Origin: Verrucomicrobiales bacterium
GTDB lineage: Bacteria > Verrucomicrobiota > Verrucomicrobiia > Verrucomicrobiales > DEV007
Direction of reading: 5' to 3'
Length of the DNA: 64,000 nucleotides
Assembly: GCA_016795385.1 (NCBI GenBank)
Contig: JAEUHI010000085.1
Coordinates: 124,001-188,000 of the forward strand
In this document: piece by piece, positions 1 through 64,000 of the stretch
Layout of the letters: each line of letters begins with the position of its first letter
Numbering within the stretch: the first letter of the stretch is position 1
Program-made: the position numbers and the translations under genes
The notes under the pieces: generated by a model
The model's database searches: none
Seen by the model: the letters and a program-made list of their open reading frames with translations, nothing else
Told to the model about the DNA's origin: nothing

Positions 1-7
1 GTCCGCG

Positions 8-1705
8 ATGAAAACGTCGTCCCTCCGCCTGCCTCTTTTCTGCCTCGCCTGTGTCGCGATCCCGTTCCTTTCATCCGCCGAGGAAGCCAGACATGCCCTC
101 GTCATCGGGAACAACGCCTACCTCCACGCGCGTCCCCTCGACAATCCGACCAACGACGCCAAATCGATCGCCACGAGCCTCGATCAAGTCGGATTCGAAG
201 TCACCCTGCGCACGGACACCGATCTCAAGTCGATGAAGGGCGCCGTCCGTGAATTCATCCAGAAGCTCCCCAAAGGCTCCGTCGCCCTCGTCTTCTATGC
301 CGGTCATGGCGTGCAGGTCAAAGGCCAGAATTATCTCATTCCGATCGATGCCGAAATGGCCGAAGAGTATGAAGTGCCCGACGAGACCCTGTCGATGGAC
401 ACGCTCATGCGCGGTCTCGAACAGGCCGGCACCGCCCTGAACATCCTCATACTCGATTGCTGCCGGGACGATCCCTATTCGCGCTCCTGGCGCGGCACCC
501 GTTCGGCCACCGGCACCGGTGGCCTCAACATGCCGAGCGATATGCCCCAAGGAATGTTTATCGCCTTTTCCACCAGCCCGGGCCGCACCGCCGAAGACGG
601 CGATGGAGTGAACAGCCCGTATTCCGCGGCCCTCGCCAAAGAGATCCTCGCCCCCGGCATGGATTTTGAGAAGGTCTTCAAGAATGTGGGAGCCCAGGTC
701 GCAAAGAGCACCGGAGGACTCCAGGAGCCGTGGGTGAACACCAAGTTCTATGGCAATTTCGTTTTCAACGCCGGCCCGGAATTGCCTGGCACCACGCCCG
801 TGCCCATGACCAACAACGCCCCGGCCTCAAACTCTCCGGCAACCGTACCGGGATCACCCTCCGCACCGGCACCGATTTCTCCGGGCACCACGACTCCTGA
901 TCGCTCGAATACCGCTCCGATCGAAGTCATCGTCATGGAGGAGCCTCCGTTTGCGGCAAAACCCGCCGTCGATCCGCTCGCGAAGACCCGGAAGTTTCCG
1001 GTTCTCAAACAGATCAGTGCCAAGGCAAATGACATCATCGATCAACAGAAGTGGCTCTCGGAGAACGGCATCGAACCGCTCTTCCTCGCGGTGCCCAATG
1101 CCATCAGCGGAGCACCCGGCGATCTGCCCCCCAACGTCCCGGCACGCGCCGGTGACATGATCCTGGTGCGGGCCTTTCGCGATGACGAGACCGGATACGC
1201 GATCTACGGAGAGGATTTCTCGGCCGGCCCCTTCCTCACCCTCTGGACCCCCGACTTCGGGAACCTCGTAGGGCAGTTCGATTTCAGCCCTTATCGCAAT
1301 GCTCCGAAGGTCGTGGCGGGAGATGAAAACTACGTCGACCAAGCGACCCGCTACGCCACCGTCGTCGATGGCGTCCTGTACGTTTCCCACGCCCACAACA
1401 CCTACGCGAAGAGCTCGATGGGAATGAACGCCTACCTCACCGCCGTCGAGGTCGCGACCGGGAAACTCCTCTGGCGCAGCGCTCCGCTCGTCTCAAACGG
1501 CGAGAGTTTCATCATCAAGGGCGATGGCATCATCTGTGGCTATGGTTTCACCGACGAACAGGATTACCTCTATGTCCTCGATCGACACACCGGCAAAACC
1601 GTCTCGAAAACCCTCGTGAAATCGGGTCCGGAACGGCTCGCCCTCATCGGCGATATCCTTCACGTCCGCACCTACAACACCGACTACCAGTTCCGCGTGA
1701 ACTGA
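8..1705 (+). CDS. Secreted caspase-like (C14 family) peptidase with propeller-like C-terminus
   Basis: Predicted exported cysteine peptidase of the caspase/metacaspase clan. Residues 1-24 form a signal peptide (hydrophobic core LPLFCLACVAIPFL, then SSAEEA). The peptidase domain spans about 27-255: the catalytic His is H100 in YAGHG and the Cys is C152 in LDCCRD. A Pro/Ser/Thr-rich linker (about 257-305) leads to a C-terminal half (about 330-565) whose segments ATGKLLW and DRHTGKTV resemble PQQ-type beta-propeller blades. The start is the first ATG, in front of the signal peptide. The gene converges with the next one, 10 bp between stops. Bacterial relatives act in regulated proteolysis or cell death, but the substrate here is unknown. 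The peptidase call is firm; the propeller is tentative. Confidence 0.85.
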   Translation: MKTSSLRLPLFCLACVAIPFLSSAEEARHALVIGNNAYLHARPLDNPTNDAKSIATSLDQVGFEVTLRTDTDLKSMKGAVREFIQKLPKGSVALVFYAGHGVQVKGQNYLIPIDAEMAEEYEVPDETLSMDTLMRGLEQAGTALNILILDCCRDDPYSRSWRGTRSATGTGGLNMPSDMPQGMFIAFSTSPGRTAEDGDGVNSPYSAALAKEILAPGMDFEKVFKNVGAQVAKSTGGLQEPWVNTKFYGNFVFNAGPELPGTTPVPMTNNAPASNSPATVPGSPSAPAPISPGTTTPDRSNTAPIEVIVMEEPPFAAKPAVDPLAKTRKFPVLKQISAKANDIIDQQKWLSENGIEPLFLAVPNAISGAPGDLPPNVPARAGDMILVRAFRDDETGYAIYGEDFSAGPFLTLWTPDFGNLVGQFDFSPYRNAPKVVAGDENYVDQATRYATVVDGVLYVSHAHNTYAKSSMGMNAYLTAVEVATGKLLWRSAPLVSNGESFIIKGDGIICGYGFTDEQDYLYVLDRHTGKTVSKTLVKSGPERLALIGDILHVRTYNTDYQFRVN

Positions 1706-1715
1706 ATCACCCCGT

Positions 1716-3275
1716 TCATTGCCCGCCCAGGTCCAGCCCGAACCCGGGGACACGGAATCCTCCTCCGCCTCCGTTGCTGCTTGGCAAGGCATGCAACGAT
1801 ACCGGGATCCCCAGCGCTCCGAAGGCCGCCACCACGTCGCTGTCGAGTTGCTCGTCCGTGCGTCCGCGCAGCAAGGCGGGCTTGGCCGATTCCTTGATCT
1901 TCGCGAGGAAATCGACCGGCTTGCCGTCCCCGCTGGCCTTCAGGATCTCCGGCACGACCAGATCCGCGGGCGGCGTCGGAGGCGTAGGCTCCGCGCCCAC
2001 CTCGATGCGCTCGCCCTCCGGCACGCCGTTCCGGAGTTGGGTGTTGTAGGTATCGACCCGCCCGTTGTAGGCGTCGACCTCGGCTTTGAACCGCGCCAGG
2101 GAAGCATTGAACTTTTCCACCTCCGCGTTGTAGGCGAGCCGCTTCGCCTCAAACTCCGTCACCGCGCGGTTGTGATCGCTGATGTGGGTCTCCACATCCC
2201 TCTTCGACTGCCCCAGCAGATTCAAATACGCCGCGAGCGTCGCACACGGTTTGTCGGGCTGATCGAGATGAACGAAGTAAAAGGTCAGCATCATCGCCGA
2301 AAGATAATCCGACGTTTCACCGATCCATGCCGCGTTGGAGAGGTCGATAAGTTCATGAGGACGATGAATGACCACCACCCCGCCGCCGTCGACTCCGAAA
2401 TCCTGGGCCAAGGTCTCCTTCAGACCGGCGGTCGCGTTTTTGAATTCAAAACGTCCGTTCTGGTAGGGCACCGCCGAGAGGTATTCGGCGAGACCTTCAC
2501 CGAGCCAAAGTGGCATCACTCCGAGCCACTCGTGCATCACTTGATGGGTCACCTCGTGAATCAAGGTCGAGGTGTCGCTGCTGCGGCGCAACGAGACCTT
2601 GCTGCCACTCATGCTCACTCCGAGCGAGGAATAGGGCACCAACACCTCCTTGCGCTTCGGTATGTAGACCCCGGCCACGTTCGCCACGTTGTCCGTCCCC
2701 CGTCCGGACGGAGCCACCGACGCGCCACCATTCTGCGAAGCGGTCTCCTCCGCTCGGTTGCGATTGAATTCGCGTTCGAAGCTGGCGCGCTCCAGAAACA
2801 GGGTGCGGAATCGCGTTTCTCCCTCGGCGGGTTTGGGATCGAGCCCGAGCGGCAGTGATCGCACCGCCTCGAGCGTGCCCTCGAAGACGCGCGAAGCTTC
2901 ACTGATGAACGCTTTGGTCACCTCCGTCTCGCATTCAAAGGTGAAATGGCGGGTCGTGTAGGTCTTTGGTCCGCCTTCCGCGGGGAGATTGGGATCGATC
3001 TTCGTCTCCGCGGGCATCGGCCCCACGCGCAGGGTCAGACCCGTCTCCGCGAGAGTAGCCACGTGCTGACGATCCGCCTCGCTCAGTCGCTCCAGCGGTA
3101 CCGTCGCCTCGCGGCCGTTGCGCAGTTTCAGGATCACCGCCGTGCGATCGGCCTGAACGAGTGATGCCTCGATCGCTTTCCCATCCTGGCTCGTCCAGAC
3201 CCTTACCGGATGTTCCGCCCTGGCCATCGGCACCACCAGGCCAAAAAGAAAGAGCAAAAGCGCAGCACGATTCAT
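1716..3275 (-). CDS. Secreted SHD1-domain zinc metallopeptidase-like protein
   Basis: An exported protein with a signal peptide at 1-20 (ALLLFLFGLVVPMARA). An SHD1 domain follows at about 25-75 (VWTSQDGKAIEASLV, then a conserved V/I-L-rich strand and LERLSEADR), as seen in many planctomycete and verrucomicrobial secreted proteins. The middle carries an HEVTHQ zinc-binding helix at about residue 240 and a downstream WLGEGLAEYLS segment that supplies the third ligand, the gluzincin arrangement also found in DUF1570 proteins. Residues about 370-430 are coiled coil with repeated A-[EY]-x-[EK]-V-[DE]-x-[FY]-N. The C-terminus is Gly-rich. Substrate unknown. The metallopeptidase reading rests on HExxH plus the Glu and has not been aligned. 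Confidence 0.75.
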   Translation of the reverse strand: MNRAALLLFLFGLVVPMARAEHPVRVWTSQDGKAIEASLVQADRTAVILKLRNGREATVPLERLSEADRQHVATLAETGLTLRVGPMPAETKIDPNLPAEGGPKTYTTRHFTFECETEVTKAFISEASRVFEGTLEAVRSLPLGLDPKPAEGETRFRTLFLERASFEREFNRNRAEETASQNGGASVAPSGRGTDNVANVAGVYIPKRKEVLVPYSSLGVSMSGSKVSLRRSSDTSTLIHEVTHQVMHEWLGVMPLWLGEGLAEYLSAVPYQNGRFEFKNATAGLKETLAQDFGVDGGGVVVIHRPHELIDLSNAAWIGETSDYLSAMMLTFYFVHLDQPDKPCATLAAYLNLLGQSKRDVETHISDHNRAVTEFEAKRLAYNAEVEKFNASLARFKAEVDAYNGRVDTYNTQLRNGVPEGERIEVGAEPTPPTPPADLVVPEILKASGDGKPVDFLAKIKESAKPALLRGRTDEQLDSDVVAAFGALGIPVSLHALPSSNGGGGGFRVPGFGLDLGGQ

Positions 3276-3395
3276 ATCGGATGGCTGCCATCATCACCGG
3301 ATGGGGAATCCGCCGTCAAGGCAAAACAGCCCCAAAAACCAAAGGTCTCGATGGTGAGGACATTGCCGCAAACCCAAGGCAAGTGCGCTGAGTTG

Positions 3396-3439
3396 AAAGT
3401 GCCAGGTTATTTTCTCGAGCTGAGAAGTGTCAGGTTATT
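3396..3439 (+). repeat. Two GTGYCAGG elements upstream of RAYT
   Basis: AAAGTGCCAGGTTATT (3396-3411) and GAAGTGTCAGGTTATT (3424-3439) are two near-identical 16-mers 28 bp apart, just before the RAYT gene. Both contain GTG[CT]CAGG. The same core recurs inverted (CCTG[GA]CAC) downstream of the gene. RAYT enzymes are known to associate with short palindromic REP elements, so these are the likely cognate sites. Confidence 0.6.
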
Positions 3440-3494
3440 CTTGCAAACGAAAAACCACTTGAAACTGTTCTCAAGAACACTTACAAGTCCTATC

Positions 3495-4523
3495 ATGCGC
3501 TTTCCGAGGATCAAGCTTGATGGCATCGCCCACTACCATTGCATCTCCCGCATCGCGGGCCAGGAGCACGCCTTGAATGACACGGAGAAGGAGTTCTTTG
3601 TCAGGCTCCTACGCAAACTCGCCGAATACCACGGTGTCGGCATTCTCACCTACTGCGTCATGTCGAACCATTTTCATCTCCTTGTGGAAATGCCGGATCC
3701 GCTCGTCTCGGCCGCACTCAGTCGCGAGGAAATTCTCCGTCGTGTCAGCATTCTTTACGGTCGCGACGCGGTCGAAGCACTGAAGACGGAACTGGCACGA
3801 GCGGCGGCTAGTCAACGCGCCGGATGGGAAGAAGAAATTCTCGACCGTTTTCGCAAGCAGATGGGAGATCTCTCCGGGTTCATGAAGCAACTCAAACAGC
3901 GCTTCAGCATCTGGTTCAACCGGCGCACGGGGCGCAAGGGCACTTTGTGGGAAGATCGCTTCAAGAGTCTGCTCGTGGAGGGCGATGAGAAAGCCCTTCT
4001 CACCGTGGCTGCATACATCGATCTCAATCCACTGCGGGCCGGCTTGGTGACTCGGATCGAGGATTACCGGTGGTGTGGCTACGCATCGGCCGTCGCCGGT
4101 GACCAACCTTCTCGCGAAGGTCTTGGGCGGATCTTTGACAGCACCCTGTGGGTTTGCGGCGAAAATCATTGCGTTGACTGGGAAAAGACCAGCGCCTCAT
4201 ATCGATTGCTGCTCTTTGGAGAGGGCGAGATCCGCGGGTTCGACGAAGAGGGCCGGCCCGATCGGATGGGCTTCACACGGGATCAAGTCGAGGGAGAAGT
4301 TGCACGGGGAGGGAAACTACCCCTCACCCAAATATTACGGCTCAAGGTGCGTTACCTTACCGACGGAGTGGTTTTGGGGAGTACGGATTTCGTGGAGGAC
4401 TTCTACGAGCGGCATCGATCGCGATTCGGGTCGCGCCGGAATTCTGGAGCGAAGACAATGAGGGGTGCGGATTGGGGCGATTTGCGGATCCTTCACGATC
4501 TGCGGAACGAGGTGTTCGGATAG
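3495..4523 (+). CDS. REP-associated tyrosine transposase (Y1/HUH, IS200-like)
   Basis: A single-strand DNA transposase of the Y1_Tnp/RAYT family, 342 aa. The HUH pair is N-H-F-H at residues 58-61, followed by LLVEM. The conserved AAYIDLNPLRAGLV helix near residue 172-185 carries the candidate nucleophilic tyrosine. The N-terminus MRFPRIKLDGIAHYHCISR is the usual RAYT opening, so I chose the ATG at 3495 even though the frame stays open to 3210. RAYTs nick and join REP hairpins and are usually single, immobile, domesticated genes. GTGYCAGG elements flank this one on both sides in opposite orientation. A divergent paralogue lies at 30339. Confidence 0.88.
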   Translation: MRFPRIKLDGIAHYHCISRIAGQEHALNDTEKEFFVRLLRKLAEYHGVGILTYCVMSNHFHLLVEMPDPLVSAALSREEILRRVSILYGRDAVEALKTELARAAASQRAGWEEEILDRFRKQMGDLSGFMKQLKQRFSIWFNRRTGRKGTLWEDRFKSLLVEGDEKALLTVAAYIDLNPLRAGLVTRIEDYRWCGYASAVAGDQPSREGLGRIFDSTLWVCGENHCVDWEKTSASYRLLLFGEGEIRGFDEEGRPDRMGFTRDQVEGEVARGGKLPLTQILRLKVRYLTDGVVLGSTDFVEDFYERHRSRFGSRRNSGAKTMRGADWGDLRILHDLRNEVFG

Positions 4524-4745
4524 AGGGGCGGATCGACCACTTAGGGATGGTCCGAGAGAGTTTGGCAACCGGCCAAAGGAGGTCGGTGGACACTTTTCGT
4601 ATTCCGAAGATATGAGATAACCCGCCCTTCCAGAAATCTTCGGCCTTTCGACGACTTTTCGCCCTTCCGACCAACTCCCATTTTTCCGCCGGAGGTGACA
4701 ATTGTCGCAAAAACGACGTCGCAAACACCGCGTTTCATCGCCATG

Positions 4746-4889
4746 CCTGGCACTGGCCCATCAATACCTTGGCCCATCAATACCTTGGCCCATCAATACC
4801 TGGCACTGGCCCACGTGGCACTGGCCCACCGGTTGGCAAGGAGTGCCCCCCAGCGGAAATGCCTGACACCGTTGATAATTGCCTGACAC
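4746..4889 (+). repeat. RAYT downstream repeats: 16-bp tandem array and inverted CCTGRCAC elements
   Basis: The 549 bp between the RAYT and ndk hold no gene. GGCCCATCAATACCTT occurs in tandem at 4755-4770 and 4771-4786, with a partial third copy from 4787. CCTGGCAC occurs at 4746 and 4799, followed by two GTGGCACTGGCCCAC units, and GCCTGACAC occurs at 4861 and 4881. The CCTGGCAC and CCTGACAC sites are the reverse complements of the two elements upstream of the RAYT, so the gene is bracketed by inverted copies. I see nothing recognisable in 4524-4740 or 4890-5072. Confidence 0.6.
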
Positions 4890-5072
4890 TTTCCCGTGAC
4901 ACCTTCACAAAATGAGAAGTGCCACTGCAAATCGGTGGCACCCTGCTCGTTCAAGTCGCAGCTACAGGCACGAGGGCCGCAGCGTCTTGATGCCCGGCGC
5001 CGACCGGATTCACCGGGGAATCGCGCCGACACACATTCCGGCGGATCGCAAACCTTGATCCCGGAACGGCTT

Positions 5073-5498
5073 TCAATACGTGAAGACTTCTTCGTCGCGG
5101 AAGAACCGCTTCACCTCAATTTCGCCGTTTTCGGGAGAATCCGAAGCATGGCAGATGTTGATCATCATGTCTTCACCGAAGTCACCACGGATCGTCCCAG
5201 GCTGGGCTTCCTTGGAGTTGGTGGGCCCGAGCATGCCTCGAACCTTGGCAATCACATCATCTCCCTCAAGGATGAGGGCGATGACCGGGGCCGATTGCAT
5301 GAACGCGACGATGCTTGGAAAGAAGGGCTTGTCCGCGACGTGGCTGTAATGCTCGGCAAGCAGCTCGTTGGAAAGCCGGATCATCTTGGCCCCCCGAATA
5401 CGGAAGCCGGCTTTCTCAAAGCGGTCGATCACTTCGCCGCAATGCGATTTCGTAACGCAATCGGGCTTGAGGAGGATGAGAGAACGTTCGGTCGACAT
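5073..5498 (-). CDS. ndk: Nucleoside diphosphate kinase
   Basis: Transfers the gamma-phosphate of ATP to nucleoside diphosphates through a phosphohistidine, balancing cytosolic NTP/dNTP pools. At 141 aa it is the family's standard length. The N-terminus ERSLILLKPDCV matches the ndk opening. The active-site His is at about residue 117 in NICHASDSPE, close to the canonical N-x-x-H-[GA]-S-D-S, and the MLGPTNSKEAQPGTIRGDFG nucleotide-binding segment is intact. Monocistronic by spacing. A 90-bp gap separates it from the lipoprotein gene upstream on the same strand. Confidence 0.97.
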   Translation of the reverse strand: MSTERSLILLKPDCVTKSHCGEVIDRFEKAGFRIRGAKMIRLSNELLAEHYSHVADKPFFPSIVAFMQSAPVIALILEGDDVIAKVRGMLGPTNSKEAQPGTIRGDFGEDMMINICHASDSPENGEIEVKRFFRDEEVFTY

Positions 5499-5588
5499 GG
5501 AAGAAAGGAGTTTGTGAGGGGAGTGTTCGTTCGAGAAGAGCCGCTATTTGTAGGCGGATAACGTGCGAAGGAAAGGGAAAAAATCACG

Positions 5589-6419
5589 TCATAGCCCGCG
5601 CTTGTAGGTCTCGCAGCGATTCATCCATCCGGCGAGCCAGCGCGATTCGCCGCGGTCGGGCGGGGAATTTTTCACCCGGCGTTGGAGAACGCGTTTGGCC
5701 GCTTCACTGAACTCCCCGGTCGCGGCTCCGGCGTCGGAGACGGGGCGCATCTCGAGGAGGACATCGCGCAATCCCCATCCCTGTCCCTGATATTTCTCTT
5801 CGGGCTTGATGCCCTCGCCTTTGAAATTCACATAATCAATGAGTGCGTAAAGCCCGTTCCGGCCCGATGCCATCAGGTAAAAGTTGGCCCGGAGACGTTC
5901 CTTTTCGGCAGCAACCGGGGTCGCCTTCTGCATTTCGGGCAGCGAAAGCTCCAGGCGTCGAACGATGAACCCGGTCTGAACGGAGACGGTGTTGGCGAGG
6001 AATTGGCGCAGCTCCTTCATGCGGGGGGACTGCTGCTCTTTGAGGAATTCAGCCCTTGAATTCCAAGGGCACCCTTTGGCTTCGGCGAGCCATCCGGGCA
6101 TCGCCGTCCCTCGCTCTTTCATGTAAGCGAGGAGTTGCGGGAAGCTTTCCTGAAACGGCCCCGGGCGCCCGGGGACATACCAGATGAAATGCCCGATTCC
6201 GAGAGATGGGAAATCCTCGCCGGTGTTCCAAGAAGTAAGCCCCTCGACCGTACCAGCACATTCGTTTTGCCAGATCTTACGGCCAATGGCGGTTGCGTCG
6301 GAATCGCTCAATTGAATGCCCGAGGTGCCTGGAGAGGGCGAAGGAGGGGTATCCACTGAGGCGCAGGCCGAAAAAAGGACCAAAATCGCGACGAGTGCGG
6401 CGGAGGAGAAACGGAGCAT
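5589..6419 (-). CDS. Lipoprotein of unknown family, possibly lysozyme-like
   Basis: A 276-aa predicted lipoprotein. The N-terminus MLRFSSAALVAILVLFSACAS has a type II signal with lipobox LFSAC; the ATG at 6419 was preferred over a TTG two codons upstream. The mature protein begins with a Pro/Ser-rich stretch. Then comes IWQNECAGTVEGLTSWN followed by FPSLGIGHFIWY: a Glu and a G-[IL]-G-H block spaced roughly as in lysozyme-type glycosidases (E...G...T-x-G-x-GH). That resemblance is suggestive only. A second conserved-looking block is MASGRNGLYALIDYVNFKGEG. I do not recognise a named family. An envelope location is firm; cell-wall hydrolysis is a guess. Confidence 0.7.
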   Translation of the reverse strand: MLRFSSAALVAILVLFSACASVDTPPSPSPGTSGIQLSDSDATAIGRKIWQNECAGTVEGLTSWNTGEDFPSLGIGHFIWYVPGRPGPFQESFPQLLAYMKERGTAMPGWLAEAKGCPWNSRAEFLKEQQSPRMKELRQFLANTVSVQTGFIVRRLELSLPEMQKATPVAAEKERLRANFYLMASGRNGLYALIDYVNFKGEGIKPEEKYQGQGWGLRDVLLEMRPVSDAGAATGEFSEAAKRVLQRRVKNSPPDRGESRWLAGWMNRCETYKRGL

Positions 6420-6471
6420 GCTCAAAGGTCGTTAATATGTCCAAAAAATCAAACTGCCCCTAAAAAATCTT

Positions 6472-6500
6472 TTGATAATTTCTATAAAATAAGCTAATTT
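6472..6500 (+). promoter_or_regulatory. Candidate sigma-70-type promoter for the zinc-ribbon gene pair
   Basis: TTGATA at 6472-6477, then 17 nt, then TAATTT at 6495-6500. They lie in an unusually AT-rich 120-bp gap between divergent genes and about 45 bp before the ATG at 6546. The -35-like box is good and the -10 poor. No Shine-Dalgarno precedes the ATG. Confidence 0.35.
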
Positions 6501-6545
6501 TTATAACTTTCCTCTTTTGTAGGCGCGCAGCGAGCCTAAAATTTT

Positions 6546-8825
6546 ATGGACTCTGATTTTGACATCACCCTGAACTCCTCGGACGAGGCATCCGAAGACT
6601 CTGCCAAGGGGCAATTTCTCAACTCGCTTGGTTTGGGCGAGAGCGAGCTAATTGCTCCGCTGAGGCGCGACCGTGGGACCAGGGTACAGGAGGATGAGGG
6701 CGTCGTGCTTTCTTCGATGCCTGACGATCTCGGCTTCACAGCCCCCGGAATGGTGCCTGACCGTGGGGTGGCTCTTTTGTCGCAGCAGCTGCCGAAAGAG
6801 CGCGAAACGATCACCGCGATTTCACTCCCGACCGAGGATGAGACACAACCCGAGCCGGAAGATTCGTCGAACAACGAGTCCACCGGATCGAGTGCGGCCC
6901 CCGTCGACCTTGAAGAGACCTTGAATCTGCAGTGCCCTGAATGTCACGGGTCATTGGTATTGAAGCGGCTGCACCTGGGCATCGAGGGTGCCTGTGTCTG
7001 GTGTCATACTCCGATCGTCGCCGCCGAATCCGGGCGGGACGGACAGGTGCGTGTGTTCCCGATCCTTGGTCAAGCTCCCGCGAGCGCCAAATCCGCGAAT
7101 GGGGAAACGGGAGAAGTCCCGGCTCCGACCGCGACCGCAGCCCCAGAGCCAGAGGGTGTGAATGCAGCCATTGAAACTCCGCCTGCGAGCGCCTCCAAGG
7201 AGGCGATTGCCGCCGCCGCCCCCTCCGAAATCGTGGCTGAAATCTCGACGGTTGAACCAAATGTTTCGTTCTCGGGATTCGGTCCCCTCACGCCTTTGAC
7301 CCCATCGCTACCGACGAGTGCTCCGGACAGTCCTACCGCCTTCGGGTTCGGACCACTTCCTGCTTCGGCTTCCGAAACGCCAACCCTGATCGCGAGTGCG
7401 AACGAGCCGGATGCTGCCATCAGCACTCCTGACCTCGACTCGCTCTATGAAACGGGAGGATTTCTGGCGGCAATGCCCTCAACCGCTGCTCCAGCAGCGT
7501 CCGGTGCAGCGATCGCGACCATGACTTCCCCGGCCCTCGTAGAGGTGCCTGTCCCCGGATTTGGCGCACCCAGTGCGGAAATGCCTGTCCCTGGATTTGG
7601 TGCCTTCCTACAGAATGCGAACACCCCTCCGACGGCTGAACCTGCCGCCGAAAGCGCTTCCGTGGCAGCAATGCCTGAAGCCGGCCCCGCGGGCGAGTTT
7701 TTCACGCCGACGCCATGGGGACCGCCGACACCGCTTTCGAAACCCACCTCTCCCGCGGCGGCCTCTCCCGCGGCCGACGACGCGCCTGCATCACTTCCGA
7801 GCGGTTTTGCTTCGGGTTTTGGCCAGACATCCTCCACAAGCCAGAGCGCTCCGGCACCCGCCATCCCCGCGGCTCCGACCTGGGAGGCCGCTTTCGGGTC
7901 ACTGAAAGACCTGCCGCCCACCCCCGGGCCCGTGCTTGCTTCCGACTCTTCGACGGACAAAGGTTTCGGCGAAGGATTTCTCAGCGCCGGCTTCGCATCC
8001 GCTGCTCCGGCGACCGTGATGGATCCGCCCGCGCCCGTGGCGAGGACGGCCGATACCGGTTTCTCGATCCAGCCTTCAACGGCAGCAAAAGTTCAAGAAG
8101 AAGCCAAATCGCTGGAGGAAACGCGTTCTTTTGCCCCGCCCTTCCAAGCGTTCGCCACGGGCAGTTCGAGCGACGGCGAACCAGTGGCAAAAAACCTTTT
8201 CGGCGAGCCCTCTCCTGCCGGCTCGTTGTGGGGTGCCAGCAGCTCCGCGGATGACGCGCCGACTTCATTCGTCCCGCTGACGCCTATGGCGGATCTTGGC
8301 GAATCGACTCCGCCCGTTGATGCCGAGCCACTCTTCACGGCTTCAGAAGATGAGCCTTCGATCGCTTTCCCCTCCCAGAATCCGACAGGCGCGACGTCGA
8401 TGTTCGCTGATTTCCGCGTCGCCGATCCGGAGGCCCCGGCTCCGGCTCCTGCTGAGGCTCCTGCCCCGGTGGGTCCACCCGCCCTTCCCGCTTCCGCCAC
8501 CGGCGAGTCGCCTCTTCCCGCGACCAGTCCTACCGCCGCTCCGACGTCGCTTCCGCAGGTGACCTCCCAACCGCTCGGTGCGAAACCCAAGCCGAAAGTG
8601 CGCAAGGGATTCATCGTGCTGATGGTGGTGATCGTGGGATTCGCCTCCGGCGCCGCACTCGCTTCTTTCGTCCTGCCTGTCGAGCAATACGTGAATGCCG
8701 CCCGTGCCTTCATGGAAGCGAAATTCAGTGGCGGCTCCGGCGTCGCCATCCCTCAGATGCCCGCCATGCCGGAAGGACTTGCGCTTCCGACAGAGCCACC
8801 TGCGTCGGTTGATGCACAACCCTGA
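6546..8825 (+). CDS. Pro/Ala-rich zinc-ribbon membrane protein (first of a tandem pair)
   Basis: A 759-aa protein of unknown role. After an acidic N-terminus, a zinc ribbon lies at about 128-160: CPECHGSLVLKRLHLG, then CVWCHTPIV. Most of the chain (about 175-670) is low-complexity Pro/Ala/Ser/Thr-rich, with repeated short F-G-F-G-like blocks such as PVPGFGA. One transmembrane helix follows near 690-712 (GFIVLMVVIVGFASGAALASFVLP), after a basic KPKPKVRKG, leaving a short tail. The layout suggests an inner-membrane anchor with a long disordered cytoplasmic region ending in a zinc ribbon. The next gene shares the ribbon and membrane layout, so they are probably paralogues and co-transcribed. Confidence 0.75.
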   Translation: MDSDFDITLNSSDEASEDSAKGQFLNSLGLGESELIAPLRRDRGTRVQEDEGVVLSSMPDDLGFTAPGMVPDRGVALLSQQLPKERETITAISLPTEDETQPEPEDSSNNESTGSSAAPVDLEETLNLQCPECHGSLVLKRLHLGIEGACVWCHTPIVAAESGRDGQVRVFPILGQAPASAKSANGETGEVPAPTATAAPEPEGVNAAIETPPASASKEAIAAAAPSEIVAEISTVEPNVSFSGFGPLTPLTPSLPTSAPDSPTAFGFGPLPASASETPTLIASANEPDAAISTPDLDSLYETGGFLAAMPSTAAPAASGAAIATMTSPALVEVPVPGFGAPSAEMPVPGFGAFLQNANTPPTAEPAAESASVAAMPEAGPAGEFFTPTPWGPPTPLSKPTSPAAASPAADDAPASLPSGFASGFGQTSSTSQSAPAPAIPAAPTWEAAFGSLKDLPPTPGPVLASDSSTDKGFGEGFLSAGFASAAPATVMDPPAPVARTADTGFSIQPSTAAKVQEEAKSLEETRSFAPPFQAFATGSSSDGEPVAKNLFGEPSPAGSLWGASSSADDAPTSFVPLTPMADLGESTPPVDAEPLFTASEDEPSIAFPSQNPTGATSMFADFRVADPEAPAPAPAEAPAPVGPPALPASATGESPLPATSPTAAPTSLPQVTSQPLGAKPKPKVRKGFIVLMVVIVGFASGAALASFVLPVEQYVNAARAFMEAKFSGGSGVAIPQMPAMPEGLALPTEPPASVDAQP

Positions 8826-8869
8826 GCCCATCCGCCGATTCCTTTCCAACGAACCGCCCCTGTTGACCC

Positions 8870-10207
8870 ATGATCGAGACGCTTCCTTCCCAGCCCAACG
8901 CCCCGGCCGATGATGTTCTCCGGCTGAAATGCCCCAGTTGTGGCGGCGGGCTGAATCTGAAACGCCGTTTTCTCGGCGTGAAAGGTCAGTGCGTGCATTG
9001 CCAGATCCCCCTGATGGCGGTGGAAGAAGACGGCGTCGCCCGCGTCATCACGGATGCTCCTGCTCCTCCCGTGGCAGAGCTACCGATGCCCGCAGCCCCG
9101 GTGGAAACTCCGACCGTCGCACACGCTCCCGTGCCACTGTTTCCGACGTCCGATCCGGCTCCCCGCCCCGCTCTCGAAACGACCGCCTTACCCGCGACAC
9201 CGACCGCGCCAACCTCGACCTGGGGTTTCCCGGATTTTGCCTCCCCCGCCGCACCGGCTTCCTTCCCAACACCACAGCCGGAACCTGCCTTCAAAAACCT
9301 CGTCAGCCCCGAGCTCGCGCCACCGCTGCCCAGCCGCGACGGGGATGACCTTTTCTCAGGTCGGAACGAGTTGCCCGCGCCTTCGCTGCCCAGCGGCGAA
9401 ACGAAGGTCGCGCCCTCTCCCTTCGGGGACTCCGGCGGATTCTCGCTCTCATCCTCCCTCTTCGGCTCCGATGATTCCGCCACGGCCATCGCTCCAGCGT
9501 GGGGTACGAACGTCCCACGCGAGACCCACGCAAGCATTTCGCCCTTCTCCACCGGCTCGGCAGAGGGTGGCGGATTCGCCGAAAGTCTCTTCCGCGAAAA
9601 GGTCGTGAAGGACGCAGGAGCCGAGACGGGGTCCGTCCCGGTGTTTGCCTCACCGTTTGCACCGATGCCGTCCACGACCGTGTCGGCGCCCGCGAGCCCT
9701 GATACGGTGGAGAATGTAGGCCCGAAACGGGATTGTCAGGAATTCGTGATTCTCGACGGCGACGGACGCCCCATGCGTCCGATGTCGAAAGAGGAGGAGG
9801 AGGAGGAGTTCGCCAAGAATTTCTTCAAATACGACAACGCGCGCACCAAACCGACCTGGTTGACCCGCCTGCGGAAAAAAGTCATCCGCATGCTGATCTT
9901 CTTCTGCATCATCTCCGCGATCGGAGCGGGCGCGTCCTTCTTTGTTCCCAAAGAAACGCTCCTCGTTTGGAAAGAGAAGGTGATCAAATGGCTCGAGCCC
10001 GGCATGGCCATCCTCGATTACCTCCCTGAAAAGCTTCGACCCGATTCGTTGCCCCAGACCGATTTCGGCATCGACGCCGGTGTCGATGAAAACGGCAAGC
10101 CGAAGAACAAGATGAATGCCTTCGAAGGCCTCGACAAGCTGAAGGGAGACATCGGCAACATGCGCGGTGCCGCCGACAAACAGCTCGAAGAACTGAAGAA
10201 CTTCTGA
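8870..10207 (+). CDS. Zinc-ribbon membrane protein (second of the tandem pair)
   Basis: A 445-aa paralogue of the preceding protein. The zinc ribbon is at about 22-52: LKCPSCGGGLNLKRRFLGVK, then CVHCQIPLM. It closely matches the first protein's ribbon, including the L-K-R-x-x-L-G segment. A Pro/Ala/Ser-rich linker (about 60-280) leads to a charged region with a run of five or six Glu, then a transmembrane helix near 342-362 (MLIFFCIISAIGAGASFFVP) and an amphipathic tail of about 80 residues. It starts 44 bp after its neighbour's stop. Function unknown; a scaffold is possible. Confidence 0.72.
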   Translation: MIETLPSQPNAPADDVLRLKCPSCGGGLNLKRRFLGVKGQCVHCQIPLMAVEEDGVARVITDAPAPPVAELPMPAAPVETPTVAHAPVPLFPTSDPAPRPALETTALPATPTAPTSTWGFPDFASPAAPASFPTPQPEPAFKNLVSPELAPPLPSRDGDDLFSGRNELPAPSLPSGETKVAPSPFGDSGGFSLSSSLFGSDDSATAIAPAWGTNVPRETHASISPFSTGSAEGGGFAESLFREKVVKDAGAETGSVPVFASPFAPMPSTTVSAPASPDTVENVGPKRDCQEFVILDGDGRPMRPMSKEEEEEEFAKNFFKYDNARTKPTWLTRLRKKVIRMLIFFCIISAIGAGASFFVPKETLLVWKEKVIKWLEPGMAILDYLPEKLRPDSLPQTDFGIDAGVDENGKPKNKMNAFEGLDKLKGDIGNMRGAADKQLEELKNF

Positions 10208-10233
10208 CAACGGCGGGCACCGCCCGCCCGCGA

Positions 10234-10836
10234 TCAGACGCCCATGTAGGCCAGTTTCCCGGCGGTGGCGGCGATATCGTCGGCACCGTCGAGGAGTTCG
10301 CCGATCGGATCCCACTGGCCGGCGAGGAAGGCATCGCGCGCCGTGCTGGGGATCGTCACGGGCACGCTTTCCGCTCCGTAGCGGACTTCGCATTTCTCGA
10401 TGTCGATTTCGATCGCGAGAGAGGGATCAGCATTCACCGCGGCACCGAGCTTCTCGATGTCGGCGGCCGCAGCGAGCACGCAGGGAATACCGAGCGTGGC
10501 ACAGTTGCCGAAAAAGATCTCCGCGAAGCTCTGCGCGATCACCGCGCGGAATCCCGCCTTGCTGAGCGCCTGCGGAGCGTGCTCGCGCGAGCTGCCGCAA
10601 CCGAAGTTGATCCCGGAGATGAGAATGCCCGCCCCCGAGAAACGGGGATCGTTGAGCGGATGTTCCTTCAGATTGCCATCCTGATCGTGGCGCACGTCAT
10701 AGAAAAAATATTCACCGAGACCGTCGAAGGTGACGCACTTCATGAAGCGCGCGGGGATGATGCGGTCGGTATCGATATCGGAACCGGGGACGTAGACGCC
10801 GCGGCCGGCGACGGAGGTGATTTTTTCCAGAGGCAT
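10234..10836 (-). CDS. leuD: 3-isopropylmalate dehydratase small subunit
   Basis: Small (swivel) subunit of isopropylmalate isomerase, leucine biosynthesis; it needs LeuC, which is not in this window. About 200 aa, standard length. Diagnostic segments are GSDIDTDRIIPARF near the N-terminus and FGCGSSREHAPQAL, the substrate-loop signature of the aconitase swivel domain. The frame is open further upstream, but homology begins at MPLEKITSVAGRG, so I chose the ATG at 10836; an ATG ten codons earlier is possible. It is separated from leuC, as in some genomes outside Proteobacteria. Confidence 0.95.
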   Translation of the reverse strand: MPLEKITSVAGRGVYVPGSDIDTDRIIPARFMKCVTFDGLGEYFFYDVRHDQDGNLKEHPLNDPRFSGAGILISGINFGCGSSREHAPQALSKAGFRAVIAQSFAEIFFGNCATLGIPCVLAAAADIEKLGAAVNADPSLAIEIDIEKCEVRYGAESVPVTIPSTARDAFLAGQWDPIGELLDGADDIAATAGKLAYMGV

Positions 10837-10973
10837 GGCGGGAGTGTGGCTGAGAGCCGGATTCATCGCCCCTGCCCCCGCCATTCTCAAGCGGAAAAGC
10901 CCGCCACCGGCCGTCCTTTCGCAAATCCGTGCATTGCCAAACCGCACGATTCCCGGCACCATTGGCGAAACCC

Positions 10974-11852
10974 ATGAACCGCCCCTTCCTGCTCTGCCTC
11001 GCCACCTTCGCTTACGGCGCGTCCCTTTTTGCCGCCGATGAAGATTACGTCCCCGGTCCCGACGCCATGGTGAAGGAGGGCGTGCCACAGGGAAAGGTGA
11101 CCCAGCACACCTGGAAGAGCGGGATCTTCCCCGGTACCGAACGCGATTACTGGATCTACGTTCCCGCCCAGTACGACGGATCGAAGCCCGCCTGTCTCAT
11201 GGTCTTCTTCGATGGTGGTGGTTTTGTTAGTGAAAAGGGTGCTTTCCGCGCGCCCACCGTCTTCGACAATCTCATTCACGCCGGGGACATGCCCGTGACC
11301 GTCGGTGTCTTCGTCAATCCCGGTGTGATCCCACCCGCGAAGGAGGGCCAGGAACCGCGCAAAAACCGTAGCTTCGAATACGACACCCTCAGCGATCAGA
11401 ACGCGCGCTTCCTCCTCGAGGAACTGCTCCCCGAAGTCGGAAAGAGCGTGAAACTTTCCGCGAATCCCGATTGCCGCGGCGTCTGCGGCAACAGCTCGGG
11501 CGGGATCGCCGCCTTCACCGTGGCGTGGGAGCGGCCCGACTCGTTCCGCAAGGTGGTGAGCCATATCGGCAGCTTCACCAACATCCGCGGCGGCCACGTC
11601 TATCCCGCCCTCATCCGCAAGACCGAGCCAAAGCCGCTCCGCGTCTTTCTCCAGGAAGGTGAGAACGATCTCGACAACCTCCACGGCAACTGGCCGCTCG
11701 CGAACCGCCAGATGGAGGCGGCGCTGAAGTTCGCCAAGTACGACCATCAGCTCGTGATGGGCACCGGCAAGCACAGCGGCCGGCACGGCGGCGCCATCTT
11801 CCCGGACACGGTGCGTTGGATTTGGCGCGACTGGAAGAATGTTGAACCGTGA
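10974..11852 (+). CDS. Secreted esterase (enterochelin-esterase / esterase D type)
   Basis: An alpha/beta hydrolase with a signal peptide (MNRPFLLCLATFAYGASLFAA), hence periplasmic or exported. The PF00756-type fold is shown by RDYWIYVPAQYDGSKPA, an FFDGGG segment and the nucleophile in CGNSSGGIAAF. The acid is probably in GENDLDN and the His in GKHSGRHGG. The closest well-known groups are enterochelin esterase-like and xylan or feruloyl esterases of polysaccharide degraders; the substrate cannot be told. The ATG at 10974 was chosen because it precedes the signal peptide. Divergent from leuD. Confidence 0.85.
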   Translation: MNRPFLLCLATFAYGASLFAADEDYVPGPDAMVKEGVPQGKVTQHTWKSGIFPGTERDYWIYVPAQYDGSKPACLMVFFDGGGFVSEKGAFRAPTVFDNLIHAGDMPVTVGVFVNPGVIPPAKEGQEPRKNRSFEYDTLSDQNARFLLEELLPEVGKSVKLSANPDCRGVCGNSSGGIAAFTVAWERPDSFRKVVSHIGSFTNIRGGHVYPALIRKTEPKPLRVFLQEGENDLDNLHGNWPLANRQMEAALKFAKYDHQLVMGTGKHSGRHGGAIFPDTVRWIWRDWKNVEP

Positions 11853-11890
11853 ACATTGACACGGTTTCCGTGTTTCTGTAAATTCGTGCC

Positions 11891-12133
11891 GTGAAGAACA
11901 TCACCATCACCCTGCCTGATGAGATCGCGCGGCAGACGCGAGTTCTTGCGGCCGAGGCTGACACCAGCATGTCCCAGTATTTGTGCGGTCTGATCACGGA
12001 AAAGATTCAGTCCACCTCCAATTACCGTGCGGCGATGTCGCGTTATCTGAGCCGACCCGCCCGGACGCTCCGGAAAACGGCTCAGGCCATGCCCTCCCGG
12101 GACGAACTTCACGATCGAGATGCACTTCGTTGA
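11891..12133 (+). CDS. Ribbon-helix-helix antitoxin of a VapBC-type pair
   Basis: An 80-aa protein beginning MKNITITLPDEIARQTRVLA, a CopG/RHH-like strand-helix opening (alternating I-T-I-T-L-P), with a basic C-terminus suited to binding toxin and operator. The start is GTG. It overlaps the PIN-domain gene by 14 bp, the usual antitoxin-first coupling of type II toxin-antitoxin loci. Expected to repress its own operon and neutralise the nuclease. Confidence 0.8.
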   Translation: MKNITITLPDEIARQTRVLAAEADTSMSQYLCGLITEKIQSTSNYRAAMSRYLSRPARTLRKTAQAMPSRDELHDRDALR

Positions 12134-12557
12134 TACGAACGTGCTGGTCTATGCGCGGGACAAGACGGAACCCGCAAAACAAGAACGGGCGCGTGAGATC
12201 ATGCGCCGCCTCTGGGAATCCGGCACGGGCCGTCTCAGTCATCAGGTCTTGCAGGAGTTTTATGTCACCGTGACCCGCAAGCTCAAACCCGGCCTTCCGC
12301 CCGATGAAGCCAGGAATGAAATACGCGACCTCTTCGCCTGGAATCCTGTCGCTCCCTCCGAAGGCCTTTTCGAAAATGCCTGGGAGATCGAGGAGCGGTG
12401 GCAGCTCTCCTGGTGGGACAGTCTGATCGCCGCTTCGGCTTGGCAGGCCGGTTGTTCCACTCTGCTGTCCGAGGACCTGCAGGATGGTTTGCAACTCGGC
12501 AACTTGCGCGTCCTGAATCCCTTCTCACCCCTCTTCGATCCGGCATCGCTCGATTGA
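12120..12557 (+). CDS. PIN-domain ribonuclease toxin (VapC-like)
   Basis: A 145-aa PIN-domain protein. The opening MHFVDTNVLVYARD carries the first catalytic Asp; E in LSHQVLQEFYV and D in LSWWDSLIAASA supply further metal ligands, and LSEDLQDG is the terminal acidic cluster. VapC toxins cleave tRNA or rRNA under stress. It begins inside the antitoxin gene. The upstream partner is RHH-like. All four PIN acidic positions seem present, so the toxin is probably active. Confidence 0.88.
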   Translation: MHFVDTNVLVYARDKTEPAKQERAREIMRRLWESGTGRLSHQVLQEFYVTVTRKLKPGLPPDEARNEIRDLFAWNPVAPSEGLFENAWEIEERWQLSWWDSLIAASAWQAGCSTLLSEDLQDGLQLGNLRVLNPFSPLFDPASLD

Positions 12558-12582
12558 AGAACCGACCCGACCCTGTTTATCC

Positions 12583-13494
12583 ATGCACCGAACCCTCTTC
12601 ACTCTCGCCCTTTTCGCCCTGCCCCTCGCGGCGCAGGACATGCCGCTCTCGCAGATCCTTCCGGAGGATTCGCAATGGGAACTCGTCGCCGAAGGATACG
12701 AGTTCACCGACGGCCTCACCGCCGACGCGGAAGGGAATCTCTATTTCTCCGACGTGAAGGGCGGGAATGCCGTCTATCGCGTGGACGCCACCGGCAAGGT
12801 CTCCGAATTCATCGCGAACGCCCCGGGGATCAGCGGTCTCAAATGGGGTGCTGACGGACGCCTCTTCGCCTGCGTCTCCAAGGAGCAGCGCGTCGTCGTC
12901 TTCGGGAAGGACAAATCCCTCACCGAACTCGCCAATGAGGTGCGGCCAAACGACCTCGTCGTGACGCACGATGGAAACCTCTACTTCACGATGACGCCGA
13001 CCTCGGAGATCCGTCGCATCGATCCCGCGGGAAAGATGACGGTCGTCAGCACCGGTGTCGTCACGAAGCCGAACGGCATCGCCCTCTCTCGCGACCAAGG
13101 CACACTCGCGGTCTCGGATCACGGCGGCAAATTCACCTGGACCTTCCGCATCGAGCCCGATGGCACCCTCGCCCATCCGGGGAACTACATGACACTCGTC
13201 ACTCCCGGGGAAACTCCCGAAGTCGCGAAGGGTGATGGCATGACGACCGACGTCCACGGCCGCTACTACGTCACCAGTGCCGAAGGCCTGCAGATCTTCG
13301 ACCCGACCGGGCGCCTCTGTGGCGTCCTTCCCGCGCCCGATCCGGGCGTGCCGGTGGTGAGCTGCTGCTTTGCCGGTCCGGATCACGCCTGGCTCCATGT
13401 CGCCAACGGAGGAAAAATCTGGCGGCGCAAGACCTCGACCCGCGGCGCTCTCGGATTCGAAGCCCCGCAGGCCTACGAGGTGATGCCGAAGTGA
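12583..13494 (+). CDS. Secreted SMP-30/gluconolactonase-like protein
   Basis: A 303-aa exported six-bladed propeller of the SGL family. The signal peptide is MHRTLFTLALFALPLAAQ. Family segments are GPxxY-equivalent YEFTDGLTADAEGNLYFSDV, KPNGIALSRDQGTLAVSD (the metal-site N and D) and GDGMTTDVHGRYYVTSAEG. Relatives hydrolyse sugar lactones such as gluconolactone. It lies 25 bp after the vapC-like gene and overlaps the AAA+ gene by 4 bp at a GTGA junction, so the two may be translationally coupled, an odd pairing of an exported enzyme with a cytosolic ATPase. Confidence 0.88.
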   Translation: MHRTLFTLALFALPLAAQDMPLSQILPEDSQWELVAEGYEFTDGLTADAEGNLYFSDVKGGNAVYRVDATGKVSEFIANAPGISGLKWGADGRLFACVSKEQRVVVFGKDKSLTELANEVRPNDLVVTHDGNLYFTMTPTSEIRRIDPAGKMTVVSTGVVTKPNGIALSRDQGTLAVSDHGGKFTWTFRIEPDGTLAHPGNYMTLVTPGETPEVAKGDGMTTDVHGRYYVTSAEGLQIFDPTGRLCGVLPAPDPGVPVVSCCFAGPDHAWLHVANGGKIWRRKTSTRGALGFEAPQAYEVMPK

Positions 13495-15191
13495 CCGAAC
13501 AACCTCCTGCCACCCCTATGGCCGCGCCCACCTGGTCCGAAACGATCCGCCGCCTCTACCTCTCCGGTGCGGCGAATCAATTCATCCTCCACGGCAATGT
13601 CGCCGACCGCCTTCTCGTGCCGGGCGGATCCGGTCCCTCGACGGGCAGCCTCACCGACTTCCTGACAAAAGAACAATTGCGCCGCTTCGACATCGTCATC
13701 GGTTTCGAGCTGGGCTCGGGCGTGCGTGTCCTCGCAGGAGAGGAGCTTTTCCGCCAGATAGCCCCACCGGGCAATCCGCCGACAACACCGGCCCAGGTCG
13801 TGGGCTGGCTCGATCATTTTCTCCGGCTCTGCGTGAACCTGCGCGGCCTGGCCCCTTCGGCCGCCGGTACTCCCGGCGTCACGGGAAAAAACCATGCCAT
13901 CGCCATCGTCATCGGAGCAGCGGATCTCCTCTTTCCGGTCGCGAAGCAGGTGCGCGATTACGAGTTGAATTCCATGGCCTCGGTGGTGCGATCGTGGTCG
14001 CACGAGACGCATTTTCTCGAGCAACATCTCGCCGTGTTCCTCCTCACGGAACACCTCAATGATCTCAATCACCTGCTCTCGCAGAATCCCCGCGCCGCGC
14101 TCGTCGAGGTGCCGCTGCCGGACGAGGAGACCCTCGTGGAGGTCTTCCGCCATTTCGCGGGCCGCTTTCCGATGGCGCTGCGTGATTTCGCCGATCGTCC
14201 CGATTTCCCGGCAGCCCGTCTCGCGGGTGCCACGGTCGGATCGATCGAGTCGCTCCTGAAACAACGCGAGTATGCCCAGACACCGCTCGGCGAAGCCGAT
14301 CTGTCGGACTTGAAGAAGTCGCTCGTGGAAAAAGACGCCCAGGGCCTCATCGAATTCCTCGAGCCGAGCCGCACCCTCGATGACGTCCATGGGAGCGACG
14401 CGGTGAAAGCCTGGATGCGGCAGGATCTCGCGCTCTGGCGTGAAGGCGATCTCGCCGCGATGCCGATGGGCTACCTCCTCAGCGGTCCCGTCGGCACCGG
14501 GAAAACCTACTTCGTCGAATGCCTCGCCGGCGAAGCCGGAGTCCCCGTGGTGAAGCTGAAAAACTTCCGCGACCGCTGGGTCGGCAGCACCGAGAGCAAT
14601 CTTGAGAAGATCTTTGGTCTGCTCCGGGCGTTGGGACGCTGCATCGTCTTCATCGACGAAGCAGACCAGGCCCTCGGCAGCCGCGACGCCGGCTCGGGGG
14701 ATTCGGGTCTCTCGGGCCGCGTTTATTCGATGATGGCCAAGGAGATGAGCAACACCGCGAACCGCGGCCGCATCCTCTGGATCCTTGCTTCGAGCCGACC
14801 GGATCTGATCGAGGTCGATCTGAAACGCCCCGGCCGGGTCGATGTGAAGTTTCCCCTTTTCCCCGCGCTCGATGCCGCCGAGGCCTATGCCCTGATCCGG
14901 GCACTCGGCAAAAAACACCAGCTCGCCCTGCCGAAGGAATGTCCGGAGGATCTCCTCCCCCTGATGCCCGATCACGTCACCCCGGGAGCGGCCGAAGCCC
15001 TCGCGATCAAGATCTACCGCCAGGTGAAAGTCGGCGGTCTCGATCCCCTCGCCGCCCTCCGCGACTGCCTCGACGACTATCAGAATCCCATTGCCGAAAC
15101 GACGATGCGCTTCCAGATCGGTCTCGCCGTGAAAGAGGCCAGCGATCTGGCGTTTGTGCCCGAAGTCTACCGGCACTTGGCCGCAGAGTGA
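13491..15191 (+). CDS. AAA+ ATPase, unassigned subfamily
   Basis: A 566-aa AAA+ protein. The N-terminal 290 residues form a domain I do not recognise (begins MTEQPPATP; contains QFILHGNVADRLLV and IAIVIGAADLLFPV, the latter looking like a degenerate Walker B). The C-terminal ATPase has Walker A GPVGTGKT near residue 331, Walker B CIVFIDEADQAL near 384, an FtsH/p97-type sensor segment LASSRPDLIEVDLKRPGR, and the arginine finger region. The GTG at 13491 overlaps the previous stop; an ATG at 13518 is the alternative. Possibly two AAA modules with the first inactive. Cellular role unknown. Confidence 0.78.
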   Translation: MTEQPPATPMAAPTWSETIRRLYLSGAANQFILHGNVADRLLVPGGSGPSTGSLTDFLTKEQLRRFDIVIGFELGSGVRVLAGEELFRQIAPPGNPPTTPAQVVGWLDHFLRLCVNLRGLAPSAAGTPGVTGKNHAIAIVIGAADLLFPVAKQVRDYELNSMASVVRSWSHETHFLEQHLAVFLLTEHLNDLNHLLSQNPRAALVEVPLPDEETLVEVFRHFAGRFPMALRDFADRPDFPAARLAGATVGSIESLLKQREYAQTPLGEADLSDLKKSLVEKDAQGLIEFLEPSRTLDDVHGSDAVKAWMRQDLALWREGDLAAMPMGYLLSGPVGTGKTYFVECLAGEAGVPVVKLKNFRDRWVGSTESNLEKIFGLLRALGRCIVFIDEADQALGSRDAGSGDSGLSGRVYSMMAKEMSNTANRGRILWILASSRPDLIEVDLKRPGRVDVKFPLFPALDAAEAYALIRALGKKHQLALPKECPEDLLPLMPDHVTPGAAEALAIKIYRQVKVGGLDPLAALRDCLDDYQNPIAETTMRFQIGLAVKEASDLAFVPEVYRHLAAE

Positions 15192-15358
15192 AGGGGGCCT
15201 GCGGAGGCTGGCGGAAATGCTGAAATTTCTACAGTTTTCCGAGATATTCGTTGCCCTTGATAGTCAAAAGGTTCATATTTAGGGCCAATTTCCCGCTTTC
15301 TGGATTTTCCATAAAATTCAGATTTATTTGTTTTTGATTTTCTTCTTTTCTCCGGACC

Positions 15359-18037
15359 ATGGCCGCCAAAAAATCGAGCGACGCGACACGAAAATCCGCT
15401 CCGCGGAAAACGTCAGCCGCCCTCGAAAAGAAGAGCGTCCGCGAGGCACGGGTAGCCCCCGATGGTCCCTACGCTTTCCACGAGGGCGTCGCGATCGTGC
15501 TCGGCGGATTCTGCACGATGTTCGTGCTGGCTCTCATCTCCTATTCCCCCGCCGACCTGCCCTCGTGGGTACCCTTCAGCAGCCAGGCGGGCCAGAACGC
15601 CGCCGTGCAGAACTTCATCGGACCCGTGGGAGCCGTTCTCGCGGGTTACGCCTACTTCTTCTTCGGCGCCGCCGCCTATCTCGTGCCCGCGGTGCTGGCC
15701 TGGTGGGCGGTGCAGATCCTCACCGGAGCCCGTCCCTTCCACGCCCGGAACATCGGATCCTTCGTGTTGTTGGTCGTCTCGGCGGCCTGCATCGTCGAAT
15801 ACCAACCCTGGTTTTTCCTCGACTGGCAGGAGCGCCTGAATCTTCCGAAGAGTGCCGGCGGCTTCATCGGCTACGGCTTGGGTCAAAAGGTGGTGGAGCA
15901 ACTGCTAGGCTCCGTCGGATCCGTCATCGTGATTTCGCTGATCTACACGATCTCGCTGATCGTCATCACCGGCATCCATCCCTTCCAGTTTTTGCTCTTG
16001 CTGCGCGATGGTCTGAAAGAAGCCGCGATCTGGCTGCGCGAACTCGGCCCGGTGATCGCGAGCATCCGTCTGCCCTCGTTCCTCCACCGCGCCCCCGAAC
16101 CGGTCTCGAACTCCCGCTCCCGCATCCGCAGTGAGAAGCCCGAACGGATCGAGGCACCGAAGAAGGATCCCAAACCGGCGAAAGCCGCACCGGTCGCGGC
16201 TACCATCGAGCCGGCGCAGCCCGATCTCTTCGAAGCGGCGAAGACGCCCGATCCCGAGCCGCAGATCCTTGACTCGACCCAGCGCGCCCGGAAAAAACTC
16301 ACGCCCGAGGAAGCCGCCGGATCCCTCTTCGATCGCGAGAAGAAGAATGCCGGAGCCCTCCTCGCCGGCGGTCAATTCCCCGACTACGAGCTGCCGAGCC
16401 TTTCCATTCTCCAGTATGCCGACGACGATGCCACGACCCCGACGAACGAGTCGGAATTGCTCGCCCAGCAAAACACCATTGTCACGACGCTGTCGACCTT
16501 CGGCGTCGAGGTGAAGCCCGGCAACATCACCCGCGGCCCGACCATCACCCGCTACGAGCTATACCCCACTCCGGGTCTGCGCGTGAACCGCATCACCGCC
16601 CTCGAGGCCGACCTCGCCCGCGCCACCAAGGCCGAGCGCATCAACATCCTCGCGCCTGTCCCCGGGAAAGACACCGTCGGCATCGAGATCGCGAACAACG
16701 AGAAGGTGCCCGTCGCGTTGCGCGAACTCTTCGAGGATGAAGCCTTCCGCGACACCAAGGCCAAGCTGCCGCTCGCGCTCGGGAAGGATGTCTATGGACG
16801 CACCATCGTCGGCGATCTCGCCCGCATGCCCCACCTTCTCGTCGCCGGTGCGACCGGCAGCGGCAAGAGCGTCTGCATCAACAGCATCATCGCGAGCCTG
16901 CTCTATCGTTTCACGCCCGACGAGCTCCGCTTCATCATGGTCGATCCCAAGGTGGTCGAAATGCAGCTCTACAACGACCTGCCCCACATGGTCATCCCCG
17001 TGGTGACCGATCCGAAGAAGGTGCTTCTCGCCCTGCGCTGGGTCATCAACGAGATGGAGCGCCGCTACGCCCTCTTCGCCAAGGTCGGTACGCGCAACTT
17101 CGACGGCTTCAACGCGATGCGGGCGCGTGAACTGAAAGAGGAGGCGGAGGCGGAAGAAGCCGCCGAACTCGAGCTCGCCGCCGCCACCGCCTCGCGCTCG
17201 AAGAAGGGTGCCAAAGCCCAGCCCGAACTGGCTCTCGTCCACCATGTCAGCCTGACCGACGAACTCGAGGAGGAAGGTTTCCCCATTCTCGAAGAGGACG
17301 ACGAAGAGCCGGAATTCGAGGAGCCCGCTCCGCGCAAAAACCGCCCCGCCTCGGGCGAGGATCTGCCCGAGAGCCTGCCCTACATCGTCGTGATCATCGA
17401 CGAGCTCGCCGACCTCATGCAGACCGCCCCGGCGGACGTTGAGACCGGCATCGCCCGCATCGCGCAGAAGGCGCGTGCCGCCGGCATCCACCTCATCGTC
17501 GCGACGCAAACGCCGCGCGCCGACGTCGTCACCGGCATCATCAAGGCGAACATCCCCTCGCGCATTGCCTTCCAGGTTTCCTCGAAGACCGACAGCCGCA
17601 TCATCCTCGACGCCAACGGTGCCGAGAATCTCGTCGGGAAAGGCGACATGCTCTATCTCCCGCCCGGCAGCGCCCAGCACGTGCGCGCCCAAGGTGCCCT
17701 CATCACGGACGAGGAAGCCCAGGCGCTCGTCGATGCCTGCGCCTCGCAGGGCAAACCTCGCTTCGAACCCGAGGCGCAAGAGGCGCTCGAATCCGGCGGC
17801 TTCGGCGATGAGGGAGAGGAGATCACCGACGCCGACGAAGAGACCCTCGAGAAATGTCTCGAGGTGATTTACACCGAAAAAAAGGCCTCCACCTCGCTGC
17901 TGCAGCGCCGGCTCCGTCTCGGCTATACCCGTGCCGCCCGCATGATCGACATCCTCGAGAGCCGCGGCATCGTGGGTCCGGGCGAGGGCGCGAAACCACG
18001 GGAAATTCTGGTCGATCTTTCCGACGACTTCGCGTAA
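15359..18037 (+). CDS. ftsK: DNA translocase FtsK/SpoIIIE
   Basis: A septum-localised DNA pump that clears and resolves chromosome termini at division. It has 892 aa: four or five N-terminal transmembrane segments (about 40-230), a Pro-rich linker, then the motor with Walker A GATGSGKSVCIN and Walker B YIVVIIDELADLM, and a C-terminal gamma winged helix (LLQRRLRLGYTRAARMIDILESRGIVG) that reads KOPS. Between the two motor halves, residues about 588-672 form an acidic, Glu/Ala-rich insert with a basic patch, longer than usual here. The 167-bp leader is AT-rich. The next gene is a RodZ-like protein on the same strand. Confidence 0.96.
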   Translation: MAAKKSSDATRKSAPRKTSAALEKKSVREARVAPDGPYAFHEGVAIVLGGFCTMFVLALISYSPADLPSWVPFSSQAGQNAAVQNFIGPVGAVLAGYAYFFFGAAAYLVPAVLAWWAVQILTGARPFHARNIGSFVLLVVSAACIVEYQPWFFLDWQERLNLPKSAGGFIGYGLGQKVVEQLLGSVGSVIVISLIYTISLIVITGIHPFQFLLLLRDGLKEAAIWLRELGPVIASIRLPSFLHRAPEPVSNSRSRIRSEKPERIEAPKKDPKPAKAAPVAATIEPAQPDLFEAAKTPDPEPQILDSTQRARKKLTPEEAAGSLFDREKKNAGALLAGGQFPDYELPSLSILQYADDDATTPTNESELLAQQNTIVTTLSTFGVEVKPGNITRGPTITRYELYPTPGLRVNRITALEADLARATKAERINILAPVPGKDTVGIEIANNEKVPVALRELFEDEAFRDTKAKLPLALGKDVYGRTIVGDLARMPHLLVAGATGSGKSVCINSIIASLLYRFTPDELRFIMVDPKVVEMQLYNDLPHMVIPVVTDPKKVLLALRWVINEMERRYALFAKVGTRNFDGFNAMRARELKEEAEAEEAAELELAAATASRSKKGAKAQPELALVHHVSLTDELEEEGFPILEEDDEEPEFEEPAPRKNRPASGEDLPESLPYIVVIIDELADLMQTAPADVETGIARIAQKARAAGIHLIVATQTPRADVVTGIIKANIPSRIAFQVSSKTDSRIILDANGAENLVGKGDMLYLPPGSAQHVRAQGALITDEEAQALVDACASQGKPRFEPEAQEALESGGFGDEGEEITDADEETLEKCLEVIYTEKKASTSLLQRRLRLGYTRAARMIDILESRGIVGPGEGAKPREILVDLSDDFA

Positions 18038-18144
18038 AGTCCCGGGCGGAACCGGAGCGCCGACCGATGCCTCCCCGGCCCCTACCGGATTTTCACCGCG
18101 AGGGGGGAGGCCCTTGCCGGTCCCCAGCCGCCAGACGCGCGCCC

Positions 18145-19182
18145 ATGCCGACGATCGGAGAGAAACTCGAGGAAACCCGCCTCCGCCACGGCTACTCCGT
18201 GGAGGATGTGGCCCATCAGACGCGGATCCATCCGAACATGATCATCCGCATCGAGGAGGACGATTTTTCCCAATTCCCCAGCGTCGCGTATGCGAAGAGC
18301 TTCATCCGCAAATACAGCGAGCATCTCGGCGTGGATCTCGGCGACGCGATGGAAACCCTGAGTGGCGGCGTCATGCGCCTCGGCGAGAACGAGCTGATGG
18401 GCGAAATGAAAAAGACGATCCACAAGGATCGCCGCTTCCGCCTCGAGCGGACGCCGCGCGCGCTGCGCCGTCGGCGAAGTGACAAACCCGCGGGTGCCCC
18501 GCTCTTTTTGAACCTTGTTCTGGGCACGCTCATCGTTTCGCTCGGCCTCTTTTATTTCCTCGGATACAACGCTCCCTCCGCCCAGAAAGCGAAAGAGGAA
18601 ATCGCCCGCGGCCTCGGCATCGAGCTACCACCCGAAGCTCCCCAATCCGCAGCTCCGGCCGCCGCGAAAGGGCCGGAGGCATCGGCCGCAGCTTCCACCG
18701 CAAATGCCACGCCCCCGGGCGCCGTCGGTCAAGGCTCGCCCCGGATCGATCCGACCGTGCCGGTCGACAATCCGCTCGGCTCCCTCGCGCCGGCTCCCGC
18801 AGCCCCCGGCGCTCCGCCGGTGTATCCGCCGATCAAGCCCGCGGTCGAGGTGAATTTCGACGATACCCTCAAGCCGCGCACGGGAGCGGCCGGTCTCGCC
18901 GGATCAGCCGCGCCCGAGACATCGGCGTTGCCGCGACCAAGGGAGACGCCCCGCTTGATCATCTCTGAAAATCCCGTGACCCCACCGAATGCGGCGAACG
19001 CGAGCCCCACGGGTGTGAATCGCACGGAACCCCAGCCCGCGCACCTGCCCGAAAGCGCGGTGGTTCCCCAGCCCGCACCGGCCCCTCGGCCGGCCGCGGC
19101 CTCCCAAGGCAACCGCACGCCTGCTCCGTCCGTCGCGCCCGCGCCGACGGTTCGCGCCCAGCCGGTTCCAGCCTCGGAGTGA
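18145..19182 (+). CDS. RodZ-like helix-turn-helix membrane protein
   Basis: 345 aa. The N-terminal HTH_25 domain starts MPTIGEKLEETRLRHGYSVE and contains HQTRIHPNMIIRIEEDDF and YAKSFIRKYSEHLGVD. A basic juxtamembrane stretch (RRFRLERTPRALRRRR) precedes one transmembrane helix (LNLVLGTLIVSLGLFYFLG), then a long Pro/Ala-rich extracytoplasmic tail. This is the RodZ layout: the cytoplasmic HTH binds MreB. The frame extends upstream, but the ATG at 18145 is directly before the HTH; one at 18067 is less likely. About 107 bp after ftsK, so perhaps in the same transcription unit. Without MreB here the partner is inferred. Confidence 0.78.
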   Translation: MPTIGEKLEETRLRHGYSVEDVAHQTRIHPNMIIRIEEDDFSQFPSVAYAKSFIRKYSEHLGVDLGDAMETLSGGVMRLGENELMGEMKKTIHKDRRFRLERTPRALRRRRSDKPAGAPLFLNLVLGTLIVSLGLFYFLGYNAPSAQKAKEEIARGLGIELPPEAPQSAAPAAAKGPEASAAASTANATPPGAVGQGSPRIDPTVPVDNPLGSLAPAPAAPGAPPVYPPIKPAVEVNFDDTLKPRTGAAGLAGSAAPETSALPRPRETPRLIISENPVTPPNAANASPTGVNRTEPQPAHLPESAVVPQPAPAPRPAAASQGNRTPAPSVAPAPTVRAQPVPASE

Positions 19183-19326
19183 TCCGGGACAATTTGATCG
19201 GCGGTTTGCATAGCCGGGACAGTTCATTCGTCATCCTGCATGACGCCGCTTCCTTCGAAAGTCTCGGGGACAAAAGCGGTTCCAACCCATCCCTCGGCTC
19301 CGTCCGATCCTCCCTCGTCTCGATCC

Positions 19327-19746
19327 ATGAAACTCCAACTTCCTTCCTCCCGCCCGCTGAAGCTGCTTGTGGTGGCATCGGCCGTTTCGCTTCTGACCCT
19401 CACCGGCGCTTTCGCCAATTATGGCGCGTTCACCTATTCCACCGGTGCCGGCTCCTACGGAGCCTACGGACTCAGTTGGAACTGGCGCACCGCCAATGGA
19501 GCGATCAGTTCCTCGGTGTCCACCGCGAGCTACTACAACGGCGGCTATCTCAATGGCTACAATTACGCCTGGTGGGGCCACACCGGCTACGAGGCTGGTG
19601 CCCGCGGCTTCAACTGGGATGGCTCTTACGTGAATTTCGGCTGGGCCCGCGGCTGGCGCACCCGCAACGGCGCGTTGAATTACGCGATCGGGCGACTCGG
19701 CTACAATACTTACTCGCTCGGCTACGCGAGCGGTTACAATCGCTGA
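19327..19746 (+). CDS. Small secreted Gly/Tyr/Asn-rich protein
   Basis: A 139-aa exported protein of unknown family. The signal peptide begins MKLQLPSSRPLKLLVVASAVSLLT and ends at GAFANYG. The mature part is rich in Gly, Tyr, Asn and Trp, with loosely repeated units (SWNWRTANGAISS, RGWRTRNGALNYA; YNGGYLNGYNYAWWGH). Such composition suits a surface or matrix structural protein. The ATG at 19327 precedes the signal peptide; the frame is open 29 codons further up. Confidence 0.65.
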   Translation: MKLQLPSSRPLKLLVVASAVSLLTLTGAFANYGAFTYSTGAGSYGAYGLSWNWRTANGAISSSVSTASYYNGGYLNGYNYAWWGHTGYEAGARGFNWDGSYVNFGWARGWRTRNGALNYAIGRLGYNTYSLGYASGYNR

Positions 19747-19783
19747 CCCCGGCCACCATCCCTGTCACTCCCACCGCCCCAAC

Positions 19784-21115
19784 ATGAGCCTCCCGTCTAC
19801 CCGTTTGTTTATTCCGGTCATCGCGGGCGTCTCATTGTTCGGGCTGGGATTCTGGGCCGGGAAACGGCAAACGACCGCTCCGGATGGCGCCGCCCGCGCC
19901 ACCGGGGCGGCTGAAGCCGAAGCCACGTTCGGCGCGCGACCCGGGGCCTCCCTCAGCTCGAATCCATACCAGCACGATGAAGGCGGGGGCTCGGCCGGCG
20001 GCGCCGCTCCAGGGGCCGGTTCCTCCGAGGAATCCGCCATGGATCTCGCCCGCATCCTCGAAAACCCAGACCGTATCGGCCGCGAACAGGATCTCGAATC
20101 GCTGGGATCGCGCGATTTCGCCGGCGGCCTCGACTGGAAATCCACCGCCGCCGGCATCGGCGATCTCGTGGATCGCGGAGCCTATTTGAAAGGAGTCATC
20201 ACTGCCTGGGCGGGTGAGAACCCACGCGCCGCCGTGGAGTATCTCGGGACGCTCGGGCTTTCCCCCCGTGCCGCACTCGTACCCCACGCCGTCTCGATCT
20301 GGGCGAACCAGGATCCTGAAAGCGCGGAAGCCTGGGTGATCGCTCTCGCGAACGGGGAAGTGAAGGATCAGGCCGTGGAGAGTCTTTATCGCTCGTGGGC
20401 GGTGCGCGATCCGGAAACCGCAGCGGCACGCGGTCTGGCCCTCGGTGACGAATCCGCCCGCTTCCGCGCCCTCGCCGCCGTCGTGAAGGAATGGAGCGCG
20501 AACGATCTCGCCTCGGTGGGGCGCTGGGCTTCGAGCCTCGAAGACCCGAATCTGAAGGATTTCGCGACGATGGCGGTGGCGGATGAAATGTCCTCCCGCG
20601 CTCCCCGCGAGGCGATGCGCTGGGCCTCCGAGCACCTTGCCAAGGACGCAAAGGCCAACCCGGCGATCATTTCCCTCGTGGCTTCGAAGGCGGGCTTCGA
20701 ATCACCTCGCGAAACCTTCGACTGGCTGAAATCCGTGCGGCCTTCACCCGAGGCCGCCTCTTCCCTCGCCGGCGTGGCCGCCTACCTCACGGAGGAAGAT
20801 CCCGAGTTTGCCTGGAAGGATTTTGCCGCCTTGCCCCCGCAGATCCGCGACCTTGCCGCCGCACCCGTCGCCACCACCCTCGGATCGCAGGACCCGGAGT
20901 CCGGAAAACGGTGGCTCGAACAGTTGCCGGAGGGCCCTTCCAAGGATTGGGCCACCTCCGCCTTCACGGCAGGCTGGGCCACCCGCAACCCGGCAGCCGC
21001 CGAGACTTGGGCGAAGAGCCTTCCCGAAGGTTCCCGCAAAAACGCCGCCCTTCAGGGTCTCAATCAATCCAACGGCGAATCGGGAGCCGGAGGTCGCGCC
21101 CCCGGCACCCTCTGA
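19784..21115 (+). CDS. Membrane-anchored alpha-solenoid repeat protein
   Basis: 443 aa with an N-terminal anchor (FIPVIAGVSLFGLGFWAGKR) and a low-complexity linker to about residue 75. Beyond that lie some ten helical repeats of about 30 residues sharing a W-A-x-x-[DN]-P-x-x-A core, for example WANQDPESAEAWV, WAVRDPETAAARG, LGSQDPESGKRWL and WATRNPAAAETWA. Verrucomicrobial genomes often carry families of such proteins, with no assigned role. It lies 37 bp after the preceding secreted protein. Confidence 0.7.
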   Translation: MSLPSTRLFIPVIAGVSLFGLGFWAGKRQTTAPDGAARATGAAEAEATFGARPGASLSSNPYQHDEGGGSAGGAAPGAGSSEESAMDLARILENPDRIGREQDLESLGSRDFAGGLDWKSTAAGIGDLVDRGAYLKGVITAWAGENPRAAVEYLGTLGLSPRAALVPHAVSIWANQDPESAEAWVIALANGEVKDQAVESLYRSWAVRDPETAAARGLALGDESARFRALAAVVKEWSANDLASVGRWASSLEDPNLKDFATMAVADEMSSRAPREAMRWASEHLAKDAKANPAIISLVASKAGFESPRETFDWLKSVRPSPEAASSLAGVAAYLTEEDPEFAWKDFAALPPQIRDLAAAPVATTLGSQDPESGKRWLEQLPEGPSKDWATSAFTAGWATRNPAAAETWAKSLPEGSRKNAALQGLNQSNGESGAGGRAPGTL

Positions 21116-21120
21116 GCCCG

Positions 21121-22305
21121 TCAACCGCGCAGCGCGCGAAGGATGTACTCGCTGGGACGGAAGTTCTCGATGATGACTTCCTCCTGCGTCCCACGCTTCA
21201 TCCGCACCTGACGGATGTTGAAATTGGGGGTTTTGTGAGGAGCGAAAAGAATGTCGTCGTGGGTCGAATTCTCGTGTTTTTTGAACATGTCAGGAACGAT
21301 GTCGCCTCCGAGATGGTCGTCGCGCCCGGTGGCGAGGTGGCAGGTGCCAAGCACCTTTTCATCCTGGATGTCAGCCCCTGAGACGGGCAAGACCTGGGTG
21401 CCGAATCCCAATTCTCCGAGCGTACCCGTCATCGGATCGTCCGCGAGCCGCGCGTTGTGGGCGTCGATTGTCGCCTGATCGCCCTCGATCAAGGTCGATC
21501 GCACGATGCAGCGATCCCGGACGTCGAGCACTCCGAGCGTGCCGTCCGCATACTTCATCGGGAATTGGCCGTTGGCGTCGACGGGCACGAAGTAGACTTC
21601 CCCGGCCGGCAGGTTGGCCACGTCAGGAGTGCGCCCGAGGCAGAGCCCGTGCGACTTCTGGGCTTCCTGGCCGGCGAGATCGAGCGAAGCGGTGAGGACA
21701 CGCCCATCCTCGAGTGCGAAATCAATCTCGATCGTGTCGGCGCCGGTCATCGCGAGCCGCATCCGCTCGGCGTCGGCGCTCACCTCGTGGTAGTTCACGG
21801 CGAGCCCCGACTTCAGGATGATGTCGTTCACCCCGTGGAGGGTTGCCCCCCGGAATCCGAATTGCTTGCACTTGGCCGTGAGCGGAGCGGTCGCCGAGAA
21901 GGTCGAGAGGCAAAGAATGATGTCGTAGTTCGGATAGACATCGCGGTCGAGACTGAGCTCGCGGCCTTCCGCATCGATGCACGCATCGCTCAGGTCGAGA
22001 TTCGAGCCTCCCGTCATCGGATAGGCATACATTTCTCCGCCCGACATGCCGAGCGCTTCAAGCCCACCGTCCTTGAGACCGAGGAAGAATTCCTCATAGG
22101 CCTTTTTCTGGATTTCGTGGCCCTCCGCGTTGAGGAAGGCATAGCCTTTCATCAACGAGAGATCTTCCAAATCGATGAGCAGGCAAACCCGGCAACCCTC
22201 CGTCGGGGCAAAGACCGTCCCCAGGAGACGTTCCAGGCTGAACTCGGGAAAAACGCGTTTTTCAGGATGAAGGATGATTTCGGGCTCGAGAGTGGAGACA
22301 GACAT
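21121..22305 (-). CDS. Aminopeptidase T-like (M29 family-like) protein
   Basis: A 394-aa cytosolic protein. The C-terminal third resembles M29 metallo-aminopeptidases: a GELGFGTQVLPVSGADIQDEKVLGT block, then CHLATGRDDHLGG and HENSTHDDILF, which provide a Glu/His/Asp set of metal ligands. The N-terminal half diverges from the typical family (KGYAFLNAEGHEIQKKAYEEF; GEMYAYPMTGGSNLDL), so the match is partial. The ATG at 22305 is preferred over a TTG three codons upstream. Convergent with the solenoid gene, 5 bp apart. Confidence 0.6.
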   Translation of the reverse strand: MSVSTLEPEIILHPEKRVFPEFSLERLLGTVFAPTEGCRVCLLIDLEDLSLMKGYAFLNAEGHEIQKKAYEEFFLGLKDGGLEALGMSGGEMYAYPMTGGSNLDLSDACIDAEGRELSLDRDVYPNYDIILCLSTFSATAPLTAKCKQFGFRGATLHGVNDIILKSGLAVNYHEVSADAERMRLAMTGADTIEIDFALEDGRVLTASLDLAGQEAQKSHGLCLGRTPDVANLPAGEVYFVPVDANGQFPMKYADGTLGVLDVRDRCIVRSTLIEGDQATIDAHNARLADDPMTGTLGELGFGTQVLPVSGADIQDEKVLGTCHLATGRDDHLGGDIVPDMFKKHENSTHDDILFAPHKTPNFNIRQVRMKRGTQEEVIIENFRPSEYILRALRG

Positions 22306-22424
22306 GGCCGGCAAGGGTTCGGGTTCGGTTCAGGTTCGGAGGTAGGACGCCCGTTCGCGCCCCGACTTACAAAAACAATCGCTTCGAGATTACGACGATG
22401 AACTCGATTGAGGCTAAACAAAAA

Positions 22425-23897
22425 TTAGACAATTCCACCCGTCGCTTGGATCGGGTCGACGCGGACGCCCGCGCGGTCCGCCGTCCGCCATTGCAGGAGC
22501 TGTTCCGGGAACGGGCAATGCCGGCAATCGGAGGCATCTTCGAGGCAGAAATCCTCATAGATTTGAAGGAGGCCCTGCTGCTGGTGGTAATAACGTGTGA
22601 ATAACTTCTGCCGCTCGCGGTCGGTGCCGAAAAGACGCAACACCGCTCGCCGGAGTTTCTGGTTCGTATCGACACCACCGAGTCGCTCATACTCTTGCCA
22701 TCGATCCGGCGAAACCCTGATGGCACCGGGGAAAACCACGTTTCCAAGCAGATCCCGAAGCCGATCTTTCCCCAGGAGCCGGACGGGCTTGGGAATCGCT
22801 TCCGAGGCGAGGGAATAATGCCGGCTCCAGTAGGGATGGGTGAGGGCTTTCGACCAGTTATTCACCACTTTTTGAAAGTTATTCACAGGCTTTTCCCAAA
22901 GCTCCCACAGACGTTCCCAATGTTCGAGCACCACCGCGAGGGCACCGAGGCGGCGTTGCGGGTGATTGAGCGGACGGGTCCCGTCATTCCTCCAACGGAT
23001 CGCCCGATGCGGAGCGGGTTCGACCTCCGGACGGACGCGCCACCAGTGGTCCCAGAGGGTGCGCCGGTATTGCCTCGCCTCAGTCGTCCGGGCCGCCTCC
23101 GCGAGATCCATCTCCAGAAATCCGGCGGCCCCGAAGAGCCGTGCTTCGCGTTCACCAGGGTCCATCGCAAGCAATTCCGCCACCGGACATCTCTGGGCGA
23201 GGACGGCCATGGCGGTCTTGTTATGGCGGAACCCCAGCGCCTCGGCGACCGCTTGAAAGAGAGCCTGCTCGCCGCTCGTCGACTCCGCCATCACGTGGAG
23301 CCGCTCGCTTTTCCGCCGCAGACGATATTGCGCCGCCGCGAGGAGGAGGGATTCCACTTCGGGCACCGCCATCTTCGCCAAGGGGGCGAGGCAACGGCCG
23401 GGAAAGGCCTCGGGTAGGAAATCCGGAGGTCCCTGCAAGCCACTGTATTGCGGCAGCAGGAGTTGCACGACGTTCGCATTCGCCTCGGTCCGGGTGAACA
23501 CCCGGTTCATCGCCGGCTGATCCGTGAAGACGTGCAGCACGGTGCCGTTGAAGGCCACATTCCCGGCGTGTCCGTGCTTCATCCAGTTCCTCACATCAAG
23601 ATCCACTTCCACCGCCCCACGGCACAGTTTGCCATCCACCCGCACCGCCGCCTCGGTAAAATCGGGCCCTGCGCCACGATTCCAATGGCCGAATTGCACC
23701 ACTTCGATCCGTTCGCCCTCCGTGCCGGTGAAAATCCGTCCGTATTCCCCCCCGAACCACCGCGTTTGCACCTCGATCTCGTCGTGCAGGAAATCCGGGC
23801 GCCCCCCACTCGCGACCGGGGTCGCCTGCGACCAGATCATCTGGCGGAACACTTCATATCGCCGCGCCGCCCTCGGATAGGGAAGAGAGAAAGCCAT
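22425..23897 (-). CDS. DUF2851 family protein
   Basis: 490 aa, full family length. The N-terminus has the DUF2851 hallmarks FRQMIWSQ, VVQFGHWNRGAGPDFTEAAVRVDG and GAVEVDLDVRNWMKHGH, followed by VLHVF. The C-terminus has YYHQQQGLLQIYEDFC and a Cys pair in DCRHCPFPEQL that may bind metal. The acidic residues of the N-terminal block suggest a nuclease-like core, but no activity is established for the family. It diverges from the arsR-type gene across 130 bp. Confidence 0.85.
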   Translation of the reverse strand: MAFSLPYPRAARRYEVFRQMIWSQATPVASGGRPDFLHDEIEVQTRWFGGEYGRIFTGTEGERIEVVQFGHWNRGAGPDFTEAAVRVDGKLCRGAVEVDLDVRNWMKHGHAGNVAFNGTVLHVFTDQPAMNRVFTRTEANANVVQLLLPQYSGLQGPPDFLPEAFPGRCLAPLAKMAVPEVESLLLAAAQYRLRRKSERLHVMAESTSGEQALFQAVAEALGFRHNKTAMAVLAQRCPVAELLAMDPGEREARLFGAAGFLEMDLAEAARTTEARQYRRTLWDHWWRVRPEVEPAPHRAIRWRNDGTRPLNHPQRRLGALAVVLEHWERLWELWEKPVNNFQKVVNNWSKALTHPYWSRHYSLASEAIPKPVRLLGKDRLRDLLGNVVFPGAIRVSPDRWQEYERLGGVDTNQKLRRAVLRLFGTDRERQKLFTRYYHQQQGLLQIYEDFCLEDASDCRHCPFPEQLLQWRTADRAGVRVDPIQATGGIV

Positions 23898-24000
23898 GAA
23901 ACGGATCCTAACAAGGACTGTTCAAAAGTCCAATTTATTTTCACCGCATTCCTCTATCGACATACAGAGAATTCCTTTGGGGAAATTTCCGCAGTGTTTT

Positions 24001-24015
24001 AAGTTAACCCAACTT
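24001..24015. promoter_or_regulatory. Candidate operator upstream of arsR-type gene
   Basis: AAGTTAACCCAACTT is a perfect 5-5-5 inverted repeat ending 12 bp before the regulator's ATG. The position suits autoregulation by the ArsR dimer. It differs from the TTGCA-type palindrome at 25764. Confidence 0.4.
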
Positions 24016-24027
24016 CCCTGCCACGTC

Positions 24028-24363
24028 ATGCCTACCGATACGGAACTCGACCGACAAGCCCTCGATCGCATCGCTTCGTTTTTCAAAGTCTTCGCGGAGC
24101 CCACCCGTCTCGCGATCCTCCAGTTGTTGAGACGCGGACCGGCTTCGGTCAACGATATCGTCGCCTCCCTCTCCACCTCGCAGGCCAACATCTCGAAGCA
24201 GCTCAAGACGCTGCACGCGGCCGATCTCTTGAAACGCGAGCCACGCGGCACCCAGGTGATCTATTCCATCAGCGAGCCGCTTGTCTTCGACCTGTGCGAT
24301 CTCGTGTGTTCGAAGCTGAACCGCCGTGCCCGCGCCGAGGCCTCCGTGGTCTACGAGATCTGA
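24028..24363 (+). CDS. ArsR/SmtB-family repressor, probable zinc sensor
   Basis: A 111-aa winged-helix metalloregulator: FFKVFAEPTRLAILQLL, then recognition helix VNDIVASLSTSQANISKQLKTLHAADLL and wing GTQVIYSI. The usual alpha-3 metal motif ELCVCDL is absent (SVNDIV instead); candidate ligands are Cys in LCDLVCSKL and C-terminal acidic/His sites. The zinc genes next to it suggest a Zn-responsive repressor. The ATG at 24028 precedes the domain. The frame extends upstream into intergenic sequence. Convergent with the His-rich outer-membrane gene. Confidence 0.88.
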   Translation: MPTDTELDRQALDRIASFFKVFAEPTRLAILQLLRRGPASVNDIVASLSTSQANISKQLKTLHAADLLKREPRGTQVIYSISEPLVFDLCDLVCSKLNRRARAEASVVYEI

Positions 24364-24375
24364 TCACACGTCGGA

Positions 24376-25692
24376 TCAATGTCCGTGACCGGCGTGGGAA
24401 CCACCGATGCCGCCCCATTGCAGCTGGATCTGGAACCAGGCAACGTGCTCGCTGCCAATGGTGTCATCGATCGTGTAGTCGTACTGGATCCGGGCGCGCA
24501 CGCGCTGCTCGGGATCGACGAAGGCGGTGAATGCCGCGGAGAGGCGGTGCCGGTCGTTCAATTCCGCAAGTTCCACCGCCGAGACCCAGTCGTGCCGGAG
24601 CGAGACCGTCGTACGATCGCTGATCCCATAGTGGAGCGAATTGGAGAACCCGTAGTCATCGAAAGTGACTTCATCACCGTCCTCCAGCCTGGCATCGACC
24701 TTGCGCCCAATCACCTCGCTTTGCAGCATCACCGCGCCCGTGCAGAAATCCGGCCCCCCATGCCCATGGTCGTGGCCGTTCCAGACCTTGCGGAAACCGA
24801 AACCGTAGATGGTGGAATTGCGGCCGAATCCATTTTCACCGACACCGAGCGAGGCACTGCCGACGAGGCTGTCGTCAAAGGGAAAGCGGAAACGGTAATC
24901 ACTCGTGAAAGCCCAACTCTGGAAAGCAGCGTCGTCGATCTCGAAATGTTCGTGCCCGTGCTCGTCATGATGTTCCTCCTCCTCGTGATCGTGCTCCCCT
25001 TCCTCCTCGTGCTCTTCCTCCTCGTGGTCGTGCCCTTCCTCTTCGTGCTCCTCGTCGCCATGGGCATGATCGTGGGCATGCGAGCGGATCCCGCCCATGC
25101 CGAAGGTGATCAATCCCTTCCCGGGAGTGCGCACGAGGATCTCGCCCCCCTGCGTGATCAATTCCCCTTCATTGACCAAGCGACCGTTGATGAGATTCTG
25201 GTTCACGAAGGCCCACGCGTGGGTATGCAGATCGGACTGGAATCCGAAGGCATTCTGGAACTGACCACCCCCAATGGAGAAGGTGTCATTGAGATGCCAG
25301 TGGAGATAGGCCTCCTCCAACTCCGCCTCCCACACATGGTCCTCGGCCTGGGCACCAAACCCCGTCACGGAACCTGTCACGACGCCGTTGAAGTCCAGAT
25401 CGAGGTGGAGGTGAATGTCGCTGATACCCCATTCATTCTGGGGATCGTGGTGGCCGGTGGAGAAATCCTCCGCGCTCGCTCCGGGCTCGAAAACGCCGCC
25501 GGCGCCTTGGACATAAAGGCTGGGGAACAGGAAACCACCGGGATTGACGCCGTCGCCGGTGAGCCAGTTCACCTCGCCGACGTGGTATTCGAAAACCTCC
25601 TCGTTGGTCTCTTGCGCCGTCACGGTGAAAAATGCAGCAGCGACGGGAAGGATCGTCAGAAAAAAGGAACGGAGGCGTGGAGACGTGATCAT
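24376..25692 (-). CDS. His/Glu-rich outer-membrane protein of the zinc locus
   Basis: 438 aa. The signal peptide (FFLTILPVAAAFFTVTAQ) precedes a beta-rich, aromatic-terminated chain typical of a porin-like barrel (SGDIHLHLDLDF-like strands; the C-terminus has FQIQLQWGG). A surface-loop-like stretch around residues 215-265 has about 20 His among many Glu and Asp (for example HDHEEEEHEEEGEHDHEEEE), and the C-terminus ends HAGHGH. It is probably an outer-membrane zinc acquisition protein. The ATG at 25692 precedes the signal peptide. It diverges from the HMA-znu genes over a 100-bp gap with TTGCA palindromes. Confidence 0.75.
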   Translation of the reverse strand: MITSPRLRSFFLTILPVAAAFFTVTAQETNEEVFEYHVGEVNWLTGDGVNPGGFLFPSLYVQGAGGVFEPGASAEDFSTGHHDPQNEWGISDIHLHLDLDFNGVVTGSVTGFGAQAEDHVWEAELEEAYLHWHLNDTFSIGGGQFQNAFGFQSDLHTHAWAFVNQNLINGRLVNEGELITQGGEILVRTPGKGLITFGMGGIRSHAHDHAHGDEEHEEEGHDHEEEEHEEEGEHDHEEEEHHDEHGHEHFEIDDAAFQSWAFTSDYRFRFPFDDSLVGSASLGVGENGFGRNSTIYGFGFRKVWNGHDHGHGGPDFCTGAVMLQSEVIGRKVDARLEDGDEVTFDDYGFSNSLHYGISDRTTVSLRHDWVSAVELAELNDRHRLSAAFTAFVDPEQRVRARIQYDYTIDDTIGSEHVAWFQIQLQWGGIGGSHAGHGH

Positions 25693-25763
25693 GACGGTGA
25701 GGCGCAAATTCCTTGCATTTGTCCATCGAACCCGCGATAATGCAAGCGAATTGCGATCAATCT

Positions 25764-25778
25764 TGCAAACAATTTGCA
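25764..25778. promoter_or_regulatory. Candidate zinc operator, TGCAAA-N3-TTTGCA
   Basis: A perfect inverted repeat TGCAAA/TTTGCA with 3-bp spacer in the divergent gap between the outer-membrane gene and the HMA-znuA operon. Further TTGCA or GCAA half-sites lie at about 25704, 25713, 25739 and 25751. The arrangement suits a repressor controlling both directions, either the neighbouring ArsR protein or a Zur elsewhere. Confidence 0.5.
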
Positions 25779-25793
25779 TCATCCCTTGGAATC

Positions 25794-26102
25794 ATGAAAA
25801 CCCTCCTCACTTGCCTCATTCTCCTCGCCTGTTTTCTGAGTCCCGTGGTGTCACAAGCCGCCGAAGTCACCTACACGGCCGGGATGAAGGGCATTGATTG
25901 TGCGGATTGCAAGAAGACCATCTCCCGGGCCATCGGCAAAATCAAAGGGGTGAAGACCATCCGCATCGTCAAGGAGAGCGATGACCAGCACCGGCTCACC
26001 ATCGTCACCGACGGCACCAAGCCCATCGCCAAATCCGACGCCGTCGCCGCGCTGGGCAAGGATTCGCACTACACCATCACCAGTTGGAGCCAAGGCAACT
26101 GA
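25794..26102 (+). CDS. Periplasmic heavy-metal-associated (HMA) domain protein
   Basis: 102 aa, signal peptide MKTLLTCLILLACFLSPVVSQA. The mature part is one HMA domain with the metal-binding motif GIDCADCKKTI, then GVKTIRIV. C-x-x-C sites bind Cu(I) or Zn(II); the placement just upstream of znuA suggests periplasmic zinc handling for the ABC importer. The ATG at 25794 is 16 bp after the candidate operator. It ends 17 bp before znuA. Confidence 0.85.
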   Translation: MKTLLTCLILLACFLSPVVSQAAEVTYTAGMKGIDCADCKKTISRAIGKIKGVKTIRIVKESDDQHRLTIVTDGTKPIAKSDAVAALGKDSHYTITSWSQGN

Positions 26103-26119
26103 ATCCGCCATCCGGCCCG

Positions 26120-27031
26120 ATGAATACCTCCCGCCCCCTCCTCGCCGCGCTGGCCATTCTTCTTTCCGGCGGACTCTCCCACGCCGGGGAAGCGGAAAAA
26201 GCGGAGAAGCTCCGCGTCTTCGTACCCGTCCTTCCCTACGAGTACTTGCTCCAACGGATCGGGGGAGATTGGATCGAGGCCAAGGCCATTGTCGGTGAAG
26301 GGGGTGACTGCCACAACTACTCGCCTTCACCGCGCCAGGTCGCCGACATCGCCCGGTCGAACCTCCTCTTCGCCGGCGGGCTCTCCTTTGAGGCCAACTT
26401 CTATGTCGCCGTCGGTGACGGGGAAAACGGACCCAAGGAAGTCGATCTCCTCGAAGGGCTCGAGTTGCTCGAGGGCACCTGCTCCGAATGTGCTTCCGCC
26501 GCCGCGGAGGGCAAGGAAGCTCACGCCCATGAGCACGAGCATGAAGAGAAAGACGCCCATGTCTGGCTTTCCCCGAAGGTGCTGAGCCATCAGGCGACCC
26601 ATGCCGCCGCCGTCCTCAAGGAAAACCTACCGGCCGCCGCCGCCCCGGACATCGATGCCAATCTCGCGAAACTGAAAAGCGATCTCGCAGCTGTCGATGC
26701 CGAGTTGAAGAGCCTGCTCGCACCGAAAAAAGGCCGCGCCTTCTACGTCTACCACGGGGCCTTCGCCTACTTCGCCCAGGACTACGGTCTCGTCCAGAAA
26801 GCCATCGAAATCGGCAACCGCAAACCCACTCCCAAACAGGTCGCCGAAATCGCCAAACAAGCCAAGGAAGAGCAGGTGACCACCATCTTCGTGCAGCCGC
26901 AGTTCGACCAGTCCAGCGGCAAGGCTCTCGCCGAATCCATCGGCGGACAGGTCGAGGCCCTCGATCCCCTCGAGAAAGACGTGATCGCCAACCTCCGCTC
27001 GATCGGCAAGGCCATCAGCGCCGCACCCTGA
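26120..27031 (+). CDS. znuA: Zinc ABC transporter, periplasmic binding protein
   Basis: A cluster A-I metal-binding protein, 303 aa, exported (MNTSRPLLAALAILLSGGLSHA). Ligand regions are GDCHNYSPSPRQ (first His; the usual DPHxxEP reads DCHNYSP), the His-rich loop HAHEHEHEEKDAHVWLS (second His in the final DAHVW), VYHGAFAYFAQDY (third His) and a distal acidic site. A charged loop of this type is characteristic of zinc rather than manganese binders. The ATG at 26120 starts the signal peptide. Operon with the HMA gene and the transporter genes downstream. Confidence 0.92.
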   Translation: MNTSRPLLAALAILLSGGLSHAGEAEKAEKLRVFVPVLPYEYLLQRIGGDWIEAKAIVGEGGDCHNYSPSPRQVADIARSNLLFAGGLSFEANFYVAVGDGENGPKEVDLLEGLELLEGTCSECASAAAEGKEAHAHEHEHEEKDAHVWLSPKVLSHQATHAAAVLKENLPAAAAPDIDANLAKLKSDLAAVDAELKSLLAPKKGRAFYVYHGAFAYFAQDYGLVQKAIEIGNRKPTPKQVAEIAKQAKEEQVTTIFVQPQFDQSSGKALAESIGGQVEALDPLEKDVIANLRSIGKAISAAP

Positions 27032-27052
27032 CCAAACACCCCTCCGACCCTG

Positions 27053-27859
27053 TTGAGTGTGGCACCCTACCCTCTCGAGTCCGCATCCGCGGCTCCCGCC
27101 GATGTGCTCGTCGATTGCCGCGGGTTGACCTATTCCTACGGACGCAGTCCCGTCCTTGAGGACGTCAGCTTCACCGTCAACCGCGGTGAATCGCTCTGCG
27201 TGATCGGTCCCAATGGTGGCGGCAAGTCGACCCTCGCCAAACTCATCCTCGGTCTCCTCGAGCCCGATCGCGGTCACCTCGCCATCTTCGGCCGGAAACC
27301 GCGCGACTCACGCACCAAGATCGGCTACGTACCGCAGGCGATGCGTTTCGATCCGCTCTTCCCCATCGCCGCGCTCGACATCGTCCTCATGGGCCGGCTC
27401 AACCATCTCAAGGTCGGCCCCTTTTCCAAACGCTGTCGTGCCATCGCCCAGGCCGCACTCGCCGAAGTCGGACTGAGCGGATATGAGAAGCGGGCCTTCT
27501 CCGATCTTTCCGGTGGCGAGCGCCAGCGCGTCATGGTCGCGCGCGCCCTCGCCTGCGAGCCCGAGATACTCCTTCTCGACGAACCCACCGCGAACATCGA
27601 TCTCACGATCGAGGCCCAGCTCATCGAGACCCTCGTCTCGCTGCGCCATCGCATGACCATCCTCATGATCACCCACGATCTCGATCTCGTCTCCGCGATC
27701 GGGGATTCCGTGCTCTGCGTGAATCATCGCGTCCACCGCCATACCCTCCCGCTCTCCGGCGAGACCATCCGGGAAATCTACAGCGGACGGCGCCGGCTCG
27801 AACACGACCGCCGCACCCGCCACCAACAGGGCGATCACTCCACCTGCTCGCATGACTGA
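27053..27859 (+). CDS. znuC: Zinc ABC transporter, ATPase
   Basis: An ABC ATPase, 268 aa: Walker A GPNGGGKST, Q-loop YVPQAMRF, signature LSGGERQRV, Walker B EILLLDEPTAN, His-switch MITHDLD. The C-terminus is a basic, His-containing tail (RLEHDRRTRHQQGDHS) overlapping the permease start by 8 bp. The start is TTG at 27053 or GTG at 27059; no ATG is available in front of the domain. Drives uptake with ZnuA and ZnuB. Confidence 0.93.
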   Translation: MSVAPYPLESASAAPADVLVDCRGLTYSYGRSPVLEDVSFTVNRGESLCVIGPNGGGKSTLAKLILGLLEPDRGHLAIFGRKPRDSRTKIGYVPQAMRFDPLFPIAALDIVLMGRLNHLKVGPFSKRCRAIAQAALAEVGLSGYEKRAFSDLSGGERQRVMVARALACEPEILLLDEPTANIDLTIEAQLIETLVSLRHRMTILMITHDLDLVSAIGDSVLCVNHRVHRHTLPLSGETIREIYSGRRRLEHDRRTRHQQGDHSTCSHD

Positions 27860-28700
27860 TCTTTTCCAAGATTTCGTCGAGGCGGTGCAAACGGTCCCCG
27901 TGATCCGCTACGCCCTGTTCGCCGGACTCGTTTCCAGCCTGACCTTCGGCGTCGTCGGCAGCCTCGTCGTCGTCCGTCAGATCGGTTATGTCGCCTCGGC
28001 CATCGCCCACAGCATCCTCGGCGGGATCGGCGCCTCCGTCTATTACAGCCGGGTCTACGAGCTGCCGTGGCTGACACCGATGCTCGGTGCCATCGTCGCC
28101 GGATTGCTCTCCGTCGCCGTGATCGGATGGGTCACGATCCGTTTCAAGGAGCGCGAGGATACCATCATCGGTGCGATCTGGGCCACCGGCATGTCCGCGG
28201 GTCTCCTCTTCCTGCATTATGCTCCGGGGAAGAACGTGAATCTCGAGAGCTTCATCTTCGGCAATATCCTCCTCACCTCCTGGAGCGACATCGTCGCCAC
28301 CCTCATCCTCGGGATCGTCGTGATCGGGCTCGTCGTCCTTTTTTACCATAAGCTCGTCGCCGTTTCCTTCGACGAAGAATTCGCCCGTCTCCGCGGCGTT
28401 TCCACGAAGTTTCATTATTTCCTCCTGCTCACCCTCACCGCGATGAGCGTCGTTCTCATGGTGAGGATCGCCGGCCTTTTCCTTTCGCAGGCCCTGCTCA
28501 TTCTGCCCGCGGCCACCGCCTCGCGTTTCTCCCGCTCGCTCGCCCTCATCATGATCGGCGCCGTCGGCATCACCGCCCTCTCCAACACCGCCGGTCTCGC
28601 GCTAAGTTATCAGTACGACATTCCGACGGGACCCTTCATCGTTTTCCTCGCGGTCTTCTTTTACGCGCTTTCCTTTCTCCTGAAGCGGAAACGGGCGTAA
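27852..28700 (+). CDS. znuB: Zinc ABC transporter, permease
   Basis: ABC-3 family membrane permease, 282 aa, about eight hydrophobic segments. Hallmarks are SLTFGVVGSLVVVRQIGYVASAIAHSILGG near the N-terminus (the GxxxAxxxxS-HSxLGG region) and ALLILPAATASRFSRSL near the C-terminus. It starts inside znuC, an 8-bp overlap, and ends 17 bp before selO. Confidence 0.93.
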   Translation: MTDLFQDFVEAVQTVPVIRYALFAGLVSSLTFGVVGSLVVVRQIGYVASAIAHSILGGIGASVYYSRVYELPWLTPMLGAIVAGLLSVAVIGWVTIRFKEREDTIIGAIWATGMSAGLLFLHYAPGKNVNLESFIFGNILLTSWSDIVATLILGIVVIGLVVLFYHKLVAVSFDEEFARLRGVSTKFHYFLLLTLTAMSVVLMVRIAGLFLSQALLILPAATASRFSRSLALIMIGAVGITALSNTAGLALSYQYDIPTGPFIVFLAVFFYALSFLLKRKRA

Positions 28701-28716
28701 CCTTCATGACCCCGCG

Positions 28717-30171
28717 ATGCTTTTTCCCTTTCAGAACACCTACGCGCGTCTCCCTCGGACTTTCCACGTCCGTGTCGATCCCAGCCCCGTATCCGCTCCG
28801 GAATGGATCGCGGTGAACCGGAACCTCGCGGAGGACCTCGGCATCGACCCGGACGCACTCGAATCCGCGGAGGGTTTGGCGGTTTTGTCAGGCAACCGCG
28901 TTCCGGAAGGGGCCGAACCTCTCGCCGCCGCATATTCCGGTCATCAATTCGGAGGTTTTTCGCCGGTTCTCGGCGACGGGCGGGCCATCCTGCTCGGCGA
29001 AGTCATCCATCGCGACGGGAGGCATCGCGACATCCAGCTGAAGGGGTCCGGCCCCACCCCGTTCTCCCGGCGCGGCGACGGCCGCTCGGCGCTCGGCCCA
29101 GTTTTGCGAGAATACCTCGTCTCCGAGGCCATGCATGCCCTCGGCATCCCCACCACCCGCGCCCTCGCCGCGGTGTGGAGCGGGGATATGGTCTACCGTG
29201 AAGAAGTCGAGCCCGGCGGCGTCTTCACGCGCGTCGCCTCCTCCCATCTGCGCATCGGCACGTGCGAATACTTTTCGTCGCGCGGCGATTTTGAGAGCTT
29301 GCGCCTCCTGGTCGATTACGCGCTTCGCCGGCATGATCCGGAGCGCGTCGATGCCGAGAACCCCGCCCTCGCCCTGCTCGAAGGCGTCATGGAAAGGCAG
29401 GCGTCGCTCGTCGCACGCTGGATGGGCCTCGGCTTCATCCATGGCGTGATGAATACCGACAACATGAGCCTTTCCGGCGAAACGATCGACTACGGTCCGT
29501 GTGCCTTCCTAGATCGCTACGATCCCGCGAAGAAATTCAGCTTCATCGACCGGAACGGCCGCTACGCCTACGGCAACCAGCCCAATATCGCCCACTGGAA
29601 TCTCGCCCGCCTCGCCGAAGCGCTCCTCCCTTTGGTCGCGGAGGAGGAGACCACCGCGATCCGCCTTGTCACCGAGGTTTTGGAGCGTTTCCCCGACCTG
29701 TTCCGCCGGGAATGGTCGAGGACTTTCTCCGCCAAAGTCGGATTTCCCGGGGAATCGGGCCGAGAACCGGCCGAGCGGCTCCTCGCCCTGATGGAGGACC
29801 AGTTCGTCGATTTCACCTTGGCATTCCGCCATCTCCGCAATGCCCTTTCAGCGGAAGGTCCATTCCTGGCACTCTTCACGTGGTCCGACCCGGTTCGCCA
29901 TTGGCTGTCGGGGTGGCGCTCGGCTCTCTCAGAACATGGCATCTCCGAAGAAGAGGCGTCCAGCCGGATGAGGGCCGTCAACCCCGTCATCATTCCCCGC
30001 AATCATCGCATCGAGGCTGCCATCGCGGCTGGAAAGGACAGGGACTTCGAACCCTTCCACCGATTGCACCGCCTTCTCGCATCTCCCTACGAAGAGAACA
30101 GCGGTTCTCGCGATTTCGAATCACCCCCGCTACCCGCGGAAGAAGTTCAAGCGACGTTCTGCGGGACCTGA
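28717..30171 (+). CDS. selO: Protein adenylyltransferase SelO (YdiU)
   Basis: A pseudokinase that AMPylates proteins on Ser/Thr/Tyr and is linked to redox stress. 484 aa, standard length. Family blocks are YSGHQFGGFSPVLGDGRA, the K in LKGSGPTPFSR, LREYLVSEAMHALGIPTTRA, HGVMNTDNMSLSGETIDYGP and AYGNQPNIAHWNLARLA. The protein ends ATFCGT: the terminal Cys matches the selenocysteine position of eukaryotic SelO, so here it is a Cys enzyme. The 17-bp spacing suggests it may be co-transcribed with znu, but a zinc link is not established. Confidence 0.95.
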   Translation: MLFPFQNTYARLPRTFHVRVDPSPVSAPEWIAVNRNLAEDLGIDPDALESAEGLAVLSGNRVPEGAEPLAAAYSGHQFGGFSPVLGDGRAILLGEVIHRDGRHRDIQLKGSGPTPFSRRGDGRSALGPVLREYLVSEAMHALGIPTTRALAAVWSGDMVYREEVEPGGVFTRVASSHLRIGTCEYFSSRGDFESLRLLVDYALRRHDPERVDAENPALALLEGVMERQASLVARWMGLGFIHGVMNTDNMSLSGETIDYGPCAFLDRYDPAKKFSFIDRNGRYAYGNQPNIAHWNLARLAEALLPLVAEEETTAIRLVTEVLERFPDLFRREWSRTFSAKVGFPGESGREPAERLLALMEDQFVDFTLAFRHLRNALSAEGPFLALFTWSDPVRHWLSGWRSALSEHGISEEEASSRMRAVNPVIIPRNHRIEAAIAAGKDRDFEPFHRLHRLLASPYEENSGSRDFESPPLPAEEVQATFCGT

Positions 30172-30338
30172 TCCTGATCCCTCTCGATCTCTCGCGTAAC
30201 CGTTCGTCCTTCGTCCTCCCCGCCCCGTTTCTTCCCGCTCGGCGATATACAATAAATAACCAGCCTATTTATGTTTGCACTTGCGGTCCTCGATGATATT
30301 TTCGTCTTTCCAGAGACTGTATGAGCAGGATTTGAATC

Positions 30339-31394
30339 ATGAGAAGAATTATTAGAGGCGGGGTTTCTTACTATCATTGCTTTTCCCGGGTGGTGGATCG
30401 GCGAATTATCTTTCATTCGGGCGAAAAGGAGGCTGTTCGGTCGATTCTCCGCAAGCTGGAGCGATTCCTCGGTCTCCGGGTCGCGACCTACTGCCTGATG
30501 GGCAACCATTTCCATCTCTTGGTTGAAGTTCCGGAGCGGGATAGCATCCCTCCCCTGACGGCGGAGTCTCTTCTCTCCTTGCTCCCTCTTCTGTATGATC
30601 GGGTAACGGTCGAAACCTTGGCCGCGCAAATCGGGGCGATGAGGAAGAGCGGGGACGCCGCGGGCGAAAAGGCCCTTCTCGATCGCTACGAACGCCGTCG
30701 TGGCGACCTTTCGGTGTTTCTCAAGGAATTGAAGCAACGAATCTCCATTTTCATGAACAAACGCCTCGGGCGCACCGGCACCCTCTGGGAAAGTCGCTTC
30801 AAGAGCCTCCTCGTTGAAGGTGGAGAAAACGCGCTGCTCACGGTCGCGGCCTACATTGATCTCAATCCGGTCCGGGCCGGCCTGGTCTCGCGCCCGGAGG
30901 ATTACCGATGGAGCGGATACGGAGAATCCATGGGATCAGGTCGCGGGAGTCAATCCGCGCGAGAGGGGCTTGCCTCGATCCAACGCGAAGCGCTCGAATC
31001 GCCCGGCAGGCGAGATTGTTTGCCGGAGTGGCAAGTGACTTTGGAACGGTACCGCCGGCTGCTTTACCTCGATGGCGCGGAAAACCCGATGACTTCCAAA
31101 CCAGGTGAGGCCTCCTCAAAGGGCATATCGAGGGAGCTCGTGGAGCGGGTGGAAAATGGCGAAGCATCCCTAACGCTGCCGGAACTCCTGAGACTCAAGG
31201 TCCGCTACTTCTCCGACGGCGCCGTCCTGGGGTCGACGGCGTTTGTTGAAGAGATCTTCCAATCCCTCAAAGCAGAAAGCCGGATCGGAGCCCATCGGTC
31301 GTCCGGAGCCCGCCGCCCCCGAGGAGCGGATTGGGGAGAGCTACGCGTTTTGCGCGACCTCAAAGTCGGAGTCATCGAGGCATCGAGGGATTGA
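30339..31394 (+). CDS. Second REP-associated tyrosine transposase (RAYT)
   Basis: 351 aa, clearly paralogous to the RAYT at 3495: MRRIIRGGVSYYHCFSRVV opening, GNHFHLLVEVPE (HUH), FLKELKQRISIFMNKRLGRTGTLWESRFKSLLVEG, and AAYIDLNPVRAGLVSRPEDYRWSGYGE with the candidate tyrosine. The AAYIDLNP-[LV]-RAGLV and C-terminal LRLKVRY-[LF]-[ST]-DG-[VA]-VLGST segments are almost shared. Unlike the first copy, I do not find GTGYCAGG elements beside it. The upstream region has the palindrome ATAAATA-N7-TATTTAT near 30250. Confidence 0.88.
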   Translation: MRRIIRGGVSYYHCFSRVVDRRIIFHSGEKEAVRSILRKLERFLGLRVATYCLMGNHFHLLVEVPERDSIPPLTAESLLSLLPLLYDRVTVETLAAQIGAMRKSGDAAGEKALLDRYERRRGDLSVFLKELKQRISIFMNKRLGRTGTLWESRFKSLLVEGGENALLTVAAYIDLNPVRAGLVSRPEDYRWSGYGESMGSGRGSQSAREGLASIQREALESPGRRDCLPEWQVTLERYRRLLYLDGAENPMTSKPGEASSKGISRELVERVENGEASLTLPELLRLKVRYFSDGAVLGSTAFVEEIFQSLKAESRIGAHRSSGARRPRGADWGELRVLRDLKVGVIEASRD

Positions 31395-31453
31395 GAGAAC
31401 CCCATCCTTCGATCGTCAGGCGTGGAACGATCCCACCTTCTTTTGACCCAAGT

Positions 31454-31468
31454 TCCGGTCCGACCGGA
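31454..31468. terminator. Weak candidate terminator downstream of RAYT2 and gltA
   Basis: TCCGGTCCGACCGGA is an inverted repeat (5-bp stem, 5-nt loop) followed on the plus strand by TTTTC. It sits between the convergent ends of RAYT2 and gltA, closer to gltA, and could serve either. The stem is short. Confidence 0.25.
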
Positions 31469-31471
31469 TTT

Positions 31472-32608
31472 TCAACCGCGCTGGGCGATCGGCGTGATCG
31501 GCTGATCGGTTGTCGGCCCCGTGTAGAGCGTGAGGGGACGATACAGCCGGTTATCGTCGAGCTGCTCGAGGACCTGGGCGGTCCAGCCGGCGGCCCGGGC
31601 GATCGCGAAGATCGGCGTGAAAAGATCGGTCGGGATGCCGAGCGAGTAATAGACCGTGGCGGAATAGAAATCGACGTTCGCGTTGAGATCCTTGCGCTCT
31701 TTCATGAGCTGGGCGATGCGCTCGGACATGTCGATCCACTTGCTCTCGCCGAGCTCCTTCGTCAATTTGATGGCCATCTTCCGCAGGAAGGGGGCACGCG
31801 GATCGAGCACCTTGTAAACGCGGTGACCGATGCCCATGATCTTCTTCTTGTGGGCGAGGGCGTCGTCGATGAAGGCATCCACCTTGTCGAGGCTGCCGAT
31901 TTCCTGCAGCATGTGGATCACGCCTTCGTTGGCACCACCGTGGAGCGGCCCCTTCAGGGTGCCGATCGCCGAGGTGATCGCGGAATAAAGATCGGACAGC
32001 GTCGCGATGGTGACGCGGGCGCTGAAGGTCGAGGCGTTCATGCCGTGGTCGGCATGGAGGGTGTAGGCCGCATCGAGGGTGCGGGTCGCTTCCTCGCCGG
32101 GCTCTTTCCCGTTCATCAGATAGAGGAAATAGCCGGCCTCGGAGAGATCATCCCGCACGGGCATGAGATCGAGCCCCTGCCGGGCGCGGTGGAAGTGGGC
32201 GACCATCATGGGCATCGTCGCACAGATGGCCATGGCCCGGTCTTCGTTGATCGTGCGATCCTGGTCACCGCCACGATGGTCGAAAAGACCGAGCATGCTG
32301 ACGCCGGTGCGCAACACATCCATCGGCGAGGCATCCTTCGGAGCGGACTTGAGGAAATCGATGACCCCCTGGGGGAGGTGGCGATGCGAACGAAGATTTT
32401 TCGTGAGGCTGTCGAGCTGCGATTGCGTCGGCAGCTGGCGGCGGTGGAGCAGATACATCACCTCCTCGAAGGTGCACTGCTCGACGAGATCCTGGATGTT
32501 GTAACCGAGATAACGAAGCACTCCCTCCTGGCCCTGCACGTCACTGAGGCAGGATTCGTTTGCAATGACTCCCTCGAGTCCCTTCGAATATTCCGGTTTG
32601 TCCGACAT
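31472..32608 (-). CDS. gltA: Citrate synthase
   Basis: Condenses acetyl-CoA and oxaloacetate. 378 aa, the short (type I-like dimer) length shared by citrate and 2-methylcitrate synthases. Active-site segments are HGMNASTFSARV, GPLHGGANEGV (catalytic His) and GIGHRVYKVLDPRA (second His), plus an acidic residue downstream. Context favours citrate synthase over PrpC: it is last in the run sucC-sucD-gltA, 69 bp after sucD, and no prp genes are near. Confidence 0.93.
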   Translation of the reverse strand: MSDKPEYSKGLEGVIANESCLSDVQGQEGVLRYLGYNIQDLVEQCTFEEVMYLLHRRQLPTQSQLDSLTKNLRSHRHLPQGVIDFLKSAPKDASPMDVLRTGVSMLGLFDHRGGDQDRTINEDRAMAICATMPMMVAHFHRARQGLDLMPVRDDLSEAGYFLYLMNGKEPGEEATRTLDAAYTLHADHGMNASTFSARVTIATLSDLYSAITSAIGTLKGPLHGGANEGVIHMLQEIGSLDKVDAFIDDALAHKKKIMGIGHRVYKVLDPRAPFLRKMAIKLTKELGESKWIDMSERIAQLMKERKDLNANVDFYSATVYYSLGIPTDLFTPIFAIARAAGWTAQVLEQLDDNRLYRPLTLYTGPTTDQPITPIAQRG

Positions 32609-32677
32609 AAGATGCTCTTTCTATAAAATCGATGCTCCCGGATCAACCGGGAAGCGGTTTTTGTGCCGCTTTTTTCC

Positions 32678-33571
32678 TCATCCCATGGCGCGGACGAGGG
32701 CCTGGCCCATGTCCGAAGGATTCTTCGCGACTTCGATGCCCGCATCGCGCAGGGCCTCGATCTTGGCGGCGGCGGTGCCCTTGCCGCCGGAGACGATCGC
32801 ACCGGCGTGGCCCATGCGTCGTCCGGGAGGGGCGCTCGATCCGGCGATGAAGGCGGCCATCGGCTTCTTGCAATTCTCCTTGGCCCAGGCGGCGGCGATT
32901 TCTTCGTTAGATCCACCGATCTCACCGATCATGATGATGGCTTCGGTCTCGGGATCGTCGTTGAACATCTTGAGGACGTCGAGGTGGGTCGTGCCGTTGA
33001 TCGGGTCGCCGCCGATACCGACGCAGGTGCTCTGACCGAGCCCGAGATTGGTGAGCTGCCAGACCGCCTCGTAGGTGAGGGTGCCGCTGCGGGAGACGAC
33101 TCCGACCTTGCCACGCTTGTGAATGTAACCCGGAGCGATGCCGATCCGGCAGCCGCCATGGGAATCCTTGCCGAGACCGGGAGTGACGATGCCGGGGCAG
33201 TTCGGGCCGATGAGGCGGGTCTTCTTGCCCTCCATCGCCGCACGGACGCGCATCATGTCCATCACGGGAATTCCTTCGGTGATTGCAACGACGAGATCGC
33301 AGCCCGCGTCGACCGCTTCGAGGATGGCGTCACCGGCGAACGGCGGGGGCACGAAAATGGCGGAGACGGTGGCTCCGGTCACCTCAACCGCCTCGGCGAC
33401 GGTGTCGAAAATCGGGACCTTGTCCGCGAATTTCTGTCCGCCCTTTCCGGGAGTGACACCGGCGACGAGCTGGGTGCCGTAGTCGAGGCTGAGCTGGGCG
33501 TGGCGGCCGCCAAAGGAGCCCGTGATCCCCTGCACGAGGATCTTGGTGTTTTCGTCAACGAGAATGGCCAT
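32678..33571 (-). CDS. sucD: Succinyl-CoA synthetase alpha subunit
   Basis: 297 aa. The CoA-binding Rossmann segment is [34 protein letters not shown] and SRSGTLTYE follow; the phosphorylated His is in [10 protein letters not shown] near the C-terminus. With SucC it makes ATP or GTP from succinyl-CoA in the TCA cycle. It starts 26 bp after the sucC stop. Confidence 0.97.
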
Positions 33572-33597
33572 GGGAAAATGTCAGGGTAGGGATGGAA

Positions 33598-34779
33598 TCA
33601 GGCGGCGATGGCTTTGACCGCCTTGTCGGCTGCATCGGCGAGGGTATCGGCGGAAATGAGAGCGACATCGGACTCGGCGAGGGTGCGCTTGCCGGCTTCG
33701 ACGTTGTTGCCTTCGAGGCGGACGACGAGAGGGATGTTGAGGGATACCTCCTTGCACGCGGCGACGATGCCTTTGGCGATGACGTCGCAGTCCATGATGC
33801 CGCCGAAGATGTTCACGAGGATGGCCTTCACCTTGGGATCCCCGAGGATGATCTTGAAGGCGTTCGTCACCTGCTCCTGCGAGGCACCACCGCCCACGTC
33901 GAGGAAGTTGGCGGGTTCGCCGCCGCAATGTTTGATGATGTCCATCGTCGCCATGGCGAGACCGGCCCCGTTCACGAGACAGGCGATGTTGCCGTCGAGA
34001 CCGATGTAGTTGAGATGGTACTTGGCCGCCTCGACCTCGCGGGGATCCTCCTCGGTGGGATCGTGGAGCGCGGCGATCTCGGGATGGCGGTAAAGGGCGT
34101 TGTCGTCGAAGTCGAACTTCGCGTCGAGCGCGAGGACGCGGCCATCGGGCGTGGTGACGAGCGGGTTGATCTCGACCATGGAGCAGTCGCACTCGATGAA
34201 GAGGCGGTAGAGCGCGGCGAGTAGTTTGCCGAACTGCTTCGCCTGATCACCCGCGAATCCGAGCTTGGCGGAGAGCTTGCGCACCTCGTAGGGCTGGAGG
34301 CCGAGGAGCGGGTGGATCGCCTGGTGGAAAATCTTCTCGGGAGTGTGCTCGGCGACATCCTCGATGTTCACGCCACCCTCGGTGCTCGCGACGATGACGG
34401 GCGACTTGCTTTCGCGATCCATGAGGATGGCGAGGTAATACTCTTTCTCGATCTCGACCCCGTCGGCGACCATCACCTTGCTGACGAGCTTGCCTTCCTC
34501 ACCGGTCTGGTGGGTGACGAGGACCTGGCCGATCATCTTCCCGGCGATGTCCGCGGCTTCATCCGGAGTCTGCACGAGGTGGACGCCGCCTTTGAATCCG
34601 TTTTTGAAAGTGCCTTTGCCACGACCACCGGCATGCACCTGGGCCTTCACGACGATGTTCGATCCGATCTCGGCGGCCGCGACCTTGGCCTGTTCGGCGG
34701 TATCGGCGACCTTGCCCTTGGGCGTGGGCACGCCGAATTTTTCAAAGAGTTCCTTGGCCTGGTATTCGTGGATGTTCAT
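33598..34779 (-). CDS. sucC: Succinyl-CoA synthetase beta subunit
   Basis: 393 aa, standard length. The ATP-grasp opening is [39 protein letters not shown] binds nucleotide, and [24 protein letters not shown] and [14 protein letters not shown] are further family blocks; [13 protein letters not shown] is near the C-terminus. First gene of the sucC-sucD-gltA unit. No distinct promoter was identified in the 173-bp gap upstream. Confidence 0.97.
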
Positions 34780-34952
34780 GGAGGAAAACAGCGGCTCCGG
34801 ACGCGGCGGTCCGGCGGCGAGAGCGGCAACTTACGGAGTCACCCGGACTGGTCAAGGTAGAAGTCTCCGCCACCTTCGCAGCAATTGCGCCACATGGAGA
34901 CGCGATTGCTGAAAAGTGAACAAGCGGCCGCCAAGACGCGGATCGCTACGAC

Positions 34953-36365
34953 TCAGAAGTCGAGCAGGACTTCGGCGCGCCGGTTCTGCGAGCGACCGCT
35001 CGGGTTATCGGAACCGTCGGGCAGGAAATTCGGTTTGCGCGGCTTGGCGGCTCCGAAGGCCTCGGTCACGACTTGTTCGGGCTTCACACCGAGCCGGATG
35101 AGGGTCTGGCGGATCGTCTCGGCGCGACGGTCGCTCAGGTTCACGTTGTAATCATCGCTGCCGAGGGCATCGGCGTGTCCGTTGATGCGAATAACGCGCT
35201 CGGCCCCCTGCTTGAGGATGTCAGCGACGATGCCGAGCTGGCGTTCGGTGCGCGGCGTGAGACCGGCATCGTCGAATTCGAAATAGAGCACGAGCGAGTC
35301 ACCTCCCGAGGGATCCTCGACGATGGGGCTGTAGGCCACATCACCCGCGCCGGCCGCCTCCGAGAGGGCCGAAAGAACTTTCGAGAAGGTGAGCCCGTTG
35401 ACTTTCCAGACCTGGTCGATCTTGCCGAGTTCCACCGCGAATTCCGAAGCCATGCTGCCCGACTCGACCCGCGCCAGGACCCAGGTGATGTCATCGCGCG
35501 ACAAGGTCACAACGAGCGGACGATCGGCCTTGAGGGCAAATTTCCCCTCCTCCACCGCGATCATGAGGGCGGCGACGCGCTCGTCGGTCACGGTCGTGGG
35601 ATCGGCGAGTTCCCGGGCGGTCGCGAAATCCCGGGTGATGACCGCCTTGGAAAAGGCGTGGGCGACGGTAAGGGCATCCGCGGACTGTGCCGCCGGAGCC
35701 GCAGCCGACTCGGTCGGCGAGTCGGCGGTCCTGGGTGCCGGCGTGAGGGCGAGCGGCAGGCTCACCTTTGCGATATCGAGGGCCTCGCCGGGCATCACGG
35801 AGAGATCGGTGTAAAGCTGGCGCGGAGCCGATCCGGTGGCGGGATTCGCCGGCACGAAATTCAGTGCCCAACGCAGCCCTTCGGCCGATTTGGAAATCTC
35901 GACGTGCGGCTTCGCGGCATCGAGTTGGAAATCGGGGCTCTCGATGAGGGCCTTCACCTCGGACTCGATCTTCGGATCGATCGCCCCCTCACCGGCGAGG
36001 GAGGAAAAGCCCGGGTAATCCTTCGCACCGATTTTTTCGGCGAGCGCCTTCATCGCCGCCTCGGGAGATTTGAATTGGCTTGCGACCGGATCGGCCGGAG
36101 CCGGCTTGGCGGGCTCATCCTTCACCGGGGCCGGGGGCGTGGTGGCGACCGGCGCGATCGGTTTCACCTCGGGAGCTTTCTCCGGCGCGGGAGCTTCCGT
36201 TTTCGCGGGTTCGGCCGGAGCCTCTTTGCCGGCATCGGCGGGCACGTTCGCCAAGGGGGTCAGGACGAGGTCCTTCTTTTCACCGCGGTCCTTCAGCGTG
36301 AAGTAGGAAATGGTGGCCCCGACGAGGATGATTCCAAAAAAGATTGAGGCGGTCGTCTTGTTCAT
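34953..36365 (-). CDS. OmpA-family peptidoglycan-associated protein
   Basis: 470 aa. One N-terminal anchor (ASIFFGIILVGATISYFTL), then a long Ala/Pro/Glu-rich linker (to about 115), a middle domain of unknown type and a C-terminal OmpA domain (about 360-460): INGHADALGSDDYNVNLSDRRAETIR, then NRRAEVLLDF. The OmpA domain should bind peptidoglycan; the anchor looks like an inner-membrane or uncleaved signal. The ATG at 36365 was preferred over one seven codons earlier. Confidence 0.82.
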   Translation of the reverse strand: MNKTTASIFFGIILVGATISYFTLKDRGEKKDLVLTPLANVPADAGKEAPAEPAKTEAPAPEKAPEVKPIAPVATTPPAPVKDEPAKPAPADPVASQFKSPEAAMKALAEKIGAKDYPGFSSLAGEGAIDPKIESEVKALIESPDFQLDAAKPHVEISKSAEGLRWALNFVPANPATGSAPRQLYTDLSVMPGEALDIAKVSLPLALTPAPRTADSPTESAAAPAAQSADALTVAHAFSKAVITRDFATARELADPTTVTDERVAALMIAVEEGKFALKADRPLVVTLSRDDITWVLARVESGSMASEFAVELGKIDQVWKVNGLTFSKVLSALSEAAGAGDVAYSPIVEDPSGGDSLVLYFEFDDAGLTPRTERQLGIVADILKQGAERVIRINGHADALGSDDYNVNLSDRRAETIRQTLIRLGVKPEQVVTEAFGAAKPRKPNFLPDGSDNPSGRSQNRRAEVLLDF

Positions 36366-36472
36366 ACGGCTTGGGCCCGGGGCCAAATCTCCATAATGTA
36401 ACCGAATGCGAACTTTCGGAAACCGAAAAGTCCCCCTCGCCCATAGTCCTATCGGGCCAAAGCGATCTCCGA

Positions 36473-37720
36473 TCAGCTCATGGCTTCGATGAGCGACTCG
36501 AGCGCGATAACACGCTCGCTGCGGTCGGCGAGCTGTCTCAGCGTGACATCGGGAAATTCGCTGCCAACAACCACGGCATAGGTCGCCCCGGATTGCTCCG
36601 CCGCCTGGAATTGCTTGGCAATCTTCGCGGGCGAGAGCGGCGCGATGACCCGGAGCCCCGCGCCGCGGAGTCGTTGGGAGACCGACGCCGCTTCCGCCTC
36701 TTTCTCCGGATCGGCGATCACGACATAGGCATCGACCCGTCCGCTCTCGGCCACGGCCGCGTTGAGTTTGGCGGCGGGACCTTCCGTCTCGCGGATCAGA
36801 TCGGTGATGACCATGTCGCCCATCGCAAATCCACAGGCCGCCATTTCGACACCCCCGATGAGACCGACGAGTTGGTCGTAGCGACCTCCTCCGGCTACGG
36901 CGCGCATGCCTTTGCCGATGTCGAAGATCTCGAAGACCGGCCCCGTGTAGTAGGCGAGCCCGCGCACGATGCCGAGGTCGACCTCGACGAAGTCCGCCAG
37001 CCCCCGGGCCGCGAGATCGGCGAGGATGCGCCCGATGGAAGGTGAAGCCTCCGCACCCGAAGCAATGAAATCCTTCACCTCCGCGAGGGTGATGGAGAGC
37101 GCTCCGAGCTGCTCGATCACTTTCTCCTCCGGGGTACGCTCCATCTTGTCGATGACCTGGAGAAACGTCGTCACGCCCGCTTCATCAAGGCCCTTGCCCG
37201 TCGCGAAACCGACCCAGGCGTTGCGGTCGCTCACCCGGATGCGGAAGTCGTCGCGGGTGAACCCGAGCTCGCACATCAGATCGATCGCCAGAGCCATGAG
37301 CTCCGCATCGGCGAGGACGGAATCCTCTCCAAGGATGTCGCAGTTGAATTGGTAGAACTCCCGCCCCCGACCCTTCTGATGTTTCTCGTAACGGAAGAAT
37401 TGCCCGATCGAGAACCAGCGCAGCGGCTTGCGGAAATCGCGCTGGCGCGCCGCCGCCATGCGGGCGAGCGTCGGGGTCAGCTCCGGACGCATCGAGACAT
37501 CGCGCTCGCCCTTGTCGGTGAAACAAAAAAGCTGGTTCACGATCTCCGCTCCACTCTTGCGACGGTAAAGATCGGTCGGCTCGAGGATGGGCCCCTCGTA
37601 TTCGACGAAGCCATAACGGCGCGCCACCTTGCGCCAGGTCTCGAAGACATGATTCCGCGCCGCGCAATCGTCGGGATAAAAATCGCGGAAGCCGGGGAGG
37701 GTTTGAAAACGGGTCGCCAT
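36473..37720 (-). CDS. hisS: Histidyl-tRNA synthetase
   Basis: A class II synthetase, 415 aa. Motif 2 is in MRPELTPTLARM and KPLRWFSIGQFFRYEKHQKGRGREFYQFNCD; the histidine-specific segments are RGLAYYTGPVFEIFD and GGGRYDQLVGLIGG; the C-terminal anticodon-binding domain is about 320-410. The start ATG at 37720 gives the normal MATRFQTLPGFRDFYPDD. The frame is open upstream, but there is no homology there. It lies 42 bp from purU, same strand. Confidence 0.96.
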   Translation of the reverse strand: MATRFQTLPGFRDFYPDDCAARNHVFETWRKVARRYGFVEYEGPILEPTDLYRRKSGAEIVNQLFCFTDKGERDVSMRPELTPTLARMAAARQRDFRKPLRWFSIGQFFRYEKHQKGRGREFYQFNCDILGEDSVLADAELMALAIDLMCELGFTRDDFRIRVSDRNAWVGFATGKGLDEAGVTTFLQVIDKMERTPEEKVIEQLGALSITLAEVKDFIASGAEASPSIGRILADLAARGLADFVEVDLGIVRGLAYYTGPVFEIFDIGKGMRAVAGGGRYDQLVGLIGGVEMAACGFAMGDMVITDLIRETEGPAAKLNAAVAESGRVDAYVVIADPEKEAEAASVSQRLRGAGLRVIAPLSPAKIAKQFQAAEQSGATYAVVVGSEFPDVTLRQLADRSERVIALESLIEAMS

Positions 37721-37762
37721 GGTGGGGCGGAAGTTTCGGCGGAGGATCGCCCGCCGCAAGTC

Positions 37763-38635
37763 TCAACCGAAGACGATGGTGCGATTCGCGTGGACAAGAG
37801 TGCGCCGGTTCAGATGGAGCCAGACGGCGCGACTCAAGACGGTCTGCTCGAGGGCACGACCCTTCCGGATGAAATCCTGCACCGAGTCGCTGTGCGAGAC
37901 CGGCGTCACCCCTTGGGCGATGATCGGCCCCTCATCGAGATCCTCGGTGACGTAGTGGCTCGTCGCCCCGACCAGCTTCACGCCGCGTTTGTGGGCGGAA
38001 TGATAGGGTCGCGCCCCCGGGAAGGCGGGGAGGAACGAGTGGTGGATGTTGATGATCCGGTTCGGAAAGGCCTCCGTCATCAGCGGACTGAGGATCTGCA
38101 TGTAGCGGGCGAGGATCACGAGATCGACCTTTTCCTCCCGCAGCATCGCGATCTCGGCGCGCTCCTGCGCTTCCTTCGTCGCGGCGGTGATGGGGAAATG
38201 GCGGAAGGGGATCCCGAAACGCTCCGCGACCGGCTTCAGATCCTCGCGATTGCTCACGATGAGGGGGATGTCCATCCGCAGCTCGCCGCTTTCGTGGCGC
38301 GAGAGGAGATCGTAGAAACAATGGTTGTCCTTCGTCACGAACAGCGCGACGCGGGGGACGATGTCGGAAAAATGGAGCTCCCACCGCATCGCGAAACGGT
38401 CCACGAGCGGGGCGAGGGCCGCGGCGATCCCGTCGCGGGCGATCGCGAAGCCTTCGAGCTCCCACTCCACCCGCATGAAGAAGACCCCCTCCTCGAGATC
38501 GACGTGCTGGTCGATGTCGACGATGTTGCCCCGGTTCTCGTAGAGGAAGGTCGAGAGGGCGGCGACGATTCCGGCCTTGTCGGGACAGGAGATCAAGAGG
38601 ATCGCCGTCGGAGATTCTGTCGGAGAGGTGCTCAA
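37763..38635 (-). CDS. purU: Formyltetrahydrofolate deformylase
   Basis: Hydrolyses 10-formyl-THF to formate and THF. 290 aa, full length. An ACT domain is at about 10-90 (AILLISCPDKAGIVAALSTFLYENRGNIVDIDQHVD), followed by a formyltransferase-like domain with the catalytic N-x-H-x-S block INIHHSFLPAFPGARPYHSAHKRGVKLVGATSHYVTEDLDEGPII. PurU is separated from other purine genes here. Confidence 0.95.
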   Translation of the reverse strand: MSTSPTESPTAILLISCPDKAGIVAALSTFLYENRGNIVDIDQHVDLEEGVFFMRVEWELEGFAIARDGIAAALAPLVDRFAMRWELHFSDIVPRVALFVTKDNHCFYDLLSRHESGELRMDIPLIVSNREDLKPVAERFGIPFRHFPITAATKEAQERAEIAMLREEKVDLVILARYMQILSPLMTEAFPNRIINIHHSFLPAFPGARPYHSAHKRGVKLVGATSHYVTEDLDEGPIIAQGVTPVSHSDSVQDFIRKGRALEQTVLSRAVWLHLNRRTLVHANRTIVFG

Positions 38636-38668
38636 GGAAGGAAGGGCCGTCCGGCCGTTTCAGGAGAG

Positions 38669-38750
38669 TGCTCGAGGGGGGACTCGAACCCCCACAGGTT
38701 ACCCCACAAGATCCTTAGTCTTGCGCGTCTACCAGTTCCGCCACCCGAGC
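38669..38750 (-). tRNA. tRNA-Leu, anticodon AAG
   Basis: An 82-nt class II (long variable arm) tRNA. The acceptor GCTCGGG pairs with CTCGAGC with one G-T; the discriminator is A; CCA is not encoded. D arm is GCG/CGC around GAACTGGTAGA; anticodon stem CAAGA/TCTTG; loop CTAAGGA, giving anticodon AAG (38714-38716). The T arm GGGGG-TTCGAGT-CCCCC is perfect. GCGGAACTGGTAGACGC is the usual leucine D-arm. An A34 leucine tRNA is uncommon in bacteria. Confidence 0.92.
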
Positions 38751-38890
38751 GACTTCCTTGAGCCGAACCAAGGTCCGGCGCGAAGGGTTGCAATGCTAAA
38801 TGGGATTTAAAGGCTCTGCAAGCAGATTCTTTGGGGGTTCGGGGAGGTTTTTTCTTCCGCTCCGACTCGCAAGGCATCGCCGCGGGATCT

Positions 38891-38961
38891 CCAGCAGATT
38901 CAGGGAGGCCACCAGATGGGTATGTGAAAAAGGAATCTGCTGGCCTCCCTGAATCTGCTGG
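38891..38961. repeat. Perfect 21-bp inverted repeat
   Basis: The arms 38891-38911 and 38941-38961 (CCAGCAGATTCAGGGAGGCC plus A, and its exact complement) are separated by 29 nt. It lies between comM (stop at 38977) and the tRNA-Leu, with no T-tract after it, so a plain terminator is unlikely. It may be a REP-like hairpin or a structured 3' end. Nothing else is recognised in the 200 bp around it, apart from a partial copy of the arm (AAGCAGATTC near 38820). Confidence 0.75.
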
Positions 38962-38976
38962 AGAAAACCGGCCTCT

Positions 38977-40530
38977 TCAAACCCAGAGGTTCCGGTCGAG
39001 GGTGCGGTATTGGATCGCCTCGAGGACGTGGACTTCGCGGATATCGCGATCGCCCTCGAGATCGGCGAGGGTGCGGGCGACCTTGAGGATCCGGTCGTAG
39101 GCGCGGGCGCTGAAATGGAGGGTCTCCATCGCCTGCTCGAGGGTCCGCTCGCTGCGGGCGTCGAGGGCGCAGAATTCGCTGACGAGGCGGCTCCCCATGT
39201 CGGCGTTGCAGAGCACCCCGGGGTGGGAGACAAAACGCGCGAGCTGGATCTGCCGCGCCTCTTCGACCCGTTCGCGGATCACGGCGGAGGATTCTCCCCC
39301 GCTCTCGGCACGCAGCTCCCGGTAATCGACCGCCGGGACATCGATATGCAGGTCGATGCGGTCGAGGAGCGGACCACTGATGCGCTGACGGTATTTCTCG
39401 ATCTGGTTCGGCGAACACCGGCACTCGCGCGTCGGATCGCCGAGGTAACCGCAGGGACACGGGTTCATCGCCGCGACGAGGCTGAAACGGCTCGGAAAGG
39501 TGAACTTGCCCGCCGCCCGCGAGATCGTGACTTGGCCGTCTTCCAGAGGCTGCCGCAGCACCTCAAGGGTCGAACGGCGGAACTCGGGCAACTCGTCGAG
39601 AAAGAGGATCCCGTTGTGGGCGAGACTCACCTCGCCCGGAGTCGGCAGACTGCTCCCGCCGAGAAGCCCGACATCGGAGATCGTATGGTGTGGCGAGCGG
39701 AAAGGCCGCGTCGCGAGGAAGCTGTTTTTCCCATCGACGAGGCCGGCGACGCTGTGGATCTTCGTTGTCTCGATCGCCTCCTCCTCGGTCATGGCCGGGA
39801 GGATCGTGGCGAGGCGTTTCGCGAGCATCGACTTGCCCGTCCCCGGACTGCCGAGCATCAAGATGTTGTGCCCGCCCGCCATCGCCACCTCGAGGGCGCG
39901 CTTGGCGTGGGCCTGGCCTTTCACTTCATTGAAATCGATCGGGTAATGCTGCTTCGCGCGGAAAAAAGCCTCGCGGTCGAGCCGCTCCGGCTTGATGTGG
40001 CTTTCCCCGGCAAGCAGTCCGTAGGCGTCGCGGAGGGTTTCGATCCCATAGACGTAGATCCCTTCGACAATGCTCGCCTCGACCGCGTTTTCCTTGGGCA
40101 CAAAGATCGCGCGCAGACCCTGCTGTTTGGCCTGGAGCGTGAGCGGGAGGATGCCCTTGATCGGACGGACCCGTCCATCGAGGGCGAGTTCGCCCGCCAT
40201 CGCGCACTTTTTCAGGGCGCCATCGGTGAGCGCGCCATTCTGCTCCTGCGCGAGCGAGACCATGCCGATGGCGATGGGCAGGTCGAAGCTCGGCCCTTCC
40301 TTGCGGAGGTCGGCGGGGGCGAGATTGATCGTGATGAGTTTGCTCGGCCAACGCAGCCCGCTGTTTTTCACCGCGGTGATGACCCGGTCGATGCTCTCGC
40401 GCACCGCGGCATCCGGTAGACCGACGAGTTTGAAGTCGACCTTGCCCACGTCCGACGCATTCACCTCGACCTCGACAGGCACGGCATTGACGCCATGGAC
40501 GGCTCCGGAATAGACGCAGGTGAGGGACAT
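38977..40530 (-). CDS. comM: ComM/YifB-family AAA+ ATPase (Mg-chelatase-like)
   Basis: 517 aa. An N-terminal Lon-like fold ([22 protein letters not shown]) precedes the AAA+ domain with Walker [14 protein letters not shown], Walker [11 protein letters not shown] and a C-terminal lid ([19 protein letters not shown]). In Vibrio, ComM is a branch-migration helicase acting in natural transformation. It is preceded by a partial copy of its own 5' end at 40732. Confidence 0.92.
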
Positions 40531-40977
40531 GGGAGAAAGTTCGTTTCCGGACTTTTCCCGAGATCTTTCCCGAATTCAACCGAAAAACTGTTCAAAAACC
40601 CATCAATCGATCGACGTAGGGGCGATGACTCCTTCAAGGAACGCGAGATCCTCAGCGTTCCACAGATTGGTGGCCTAGGAGGAGGGCCGGGTGATTTCAG
40701 AGAAAAGCTGACCTGTCCCCGTGGCTTTTCGACCTCGACCTCGACAGGCACGGCGTTGACACCATGGACGGCTCCGGAATAGACGCAGGTGAGGGACATG
40801 GGAGAAAGTTCGTTTCCGGACTTTTCCCGAGATCCTCAAGACTTTCCATTAAAAACTGTTCAAAATACCATCCACCCATCGAGTCCGGAAAGATTTCGAC
40901 AGTGACGACGAAGTCCTCCGGGAAAGGCGGGAAAAGGCCGGTTGATCCCGCCACAGCGATGCATTAACATCAGATGC
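40531..40977 (-). repeat. Gene-free stretch with partial tandem duplication of the comM 5' end
   Basis: About 100 bp around the comM start (40463-40565) recur nearly identically at 40732-40834, 269 bp upstream: first 22 codons, ATG and leader. Weaker similarity (both have AAAAACTGTTCAAAA) runs on to about 40885. Copy B could encode [20 protein letters not shown], then reads into unrelated sequence. ACCTGTCCCC (40711-40720) abuts the left edge of copy B. No gene is seen in the rest. Confidence 0.75.
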
Positions 40978-41211
40978 ATGCGAACCACGCTCGATATTGA
41001 ACCTGACATCCTTCAAGCGGCGAAAGAGATCGCAGCGAAGGAGAAAACCACCGCCGGCGCGGTGATTTCGCGGTTGGCACGAAAGGGAATGTCGCCGGAA
41101 CCGGCCGCCGGTGAATCGAAGATCCGGAACGGCGTGCCGGTAATTCCCGCCTCGGGACACATCATCACTCTCGAGCATGTGCAACGCCTCATGGACGAAG
41201 AGGGCATTTGA
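40978..41211 (+). CDS. Antitoxin of second VapBC-type pair
   Basis: 77 aa, opening MRTTLDIEPDILQAAKEIAA, a short beta strand and helix typical of RHH/VapB antitoxins, followed by RLARKGM and a flexible C-terminal toxin-binding tail ending EHVQRLMDEEGI. Its stop overlaps the toxin start (TGATG at 41209). The ATG at 40978 was chosen; the frame extends further upstream. Confidence 0.75.
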   Translation: MRTTLDIEPDILQAAKEIAAKEKTTAGAVISRLARKGMSPEPAAGESKIRNGVPVIPASGHIITLEHVQRLMDEEGI

Positions 41212-41645
41212 TGAGAGCACTCCTCGACATCAATGTCCTCCTGGCTCTCTTGGACGAGGATCATGGATTCCATGATCGCGCCCACGCATGGTTCGGCAAT
41301 CACTTCTCTCTCGGATGGGCCTCCTGCCCTCTCACGGAAAACGGTCTCGTCCGCATTCGGTCGCATCCGCATTACCATCCCGTCAACAGACGTTCCCCCT
41401 CCGATGTGATCGCCGCACTCGGCACCTTCATTTCAGCCGGAAACCACGAATTCTGGCCCGATCTCCCCACGCTGCGCGATTCCACCCGGTTCGATCCTTC
41501 CCGCATCCTCGGTCCCCGGCAGATCACCGATCTTTATTTGCTCGCCCTCGCAACCGAGCGCGGGGGACGTCTCGTCACGTTCGATGAAGGCGTGAATCTC
41601 GCTGCCGTGCCTCGCGCGACAAAAGCGAATCTCTGCGTCATTTGA
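41211..41645 (+). CDS. PIN-domain toxin of second VapBC-type pair
   Basis: 144 aa. The PIN signature opens MRALLDINVLLALLD (first Asp); E in SCPLTENGLVRI, D in QITDLYLLALA and D in LVTFDEG complete the acidic site. A different subgroup from the VapC-like protein at 12120. The likely start is the ATG at 41211, one base overlap; a TTG just before it is the alternative. Confidence 0.85.
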   Translation: MRALLDINVLLALLDEDHGFHDRAHAWFGNHFSLGWASCPLTENGLVRIRSHPHYHPVNRRSPSDVIAALGTFISAGNHEFWPDLPTLRDSTRFDPSRILGPRQITDLYLLALATERGGRLVTFDEGVNLAAVPRATKANLCVI

Positions 41646-42066
41646 CCGGCTTCCCGACGCGTGCAACCTGAGTCGACGACATCGCGGGTGCCTCGAGCCG
41701 AACTCTGCTTTCCTGCAGGATTTCGCGGGCCGTTGGGCGGGAAGGCGCGGAGTCCATCTCCTCACGTCCGGTGGCCGGCCAATCCTCCAACCCAGCCTCG
41801 CCTCCCACCGGCGAGGGGGTGGAGGTGGACTCGTCGGGCCAATTCCGGTAGAGTGAATTTCTTAACCTGTCCCTGTGAATTTTTCCCTGTGAATTTTGGC
41901 AGCGGTCGTTTGCTCACCGACGCGGGCGGCCGACGGGACAGAGCCGACTGCTAGGAATTTCCTTTTTCATCCCCTCGGCTCCCTTCCCGCCGTAGGACTG
42001 CTAGGAATTTCCTTTTTCATCCCCTCGGCTCCCTTCCCGCCGTAGGCCCGGGGTCGGTGGGGGTTC
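41646..42066 (+). repeat. Gene-free island edge with tandem copies of the GC-rich dispersed repeat
   Basis: No gene between the PIN toxin and the BrxL remnant. An ACCTGTCCCTG element lies at about 41865. A 50-bp unit beginning GACTGCTAGGAATTTCC and ending CCCGCCGTAG is in tandem at 41947-41996 and 41997-42046; the second copy continues with GCCCGGGGTCGGTGGGGG to about 42066, where the BrxL sequence begins. The same family recurs at 52565-52748, and a diverged copy lies at 49846. Confidence 0.75.
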
Positions 42067-43485
42067 GAATCCCACATTTACTCCGAGTTCTCCCCACACG
42101 GCATTCTCATTTCGGGTGGTGAGATCACGGCAGCCAAGCTCTTCGTGAACAATGCGTCAGGCAAGATCGGCCTGGTGGGCTACTGGGACAGTGTCTGCTT
42201 CGACGAGTTCGCCGGCAAGGACAAGCGGGTGAACAAGGATCTCGTCGACATCATGAAGAACTACATGGCCCAGAAGACCTTCTCCCGGGGCATTGAGAGC
42301 CTGGGGGCGGAAGCGTCGATGGTCTTCATGGGCAACACGAAGAAGTCGGTGGACTACATGATGCGCTACTCGCACCTCTTCGAGCCCCTGCCCGACAAAT
42401 ACATCGATTCGGCCTTCCTCGACCGCATCCACGCCTAACTGCCCGGATGGGAGGTCAGCTCGATCCGGAACGACCTCTTCAGCAGCGGATACGGCCTCAT
42501 CGTCGATTATTACGCCGAAATCCTGCGTCATCTCCGGACCCAGGATTTTTCCCATCTCTACGAATCGGCCTTCCGCATCGAGTCGGACATCACGACCCGG
42601 GATCTCGACGGAGTTCGCAAGACTTTCGGCGGTCTGATGAAGGTGCTCTACCCTCACCGGGAATGCACCGCGGAGGAGACTCGGGAGATTCTCCAATTCT
42701 CGATGGAGTGTCGGAAGCGCGTGAAGGACCACATCCTGCGGATCGACGAAACCTTCGAGCGAAAGACCTTCGAGTTCGTCGCCACCGAGGGAGGGACTCC
42801 CGTCATCACCGTGAAGACGCCGGAGGAGATTGCCAACCCCGTCTATGAGGGGCCACCGCCGGGACAGATTCAGGCAACGACAGCCGAGAGGGGGAACGAC
42901 GATGAATCGAGCGAGGAAATGGACGGGGCTGCGGATGAGATGGAATTGGCCCACGAGGCAATCGAGCTGGAGACGGATCCCGAAGTGCCTTCGCCGGACA
43001 TCCTTGAACGGATGTCGGTTGAGACCCTTATCGCAAAGGGGGAGAGTTCCTTCGTCGAGTTCAAGAGCACTCTCCGCGTTAATCTCCACACTAAGGAAGC
43101 GGACCCGAAGATCGAGCTCAGCGTGCTGAAGACGATCGCGGCTTTTCTCAACTCGAAGGGCGGCGGCACGCTCATCATCGGCGTGGATGACAACGGCACC
43201 GCCCTGGGGCTGGAGGCCGACAATTTCAAGAATGAGGACAAGATGGCCCTCCACTTCCAGAATCTCATCAAGGACCGAATCGGTATCGAACATGCCGCCC
43301 ACATCATCCCGGCCTTCGAAGATTTTGCGGGAAAGCGAGTCCTCCGCATCGACTGCTCCCCAAGCCACGAACCGGCTTACGTGAAGAACGGGAACGTCGA
43401 GACCTTCTTCATCCGGACTGGCCCATCGACAAACGAACTGCCCACCAGCAAGATCCACGCTTACATCAAGCAGCGGTTTTACTGA
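42067..43485 (+). pseudogene. brxL: Truncated BrxL (BREX AAA+) fused to AlbA_2 domain, with nonsense codon
   Basis: A remnant of a BrxL-type gene (TIGR02688-like). The frame starts within the Walker A region: SHIYSEFSPHGILISGGE follows the repeat directly, so GxxGK is missing. BrxL blocks follow: GLVGYWDSVCFDEFAGK, IMKNYMAQKTFSRG, ASMVFMGNTKKSVDY and AFLDRIHA-stop-LPGWE. TAA at 42436-42438 replaces the expected Tyr codon. Frame continuity resumes after it (VRKTFGGLMKVLYPHRE; ECRKRVKDHILRI). The C-terminus is not the Lon-like protease but an AlbA_2/Schlafen-type domain (about 43018-43485): ESSFVEFKSTLRVN, GGGTLIIGVDDNG. A shorter product from the ATG at 42637 is conceivable. No other BREX gene is present. 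Confidence 0.82.
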
Positions 43486-43523
43486 CGTTCCTTTGCTGGA
43501 GCGTCCAGGATCGCGATGGCGGC

Positions 43524-44096
43524 TCACTTGCCCCAGCATACGAGGCCGAATCCCCGATTCGCCCATTTGGACCGGGAGAACCGGGGCCACGGGATCTCTT
43601 TATGCCCGGTGAGGTTGTTGATGAGCGGCAGCCCCTCGCCCGCGATGAAGACTCGGTTGGGCCTCCGTCCATAGCCGTAAATGACGACCCAGTGTATGAC
43701 ATCGGAGCGCTCCGTTTTCGTGAGGGTGATGATCGGATAGCCCTGTTCAAGCGTCGCGGCAATGTTTTCGAAGTCCAGATCGTGCCGCAGGCCGACACCG
43801 ATGCCATTGGCACGGAGGCTGCGGACAAGACGGTTTTGCTGAAGCCCCATCTCACGATCGGGGCTGCATTGTTCGAAAAACCTCCTCAAGGACGCGCCGT
43901 GATGGAAGGTGTGGAGGATCATGGCTCCGGCGACGAAACCACAGGTGTAAGATTCGACCTGGCGGTATCCCTGTATGTCTAGGATGCAGACGTCCTTGCC
44001 TGCCGGGGGCAGAAGAGGATCAGGCACGAGACGAAGGCCTGTGGCGCTTGCGAGGATATCCAAGGCTTTCTTCGCGGTTTTGTTGAAGTTGAACAT
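43524..44096 (-). CDS. C39/papain-like cysteine peptidase-like protein, last gene of an unnamed operon
   Basis: 190 aa, no signal peptide apparent. The layout suits a C39-type fold: Q-V-E-S-Y-T-C-G-F-V-A-G provides a Gln/Cys pair around residue 52; IHWVVIYGYGRRPNRVFIAG provides the catalytic His, followed by a strand; GLPLINNL is distal. EQGYPIITLTKTE precedes the His as in the family. No leader-peptide transporter is attached, so a bacteriocin exporter is unlikely. It ends the three-gene run starting at 44894 on this strand; the gap from the middle gene is 39 bp. Substrate unknown. Confidence 0.6.
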   Translation of the reverse strand: MFNFNKTAKKALDILASATGLRLVPDPLLPPAGKDVCILDIQGYRQVESYTCGFVAGAMILHTFHHGASLRRFFEQCSPDREMGLQQNRLVRSLRANGIGVGLRHDLDFENIAATLEQGYPIITLTKTERSDVIHWVVIYGYGRRPNRVFIAGEGLPLINNLTGHKEIPWPRFSRSKWANRGFGLVCWGK

Positions 44097-44135
44097 GATG
44101 TTGAGGCGATGGTACGGACCCTTCAGGAGCGTCGA

Positions 44136-44372
44136 TCAATCAAGATCGAAATCAACATCCGCCCCCTCGTGATTGAACCTCAGTTCCCTGATTCGGATCT
44201 GAAGCCCTCCGGCTTCAATCTCTGCCGAAGTTTTGACGTCAATGTTTTTTGCATGAACCCTGAAATCCCTGTTCGTGTAGTTGACCTCGCCGTTTTCGAA
44301 ACGGCAATGGTCACCCACAAAACGCTTCAACAGCCGGTTTACATCAACGCTTTTCAATTGAATTTTTGACAT
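44136..44372 (-). CDS. Small beta-rich protein of the C39-like operon
   Basis: 78 aa, soluble, no signal or Cys cluster. The N-terminus IQLKSVDVNRLLKRFVG resembles that of the next-upstream gene product (IVLDESSVNVLLKRVLG), so the two are probably related. The rest has alternating polar and hydrophobic residues and ends DVDFDLD. Family unknown. It is 15 bp from the upstream gene's stop and 39 bp before the peptidase gene. Confidence 0.6.
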   Translation of the reverse strand: MSKIQLKSVDVNRLLKRFVGDHCRFENGEVNYTNRDFRVHAKNIDVKTSAEIEAGGLQIRIRELRFNHEGADVDFDLD

Positions 44373-44387
44373 GGTTCTTACTCCTTT

Positions 44388-44894
44388 TTAAACGATCGAA
44401 AATACCAACTTGAGCATGTTTTCCCGGCCGTTTCCGACTGAGATTGAATGGAACCGAATCAGATCCGTGAGCTTCATTTTGCCTCCCTCCCCGTCAGGAA
44501 CCCGGACTGACGACAAATCGTAATCGAGGTCGTATAACCCTCGGATTGTTAGGGGGCCGTGATTTCTCAGGTGCGGCGCGAAGAAGAAAAACGCACTGCC
44601 AATACCGGAAAAGTGAAACGCTTGTTGAATCAACGCGCCAACTCCGTGAAGTTCCAGATTCGCCCGCAGGACGTGCTCACTCACGGACAGACGGAGATCC
44701 GCTTCGACGGAATCTCCCATCAGTTGTGAAAACGGAATCATCCCTCCGGCGAAGTCGACCGTGAGATGAAGATGGTCGCCTTCATGCCTGGCCCTGAAGC
44801 TCTTCACAGGGGTCCTCTTCCCCAGAACCCGCTTCAACAGGACGTTCACCGAACTTTCGTCAAGAACGATCTGGCTGTGAGTTTCGACTGTCAT
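44388..44894 (-). CDS. Hypothetical protein, first gene of the C39-like operon
   Basis: 168 aa starting MTVETHSQIVLDESSVNVL (ATG at 44894; the open frame extends upstream without support). It has the same V-N-x-LLKRxxG opening as the small protein after it, then amphipathic strands (HLHLTVDFAGGMIPF; LRLSVSEHVLRANLELHGVG), possibly a lipid- or membrane-surface fold. One hydrophobic stretch, SAFFFFAPHL, is too short for a transmembrane helix. I recognise no family. The three genes form a tight unit of unknown purpose inside the island. Confidence 0.6.
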   Translation of the reverse strand: MTVETHSQIVLDESSVNVLLKRVLGKRTPVKSFRARHEGDHLHLTVDFAGGMIPFSQLMGDSVEADLRLSVSEHVLRANLELHGVGALIQQAFHFSGIGSAFFFFAPHLRNHGPLTIRGLYDLDYDLSSVRVPDGEGGKMKLTDLIRFHSISVGNGRENMLKLVFSIV

Positions 44895-44942
44895 GGTGGA
44901 TTCGTTCCGTTCATCGCATCGGTCCGCTTCCCGCATAAGGAC

Positions 44943-45183
44943 CGTGGGCGGTGGGGATTCAGCCATGGCTGGTTTTCAGATACGGCTTGAATCTCTAGCC
45001 ACAGGCGTCCTCGTCATGGCCTCCGATCGGGTCCTCGAAGTGAAAGAGGTTCTTCCCAGGGACGAATCCATATTGACGTTCGAGGAGCCCCACCATCTCC
45101 ATCGCATGCTTCGTCGCCCCGGCTTCCATGAACTGGTTGCGCGGAAAGCGACTTTCCGAAGGGGACTGCGACGTGTCTTGCAT
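44943..45183 (-). pseudogene. Remnant of an alpha/beta hydrolase (PF00756-type) C-terminus
   Basis: The frame reads GATKHAMEMVGLLERQYGF, then PGKNLFHFEDPIGGHDEDACG, a stop (TAG near 44995) and RFKPYLKTSHG. This matches the last 60 residues of esterase D-like enzymes, where the catalytic His lies in a G-x-H-[DN]-E-x-x-W segment; TGG appears to have become TAG. The rest of the gene is missing and the upstream end abuts the UDG-like gene's stop. Not related closely to the intact esterase at 10974. Confidence 0.5.
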
Positions 45184-46013
45184 TAGTGAGCAGGATCGAA
45201 ATTCTTGACCAACCCGTCTCGAATCCCAGCTTGGATCGCTGAGCAGATCGGCTCGTAGAAATCACGGACATGCGACTTCCCGGGGGCGGAAAAGTGCCAT
45301 CCGTCAATCAGGAGAGACGTCTTCGCTCCGGATCGAAGGACGTAGGTGTCGACCGGCCCACCGGACGAGCGACACTCCAACGCGCCAAAGCGCGGCAGGA
45401 ACTCACCGATATTCATCGTGATGACGACGTCCGGATCAAGAAGTTCGACCTCGCGCTTTATGAAATCTCCCGAACAATCTACCGAAAGCCGTATCAAGTT
45501 CCAGTCGGCTGAAAACTCGTCTGCGCTCTCGTTGCTGAACTTTGAAAGATTCATCGTTGCGAAACTGATGCCTTGGGCGGTTGCAAAGGTGTCGCCGATC
45601 CTTTCAGCCCATGGAACATCGTCCCACTTTTTGCATCCGTGTAGAACCCCGTGGGCGATATGGAGCATTCGCGCATGATAGAAGGCCGAGTTCAAATGCT
45701 TGGCGCCACCGGTAACTCCGATTTTTTTGTCTATTCGGTAGGCTGGTAGAATTTCATCGAGGTAGTCGCAGTTCGCCAGGCCGAGCGATTCCCGTCCGAC
45801 GTAGAGGATTTTCAGAGGCTGCTCGTAGAAATAGGGGTAAAACCCGTCCCAGACGAAACCTTCCGCGAGTGACTTCTTTTCGGGTGGTAGCGTATGGCGC
45901 ATCGCTTCCTGCCAGTCGTCGAACAATTCAAGGAGCTCGAGGCGCTTCCCCAGTTCGGCATCAGGGAACCCCTGAAGTTTCAAGTGGAAGTTTGGATCGT
46001 TCATGTCTCTCAT
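45183..46013 (-). CDS. UDG-superfamily-like protein coupled to the DUF2779 nuclease
   Basis: 276 aa, cytosolic. Two blocks resemble uracil-DNA glycosylase motifs: ILYVGRESLG early on (cf. the A motif GxxPG region) and IDGWHFSAPGKSHVRDFY near the C-terminus (the His-containing B motif position). The core also has FATMNLSKFSNES and DPDVVITMNIGEFL. The resemblance is to fold, not to a named family, and the UDG catalytic Asp is not obvious. It begins inside the preceding gene (ATGA overlap at 46010-46013), which shows translational coupling. The alternative start ATG is at 46004. Confidence 0.6.
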   Translation of the reverse strand: MRDMNDPNFHLKLQGFPDAELGKRLELLELFDDWQEAMRHTLPPEKKSLAEGFVWDGFYPYFYEQPLKILYVGRESLGLANCDYLDEILPAYRIDKKIGVTGGAKHLNSAFYHARMLHIAHGVLHGCKKWDDVPWAERIGDTFATAQGISFATMNLSKFSNESADEFSADWNLIRLSVDCSGDFIKREVELLDPDVVITMNIGEFLPRFGALECRSSGGPVDTYVLRSGAKTSLLIDGWHFSAPGKSHVRDFYEPICSAIQAGIRDGLVKNFDPAH

Positions 46014-47536
46014 ACAGTTTCGTTAGCTTCTACGCCTTGAGGGGTCAAGGCAGATTCTCTCCGGAACACCTGCCACAGCCTCACTAATGCCAGCGTATCC
46101 AGGTGACAATACGCCAGCAACTCCCGGCGGATCGCCTCGCGCCTTTCTGGTGTCGTTTCCGAAGCGACAGCCTCTTGAAATGCCTCCACCGCCATCTGAC
46201 CATCGGCGACGCCGACGAGCGTGTCATAGGAAAGATCGGGGCAGACGGCGTGAAGGACAGCCTTGAGGCTCCAGCTTCCGTGCTGGTTCGGGGCGTAGAA
46301 GTGGGCCTTGGCGACGGGAAGCAAGTCCACGATCCGATCGGCAATGGCGAGGAGTGGGGCGGAGAGGTCGGGAAAGCGCCCGGCCAGTTCGCGAATCACC
46401 CTTCGCTCGAAGCCCGCGTTGTAGACGAAGACGGGGCCTTCGATGCCACAAGTGTCGACGAGCGCCCTCGCGAGTGGTTCCGAAGGTTCAGCTCCCCCGA
46501 GTTCGAGAAAGGCGTCGTGATGGATTGTCCCATCCACCTCGACGCGGTGCAGGCTGAATTGGAACGGGATCTGTTGGTAGGGCCGCGTTCCCTTCCAGAC
46601 CGGCACCGGCATCATGACGGTTTCGAAATCGAGGAAGGAGGCCGGAAAGTCATAAGGTTTCAGCGCCGCAGAAGCCCCCGCCGCGTCGAACCAGGACACG
46701 CCCGAGATCGTGACATCGCGGACATGTCTTTGGAGGTCGGTTAGAAAAAGGTCGGGCACTTCGCGCAGATCGGTAACGCCCAGGGCCTCGACCGATTCCC
46801 TGCGGGCTCCGCTGAAGTTGGGGAGCGACGCGAGCGGATACTCCACGGCCGGTTCTTCACGCGAGCAATAGGCGGCGTAGGGACAGTTGAAGGGATCGCA
46901 ACACTGGGGGCCCATCGGAATCGCCGGCTCTTCGGTGGATTCGGCCATCTCTCTGGCTTCCTCGATCCACTCCTCCACCTCGTGCGATCGGGACTTCGCC
47001 TCACCCGTGAGATCGACCTCGTAAAAGAGCCCCCGATAATCCCCTTCCCCGCCGTAGACGAAGGTGTTGTCGAGGTGGGCGATCCCGGCCCAGGTGAGAG
47101 TCACGCCCATTTTATGCGCCAGATAGGCCTGAATGGCGAGATCGTCACGGTGGTAGTCCTTTACTCCCGTGGTGGACTTCACTTCGAGCATGCGCCAGCT
47201 CGGGCTCCCATACAAAACCGTCGGGAGCATCACGTCGACAAATGCCAGGGCTCCGCTGCCATGGAGGCCAGCTTCGAAGACCGGCCCATCTCCCTTCCTG
47301 AGCAAGAAGGCAGAACGGCGAAAGGCTTCATCGTAGCCCAATTCCGCAACTTCGACGAGGGCCCCCTTACCCTCCGGATCATAGACCCGTCGGGCGATCT
47401 CGCCGACTTCGTTCCCAATCCGGAAGACCGCCTCGGCACCGGAGTCGTCGCGCAGCTCGGGACGGTGGATTTCCAGCCAGAGCCGCTTCGGACACTGGCG
47501 GTAGGCGATGAGTTTGGACTTGGAGAGTGGGCGCAT
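46010..47536 (-). CDS. DUF2779 protein: Cas4-like PD-(D/E)XK nuclease plus RNase H-like domain
   Basis: 508 aa. The N-terminal half resembles Cas4/RecB-family nucleases: CPKRLWLE with C15, the nuclease core MLEVKSTTGVKDYHRDDLAIQAYLA (catalytic Glu and Lys about 117-119), and a Cys cluster QCCDPFNCPYAAYC around 210-223 that with C15 could hold a 4Fe-4S cluster. The C-terminal half (from about 300) carries FLDFETVMMPVP and HLDTLALV, an RNase H-like/DnaQ-type acidic set. DUF2779 proteins are nucleases found in defence contexts. It has an operator-like sequence 52 bp before its start and is coupled to the UDG-like gene. Confidence 0.8.
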   Translation of the reverse strand: MRPLSKSKLIAYRQCPKRLWLEIHRPELRDDSGAEAVFRIGNEVGEIARRVYDPEGKGALVEVAELGYDEAFRRSAFLLRKGDGPVFEAGLHGSGALAFVDVMLPTVLYGSPSWRMLEVKSTTGVKDYHRDDLAIQAYLAHKMGVTLTWAGIAHLDNTFVYGGEGDYRGLFYEVDLTGEAKSRSHEVEEWIEEAREMAESTEEPAIPMGPQCCDPFNCPYAAYCSREEPAVEYPLASLPNFSGARRESVEALGVTDLREVPDLFLTDLQRHVRDVTISGVSWFDAAGASAALKPYDFPASFLDFETVMMPVPVWKGTRPYQQIPFQFSLHRVEVDGTIHHDAFLELGGAEPSEPLARALVDTCGIEGPVFVYNAGFERRVIRELAGRFPDLSAPLLAIADRIVDLLPVAKAHFYAPNQHGSWSLKAVLHAVCPDLSYDTLVGVADGQMAVEAFQEAVASETTPERREAIRRELLAYCHLDTLALVRLWQVFRRESALTPQGVEANETV

Positions 47537-47587
47537 GGGGCAAGGGGAGAAATGAAGGGCTTCGTGTCTTCCACATTCTACTCGGTC

Positions 47588-47607
47588 TTGCGACAGAATA
47601 GGTCGCG
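47588..47607. promoter_or_regulatory. WYL-type operator copy 1, upstream of the DUF2779 gene
   Basis: TTGCGACAGAATAGGTCGCG holds the inverted repeat GCGAC-N7-GTCGC. It lies 52 bp before the DUF2779 start. The reverse complement of the site at 48844-48863 matches it at 19 of 20 bases. Confidence 0.7.
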
Positions 47608-47678
47608 TTCAATTCACCGCTGGATTCTCCGGCCTTTCTCCATGCGACAATCCATCGACGAAACACTCACGTTTTCCG

Positions 47679-48704
47679 CTACCCCGGGCAAGAGCGTCGG
47701 TCATCCCGATACGCCGCCCCCACCTCCTCTACGGTCGCCATGATCTCTCTCCGCAGTGCGGCAGGCTGGTTCACGACGATCTCAGCTCCCTGCGACAAGA
47801 TCCAAAACCGGAGCTGCCACGAGTCGAAGACAGTCGCGGAGAGACGGAGGCCGTCCTTTCCTTTCGCAATCCTCTGATCCTTGGACATCGGGGTTTCCTC
47901 GAGGATCCGGGAGAGGCTCTCCGAGACCCCCGCCTTCAGAGTGATAACACGCCCTTCTCCGAACTGCCCTCCGCCGCGTTCGAGAAAATCGTCCAAGGTG
48001 AAGCCCTCGGGTCGGCGAGCTGGAGTCTCCAAGGCCTCCGCCGAGGCGATGCGGTGCAACGCGTAGAGGAGCGGCTTCTCGCAGCGGAGGGAGCACGCGA
48101 CGAGGTAGGTGCGCACCCCTTGCTGCAGAAGCGCGAGCGGATGCAGATTGCGTTCCTTCGGCTCCGTCTCTCCTGCGGACAAATAGCTCACACGAAGTTG
48201 CCGCGAATGCAGCAGCGCCTCCTGCACTTCGCGGAGGATCGAAGGCAACACCGTCGGCGGCAAAAAGGTGAGGCCGGGTGGGACGTAGCGGACCCGCTCG
48301 CTCCATTCGGCCCGCTCGTTTCCCGCGAGGCTGGAGAGCTTTCGCCGCGCCTGTGCAAAGCGCCCTTCGAGTCCACGGACGAAGGATTCGGGCACGAGCG
48401 GGCGCAGCACCTCCTCGAGCAGCCCGAGGCTGAGCGCCTCGGCGAGGTCCATCCCCGGTATCTCGGGCTGCGCGCCCGGCTCCCAATACCAGCCGTAGGG
48501 TCTGGAAATCTCGTTGCAATAGATCGGGAAAACCCGGGCTAGTTCGGCCAAGTCGCGTTCTACCGTTCGCTTGGTTACACGATAGCCCTCCGCCTCCAGC
48601 GCCTCCATGAGATCCCGTGCCTTTTTCCCCGGTGGGCGCGAGGGAAGGAGGCGCAGAAGTTCCCATTGGCGGGCGAGAGTCGATTCTTTGTCGGCGCGCG
48701 GCAT
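47679..48704 (-). CDS. WYL-domain transcriptional regulator
   Basis: 341 aa. Residues about 10-60 form a DeoR-type winged helix (LLRLLPSRPPGKKARDLMEAL, then TKRTVERDLAEL). The WYL domain lies at about 145-230 (LRVSYLSAGETEPKERNLHPLALLQQGVRTYLVACSL), with the WCX C-terminal extension ending in WILSQGAEIVV. WYL proteins commonly sense nucleic acid ligands and control defence genes such as BREX, CBASS and others. The start ATG at 48704 precedes the HTH. Predicted to bind the sites at 48844 and 47588. Confidence 0.88.
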   Translation of the reverse strand: MPRADKESTLARQWELLRLLPSRPPGKKARDLMEALEAEGYRVTKRTVERDLAELARVFPIYCNEISRPYGWYWEPGAQPEIPGMDLAEALSLGLLEEVLRPLVPESFVRGLEGRFAQARRKLSSLAGNERAEWSERVRYVPPGLTFLPPTVLPSILREVQEALLHSRQLRVSYLSAGETEPKERNLHPLALLQQGVRTYLVACSLRCEKPLLYALHRIASAEALETPARRPEGFTLDDFLERGGGQFGEGRVITLKAGVSESLSRILEETPMSKDQRIAKGKDGLRLSATVFDSWQLRFWILSQGAEIVVNQPAALRREIMATVEEVGAAYRDDRRSCPG

Positions 48705-48843
48705 GGAGTCGGAACGGGTCGTCGGTTTCGGTGGATCGTGGATCGCGGGAGGGACTCCGCGACGCGAGAGCGCGAAGTGTCTTCCGGTCGAGCAATTAGC
48801 ACACGGGGGGGGGCGTTCCAGCAAACGCCCGCGTCGCGGCAAA

Positions 48844-48863
48844 CGCGACCTATTTTGTCGCAA
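48844..48863. promoter_or_regulatory. WYL-type operator copy 2, between the WYL gene and a divergent gene
   Basis: CGCGACCTATTTTGTCGCAA contains GCGAC-N7-GTCGC. It sits 140 bp before the WYL start and 62 bp before the plus-strand gene at 48926, so it could control both directions. The 222-bp gap also has a run of G and GCGTCGCGGC next to the site. Confidence 0.65.
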
Positions 48864-48925
48864 GGACGTGTATCTTCGAAGAGAAAAATCAACGATGTGA
48901 CATTTTTCGACGCAACCATGCCTCG

Positions 48926-49726
48926 ATGGAAGAACCCTCACCAAGCCTTCGCGAGATGGTTGAATCGGTCCGGCGTGAGCTGGATTTCTACTCCCGGAAG
49001 CGACGCTGCAGCCGATCTCTCCGCCGACCGCTCTCGAATCTGGCGTTCTGCTCCTGCTGGGTGATCGAACGGATCGACGAACTCGAACACCTCATCCTGC
49101 TGTGGAGGGATGTCGCCTTCCACCGGGGACCAGGGCATCAGGTCGCGACACGCTATCTCACGTTCGCTTTCAGCAACCTCTCTCGCGGGATTCATTCGCT
49201 CCTCGCCGTCGACAAGAGCGGAATCGACCCCAAGGAACTCCAAGCATTGGAGAATATCTCTCCCGAAACCGTCGCGGCGCTTCCTTCCGCTGCCAAGCAA
49301 ATCGCCGAAGAGGCTCTGGCCTTTCTGGTAACGCAATCGCAGAGTTCCACGCGGATCAGCGAACTCCGCTTTCTCTGGCTGGAAACTCTCCGCCATCTTG
49401 AAGCGTTCGCCGACGATGACCGCGTGCGCGAAGCTCGGGGCCGAGTCCTTCGCGAACTCAAGCACCGTCGCGAAAGCCCGAGGCTAACGCGAACCGGTGC
49501 TCTCAAGCTGCTCGAAACACTCTCTGAACTGGAACCCGATTCCAACCCTGATTCTTCGACGATCCGCCTTCTCCAATGGATTGTCGATCATCCGCTGAGC
49601 AGGGACATGTTGGAAAGAGCCTTGTGCCTCCAGGTCCAATACGGACTTGAGAACATGGATGACGCTGAATGTATTCTCGACTCGTGGTCCTTTTCGCTTC
49701 GTGAACGTGAATCGGAATGCGATTGA
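48926..49726 (+). CDS. Hypothetical alpha-helical protein divergent from the WYL regulator
   Basis: 266 aa, no signal peptide. It is rich in Leu, Glu, Arg and Ser, with long amphipathic helices (SWVIERIDELEHLILLWRD-like; ISELRFLWLETLRHLEAFADD; KLLETLSELEPDSN) and no motif I recognise. The N-terminus is Cys- and Arg-rich (RKRRCSRSLRRPLSNLAFCSC). The shared upstream region suggests control by the WYL regulator. Codon usage is consistent with a real gene. Role unknown. Confidence 0.55.
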   Translation: MEEPSPSLREMVESVRRELDFYSRKRRCSRSLRRPLSNLAFCSCWVIERIDELEHLILLWRDVAFHRGPGHQVATRYLTFAFSNLSRGIHSLLAVDKSGIDPKELQALENISPETVAALPSAAKQIAEEALAFLVTQSQSSTRISELRFLWLETLRHLEAFADDDRVREARGRVLRELKHRRESPRLTRTGALKLLETLSELEPDSNPDSSTIRLLQWIVDHPLSRDMLERALCLQVQYGLENMDDAECILDSWSFSLRERESECD

Positions 49727-50078
49727 AGGAGCGAAGTCCCCTGCGGCAGGCGGCCTCTCGTCGACGTTTGCTGAAGACGCCTCCGTTTCGGGGCAAACCA
49801 AGGAAATCGGTGATCCCCGGGACGGCGTTTTGGGATTGCTGAAGGAATTTCCTTTTCCTCCCCTTGGCTTTGAAGCTTCGCTCCAGCACGACGGGCAGGC
49901 TATCTCCCGATGGTCGGTTCTTCCCGCCGAAGGCCCGGAGTCGGCGGGGGTTTGGGGAGGAGGTGGGCGCGGGGGATGCGTGGTGGTCCGCAGAAGCCTG
50001 CGTCACGCCCGGAACAGTTCGTGGCAGAACACGGTTGCCGCTGCGGGCGAGTTGTCGAAAGGCTATCGCACAAGAATC
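49727..50078 (+). repeat. Gene-free stretch with a diverged copy of the dispersed repeat
   Basis: A weakened copy of the GC-rich family lies at about 49846-49980: GGAATTTCCTTTTCCTCCCC, an insertion of about 55 bp, then TTCCCGCCGAAGGCCCGGAG and a G-rich end. The remainder, to the GYF_2 gene stop at 50079, shows nothing recognisable. Confidence 0.55.
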
Positions 50079-50483
50079 CTAACTCATCATACGCCCGACA
50101 ACGGCCACGAAGAATCCAACGAGAAGCAAAAGCCCGCCATACACTCCGACGGGTGTGAATGCCATGATAACGCCGAGGATGCACATGAAGGACCCGATGG
50201 CTACAATGACTGCGCCACGAGACTTCGTTGTGACCTGTCCGCTATGCTGAACATGGTGCTTGTAAGTTGGAATGGGCTGGAGGGCAGCGGACGGTTGCGG
50301 GGAAGAGATTGGCTGAATTGCTAGGTCGAGTCCGAGCCCATCGATGGACTTCCACTCCGGCATGCCCTCCTGCCAATAGAGTGTGTCTGCGGTAAGTTGC
50401 CCCGAAGACCACATGGAGCGCAACTGTTCGAACGTATATGGGCCGCGTTCCTCGCCGTTCTTGATAATTCGATACGTATTCAT
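50079..50483 (-). CDS. GYF_2 (DUF4339) domain membrane protein
   Basis: 134 aa. The N-terminal GYF_2 domain is YRIIKNGEERGPYTFEQLRSMWSSGQLTADTLYWQEGMPEWK, with the G-P-Y, W and T-L-x-W landmarks. A Pro/Gln linker leads to two transmembrane helices (VIVAIGSFMCILGVIMAF and GLLLLVGFFVAVVG). GYF_2 proteins are common in planctomycetes and verrucomicrobia; the domain probably binds a proline-rich ligand. The composition is AT-richer than the housekeeping flanks. Confidence 0.85.
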   Translation of the reverse strand: MNTYRIIKNGEERGPYTFEQLRSMWSSGQLTADTLYWQEGMPEWKSIDGLGLDLAIQPISSPQPSAALQPIPTYKHHVQHSGQVTTKSRGAVIVAIGSFMCILGVIMAFTPVGVYGGLLLLVGFFVAVVGRMMS

Positions 50484-50564
50484 GGAGTGAGCATAGAAGC
50501 ACAGACCGAGGAAGACTCCCGCGGACGTGTCAAAAATGGGATGGTCGGATCCCGCATTAGTTAC

Positions 50565-51992
50565 TCATTGGGTTAGCCTCAGCAACGCTGCCGCTTTCGT
50601 TTTTATGCCAAGAAACTTCACCTCCCGGTCCGCCGGTAACCCCATCTTTTCCACAAGACCCACCGAAGCCGCCATTCCCTCGAGCCGTGACTGCACCAAC
50701 CTTGAATCAGCAGGCGCAACGCCAAGCTCAAGCAGACCTTGAACTTGTGCACCACCGTTCTCCCTCGACTTAGATAGGACCGTCGATTTCTCCGACGAAA
50801 CTTTCGTGCTACCGTCGTAGAAAAGCCGAAGTTTCGCGGGATCGAATCGCCTCTCCAAATCTTCAAAGTCCTTTTCCAAATTTGCCAAAATTCGATCAAC
50901 CGAGTTTACCTTTCTTTCTGAAATGAAAAAACTCAATTCTTGCTGCTTCGGATGATCGGGGAAGTTGATCTTGAAATTCTCGAACTCCTCGAAGGCTCGC
51001 GTGAAATCTGCCTCGGCTTGGGCTTGGATCAAACGGAAGCTCTCGTCACCCGCCAGGATATTCCTTTCAATGCCCAGTGGGTCTAGTGACAGGTCGGCTC
51101 TCACCATTCTAACAAGATCCGTATCTGTGCTCATCTGCTCGACCTTGCCGATAAACTGCCGCGTCTTTTCCCGTGCCCCCCAGTACATCTTTTTGTCCAC
51201 AAGCCCGCTCAACTCTGCTCTCAAAATCGCAATCGCTTTTTTTGCCTTTTCCGCCACCTCCTGCAGCCTTACAACATCTTGTTGTTTTTTCGCAACATCC
51301 AGATCATTGCCTACCTTTCGAATGTAGGTGTTCGATATTGCAGCCGCCGCCTCGATCTCGCCCGCCTCGACAAGCATGTCTAACAATTTCAGGGTCTGTG
51401 TCTTGAGGCCGGAGTTCGACTTGCCCGACAATTCGGCCGTTTTCTTCTTGTTCTCCTCGATCTTTGGCTTCAACGCCTCCAATTCTGCCAACGCTTCCTC
51501 CATTTTCTTCGCGCATTGCACGCATTCCAGATGATTGGGCGTACCTTCCTGTACGGGCCGCTTCCGGTTCAGCGTGAGTTGATTGATGCGAGCGTCTGCG
51601 TCCAAGTAGACCGCGTTGAGGTCCTGATAGCGCTTTGTGATCGCAGAACGCTCTTCTTCGAGTCGTTGTTTCTCTGCCGAATCTTGCGGATTTTCGAAAA
51701 CAAGTCCAGTCTCCGAGGCTCCGGCCAACCCCATCATCACGTTAACACCCAGTAGCTGATAAGCAGACGGCTTGAAGTCCCCGGTCAAAAAAGCCTTTCC
51801 CTTCTCCACAGCTATCGCCATGTCGTTCCTTTGGAACGCTCCTACTACCTGTTTCCAAGCCTCATCCGCCTTTTCGTTCGTAAGCTGGATCGTATTCCCC
51901 GAAGGCTGAAGCAACTCCTCCAACGAACCTTGACCGTGAGCAACGCCAGTGAAAACGACGCCCATCGCCAGCAAAGAACAAAGCTTCCTCAT
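50565..51992 (-). CDS. Secreted coiled-coil protein
   Basis: 475 aa, signal peptide MRKLCSLLAMGVVFTGVAHGQG. It has long helical stretches rich in Lys, Glu and Ala (KKMEEALAELEALKPKIEENKK; VARLQEVAEKAKKAIAILRAEL-like), suggesting a coiled coil or a helical repeat. A Cys pair, ECVQCAKKM, lies near residue 155. No family recognised. The ATG at 51992 precedes the signal. The base composition is visibly less GC-rich than the flanking genes, a hint of transfer. Same strand as the GYF_2 gene, 81 bp apart. Confidence 0.7.
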   Translation of the reverse strand: MRKLCSLLAMGVVFTGVAHGQGSLEELLQPSGNTIQLTNEKADEAWKQVVGAFQRNDMAIAVEKGKAFLTGDFKPSAYQLLGVNVMMGLAGASETGLVFENPQDSAEKQRLEEERSAITKRYQDLNAVYLDADARINQLTLNRKRPVQEGTPNHLECVQCAKKMEEALAELEALKPKIEENKKKTAELSGKSNSGLKTQTLKLLDMLVEAGEIEAAAAISNTYIRKVGNDLDVAKKQQDVVRLQEVAEKAKKAIAILRAELSGLVDKKMYWGAREKTRQFIGKVEQMSTDTDLVRMVRADLSLDPLGIERNILAGDESFRLIQAQAEADFTRAFEEFENFKINFPDHPKQQELSFFISERKVNSVDRILANLEKDFEDLERRFDPAKLRLFYDGSTKVSSEKSTVLSKSRENGGAQVQGLLELGVAPADSRLVQSRLEGMAASVGLVEKMGLPADREVKFLGIKTKAAALLRLTQ

Positions 51993-52564
51993 AATCTTTT
52001 TCGGGGTAAGTCTTCGATTACCCTCAATCTCACTGCATGCCAATAAAAATTTTCAATAGTGAATTTCAGCATCTCTGAAGATCACAATCTCCCCGGGCAG
52101 TTTGCCTGGCGGACTCACCTGCCGTTACTCTGTCGCGCACGGTCTCCAAGTGCGTCTACGGAGCCGCAATACTTATGCAAGTTGGTTTTGCCGGTCATCA
52201 GTGGGTACGCACTCCACCTCTGGAAGGTCGGCTGCCGCAGCGTAGCACTACCACGGCACCTTGGGCAGGGATGCAGCCACCCGCCACCACCAGGCCCGGC
52301 AGATCGCCGAGCGTGGGCCCATGCCGCTATATCTTGCCGACGTCCACCTCCACCGCGCCCGGCTCTTCCCCAAATCGTAACGCTCGCGACCAAGCCCGCA
52401 CCTGATCGTCCGCCACGTCCATGGCCGCCACCGCGGGGAACCGGCTGATACCGATGCAAGCGCCCCCTTCTCTTTCCGACTCTTCTCTCATAACTGATGA
52501 GTGCAATCACAGAACCCAATCCTACCGAATTCCATGCCCCGATCAAGCTCGGGAACTGCTAGGA
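51993..52564. other. Gene-free stretch, nothing recognised
   Basis: About 570 bp between the coiled-coil gene and the repeat cluster. I see no complete gene. A minus-strand frame near 52300-52480 reads like coding sequence in short pieces (AVAAMDVADDQVRAW) but is broken by stops. It may be a decayed gene. Confidence 0.4.
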
Positions 52565-52748
52565 ATTTCCTTTTTCATCCCCTCGGCTCCCTTCCCGCCG
52601 TAGGCCCGGGGTCGGTGGGGGTTCGGGGGGAGGTAGGGGGCGATTAGGGCCATCCGATTTCCTTTTTCATCCCCTCGGCTCCCTTCCCGCCGTAGGCCCG
52701 GGGTCGGTGGTGGTTCGGGGGGAGGTAGGGGGCGATTAGGGCCATCCG
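52565..52748 (+). repeat. Tandem 92-bp units of the GC-rich dispersed repeat
   Basis: Two units at 52565-52656 and 52657-52748, nearly identical. Both contain CCTTTTTCATCCCCTCGGCT, CCCTTCCCGCCGTAGGCCCG and GGAGGTAGGGGGCGATTAGG. The first part equals the 50-bp unit at 41947. No spacers, so not CRISPR. Confidence 0.8.
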
Positions 52749-52858
52749 GGCAAGAATCGCCTGAAGTCAGCCTCGGAGTCAACGTTTTTCAGGCTAAGCG
52801 TGACGGGGTCGCGGGCAATGGATCGAAAAATCGGACGATCAGGGCACAGCGTTTTGCT

Positions 52859-52889
52859 CCCGCTTGATTTCACTTTGGAATCAAGCGGG
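52859..52889. repeat. Hairpin with 11-bp stem
   Basis: CCCGCTTGATT (52859-52869), 9-nt loop, AATCAAGCGGG (52879-52889), perfectly paired. It lies 30 bp past the stop of the small minus-strand frame at 52919 and could terminate it, though no T-run follows. Confidence 0.6.
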
Positions 52890-52918
52890 TCCTTTCGGAT
52901 CGTCGCGCGGGAGGTGCC

Positions 52919-53248
52919 TCAGTTTACCCTGGCGACCGCCCACCCCTCCACGAGGAACGAATCGGGCGCGTCCAGAAAAAGGTGGCGGCCATCGCCAAGG
53001 TCCAGTTCGGGCGCAGCCCAGGCAGAGTCGGCCTCCGTCCACCGATCCGGTCCGAACTCCTCGAAGGCGTCCCGCCAGATCGCGTGAGGCGGGACTTCAA
53101 TCGGTTCCATCGTGTCGATGTCGAAAGGCGGGTCTGGTGGTGGTGGCAAGGCCGCAATCGCTTGATGTCGCTTGCGCTCCACCCTTCGGGCCGCCATTCG
53201 GCGGTCTATGTCCGCTTCACTCCCATTCCCACAGTCCATGCCATTCAC
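52919..53248 (-). CDS. Possible hypothetical gene, perhaps decayed
   Basis: A 109-aa frame with protein-like composition: ERKRHQAIAALPPPPDPP, then IEVPPHAIWRDAFEEFGPDRW and GDGRHLFLDAPDSFLVEG. The start is GTG. The same frame continues upstream as GKGFGGWRKIADEIAEG beyond one TGA at 53258-53260, which lies in an inverted ACCTGTCCC-like element. So the gene may once have been longer. No family recognised; a spurious frame is possible. Confidence 0.35.
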   Translation of the reverse strand: MNGMDCGNGSEADIDRRMAARRVERKRHQAIAALPPPPDPPFDIDTMEPIEVPPHAIWRDAFEEFGPDRWTEADSAWAAPELDLGDGRHLFLDAPDSFLVEGWAVARVN

Positions 53249-53362
53249 GGGAACAGGTCACCCCTCGGCAATCTCGTCGGCGATCTTCCTCCAACCTCCA
53301 AACCCCTTGCCTGGCAATGCCCGGCAGCGGCGTTGCTGTTCGGGGCAAAGTGACCTGTCCCC
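53249..53362. repeat. Inverted ACCTGTCCC elements
   Basis: GGGAACAGGTCACC (from 53249) and GTGACCTGTCCCC (ending 53362) are inverted with one mismatch, bounding about 110 bp next to the priA stop. The ACCTGTCCC core also occurs at 40711 and 41865. It resembles a small RAYT-associated or MITE-like unit. Confidence 0.5.
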
Positions 53363-53385
53363 GTGGCTCATTATCGATTCAGCGA

Positions 53386-55632
53386 TCACCCCATCGAATA
53401 AGGATCAATATCCACGGTGACAACCACATCCTCGGGAAAAGTCAGGTCCTTCATCGTCTCCCGGATGTGTCTCGCGAGGAGGCGGGCGCCGGGCGACTTC
53501 AGGACGATCTGGAAACGCCATTGATCGTGCGATTTCACGAGGGGCGAGGGCAGCGGTTCGGTCAGGGTAACGCCCTCGGGCAGCCTCCGTTTCAGCCGGG
53601 CGTGGAGGGTCTTCAGCGAAAACTCGGCGCGCTCCTGATGCACCGATCGCGAGGTGATGAGGGCCAGGTGGGCGAAGGGCGGGTGGAGGAAATTCCGCCG
53701 CATCCCGAGCTCGTACTCCGCGAAGCCCTCGAAGTCGTGGTGACGGGCGAACTGGATCGAGGGATGGTGCGGCGTGTAGGTCTGCACGACGACCTCGCCC
53801 TCGAGCTCGCCGCGTCCCGCCCGTCCCGCGACCTGGGTGAGGAGCTGGAAGGTGCGCTCTCCCGCCCGGATGTCGGGGATGTGGAGACCGACATCGGCAT
53901 TGAGCACCCCGACGAGGGTGACGTTGGGAAAGTCGAGTCCCTTCGCGATCATCTGGGTGCCGAGGAGGATGTCGATCTTCTTCGCGCGGAAGGCATTGAG
54001 GGTGTCGCGCAGTTCGTTCTTCTTGCGCATCGAATCCGTGTCGACACGGCAGATCTTCGCCTCGGTGAAGACCTGGCGGAGGATTTCCTCGACCCGCTCG
54101 GTGCCGTAGCCGGCGTTGACGATCGAGCGTCCCGAGCACTCGGGACATTGCCGCGGCGGGAGCTGCGAGAAACCGCAGATGTGGCAGATGAGGCGGTCTT
54201 CCTTGCGGTGGACGGTGAGGGTGGTGCTGCAATGGCGGCAGTTCGCGACGTAGCCGCACTCGGGGCAGAGGATGTTCCGGGCGAAACCGCGCCGGTTCAG
54301 GAAGAGGATCGTCTGCTGGCCTTTCGCGAGCCGGTCCTCCATCGCGACGCGGAGTTTGGTGGAAAGGATCGTCGGTCCCGACTGGCTCTTGCGGCCCTCG
54401 TTGCGCATGTCGATGATGCGGATGAGCGGCAGCTTGCGGTCGTCGATGCGGAGGCGCATCGTCGCGAGTTCGTATTTCCCCTCCCTGACATTGTTCCAGG
54501 TCTCGAGCGAGGGCGTTGCGCTGCCGAGGACGACGGGACAGCCTTCGAGATGGCCGCGCACCACCGCGATGTCGCGTGCCTGATAACGCGGCACGGTATC
54601 CTGCTTGTAGGAGTTCTCGTGTTCCTCGTCGACGACGATGAGCCCGAGATTTTCGATCGGGGAAAAGATGGCGCTGCGCGCGCCGATGACGATGCGCGCC
54701 TTCTGGTCGAGCACCTTGCGCCATTCGTCGTGCCGCTCGCCTTCGGAGAGATTGCTGTGGAGGATGGCGACGCGGTCCTTGATCTTCGCGAAGCGCTGTT
54801 TGAAGCGGTCGGCCGTCTGCGGGGTCAGGGCAATCTCGGGCACGAGGACGATGGCCCCCTTCCCCGCCTCGATGGCGTGTTGGATGGCCTGGAGATAGAC
54901 CTCCGTCTTGCCGCTGCCGGTGACGCCGTAAAGGAGAATCGGGCGCGTCTTTTCACCCCGCTCGAGTCGCTCCGCCGAGGCCCGGATCTGGGCGAGCACG
55001 GCGGCCTGCTCGTCATTAAGCACGAGCGGCGCCGACTCGACATAATCGACCGACTCGAGCGGATCCCGCGTCACAATGCGGTCGACGACACGCACGAGAC
55101 CCCGCTCCTCCAGCGCCTTCACGGCGGTGCGGGGAATGCCGAGGTCGCCGGTCAGTTCGGCCAGGCCCGTCGTGCCGCGCATCGAGAGCAGGGAGAGCGC
55201 CTCCTTTTGCTTCGCCTGTCGCGCGCCGAAGCCGGCGAGGAGCGACTCATCGACCGTCGCGAGCAGCTCCACCGCCTTTTCCTTCTTCCGCTTCTCCTCC
55301 TCCCCGCGTGAAGGTTTCGGCAACATCGTGCGGATCACCGTCTCGATCGGGGCGAGGTAAAAGGTCGCGATCCACTCCGCGAGTTTCATCAGGCCCGGCG
55401 TGAGAAAGGCATCGTCGGAGACCGTGCCGAGGATGGGCTTGAGCTGGTAGCGCAGTCCCTCCGTCTCGACCCACTCGACCTCGGTGACGGTGCCGATGGC
55501 GCTGCGGTTGCGCAGGGGCACGCGCACCCGTTGCCCGGGCGAGACCTCGACCGTTTCGGGCGCGAGGTAGGAGAAGGTCAGGTCGCTCGTCGCACCGTCG
55601 ATGAGGACTTTGACTGCCCGCTCTTTCGCCAT
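53386..55632 (-). CDS. priA: Primosomal replication protein N' (replication restart helicase)
   Basis: 748 aa. The N-terminal 3'-binding region is VKVLIDGATSDLTFSYLAP. Helicase Walker A is VTGSGKTEVYL; DEEH box VVDEEHENSYKQ; zinc-binding Cys set CPECGYVANCRHC and CHICGF, CPECSG. The C-terminal domain has LLTQVAGRAGRG. It restarts stalled forks through DnaB loading. Last gene of the STAS-to-priA run, 28 bp after dnaJ. Confidence 0.96.
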   Translation of the reverse strand: MAKERAVKVLIDGATSDLTFSYLAPETVEVSPGQRVRVPLRNRSAIGTVTEVEWVETEGLRYQLKPILGTVSDDAFLTPGLMKLAEWIATFYLAPIETVIRTMLPKPSRGEEEKRKKEKAVELLATVDESLLAGFGARQAKQKEALSLLSMRGTTGLAELTGDLGIPRTAVKALEERGLVRVVDRIVTRDPLESVDYVESAPLVLNDEQAAVLAQIRASAERLERGEKTRPILLYGVTGSGKTEVYLQAIQHAIEAGKGAIVLVPEIALTPQTADRFKQRFAKIKDRVAILHSNLSEGERHDEWRKVLDQKARIVIGARSAIFSPIENLGLIVVDEEHENSYKQDTVPRYQARDIAVVRGHLEGCPVVLGSATPSLETWNNVREGKYELATMRLRIDDRKLPLIRIIDMRNEGRKSQSGPTILSTKLRVAMEDRLAKGQQTILFLNRRGFARNILCPECGYVANCRHCSTTLTVHRKEDRLICHICGFSQLPPRQCPECSGRSIVNAGYGTERVEEILRQVFTEAKICRVDTDSMRKKNELRDTLNAFRAKKIDILLGTQMIAKGLDFPNVTLVGVLNADVGLHIPDIRAGERTFQLLTQVAGRAGRGELEGEVVVQTYTPHHPSIQFARHHDFEGFAEYELGMRRNFLHPPFAHLALITSRSVHQERAEFSLKTLHARLKRRLPEGVTLTEPLPSPLVKSHDQWRFQIVLKSPGARLLARHIRETMKDLTFPEDVVVTVDIDPYSMG

Positions 55633-55660
55633 GATCCCTCCTCGACGGTCACCCGCGGAC

Positions 55661-56812
55661 TCAGCCGGTGAAGAAACGCTTCGCTTTCTCGAAGAAGCTC
55701 TCGCCGACGGGGTGATTCTTGTCGGTGACGGTCCCGGCGAATTCGTGGAGGAGGCGCTCCTGATCCTTCGTGAGTTTCACCGGCACCTCGACCTGCACGT
55801 TCACGAGGAGATCGCCCTTGCGACCGGTCTGGAGGTCCGGAATGCCTTTTTCCCGGAGGCGGAAGGAAGTGTTCGTCTGCGTGCCGGGCGCGATCTTCAC
55901 CGAGGCCTGGCCTTTCAAGGTCGGCACGGTGAGCTCGCCCCCGAGGGCGGCGAGAGTGAAGGGCAGCGGCACCTCGCAGTAGAGATCGGAGCCATCGCGC
56001 TCGAAGACTTCGTGCTCCTTGATGTGCACCACGACATAAAGATCGCCGGGAGTGCCGCCCTGCTGTCCCGCATCGCCGTGTCCGACCGAGCGGAGTCGAC
56101 CGCCATCGATCATGCCCGCGGGAATTTTCAATTTGATCCGGCTGCTGCCTTTGACGCGGCCTTCGCCGGAGCAATCACGGCAGGGATTCGTGATCGACTC
56201 GCCGACGCCCCCGCAGGAGGGACAGGGCTGCTGCACCTGGAAAAAGCCGCGGCTCGTGATGACCTGGCCCACGCCACCGCAGGTCGAGCAGGTCCGCACA
56301 TCGGCGCGGCCGCCCTGGGCTCCGGTGCCGGTGCAGGTCTCGCAGGAAACGAGTCGCTCGATCTTCAACTCTTTCTCGACCCCATCGGCGGCCTCCTCGA
56401 GCGAGATCTGGAGATCGTAACGCAGGTCCGAGCCCCGCTTGCGGCGTTCGGTGCGTGCGGCGCGGCCTCCGCCGCCGCCGAAAAATTCCTCGAAGATGCT
56501 GCCGCCCCCTCCGCCACCGCCGAAGACCTCGCGGAAAATGTCGAAGGGATCGACGCCGCGTCCGCCGGCCGAGGGACCCGTGCCCTGGCTGAAGGCGCGG
56601 TGGCCGTAGCGGTCGTAGGCGGCCCGTTTTTGTTCGTCGGTGAGGATCTCGTAGGCCTCGCCGATCTCCTTGAATTTGTCCTCCGCCTCCTTGTCATCCG
56701 GATTCTTGTCCGGATGGTACTGCATGGCGAGGCGCCGGTAGGATTTCTTGATCTCGGCGCCCGAGGCATCGCGCGAGACTTCCAGCACTTCGTAGTAGCA
56801 GCGTTTTTCCAT
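55661..56812 (-). CDS. dnaJ: Chaperone protein DnaJ
   Basis: 383 aa. The J domain carries [20 protein letters not shown] with the HPD triad; a G/F-rich region with Gly runs follows; four CxxCxGxG-type zinc repeats begin at CETCTGTG and continue through [16 protein letters not shown] and CRDCSGEG; the substrate-binding C-terminal domain follows. It starts 3 bp after the grpE stop. DnaK is not in this window. Confidence 0.96.
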
Positions 56813-56815
56813 GGC

Positions 56816-57403
56816 TCAGGATTCGGTGCCGGGACCCGACGAGACGACGACGTTGGCGGCGCGCAGAAGGCGATCCTTCAAGCGGTAACCGCGGCGCAGG
56901 GTGTAGATGATATGGCCTTCGGGGACTTCGGCGTGCGGCTCCTGCTTCAGGGCCTCGTGCACGTTCGGATCAAAGGCGACGCCGTCCGAGGGGACGATCT
57001 CCACGCCCTGGTCGCCGAGGAAATCCTCGAGCTGTTTGCGGACCATGCCCATGCCCTGGAGGATGATCGAGCCGGTGCCCTCGGCGGATTCGGCGGCCTT
57101 CAAGCCCATCTCGAAATTGTCGATGACGGGCAGCAGTTGCTCGAGGAGACCGCGGTTCGCGTATTGGATGGCCTCGAATTTCTCACGCGCCATGCGCTTG
57201 CGGAAGTTGTCGAGGTCGGCGGTGGCCCGTGCCGCGACATCCTTCCACTTCTCGATTTCGCCGGCGGGATCGGCGTCCGCGGCCGGGGCGGCCGCGTCCG
57301 TGAAATCGACTTCGACGGCGACGGATTCGGGGATCTCGTTCTCTCCCGTTCCGGCACCGGATTCGACCGGATCGGGACCTTCTGGTTCTGTTGGATTTGT
57401 CAT
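56816..57403 (-). CDS. grpE: Nucleotide exchange factor GrpE
   Basis: 195 aa. Acidic disordered N-terminus (to about 60), long helix (about 60-130: VAARATADLDNFRKRMAREKFEAIQ), then beta domain with EVPEGHIIYTLRRGYRLKDRLLRAANVVVS. The GxxxDP-type block reads PSDGVAFDPNVHEAL. GrpE promotes ADP release from DnaK. No CIRCE element was seen upstream. 64 bp after the phosphatase gene. Confidence 0.95.
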   Translation of the reverse strand: MTNPTEPEGPDPVESGAGTGENEIPESVAVEVDFTDAAAPAADADPAGEIEKWKDVAARATADLDNFRKRMAREKFEAIQYANRGLLEQLLPVIDNFEMGLKAAESAEGTGSIILQGMGMVRKQLEDFLGDQGVEIVPSDGVAFDPNVHEALKQEPHAEVPEGHIIYTLRRGYRLKDRLLRAANVVVSSGPGTES

Positions 57404-57467
57404 GCCTGCCTGGAGTCGCGCCGCGGGGCGCCATTTCGCCCCGTGAGACGACGCGGGCCGGGACTAT

Positions 57468-58913
57468 TCACCTTTTCTTGATGGCAATCAAGGTGATGTC
57501 GTCGCTTTGCACGGCTCCGGCGGAAAACCGCCGCAGCTCGGACATGACGGTGTTCACCAGCTCCTGGGCGGGCAATTCGTGGTGCTCCACCAGGACCTCG
57601 CAGAGCCGCTCGATGCCGAATTCGTCACTATCGGGATTCTCTCCTTCGATGATGCCGTCGGTGTAAAGGAGGAGAACATCGCCCGACTCCATCCGGAAGC
57701 GGTAATCTTTCACCGTGCGCTTGAAGACCGGCCCCTCGTCGATCCCGGCGGCGAGGCCGGTGATCTCGACCACCTCGGTGGTGCCCGTCTCCTTGCGGTA
57801 GAGGATGGGCGGCTCGTGTCCCGCGCGCGCCACCGTCACCTCCTTCGAGCCCCGCTCGAGGATGAGGTAAAGAAGGCTCACGAACATGTCTTCGCGGATG
57901 TCGGGAAAGATCGAGTGGTTCACCGAATGCAGGACCGACGCGGGCGAGAGGTTTTCCGGCGCCCGGCTGCGGAGATTCGAGCGGCACATCGCCATGATCA
58001 GGGAAGCCGCGATCCCCTTCCCGCAGACGTCGCCGATGGCGATGCCGTAGCGGTCCTCGTCGACCCTGACATAATCATAATAATCCCCGCTCACATGCCG
58101 GGCCGCCTTGTACTCCGCGGCCACCTCGTAGTCGGAGAGCTCCGGCGCGGACCGCGGCAGGAGCACCCGCTGGATCTCGCTGGCCTGATTCAGCTCGCGC
58201 TCGAAGCGACGTTTTTCCGCCGCATCGGAGTGGGCGATGGCGCTGCCGAGGGCGAAGGCGCTCTGCTCCGCGATGCTGCCGAAGACCTCCTCGTCGTTCC
58301 GGCTGAAATCCTCGCCGCCCTTGCGGGTCACGATCAACACCCCGACAGCCCGCCGGGCGTAGACCAGCGGCGTCGCGATGAGACGCACCCCCGAGATGAA
58401 GCGCGGATTCGGATTGCTGCCGGCGAAAGCCTGGTTCAAGGCCAGATCGGGCACATGGAGCACCCCGCCCTCGCGGAGGACCCGACCGATGAACGACTCC
58501 GCCGGGATGAGCGAGGAAAGCCGGATATAGCTGCGGTATTGGCTCTCCGCATCCGCATCGTTCGTCTCCGCGAGGATCTCCGGAGGCAGCGGCAACACCG
58601 GCGAGGTCCCCGCCGACTGGTAGACCGGGACGAGGCGGTTCGTCTCGAGATCGATCAGGTAGAGGATGCCCGCGTCGCCCTTGATCACATCCGCGACTCC
58701 GTCGACGATATAGCGGTGCAGGTTTCCCGCCGATTGATCGGCCTGGAGCTTTTCCCCGAGGCCGTGGAGGAAGTCGAACATGCGGCGCTCCTCCACCTCG
58801 ATCGCGTCGCGTTCGCGCGCGAGACGGTCGACCGCCTGACGCTGTTTCCACCACATCCACAGGCCGCCGGATATGGCGAGCACGAGGAGGGCGGCATACA
58901 CGACGTGTTCCAT
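57468..58913 (-). CDS. SpoIIE/RsbU-type PP2C phosphatase with GAF domain
   Basis: 481 aa. An N-terminal transmembrane helix (VVYAALLVLAISGGLWMWW), short coiled coil, GAF-like sensor (about 60-225; DAGILYLIDLETNRLVPVYQ), then PP2C-like SpoIIE domain: GDYYDYVRVDEDRYGIAIGDVCGKGIAASL (metal Asp), SLLYLILE, GDVLLLYTDGIIEG. Such phosphatases dephosphorylate anti-anti-sigma factors. The STAS protein 20 bp upstream is its likely substrate. Confidence 0.9.
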   Translation of the reverse strand: MEHVVYAALLVLAISGGLWMWWKQRQAVDRLARERDAIEVEERRMFDFLHGLGEKLQADQSAGNLHRYIVDGVADVIKGDAGILYLIDLETNRLVPVYQSAGTSPVLPLPPEILAETNDADAESQYRSYIRLSSLIPAESFIGRVLREGGVLHVPDLALNQAFAGSNPNPRFISGVRLIATPLVYARRAVGVLIVTRKGGEDFSRNDEEVFGSIAEQSAFALGSAIAHSDAAEKRRFERELNQASEIQRVLLPRSAPELSDYEVAAEYKAARHVSGDYYDYVRVDEDRYGIAIGDVCGKGIAASLIMAMCRSNLRSRAPENLSPASVLHSVNHSIFPDIREDMFVSLLYLILERGSKEVTVARAGHEPPILYRKETGTTEVVEITGLAAGIDEGPVFKRTVKDYRFRMESGDVLLLYTDGIIEGENPDSDEFGIERLCEVLVEHHELPAQELVNTVMSELRRFSAGAVQSDDITLIAIKKR

Positions 58914-58933
58914 GGGATGCCGCGGAGGAAGGG

Positions 58934-59473
58934 TTATTTATCCGCCGTCTGGGCCTCGAGTTCCTGTCGGAGAAACTCCACCACGTCACAAAAACGGCCG
59001 CGGTTTTCCTCGTTCGCGGCGATGAGGGCCTCATGGGCATCGAGGACGAATTCGGCGTGCTCGACCCGGTCGATCGGTCCACAGCAGGGCGGCTTGGCGA
59101 GGTTCTCCGCCACCAGTTCCCGCTCGCGCAGCCAGCGCGTGCCCTCGAGGTCGATGCCGATGCGGTCGTCGAGCCCCAGCTTGCGGATCGACTTCGCATT
59201 CCGCTCGCCCGGATTGATCACATCGACGACGCCGGCGGGATCTTCCGAAGCGACACGCGTGGCGAGTCGGTAGAGCATCCCGATGAAGGTCGAGTCGATC
59301 CCGCGGCAATCGCCGAGATCGATCACGAACCGTCGCCAGCCCTTCTCAAAGCGACCGGAGAGGAACTCCTTGATACAGGCGGCGTTCTCGTGGTTCGCCG
59401 ACCCGCTCACTCTCACCCAGGCCACCGAGCCCAGGCATCCGACTCGAATGGATTCTTCCGCACTCACGAACAA
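58934..59473 (-). CDS. STAS-domain anti-anti-sigma-type protein
   Basis: 179 aa. The STAS core RRFVIDLGDCRGIDSTFIGMLYRLA contains the D-S-T phosphorylation site typical of SpoIIAA/RsbV. A C-terminal extension of about 70 residues has CCGPIDRVEHAEFVLDAHEAL. First gene of the cluster and overlapping partner with the phosphatase; a cognate anti-sigma kinase is not visible. Confidence 0.9.
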   Translation of the reverse strand: MFVSAEESIRVGCLGSVAWVRVSGSANHENAACIKEFLSGRFEKGWRRFVIDLGDCRGIDSTFIGMLYRLATRVASEDPAGVVDVINPGERNAKSIRKLGLDDRIGIDLEGTRWLRERELVAENLAKPPCCGPIDRVEHAEFVLDAHEALIAANEENRGRFCDVVEFLRQELEAQTADK

Positions 59474-59601
59474 AAGGGTTTACCCCCGCAGCTCTGCTGC
59501 GACCCGGACTGCTCTCGGGGCTTCCGCGCCGGATCGCCCCATGGGACGGCTGCGGATGGGATGTCATCAGTCTGATGGCTCATGCGATCAGCTCGAAAAA
59601 A

Positions 59602-60075
59602 TTACTGCCAGAGGTAGGACTTGTATTCCGCTACGACCGTCCCGTTCTCGACGATGGTGGCACGCCACTGGGTGACCTTGCCGTTCCGGTGATAATCGTC
59701 GCCGATGATGCGGAACTCGGTCGAATTCGTGCGCTTCGGCGCATCGACGACGACTTCCTGCACGTGGGTCTTCAGACCCGTACTGCCCTGCCGGTACTCG
59801 AACCGGACCGTGACGGGAGCGCGCGTCTCCGACTTCCAGAAGATCGTGAAGGTGTTTCCGTAAATCTCGCGCCGTTCGGAGGCCTCCACCGCACCGTAGA
59901 GGTGACGGCGTTGTTCGAACTCGATCATACGGTCTTCCGTTTTGATCATCGGACCCGGCTGCAAATGGTACGGATTGACCTTCGTGATGGCCACGGGCCC
60001 GCCCGAGGGGGTCGTGCATCCGGTGAGGAGTCCGCAGACTCCCAGAAAGAAAATTCTCGTCAATCCCGCTTTCAT
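59602..60075 (-). CDS. Lipoprotein of unknown function
   Basis: 157 aa. Lipobox LLTGC at the end of the signal peptide (MKAGLTRIFFLGVCG). The mature part is beta-rich (FTIFWKSETRAPVTVRFEYRQG; QWRATIVENGTVVAEYKSYLW) and Ig-like in feel. No family recognised. Monocistronic by spacing. Confidence 0.8.
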   Translation of the reverse strand: MKAGLTRIFFLGVCGLLTGCTTPSGGPVAITKVNPYHLQPGPMIKTEDRMIEFEQRRHLYGAVEASERREIYGNTFTIFWKSETRAPVTVRFEYRQGSTGLKTHVQEVVVDAPKRTNSTEFRIIGDDYHRNGKVTQWRATIVENGTVVAEYKSYLWQ

Positions 60076-60187
60076 CCGAGGGTGTGAACCAATAGCTTTC
60101 GCCCGCTTCCCGGGCTTGTCACGCGGAAAGTGGCGAACGTTCCAAGGTTACGCCCGTTTTCGAAAGAGGGAAACTGATTTCGCCTTT

Positions 60188-61024
60188 TCATGCCCCGCCC
60201 TCCGCCGCCTTGACCCGATCCCAGGCCGCATCCATCTCCGCGAGGGAGACCTCGCCCATTCGTTTGCCGCCGGCCCGGATTTCGTCCTCCACCGCTTGGA
60301 AACGCCTCACGAATTTCCGGTTCGCCGCATCGAGAAGGACCTCCGCCTCGTGACCCGACCGACGCGCGAGATTGACCACGGCAAAGAGCAGGTCTCCGAT
60401 CTCTTCCGCGATCTTCGGACCATCGCCCGTCGCCAGCACCGCCGCGACCTCGTCCACCTCTTCGCGCACCTTTTCCAAGACCGGCGCCAGATCCGGCCAA
60501 TCGAAGCCGACCGAGGCCGCCTTTCGCTGGATTTTCGCCGCCGCGAGCAAGGCCGGCTGGCCCTCGTTCGCTTTCCGGATGAGATAACCCTCTTGGGTCC
60601 CCGACCTGACAGGGTCTAATCCCGCGGCCGCCTTTTCCCCCGCCTTGATCGCATCCCATTGCGTCAGCACCGCCTCCGGCGTCTCGGCGGTGGCTTCGCC
60701 GAAGACGTGGGGATGGCGGCGGATCAGCTTTTCACAAATCGCGTTCGCGACATCGCCGATATCGAACCGGCCCGATTCCGATGCGATCTCGGCGTGGAAA
60801 AAGGGCTGCAGGAGGAGGTCGCCGAGCTCGTCGACCAGTTCGTCGCGGTCTCCACCCCGCACCGCCGCGGCCACTTCGTAAGCCTCCTCGAGGAGATGGC
60901 GGACGAGGCTCTCGTGGGTCTGTTCGGCATCCCAGGGACACCCGCCGGGGGCGCGGAGGAGGTGCATGATGCGGCGGAGGCGCTCCAGCGGCGGGAGGTC
61001 GGAGGAAGGGATCTCGTGGGGCAT
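60188..61024 (-). CDS. mazG: Nucleoside triphosphate pyrophosphohydrolase MazG
   Basis: 278 aa. Two MazG domains: HLLEEAYEVAAAVRGGDRDELVDELGDLLLQ and VREEVDEVAAVLATGDGPKIAEEIGDLLFAVVNLAR, with E-x-x-E-x-12-28-E-x-x-D metal sites. The linker is GYLIRKANEGQPALLAAAKIQRKAASVGFDW, a MazG signature. It hydrolyses NTPs to NMPs, house-cleaning damaged pools. ATG at 61024 preferred over a TTG seven codons earlier. Confidence 0.95.
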   Translation of the reverse strand: MPHEIPSSDLPPLERLRRIMHLLRAPGGCPWDAEQTHESLVRHLLEEAYEVAAAVRGGDRDELVDELGDLLLQPFFHAEIASESGRFDIGDVANAICEKLIRRHPHVFGEATAETPEAVLTQWDAIKAGEKAAAGLDPVRSGTQEGYLIRKANEGQPALLAAAKIQRKAASVGFDWPDLAPVLEKVREEVDEVAAVLATGDGPKIAEEIGDLLFAVVNLARRSGHEAEVLLDAANRKFVRRFQAVEDEIRAGGKRMGEVSLAEMDAAWDRVKAAEGGA

Positions 61025-61082
61025 GGTGGTCGGGCGATTGGACAAGTCGCGGTCGTGGCCTTACCTAAACGTGTCATCCCTC

Positions 61083-61829
61083 ATGGCCAAGCACCGATTT
61101 TACCTCCCGGCCGATCGCTGGAATCCCGATTCCCTCGCCCTCGACGGCGAAGAGGCGCACCACTGCCTCGACGTGATGCGCTGCCGCGAGGGGGATCGGA
61201 TCATCGTCTTCAACGGTGCCGGTACCGAGGCGGAGGCCGAAATCACCGCGACCTCCCGGGGCTCGGTCGCTCTCTCCGCCCGTCTCGTTCTCACCACCCC
61301 GCGTCCCTCCGCCGCCATTACCCTCGGCCAGGCCGTGCCAAAGGGGAAAAACATGGATCTCATCATCCAAAAGGCGACCGAGCTCGGCGCCTCGCGGCTC
61401 GTCCCGCTTCTCTCGGAGCGCACCGTGGTGCAGCTCGATGGCGAGGACCTCGAAAAAAAGCGCCAGAAGTGGCAACGCGTCGCGATCGAGGCCTGCAAAC
61501 AATGCGGGCAGAACTGGGTGCCCGAAGTCGCCGCCCCCGTGAAAGTCGAGTCCTTCGTCCGCCAAGTGAGAGATCCCCTTCGTCTCATCGCCGCGATCGG
61601 GCCGGACTCGCGGCCGCTCAAGACGCTCCTCGCCGACCGCGAAGCGGGCGGTGAGACCCTCCCGGACGCGGCCACCGTGATGATCGGCCCCGAAGGTGAC
61701 TTCACGCCCGCCGAGATTTCGACCGCCGTCTCCCACGGCTTCCTCCCCCTTTCCCTCGGCCCCATCATCCTCCGCAGCGAGACCGCCGCGATCTACGCCC
61801 TCAGCATCACCGGGCATGAACTGAGGTGA
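61083..61829 (+). CDS. rsmE: 16S rRNA (uracil1498-N3)-methyltransferase
   Basis: 248 aa. SPOUT methyltransferase: N-terminal PUA-like region with EEAHHCLDVMRCREGDRIIVFNG, then the knotted domain with LGQAVPKGKNMDLIIQKATELG, the AdoMet region MIGPEGDFTPAEI and LGPIILRSETAAIYAL. Methylates U1498 of 16S rRNA (E. coli numbering). Divergent from mazG. The ATG at 61083 was chosen; the open frame before it overlaps mazG. Confidence 0.96.
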   Translation: MAKHRFYLPADRWNPDSLALDGEEAHHCLDVMRCREGDRIIVFNGAGTEAEAEITATSRGSVALSARLVLTTPRPSAAITLGQAVPKGKNMDLIIQKATELGASRLVPLLSERTVVQLDGEDLEKKRQKWQRVAIEACKQCGQNWVPEVAAPVKVESFVRQVRDPLRLIAAIGPDSRPLKTLLADREAGGETLPDAATVMIGPEGDFTPAEISTAVSHGFLPLSLGPIILRSETAAIYALSITGHELR

Positions 61830-61860
61830 AAGGCCGCTCTTCGGCCGCCGTATTGGCTCC

Positions 61861-62856
61861 ATGCGCACCCGCCTCCGCCGCTTCGCCGTCCTCACCGCCG
61901 TCCTCGCGACCGTTGGGTTGGTCGGATTTCTCTGGATCAGCTCTTCTTTCCTCCTCACCCCGAACCGCCACGAACTCGAGCCGCGCCACCACGCCATGCT
62001 CGAGCAGCCCGCCGACTACGGTCTCGCCCTCGAGCGCTTCCGCGTCACCGCCGCCGATGGCATCGGACTCGCCGCGATCCTCGTGACGCGGGCCGATCAG
62101 CCCGGCAAAGCCGAAAAATCGCGCCGCATGGCCGCCCTGCTGGGCCTGACTTTCGATGGACCGGCACCCGCGCCGCGTGGCACGGTCTTTCTCCTCCACG
62201 GACGCAGTGGCAAAAAAGAGGACATGCTCGCCGTCGCCGAGCGATTCGTCGCCGCCGGTTACCGTTGCCTCGTCTACGACGCCCGCTGCCACGGCGAGAG
62301 CGATGGGGAAAACTGCACCTTCGGATACGCCGAAAAGGGAGATTTCCGCACCGTCCTCGACCACACCCTCGCCCGCCTCGAGGCTCGCGGCGAAGACCCC
62401 GGCCAGCTCTGCGCTGTCGGCATCTCCCTCGGGGCGTCCGTCATCCTCCAATCGCTCCCCGACGAGCCCAGGCTCAGCGCTATCGTCGCCGTGGCGCCTT
62501 TCGCGACCTTGCCCGATGTCATCAATCACTCGGCCCGGCGCAACATCTATCGTCACATCCCGCTCTGGCTCATCGCCGGGACGATGCGCACGGGAGGCCT
62601 CCGCGCCGGCTTCGATCCCTTTCAGGTATCGCCCCTGCGCGGCGTCGAGCAATCGACCCGCCCCATTTTCTTCGTCCATGGCGAGCTCGACGAAGTCATC
62701 CCCGTCGAACACACCCGCCGCCTCCACGCCGCCGCGAAAGGCCCCAAGCAGCTCCGCCTCATCCCCGACGGCACCCACGGGAACGTCCTCGCCAAAGGCG
62801 GCGACACCCTCTACCGCGAGATGATCGAATTCTGTCTCGGGGCCGCTGGGAAGTGA
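61861..62856 (+). CDS. Alpha/beta hydrolase, membrane-anchored
   Basis: 331 aa. The N-terminus is hydrophobic (FAVLTAVLATVGLVGFLWI), an anchor or signal. The hydrolase core has VFLLHGRSGKKEDML (oxyanion region), YDARCHGESDGENC, nucleophile VGISLGASV, acid in HGELDEVIP and His in IPDGTHGN. Resembles cephalosporin/serine hydrolases of the abhydrolase_1 type; substrate unknown. 31 bp after rsmE. Confidence 0.88.
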   Translation: MRTRLRRFAVLTAVLATVGLVGFLWISSSFLLTPNRHELEPRHHAMLEQPADYGLALERFRVTAADGIGLAAILVTRADQPGKAEKSRRMAALLGLTFDGPAPAPRGTVFLLHGRSGKKEDMLAVAERFVAAGYRCLVYDARCHGESDGENCTFGYAEKGDFRTVLDHTLARLEARGEDPGQLCAVGISLGASVILQSLPDEPRLSAIVAVAPFATLPDVINHSARRNIYRHIPLWLIAGTMRTGGLRAGFDPFQVSPLRGVEQSTRPIFFVHGELDEVIPVEHTRRLHAAAKGPKQLRLIPDGTHGNVLAKGGDTLYREMIEFCLGAAGK

Positions 62857-62964
62857 GCCACCGCGGAGGGTACGCAAATCAGTCCGGCAATCTGCGAACG
62901 GATTTCCGGCAGGCTGTCTAAGGTCGCAACCGCGCCGCGACCCAGAACCCTGCGGCCATTTCCC

Positions 62965-64000
62965 ATGAGCGAATACCAGCCCAACCTGAAAGAAGCCGCC
63001 GAACTCGCCGAGATCAACCGTCTCCCCTTTGTCCAACGACTTGGCTACTACGCCAAAAAATCCGGCCCCGGCTGGCTCCAGGCCGCCATCACCCTCGGCG
63101 GCGGGTCGCTCGCCAGCGCGCTTTTTCTCGGGGTGATCCTCAATTACCACCTCATGTGGCTGCAGCCGCTCGCCATGATTCTCGGCGTGGTGATGCTCTG
63201 CGCCATCGCCTACGTCACGCTCTCGAGCCAGCGCCGGCCCTTTGAATCGGTGAAAACCTTCGTCAGTCCCGTCCTCGCGTGGGGCTGGCTGATCGGTGCG
63301 ATGCTGGCGAACATGGTCTGGTGTCTGCCGCAGTTCGCCCTCGGCACCGGTGCCATCCAGCAAAACCTGATCCCTTCCCTGGACGGCTCCGCCGCCGCGA
63401 CGTGGGGAGTGGGGATCGTTCTGTTTCTCGCCTCCGCGATCGCCGTGCGCGCCTACGATTCGGGCGGACGGGGGGTGAAAATCTTCGAAAGCATCCTCCA
63501 GGCCATGGTCGGGGTCGTCGTCGTTTCCTTCTTCCTCGTCGTGGGACGTCTCACGGCCTCGGGGGCGCTCGACTGGGGCCTCATCCTCGCGGGATTCATC
63601 CCGGATGTGAGTCTGCTGAAAAATCCCTCTCCCGTGATCGGCGCGGCCATCGCCGGGACGGCCGACAATGCCGCGGTCTGGACCTCCCTGATTGCCGGCG
63701 ACCAACGCGATATCATCATCGCGGCCTTCGGCACCGCGGTCGGGATCAACATGACCTTCCTCCTCCCCTACTCGATGCTGCGCAAGGGCTGGACCCCCGA
63801 ACACCGCGGCCTCGCCATGACCGATCTCGGTATCGGCCTTTTCGTGCCTTTCTTCCTAGCCACGAGCTGCATCGTCATCGCCGCGGCGAGTCAATTCCAT
63901 GGCAAGACGGACGACATTCTCAACGCCGACGGCACCGTCGTCGCGGCGAAGGCGGGGAGCTACAACGGAGTGGCCGACCGCTTCGTGAAGGTCCGCTTTG
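62965..64000 (+). CDS. NRAMP-like divalent metal transporter (partial at window end)
   Basis: Open to the window edge, 345 codons seen, 3' end missing. It has multiple hydrophobic helices: SGPGWLQAAITLGGGSLASALFLG (first helix; NRAMP opens GPGxxxxxxxxGGG), LQPLAMILGVVMLCAIAYVTLSS, GAMLANMVWCLPQFALGTGAIQQNL and IGLFVPFFLATSCIVIAAA. The verrucomicrobial/planctomycete subgroup differs from classical MntH, and the DPGN metal motif is not seen. Substrate unproven. The ATG at 62965 was chosen by homology. Confidence 0.75.
   Translation, partial: MSEYQPNLKEAAELAEINRLPFVQRLGYYAKKSGPGWLQAAITLGGGSLASALFLGVILNYHLMWLQPLAMILGVVMLCAIAYVTLSSQRRPFESVKTFVSPVLAWGWLIGAMLANMVWCLPQFALGTGAIQQNLIPSLDGSAAATWGVGIVLFLASAIAVRAYDSGGRGVKIFESILQAMVGVVVVSFFLVVGRLTASGALDWGLILAGFIPDVSLLKNPSPVIGAAIAGTADNAAVWTSLIAGDQRDIIIAAFGTAVGINMTFLLPYSMLRKGWTPEHRGLAMTDLGIGLFVPFFLATSCIVIAAASQFHGKTDDILNADGTVVAAKAGSYNGVADRFVKVRF

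What the first reader, a model, noticed from the sequence alone, without database searches (positions are those of the whole stretch)
42067..43485. BrxL-type AAA+ protein fused to an AlbA_2 (Schlafen) domain, now a pseudogene
Sequence shows BrxL signatures (IMKNYMAQ, AFLDRIHA, LPGWE) followed by an AlbA_2-like domain (ESSFVEFKS, GGGTLIIGVDDNG) instead of the Lon-like protease end of canonical BrxL. Walker A is lost, and TAA at 42436 replaces the Tyr expected in HAYLPGW. The fusion suggests a BREX-related protein family with a different effector or nucleic-acid module; an intact version may exist elsewhere.
Basis: partly seen in the sequence, partly recalled or inferred. Interest (0 to 1): 0.75.

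Follow-up and report, generated by a model that had tools for sequence, protein, structure and literature searches.

The report
Broken BREX helicase fused to Schlafen nuclease
The window holds the broken remains of a phage-defence protein (BrxL of the BREX system) whose usual tail has been replaced by a Schlafen-type RNA-cutting domain, and intact copies of the same rare combination exist in two marine Verrucomicrobiota genomes, one inside a full BREX operon, which suggests that some BREX systems may act on RNA as well as DNA.

Summary
Window 42067-43485 (+) is a 5'-truncated brxL: its AAA+ ATPase starts right after Walker A (Pfam BrxL_ATPase 1.4e-86), carries one in-frame TAA (42436-42438), and runs in frame into a complete Schlafen AlbA_2 domain (1.5e-20). 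A dispersed repeat has replaced the 5' half, so it is a relic.

The join is not a local accident. A scan of 84,980 species genomes found intact BrxL-AlbA_2 genes in two marine Verrucomicrobiota MAGs. One lies in a complete type I operon (BrxA, BrxB, BrxC, PglX, PglZ, BrxL-AlbA_2); the intact gene is under purifying selection.

Two corrections. The tail replaced was an HKD/phospholipase-D nuclease, not Lon: all 28 near relatives with a readable tail carry HKD. And the two AlbA_2-bearing BrxL lineages are not sisters (AU p = 0.002), so the swap happened twice or the module moved between BrxLs.

The AlbA_2 model (pLDDT 94) matches the SAMD9 tRNase and Schlafen folds, with the catalytic E-E-D triad kept. 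Best explanation: a rare BrxL variant whose effector is a Schlafen-type RNase. RNase activity is inferred, not shown. The window copy itself is dead.

The parts
41946..42067 (+). dispersed repeat (a 50-base unit in tandem, then a ~71-base copy) that abuts and truncates brxL
   Evidence: further copies at C81 (window 52555), C14, C15, C80, C77, C72; the homology ends at 42067
42067..43485 (+). relic of a brxL-AlbA_2 fusion gene: no start codon, no N-terminal domain, no Walker A, one internal stop
42070..42771 (+). BrxL AAA+ ATPase domain, from just after Walker A to its end
   Evidence: PF13337 positions 79-312, 1.4e-86; 78% identical over 242 residues to HKD-type BrxL L138/L032
42436..42438 (+). 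in-frame TAA where relatives have Tyr or Phe
42772..43041 (+). end of the BrxL core and an acidic, low-complexity linker; a similar linker precedes HKD in relatives
43042..43482 (+). Schlafen AlbA_2 domain, complete
   Evidence: PF04326 1.5e-20; model pLDDT 94.1; Foldseek and VIA matches to SAMD9 tRNase and Schlafens
43042..43044 (+). Glu codon that aligns with SLFN13 E205
   Evidence: PMC5862951
43057..43059 (+). Glu codon that aligns with SLFN13 E210
   Evidence: PMC5862951
43189..43191 (+). Asp codon that aligns with SLFN13 D248
   Evidence: 47 of 48 aligned domains keep Asp; PMC5862951

Best explanation
The locus is a dead remnant of a type I BREX brxL whose C-terminal HKD nuclease had been swapped for a Schlafen/AlbA_2 domain. 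In the intact form, found in two marine Verrucomicrobiota genomes, the protein most likely works as follows. The BrxL N-terminal and AAA+ domains assemble as an ATP-driven ring on DNA when the BREX complex marks it as foreign. That assembly brings six or seven C-terminal AlbA_2 domains together or frees them on their linkers. Their E-E-D site then cleaves RNA, most likely tRNA or rRNA, and stops translation in the infected cell, as a second effector beside the PglZ nuclease. Shown here: domain composition, BREX operon context, purifying selection on the intact fusion, conserved catalytic triad, predicted Schlafen/SAMD9-tRNase fold, and at least two BrxL lineages bearing AlbA_2. Taken from the literature: BrxL ring assembly on DNA, and SLFN13 and SAMD9 tRNase activity. 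Inferred: that this AlbA_2 is an active RNase, its target, and its triggering by the ring.
For: Intact fusion L056/L167 (BrxL_N, BrxL_ATPase and SLFN_AlbA_2 in one 675-codon frame) in the operon BrxA (3.4e-45), BrxB (3.5e-42), BrxC, PglX, PglZ, BrxL-AlbA_2, DUF4268 protein. A second genome, L057, shares the gene at 98.7% DNA identity up to the stop codon and then has different downstream DNA. Between the two the BrxL part has 14 synonymous and 1 non-synonymous change; the AlbA_2 part has 5 synonymous, none non-synonymous, plus one codon with two changes that still reads Leu. The triad E/E/D aligns with SLFN13 E205/E210/D248 and is invariant or 47/48 in 48 domains (PMC5862951, where each residue matters for cleavage). 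AlbA_2 model pLDDT 94.1; VIA Z 14.8 to 3lmm (DIP2311), 12.6 to the rSAMD9 tRNase domain 9o0d, about 9-10 to Schlafens. The tail swapped out is itself a nuclease in every readable near relative, so an effector-for-effector exchange is the simplest reading. BrxL is an ATP-dependent, DNA-binding ring (PMC10164562).
Against: No activity has been measured. Only two intact examples are known and their genes are 98.7% identical; no further fusion appeared in the other whole genomes searched (1,853 in all) or among plasmids. AlbA_2 domains can bind nucleic acid without cleaving it, and the triad alone does not prove catalysis. The full-length model is poor in the ATPase core (mean pLDDT 68.9), so the placement of the AlbA_2 domains in the ring is unknown. 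In Lon-type BrxL the C-terminal domain joins two rings (PMC10164562), so a structural role for AlbA_2 is possible.
Confidence: 0.55

Rival explanations
1. The AlbA_2 tail is a nucleic-acid-binding or dimerisation domain, not an enzyme. It replaces the ring-joining or DNA-handling role of the Lon-like or HKD end, and phage restriction is done by PglZ and the other BREX parts.
For: The Lon-like C-terminus of BrxL mediates tail-to-tail ring dimerisation and has no protease site (PMC10164562); one of the best fold matches was solved as a DNA complex (7ksp, hSAMD9 'DBD'); GmrSD-AlbA_2 proteins already carry an N-terminal domain of a restriction-endonuclease family.
Against: The catalytic triad is invariant or nearly so over 48 domains; the swapped-out HKD domain is a nuclease; the same fold in SAMD9 and SLFN13 is a tRNase (PMC12331169, PMC5862951).
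Confidence: 0.27
2. The intact BrxL-AlbA_2 RNase acts only as a back-up (abortive infection) when the PglZ-based restriction is blocked, for example by a phage inhibitor, and contributes nothing in the ordinary case.
For: PMC12839542 describes Schlafen-family RNases as back-up effectors linked to BREX loci in over 1,000 taxa, and proposes that BrxL-HKD is auxiliary to PglZ.
Against: Here the domain is fused to the core protein and under strong constraint. This rival differs from the main explanation in timing rather than chemistry.
Confidence: 0.13
3. The window join is a chance deletion that put a brxL fragment in frame with an unrelated AlbA_2 gene, or an assembly chimera, and only resembles the intact fusions.
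For: The piece is a relic bounded by a repeat; the nearest AlbA_2 domain (60%) belongs to a GmrSD-AlbA_2 protein; the window and L056 sit on different BrxL branches.
Against: The join is in frame, at the domain boundary after the linker where HKD starts in relatives, and the AlbA_2 domain is complete with its own stop. The same architecture is intact in two other genomes. Codon-position G+C is alike in the BrxL and AlbA_2 parts (0.54/0.37/0.83 and 0.55/0.36/0.78).
Confidence: 0.05

Closest known systems
BrxL with C-terminal HKD nuclease (type I BREX; PMC12839542; Pfam BrxL_N + BrxL_ATPase + MIT_C)
   Same: N-terminal domain (in the intact fusions), AAA+ core (up to 78% identity to the window over 242 residues), linker and operon place beside PglZ
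   Different: C-terminal effector is AlbA_2 instead of HKD/PLD
Canonical BrxL with inactive Lon-like C-terminus (PDB 8EMC; PMC10164562)
   Same: N-terminal and AAA+ domains, BREX role
   Different: at most 48% ATPase identity to the window in the set examined; different C-terminal domain
GmrSD_N (DUF262)-AlbA_2 proteins
   Same: the same AlbA_2 subfamily as a C-terminal module, up to 60% identical; likely source of the module
   Different: N-terminal part is GmrSD, not BrxL; not a BREX core protein
SAMD9 tRNase domain and Schlafen N-domains (SLFN5, 11, 12, 13, 14)
   Same: fold (VIA Z about 9-13) and, for SLFN13, the E-E-D active site
   Different: animal antiviral proteins; no BrxL AAA+ ring; around 20% identity
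Stand-alone Schlafen RNases near BREX loci (PMC12839542)
   Same: Schlafen-family RNase linked to BREX
   Different: separate gene fused to a minimal histidine kinase and wHTH, not part of BrxL

Membership tests
BrxL (BREX) | BrxL AAA+ ATPase domain (PF13337) | tested here: met
   window 1.4e-86; L056 1.4e-122
BrxL (BREX) | BrxL_N domain (PF20442) | tested here: not met
   absent from the truncated window copy; present in intact L056, 4.1e-49. The window copy is therefore filed as a relic of a BrxL, not a working BrxL
BrxL (BREX) | Walker A and Walker B for ATP use | tested here: not met
   window lacks Walker A; intact L056 has GPKGTGKS and VAFDEFAG
Type I BREX system (intact fusion locus L167) | BrxA, BrxB, BrxC, PglX, PglZ and BrxL in one operon | tested here: met
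   PF08849, PF08747, PF08665, PADLOC BrxC, PglX, PglZ
Type I BREX system (window locus) | other BREX genes beside brxL | tested here: not met
   tblastn of BrxA, BrxB, BrxC, PglX and PglZ against the window gives no match better than E 0.7
Schlafen AlbA_2 (PF04326) | profile match over the whole domain | tested here: met
   1.5e-20, positions 1-117 of 118
Schlafen-type RNase | E-E-D catalytic triad of SLFN13 | tested here: met
   residues from PMC5862951
Schlafen-type RNase | RNA cleavage | not testable with these tools
   needs purified protein
BrxL-HKD variant | C-terminal HKD/PLD nuclease (MIT_C) | tested here: not met
   an HKD profile built from relatives finds nothing in the window, L056 or L057

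The most novel reading that the evidence does not exclude
A BREX variant in which the BrxL ring, loaded on foreign DNA, switches on a Schlafen/SAMD9-like tRNase and so turns a DNA-sensing restriction system into a translation-stopping one. The C-terminal slot of BrxL would then be an exchangeable effector port (Lon-like, HKD, AlbA_2) filled by AlbA_2 more than once.
Probability: 0.45. Interest if true: 0.75.

Novelty: new variant of a known kind. Interest (0 to 1): 0.57.

Why it matters
How BREX stops phages is still debated, and BrxL is the part usually needed for restriction but not for methylation. A natural swap of its tail from a DNA nuclease to a Schlafen-type RNase would show that the BrxL ring can drive different effectors, and gives a clean test of whether BrxL is a licensing motor with an exchangeable warhead. 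It would also tie BREX to the antiviral Schlafen/SAMD9 tRNase theme of animals. The main text of the broadest recent survey describes only Lon-like and HKD tails for type I BrxL (PMC12839542), plus Schlafen RNases as separate neighbours.

Tried and rejected
Viral contigs: two scans gave no BrxL-AlbA_2, only three loci whose AlbA_2 is in, or looks like part of, GmrSD-AlbA_2 proteins. Plasmids: 329-330 records with BrxL or AlbA_2 matches, none with a clear fusion; two apparent 81% coverages (Runella, Haliscomenobacter) run past the ATPase at 34-35% identity, are annotated brxL, do not reappear as wide matches to the intact fusion, and were not read further. Order, class and phylum samples in Verrucomicrobiota, the phylum of L065 (Planctomycetota) and the class of L075 (Qipengyuania, Alphaproteobacteria): no further fusion. 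A tRNA origin of the T-arm-like sequence GGGGGTTCGAATCCCAC at the 5' break was considered and rejected: ARAGORN and Rfam find no tRNA there, and other copies of the repeat continue GGTTCGGGGGGAGG, so the likeness arises at the join. The PF08665 search of the own genome was negative but misleading: PADLOC finds a PglZ at contig C88, so the genome does hold another BREX locus. A single AlbA_2 lineage in both fusions is not excluded by the AlbA_2 tree alone (AU p = 0.127), though the best tree separates them. The full-length model of L056 was too poor to place the domains.

Full report
OBSERVATION. The frame 42067-43485 (+) was translated. It has 472 codons, one internal stop (TAA, 42436-42438), no start codon and no frameshift. 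Pfam places residues 2-235 on BrxL_ATPase from position 79 to 312 of 313 (1.4e-86) and residues 326-458 on SLFN_AlbA_2 from 1 to 117 of 118 (1.5e-20). PADLOC and NCBIfam agree on BrxL. In relatives the motif GPKGTGK stands directly before SHIYSEFSPHG, the first BrxL residues of the window. The gene is therefore cut within Walker A. The cut coincides with the end of a repeat with about ten further matches in the genome. A search of the window's whole genome with a brxL N-terminal half found only the Lon-type paralogue on contig C88. The copy is a relic.

IS THE FUSION REAL? The genome-contig scan (GTDB, 84,980 species) was run with AlbA_2 patterns and confirmed with the whole fusion. It returned two loci matching residues 1-470, at E 5e-148 (L056) and 4e-150 (L057); the next best matched one domain only. 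L056 is a 675-codon open frame with BrxL_N 4.1e-49, BrxL_ATPase 1.4e-122 and SLFN_AlbA_2 2e-18. Its contig L167 carries BrxA (PF08849, 3.4e-45), BrxB (PF08747, 3.5e-42), BrxC, PglX, PglZ, BrxL-AlbA_2 and a DUF4268 (PDC-S11) protein on one strand. L057, from another MAG, starts inside the gene; it has the same architecture over the part held, is 98.7% identical in DNA up to two bases past the stop codon, and differs downstream. The two differ by 14 synonymous and 1 non-synonymous changes in the BrxL part, 1 non-synonymous in the linker, and 5 synonymous and no non-synonymous changes in AlbA_2, plus one two-base codon change that leaves Leu. Both domains therefore look to be under purifying selection, on small counts.

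WHAT WAS REPLACED. Five of five tested independently against Pfam hit MIT_C, PF16565. Lon-type BrxLs are at most 48% identical. The window and the intact fusions thus descend from HKD-type BrxL. The main text of PMC12839542 reports Lon-like and HKD tails for type I BrxL, and no added tail for type 4.

HOW OFTEN. In the BrxL ATPase tree the window groups with HKD-type BrxLs (starred, 100/97) and the intact fusion with another HKD-type BrxL, L005 (starred, 99/96). Forcing the AlbA_2 forms together is rejected (AU p = 0.002). In the AlbA_2 tree L056 and L057 fall inside a starred set of GmrSD-AlbA_2 domains that excludes the window, but a joint clade is not rejected (p = 0.127). So AlbA_2 entered at least two BrxL lineages, either by two captures or by one capture and later exchange of the module. 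GmrSD_N-AlbA_2 proteins are the likely donors: 76 of 91 AlbA_2 rows were classed DUF262/GmrSD by motif, and the example L053 was confirmed by Pfam. The fusion is rare: 1,853 whole genomes and the plasmid collection gave no further case.

MECHANISM. The AlbA_2 domain of the window was modelled with 47 relatives (pLDDT 94.1, pTM 0.89). Its fold matches DIP2311 (Z 14.8), the hSAMD9 DNA-bound domain (12.9), the rSAMD9 tRNase domain (12.6) and Schlafens 5, 11, 12, 13, 14 (mostly about 9-10), above the next unrelated rows at about 5 (Foldseek). A profile search of the PDB also finds Schlafens (best 6.4e-6). That alignment puts window Glu 43042, Glu 43057 and Asp 43189 on SLFN13 E205, E210 and D248, allowing for 13 extra residues at the start of the deposited chain (an inference from the spacing of the three residues). 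Mutating any of the three lowers cleavage (PMC5862951). Over 48 domains they are E 48/48, E 48/48, D 47/48. BrxL forms ATP-dependent rings on DNA, with the C-terminal domains away from the DNA (PMC10164562). The most likely working is that ring assembly on foreign DNA positions or frees the AlbA_2 domains, which then cut RNA and stop translation. Shown: architecture, context, constraint, fold prediction, triad. Inferred: activity, substrate, trigger. The full-length model is not good enough to place the domains (mean pLDDT 68.9; residues 215-359 and linker 487-519 below 50).

THE WINDOW LOCUS ITSELF. No other BREX gene or remnant was found in the window. The genome holds another BREX locus, with a Lon-type BrxL, on contig C88 (BrxL, PglZ, an OLD-like ATPase and PglX). 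Third-position changes dominate the difference from the nearest HKD-type BrxL (0.17/0.12/0.52 per codon position), so most of the divergence predates the loss. The window copy has no expected function.

VERDICT. A real fusion, seen here as a relic, and a new variant of a known protein (BrxL), not a new kind of system. Its interest rests on the intact BREX operon L167, where it can be tested.

Noticed in passing
window 41946-42067 and 52555-52750; also G000 contigs C14, C15, C72, C77, C80: A dispersed repeat of about 71 bases or more (TGCTAGGAATTTCC...CCCGGGGTCGGTGGGGGTTCGGGGGGAGG...) occurs at many places in this genome, sometimes in tandem; at one place it truncates brxL. Its nature (transposon end, MITE, other) is unknown.
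   Followed up: partly
G000:C88, about 38,500-48,900 (L050): The genome carries another BREX locus with Lon-type BrxL, a PglZ missed by Pfam PF08665 but found by PADLOC (3.6e-287), an OLD-like ATPase and PglX.
   Followed up: partly
L051:5987-8299 (-), next to BrxL-HKD L051:8716-10779: A long prokaryotic Argonaute (PADLOC pAgo_II, 2.6e-227) lies directly beside brxL-HKD in a BREX locus of a same-family genome (G422).
   Followed up: no
L053, L059-L066 and most rows: GmrSD_N (DUF262)-AlbA_2 fusions are widespread across bacterial phyla and archaea: a large family of a restriction-type protein with a Schlafen tail.
   Followed up: partly
L026, L027, L029, L030, L038: The same AlbA_2 type is also fused to membrane sensor-like proteins and to a response-regulator receiver-like domain in Verrucomicrobiota, read from sequence only.
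   Followed up: no
window 40463-40565 and 40732-40834: The start of the ComM-like ATPase gene (38977-40530, -) is duplicated 269 bases away at 98% identity over 103 bases.
   Followed up: no
L167 vs L057: A near-identical brxL-AlbA_2 sits in different downstream contexts in two marine MAGs assigned to different Verrucomicrobiota groups, which suggests transfer of the BREX island (or a binning error).
   Followed up: partly
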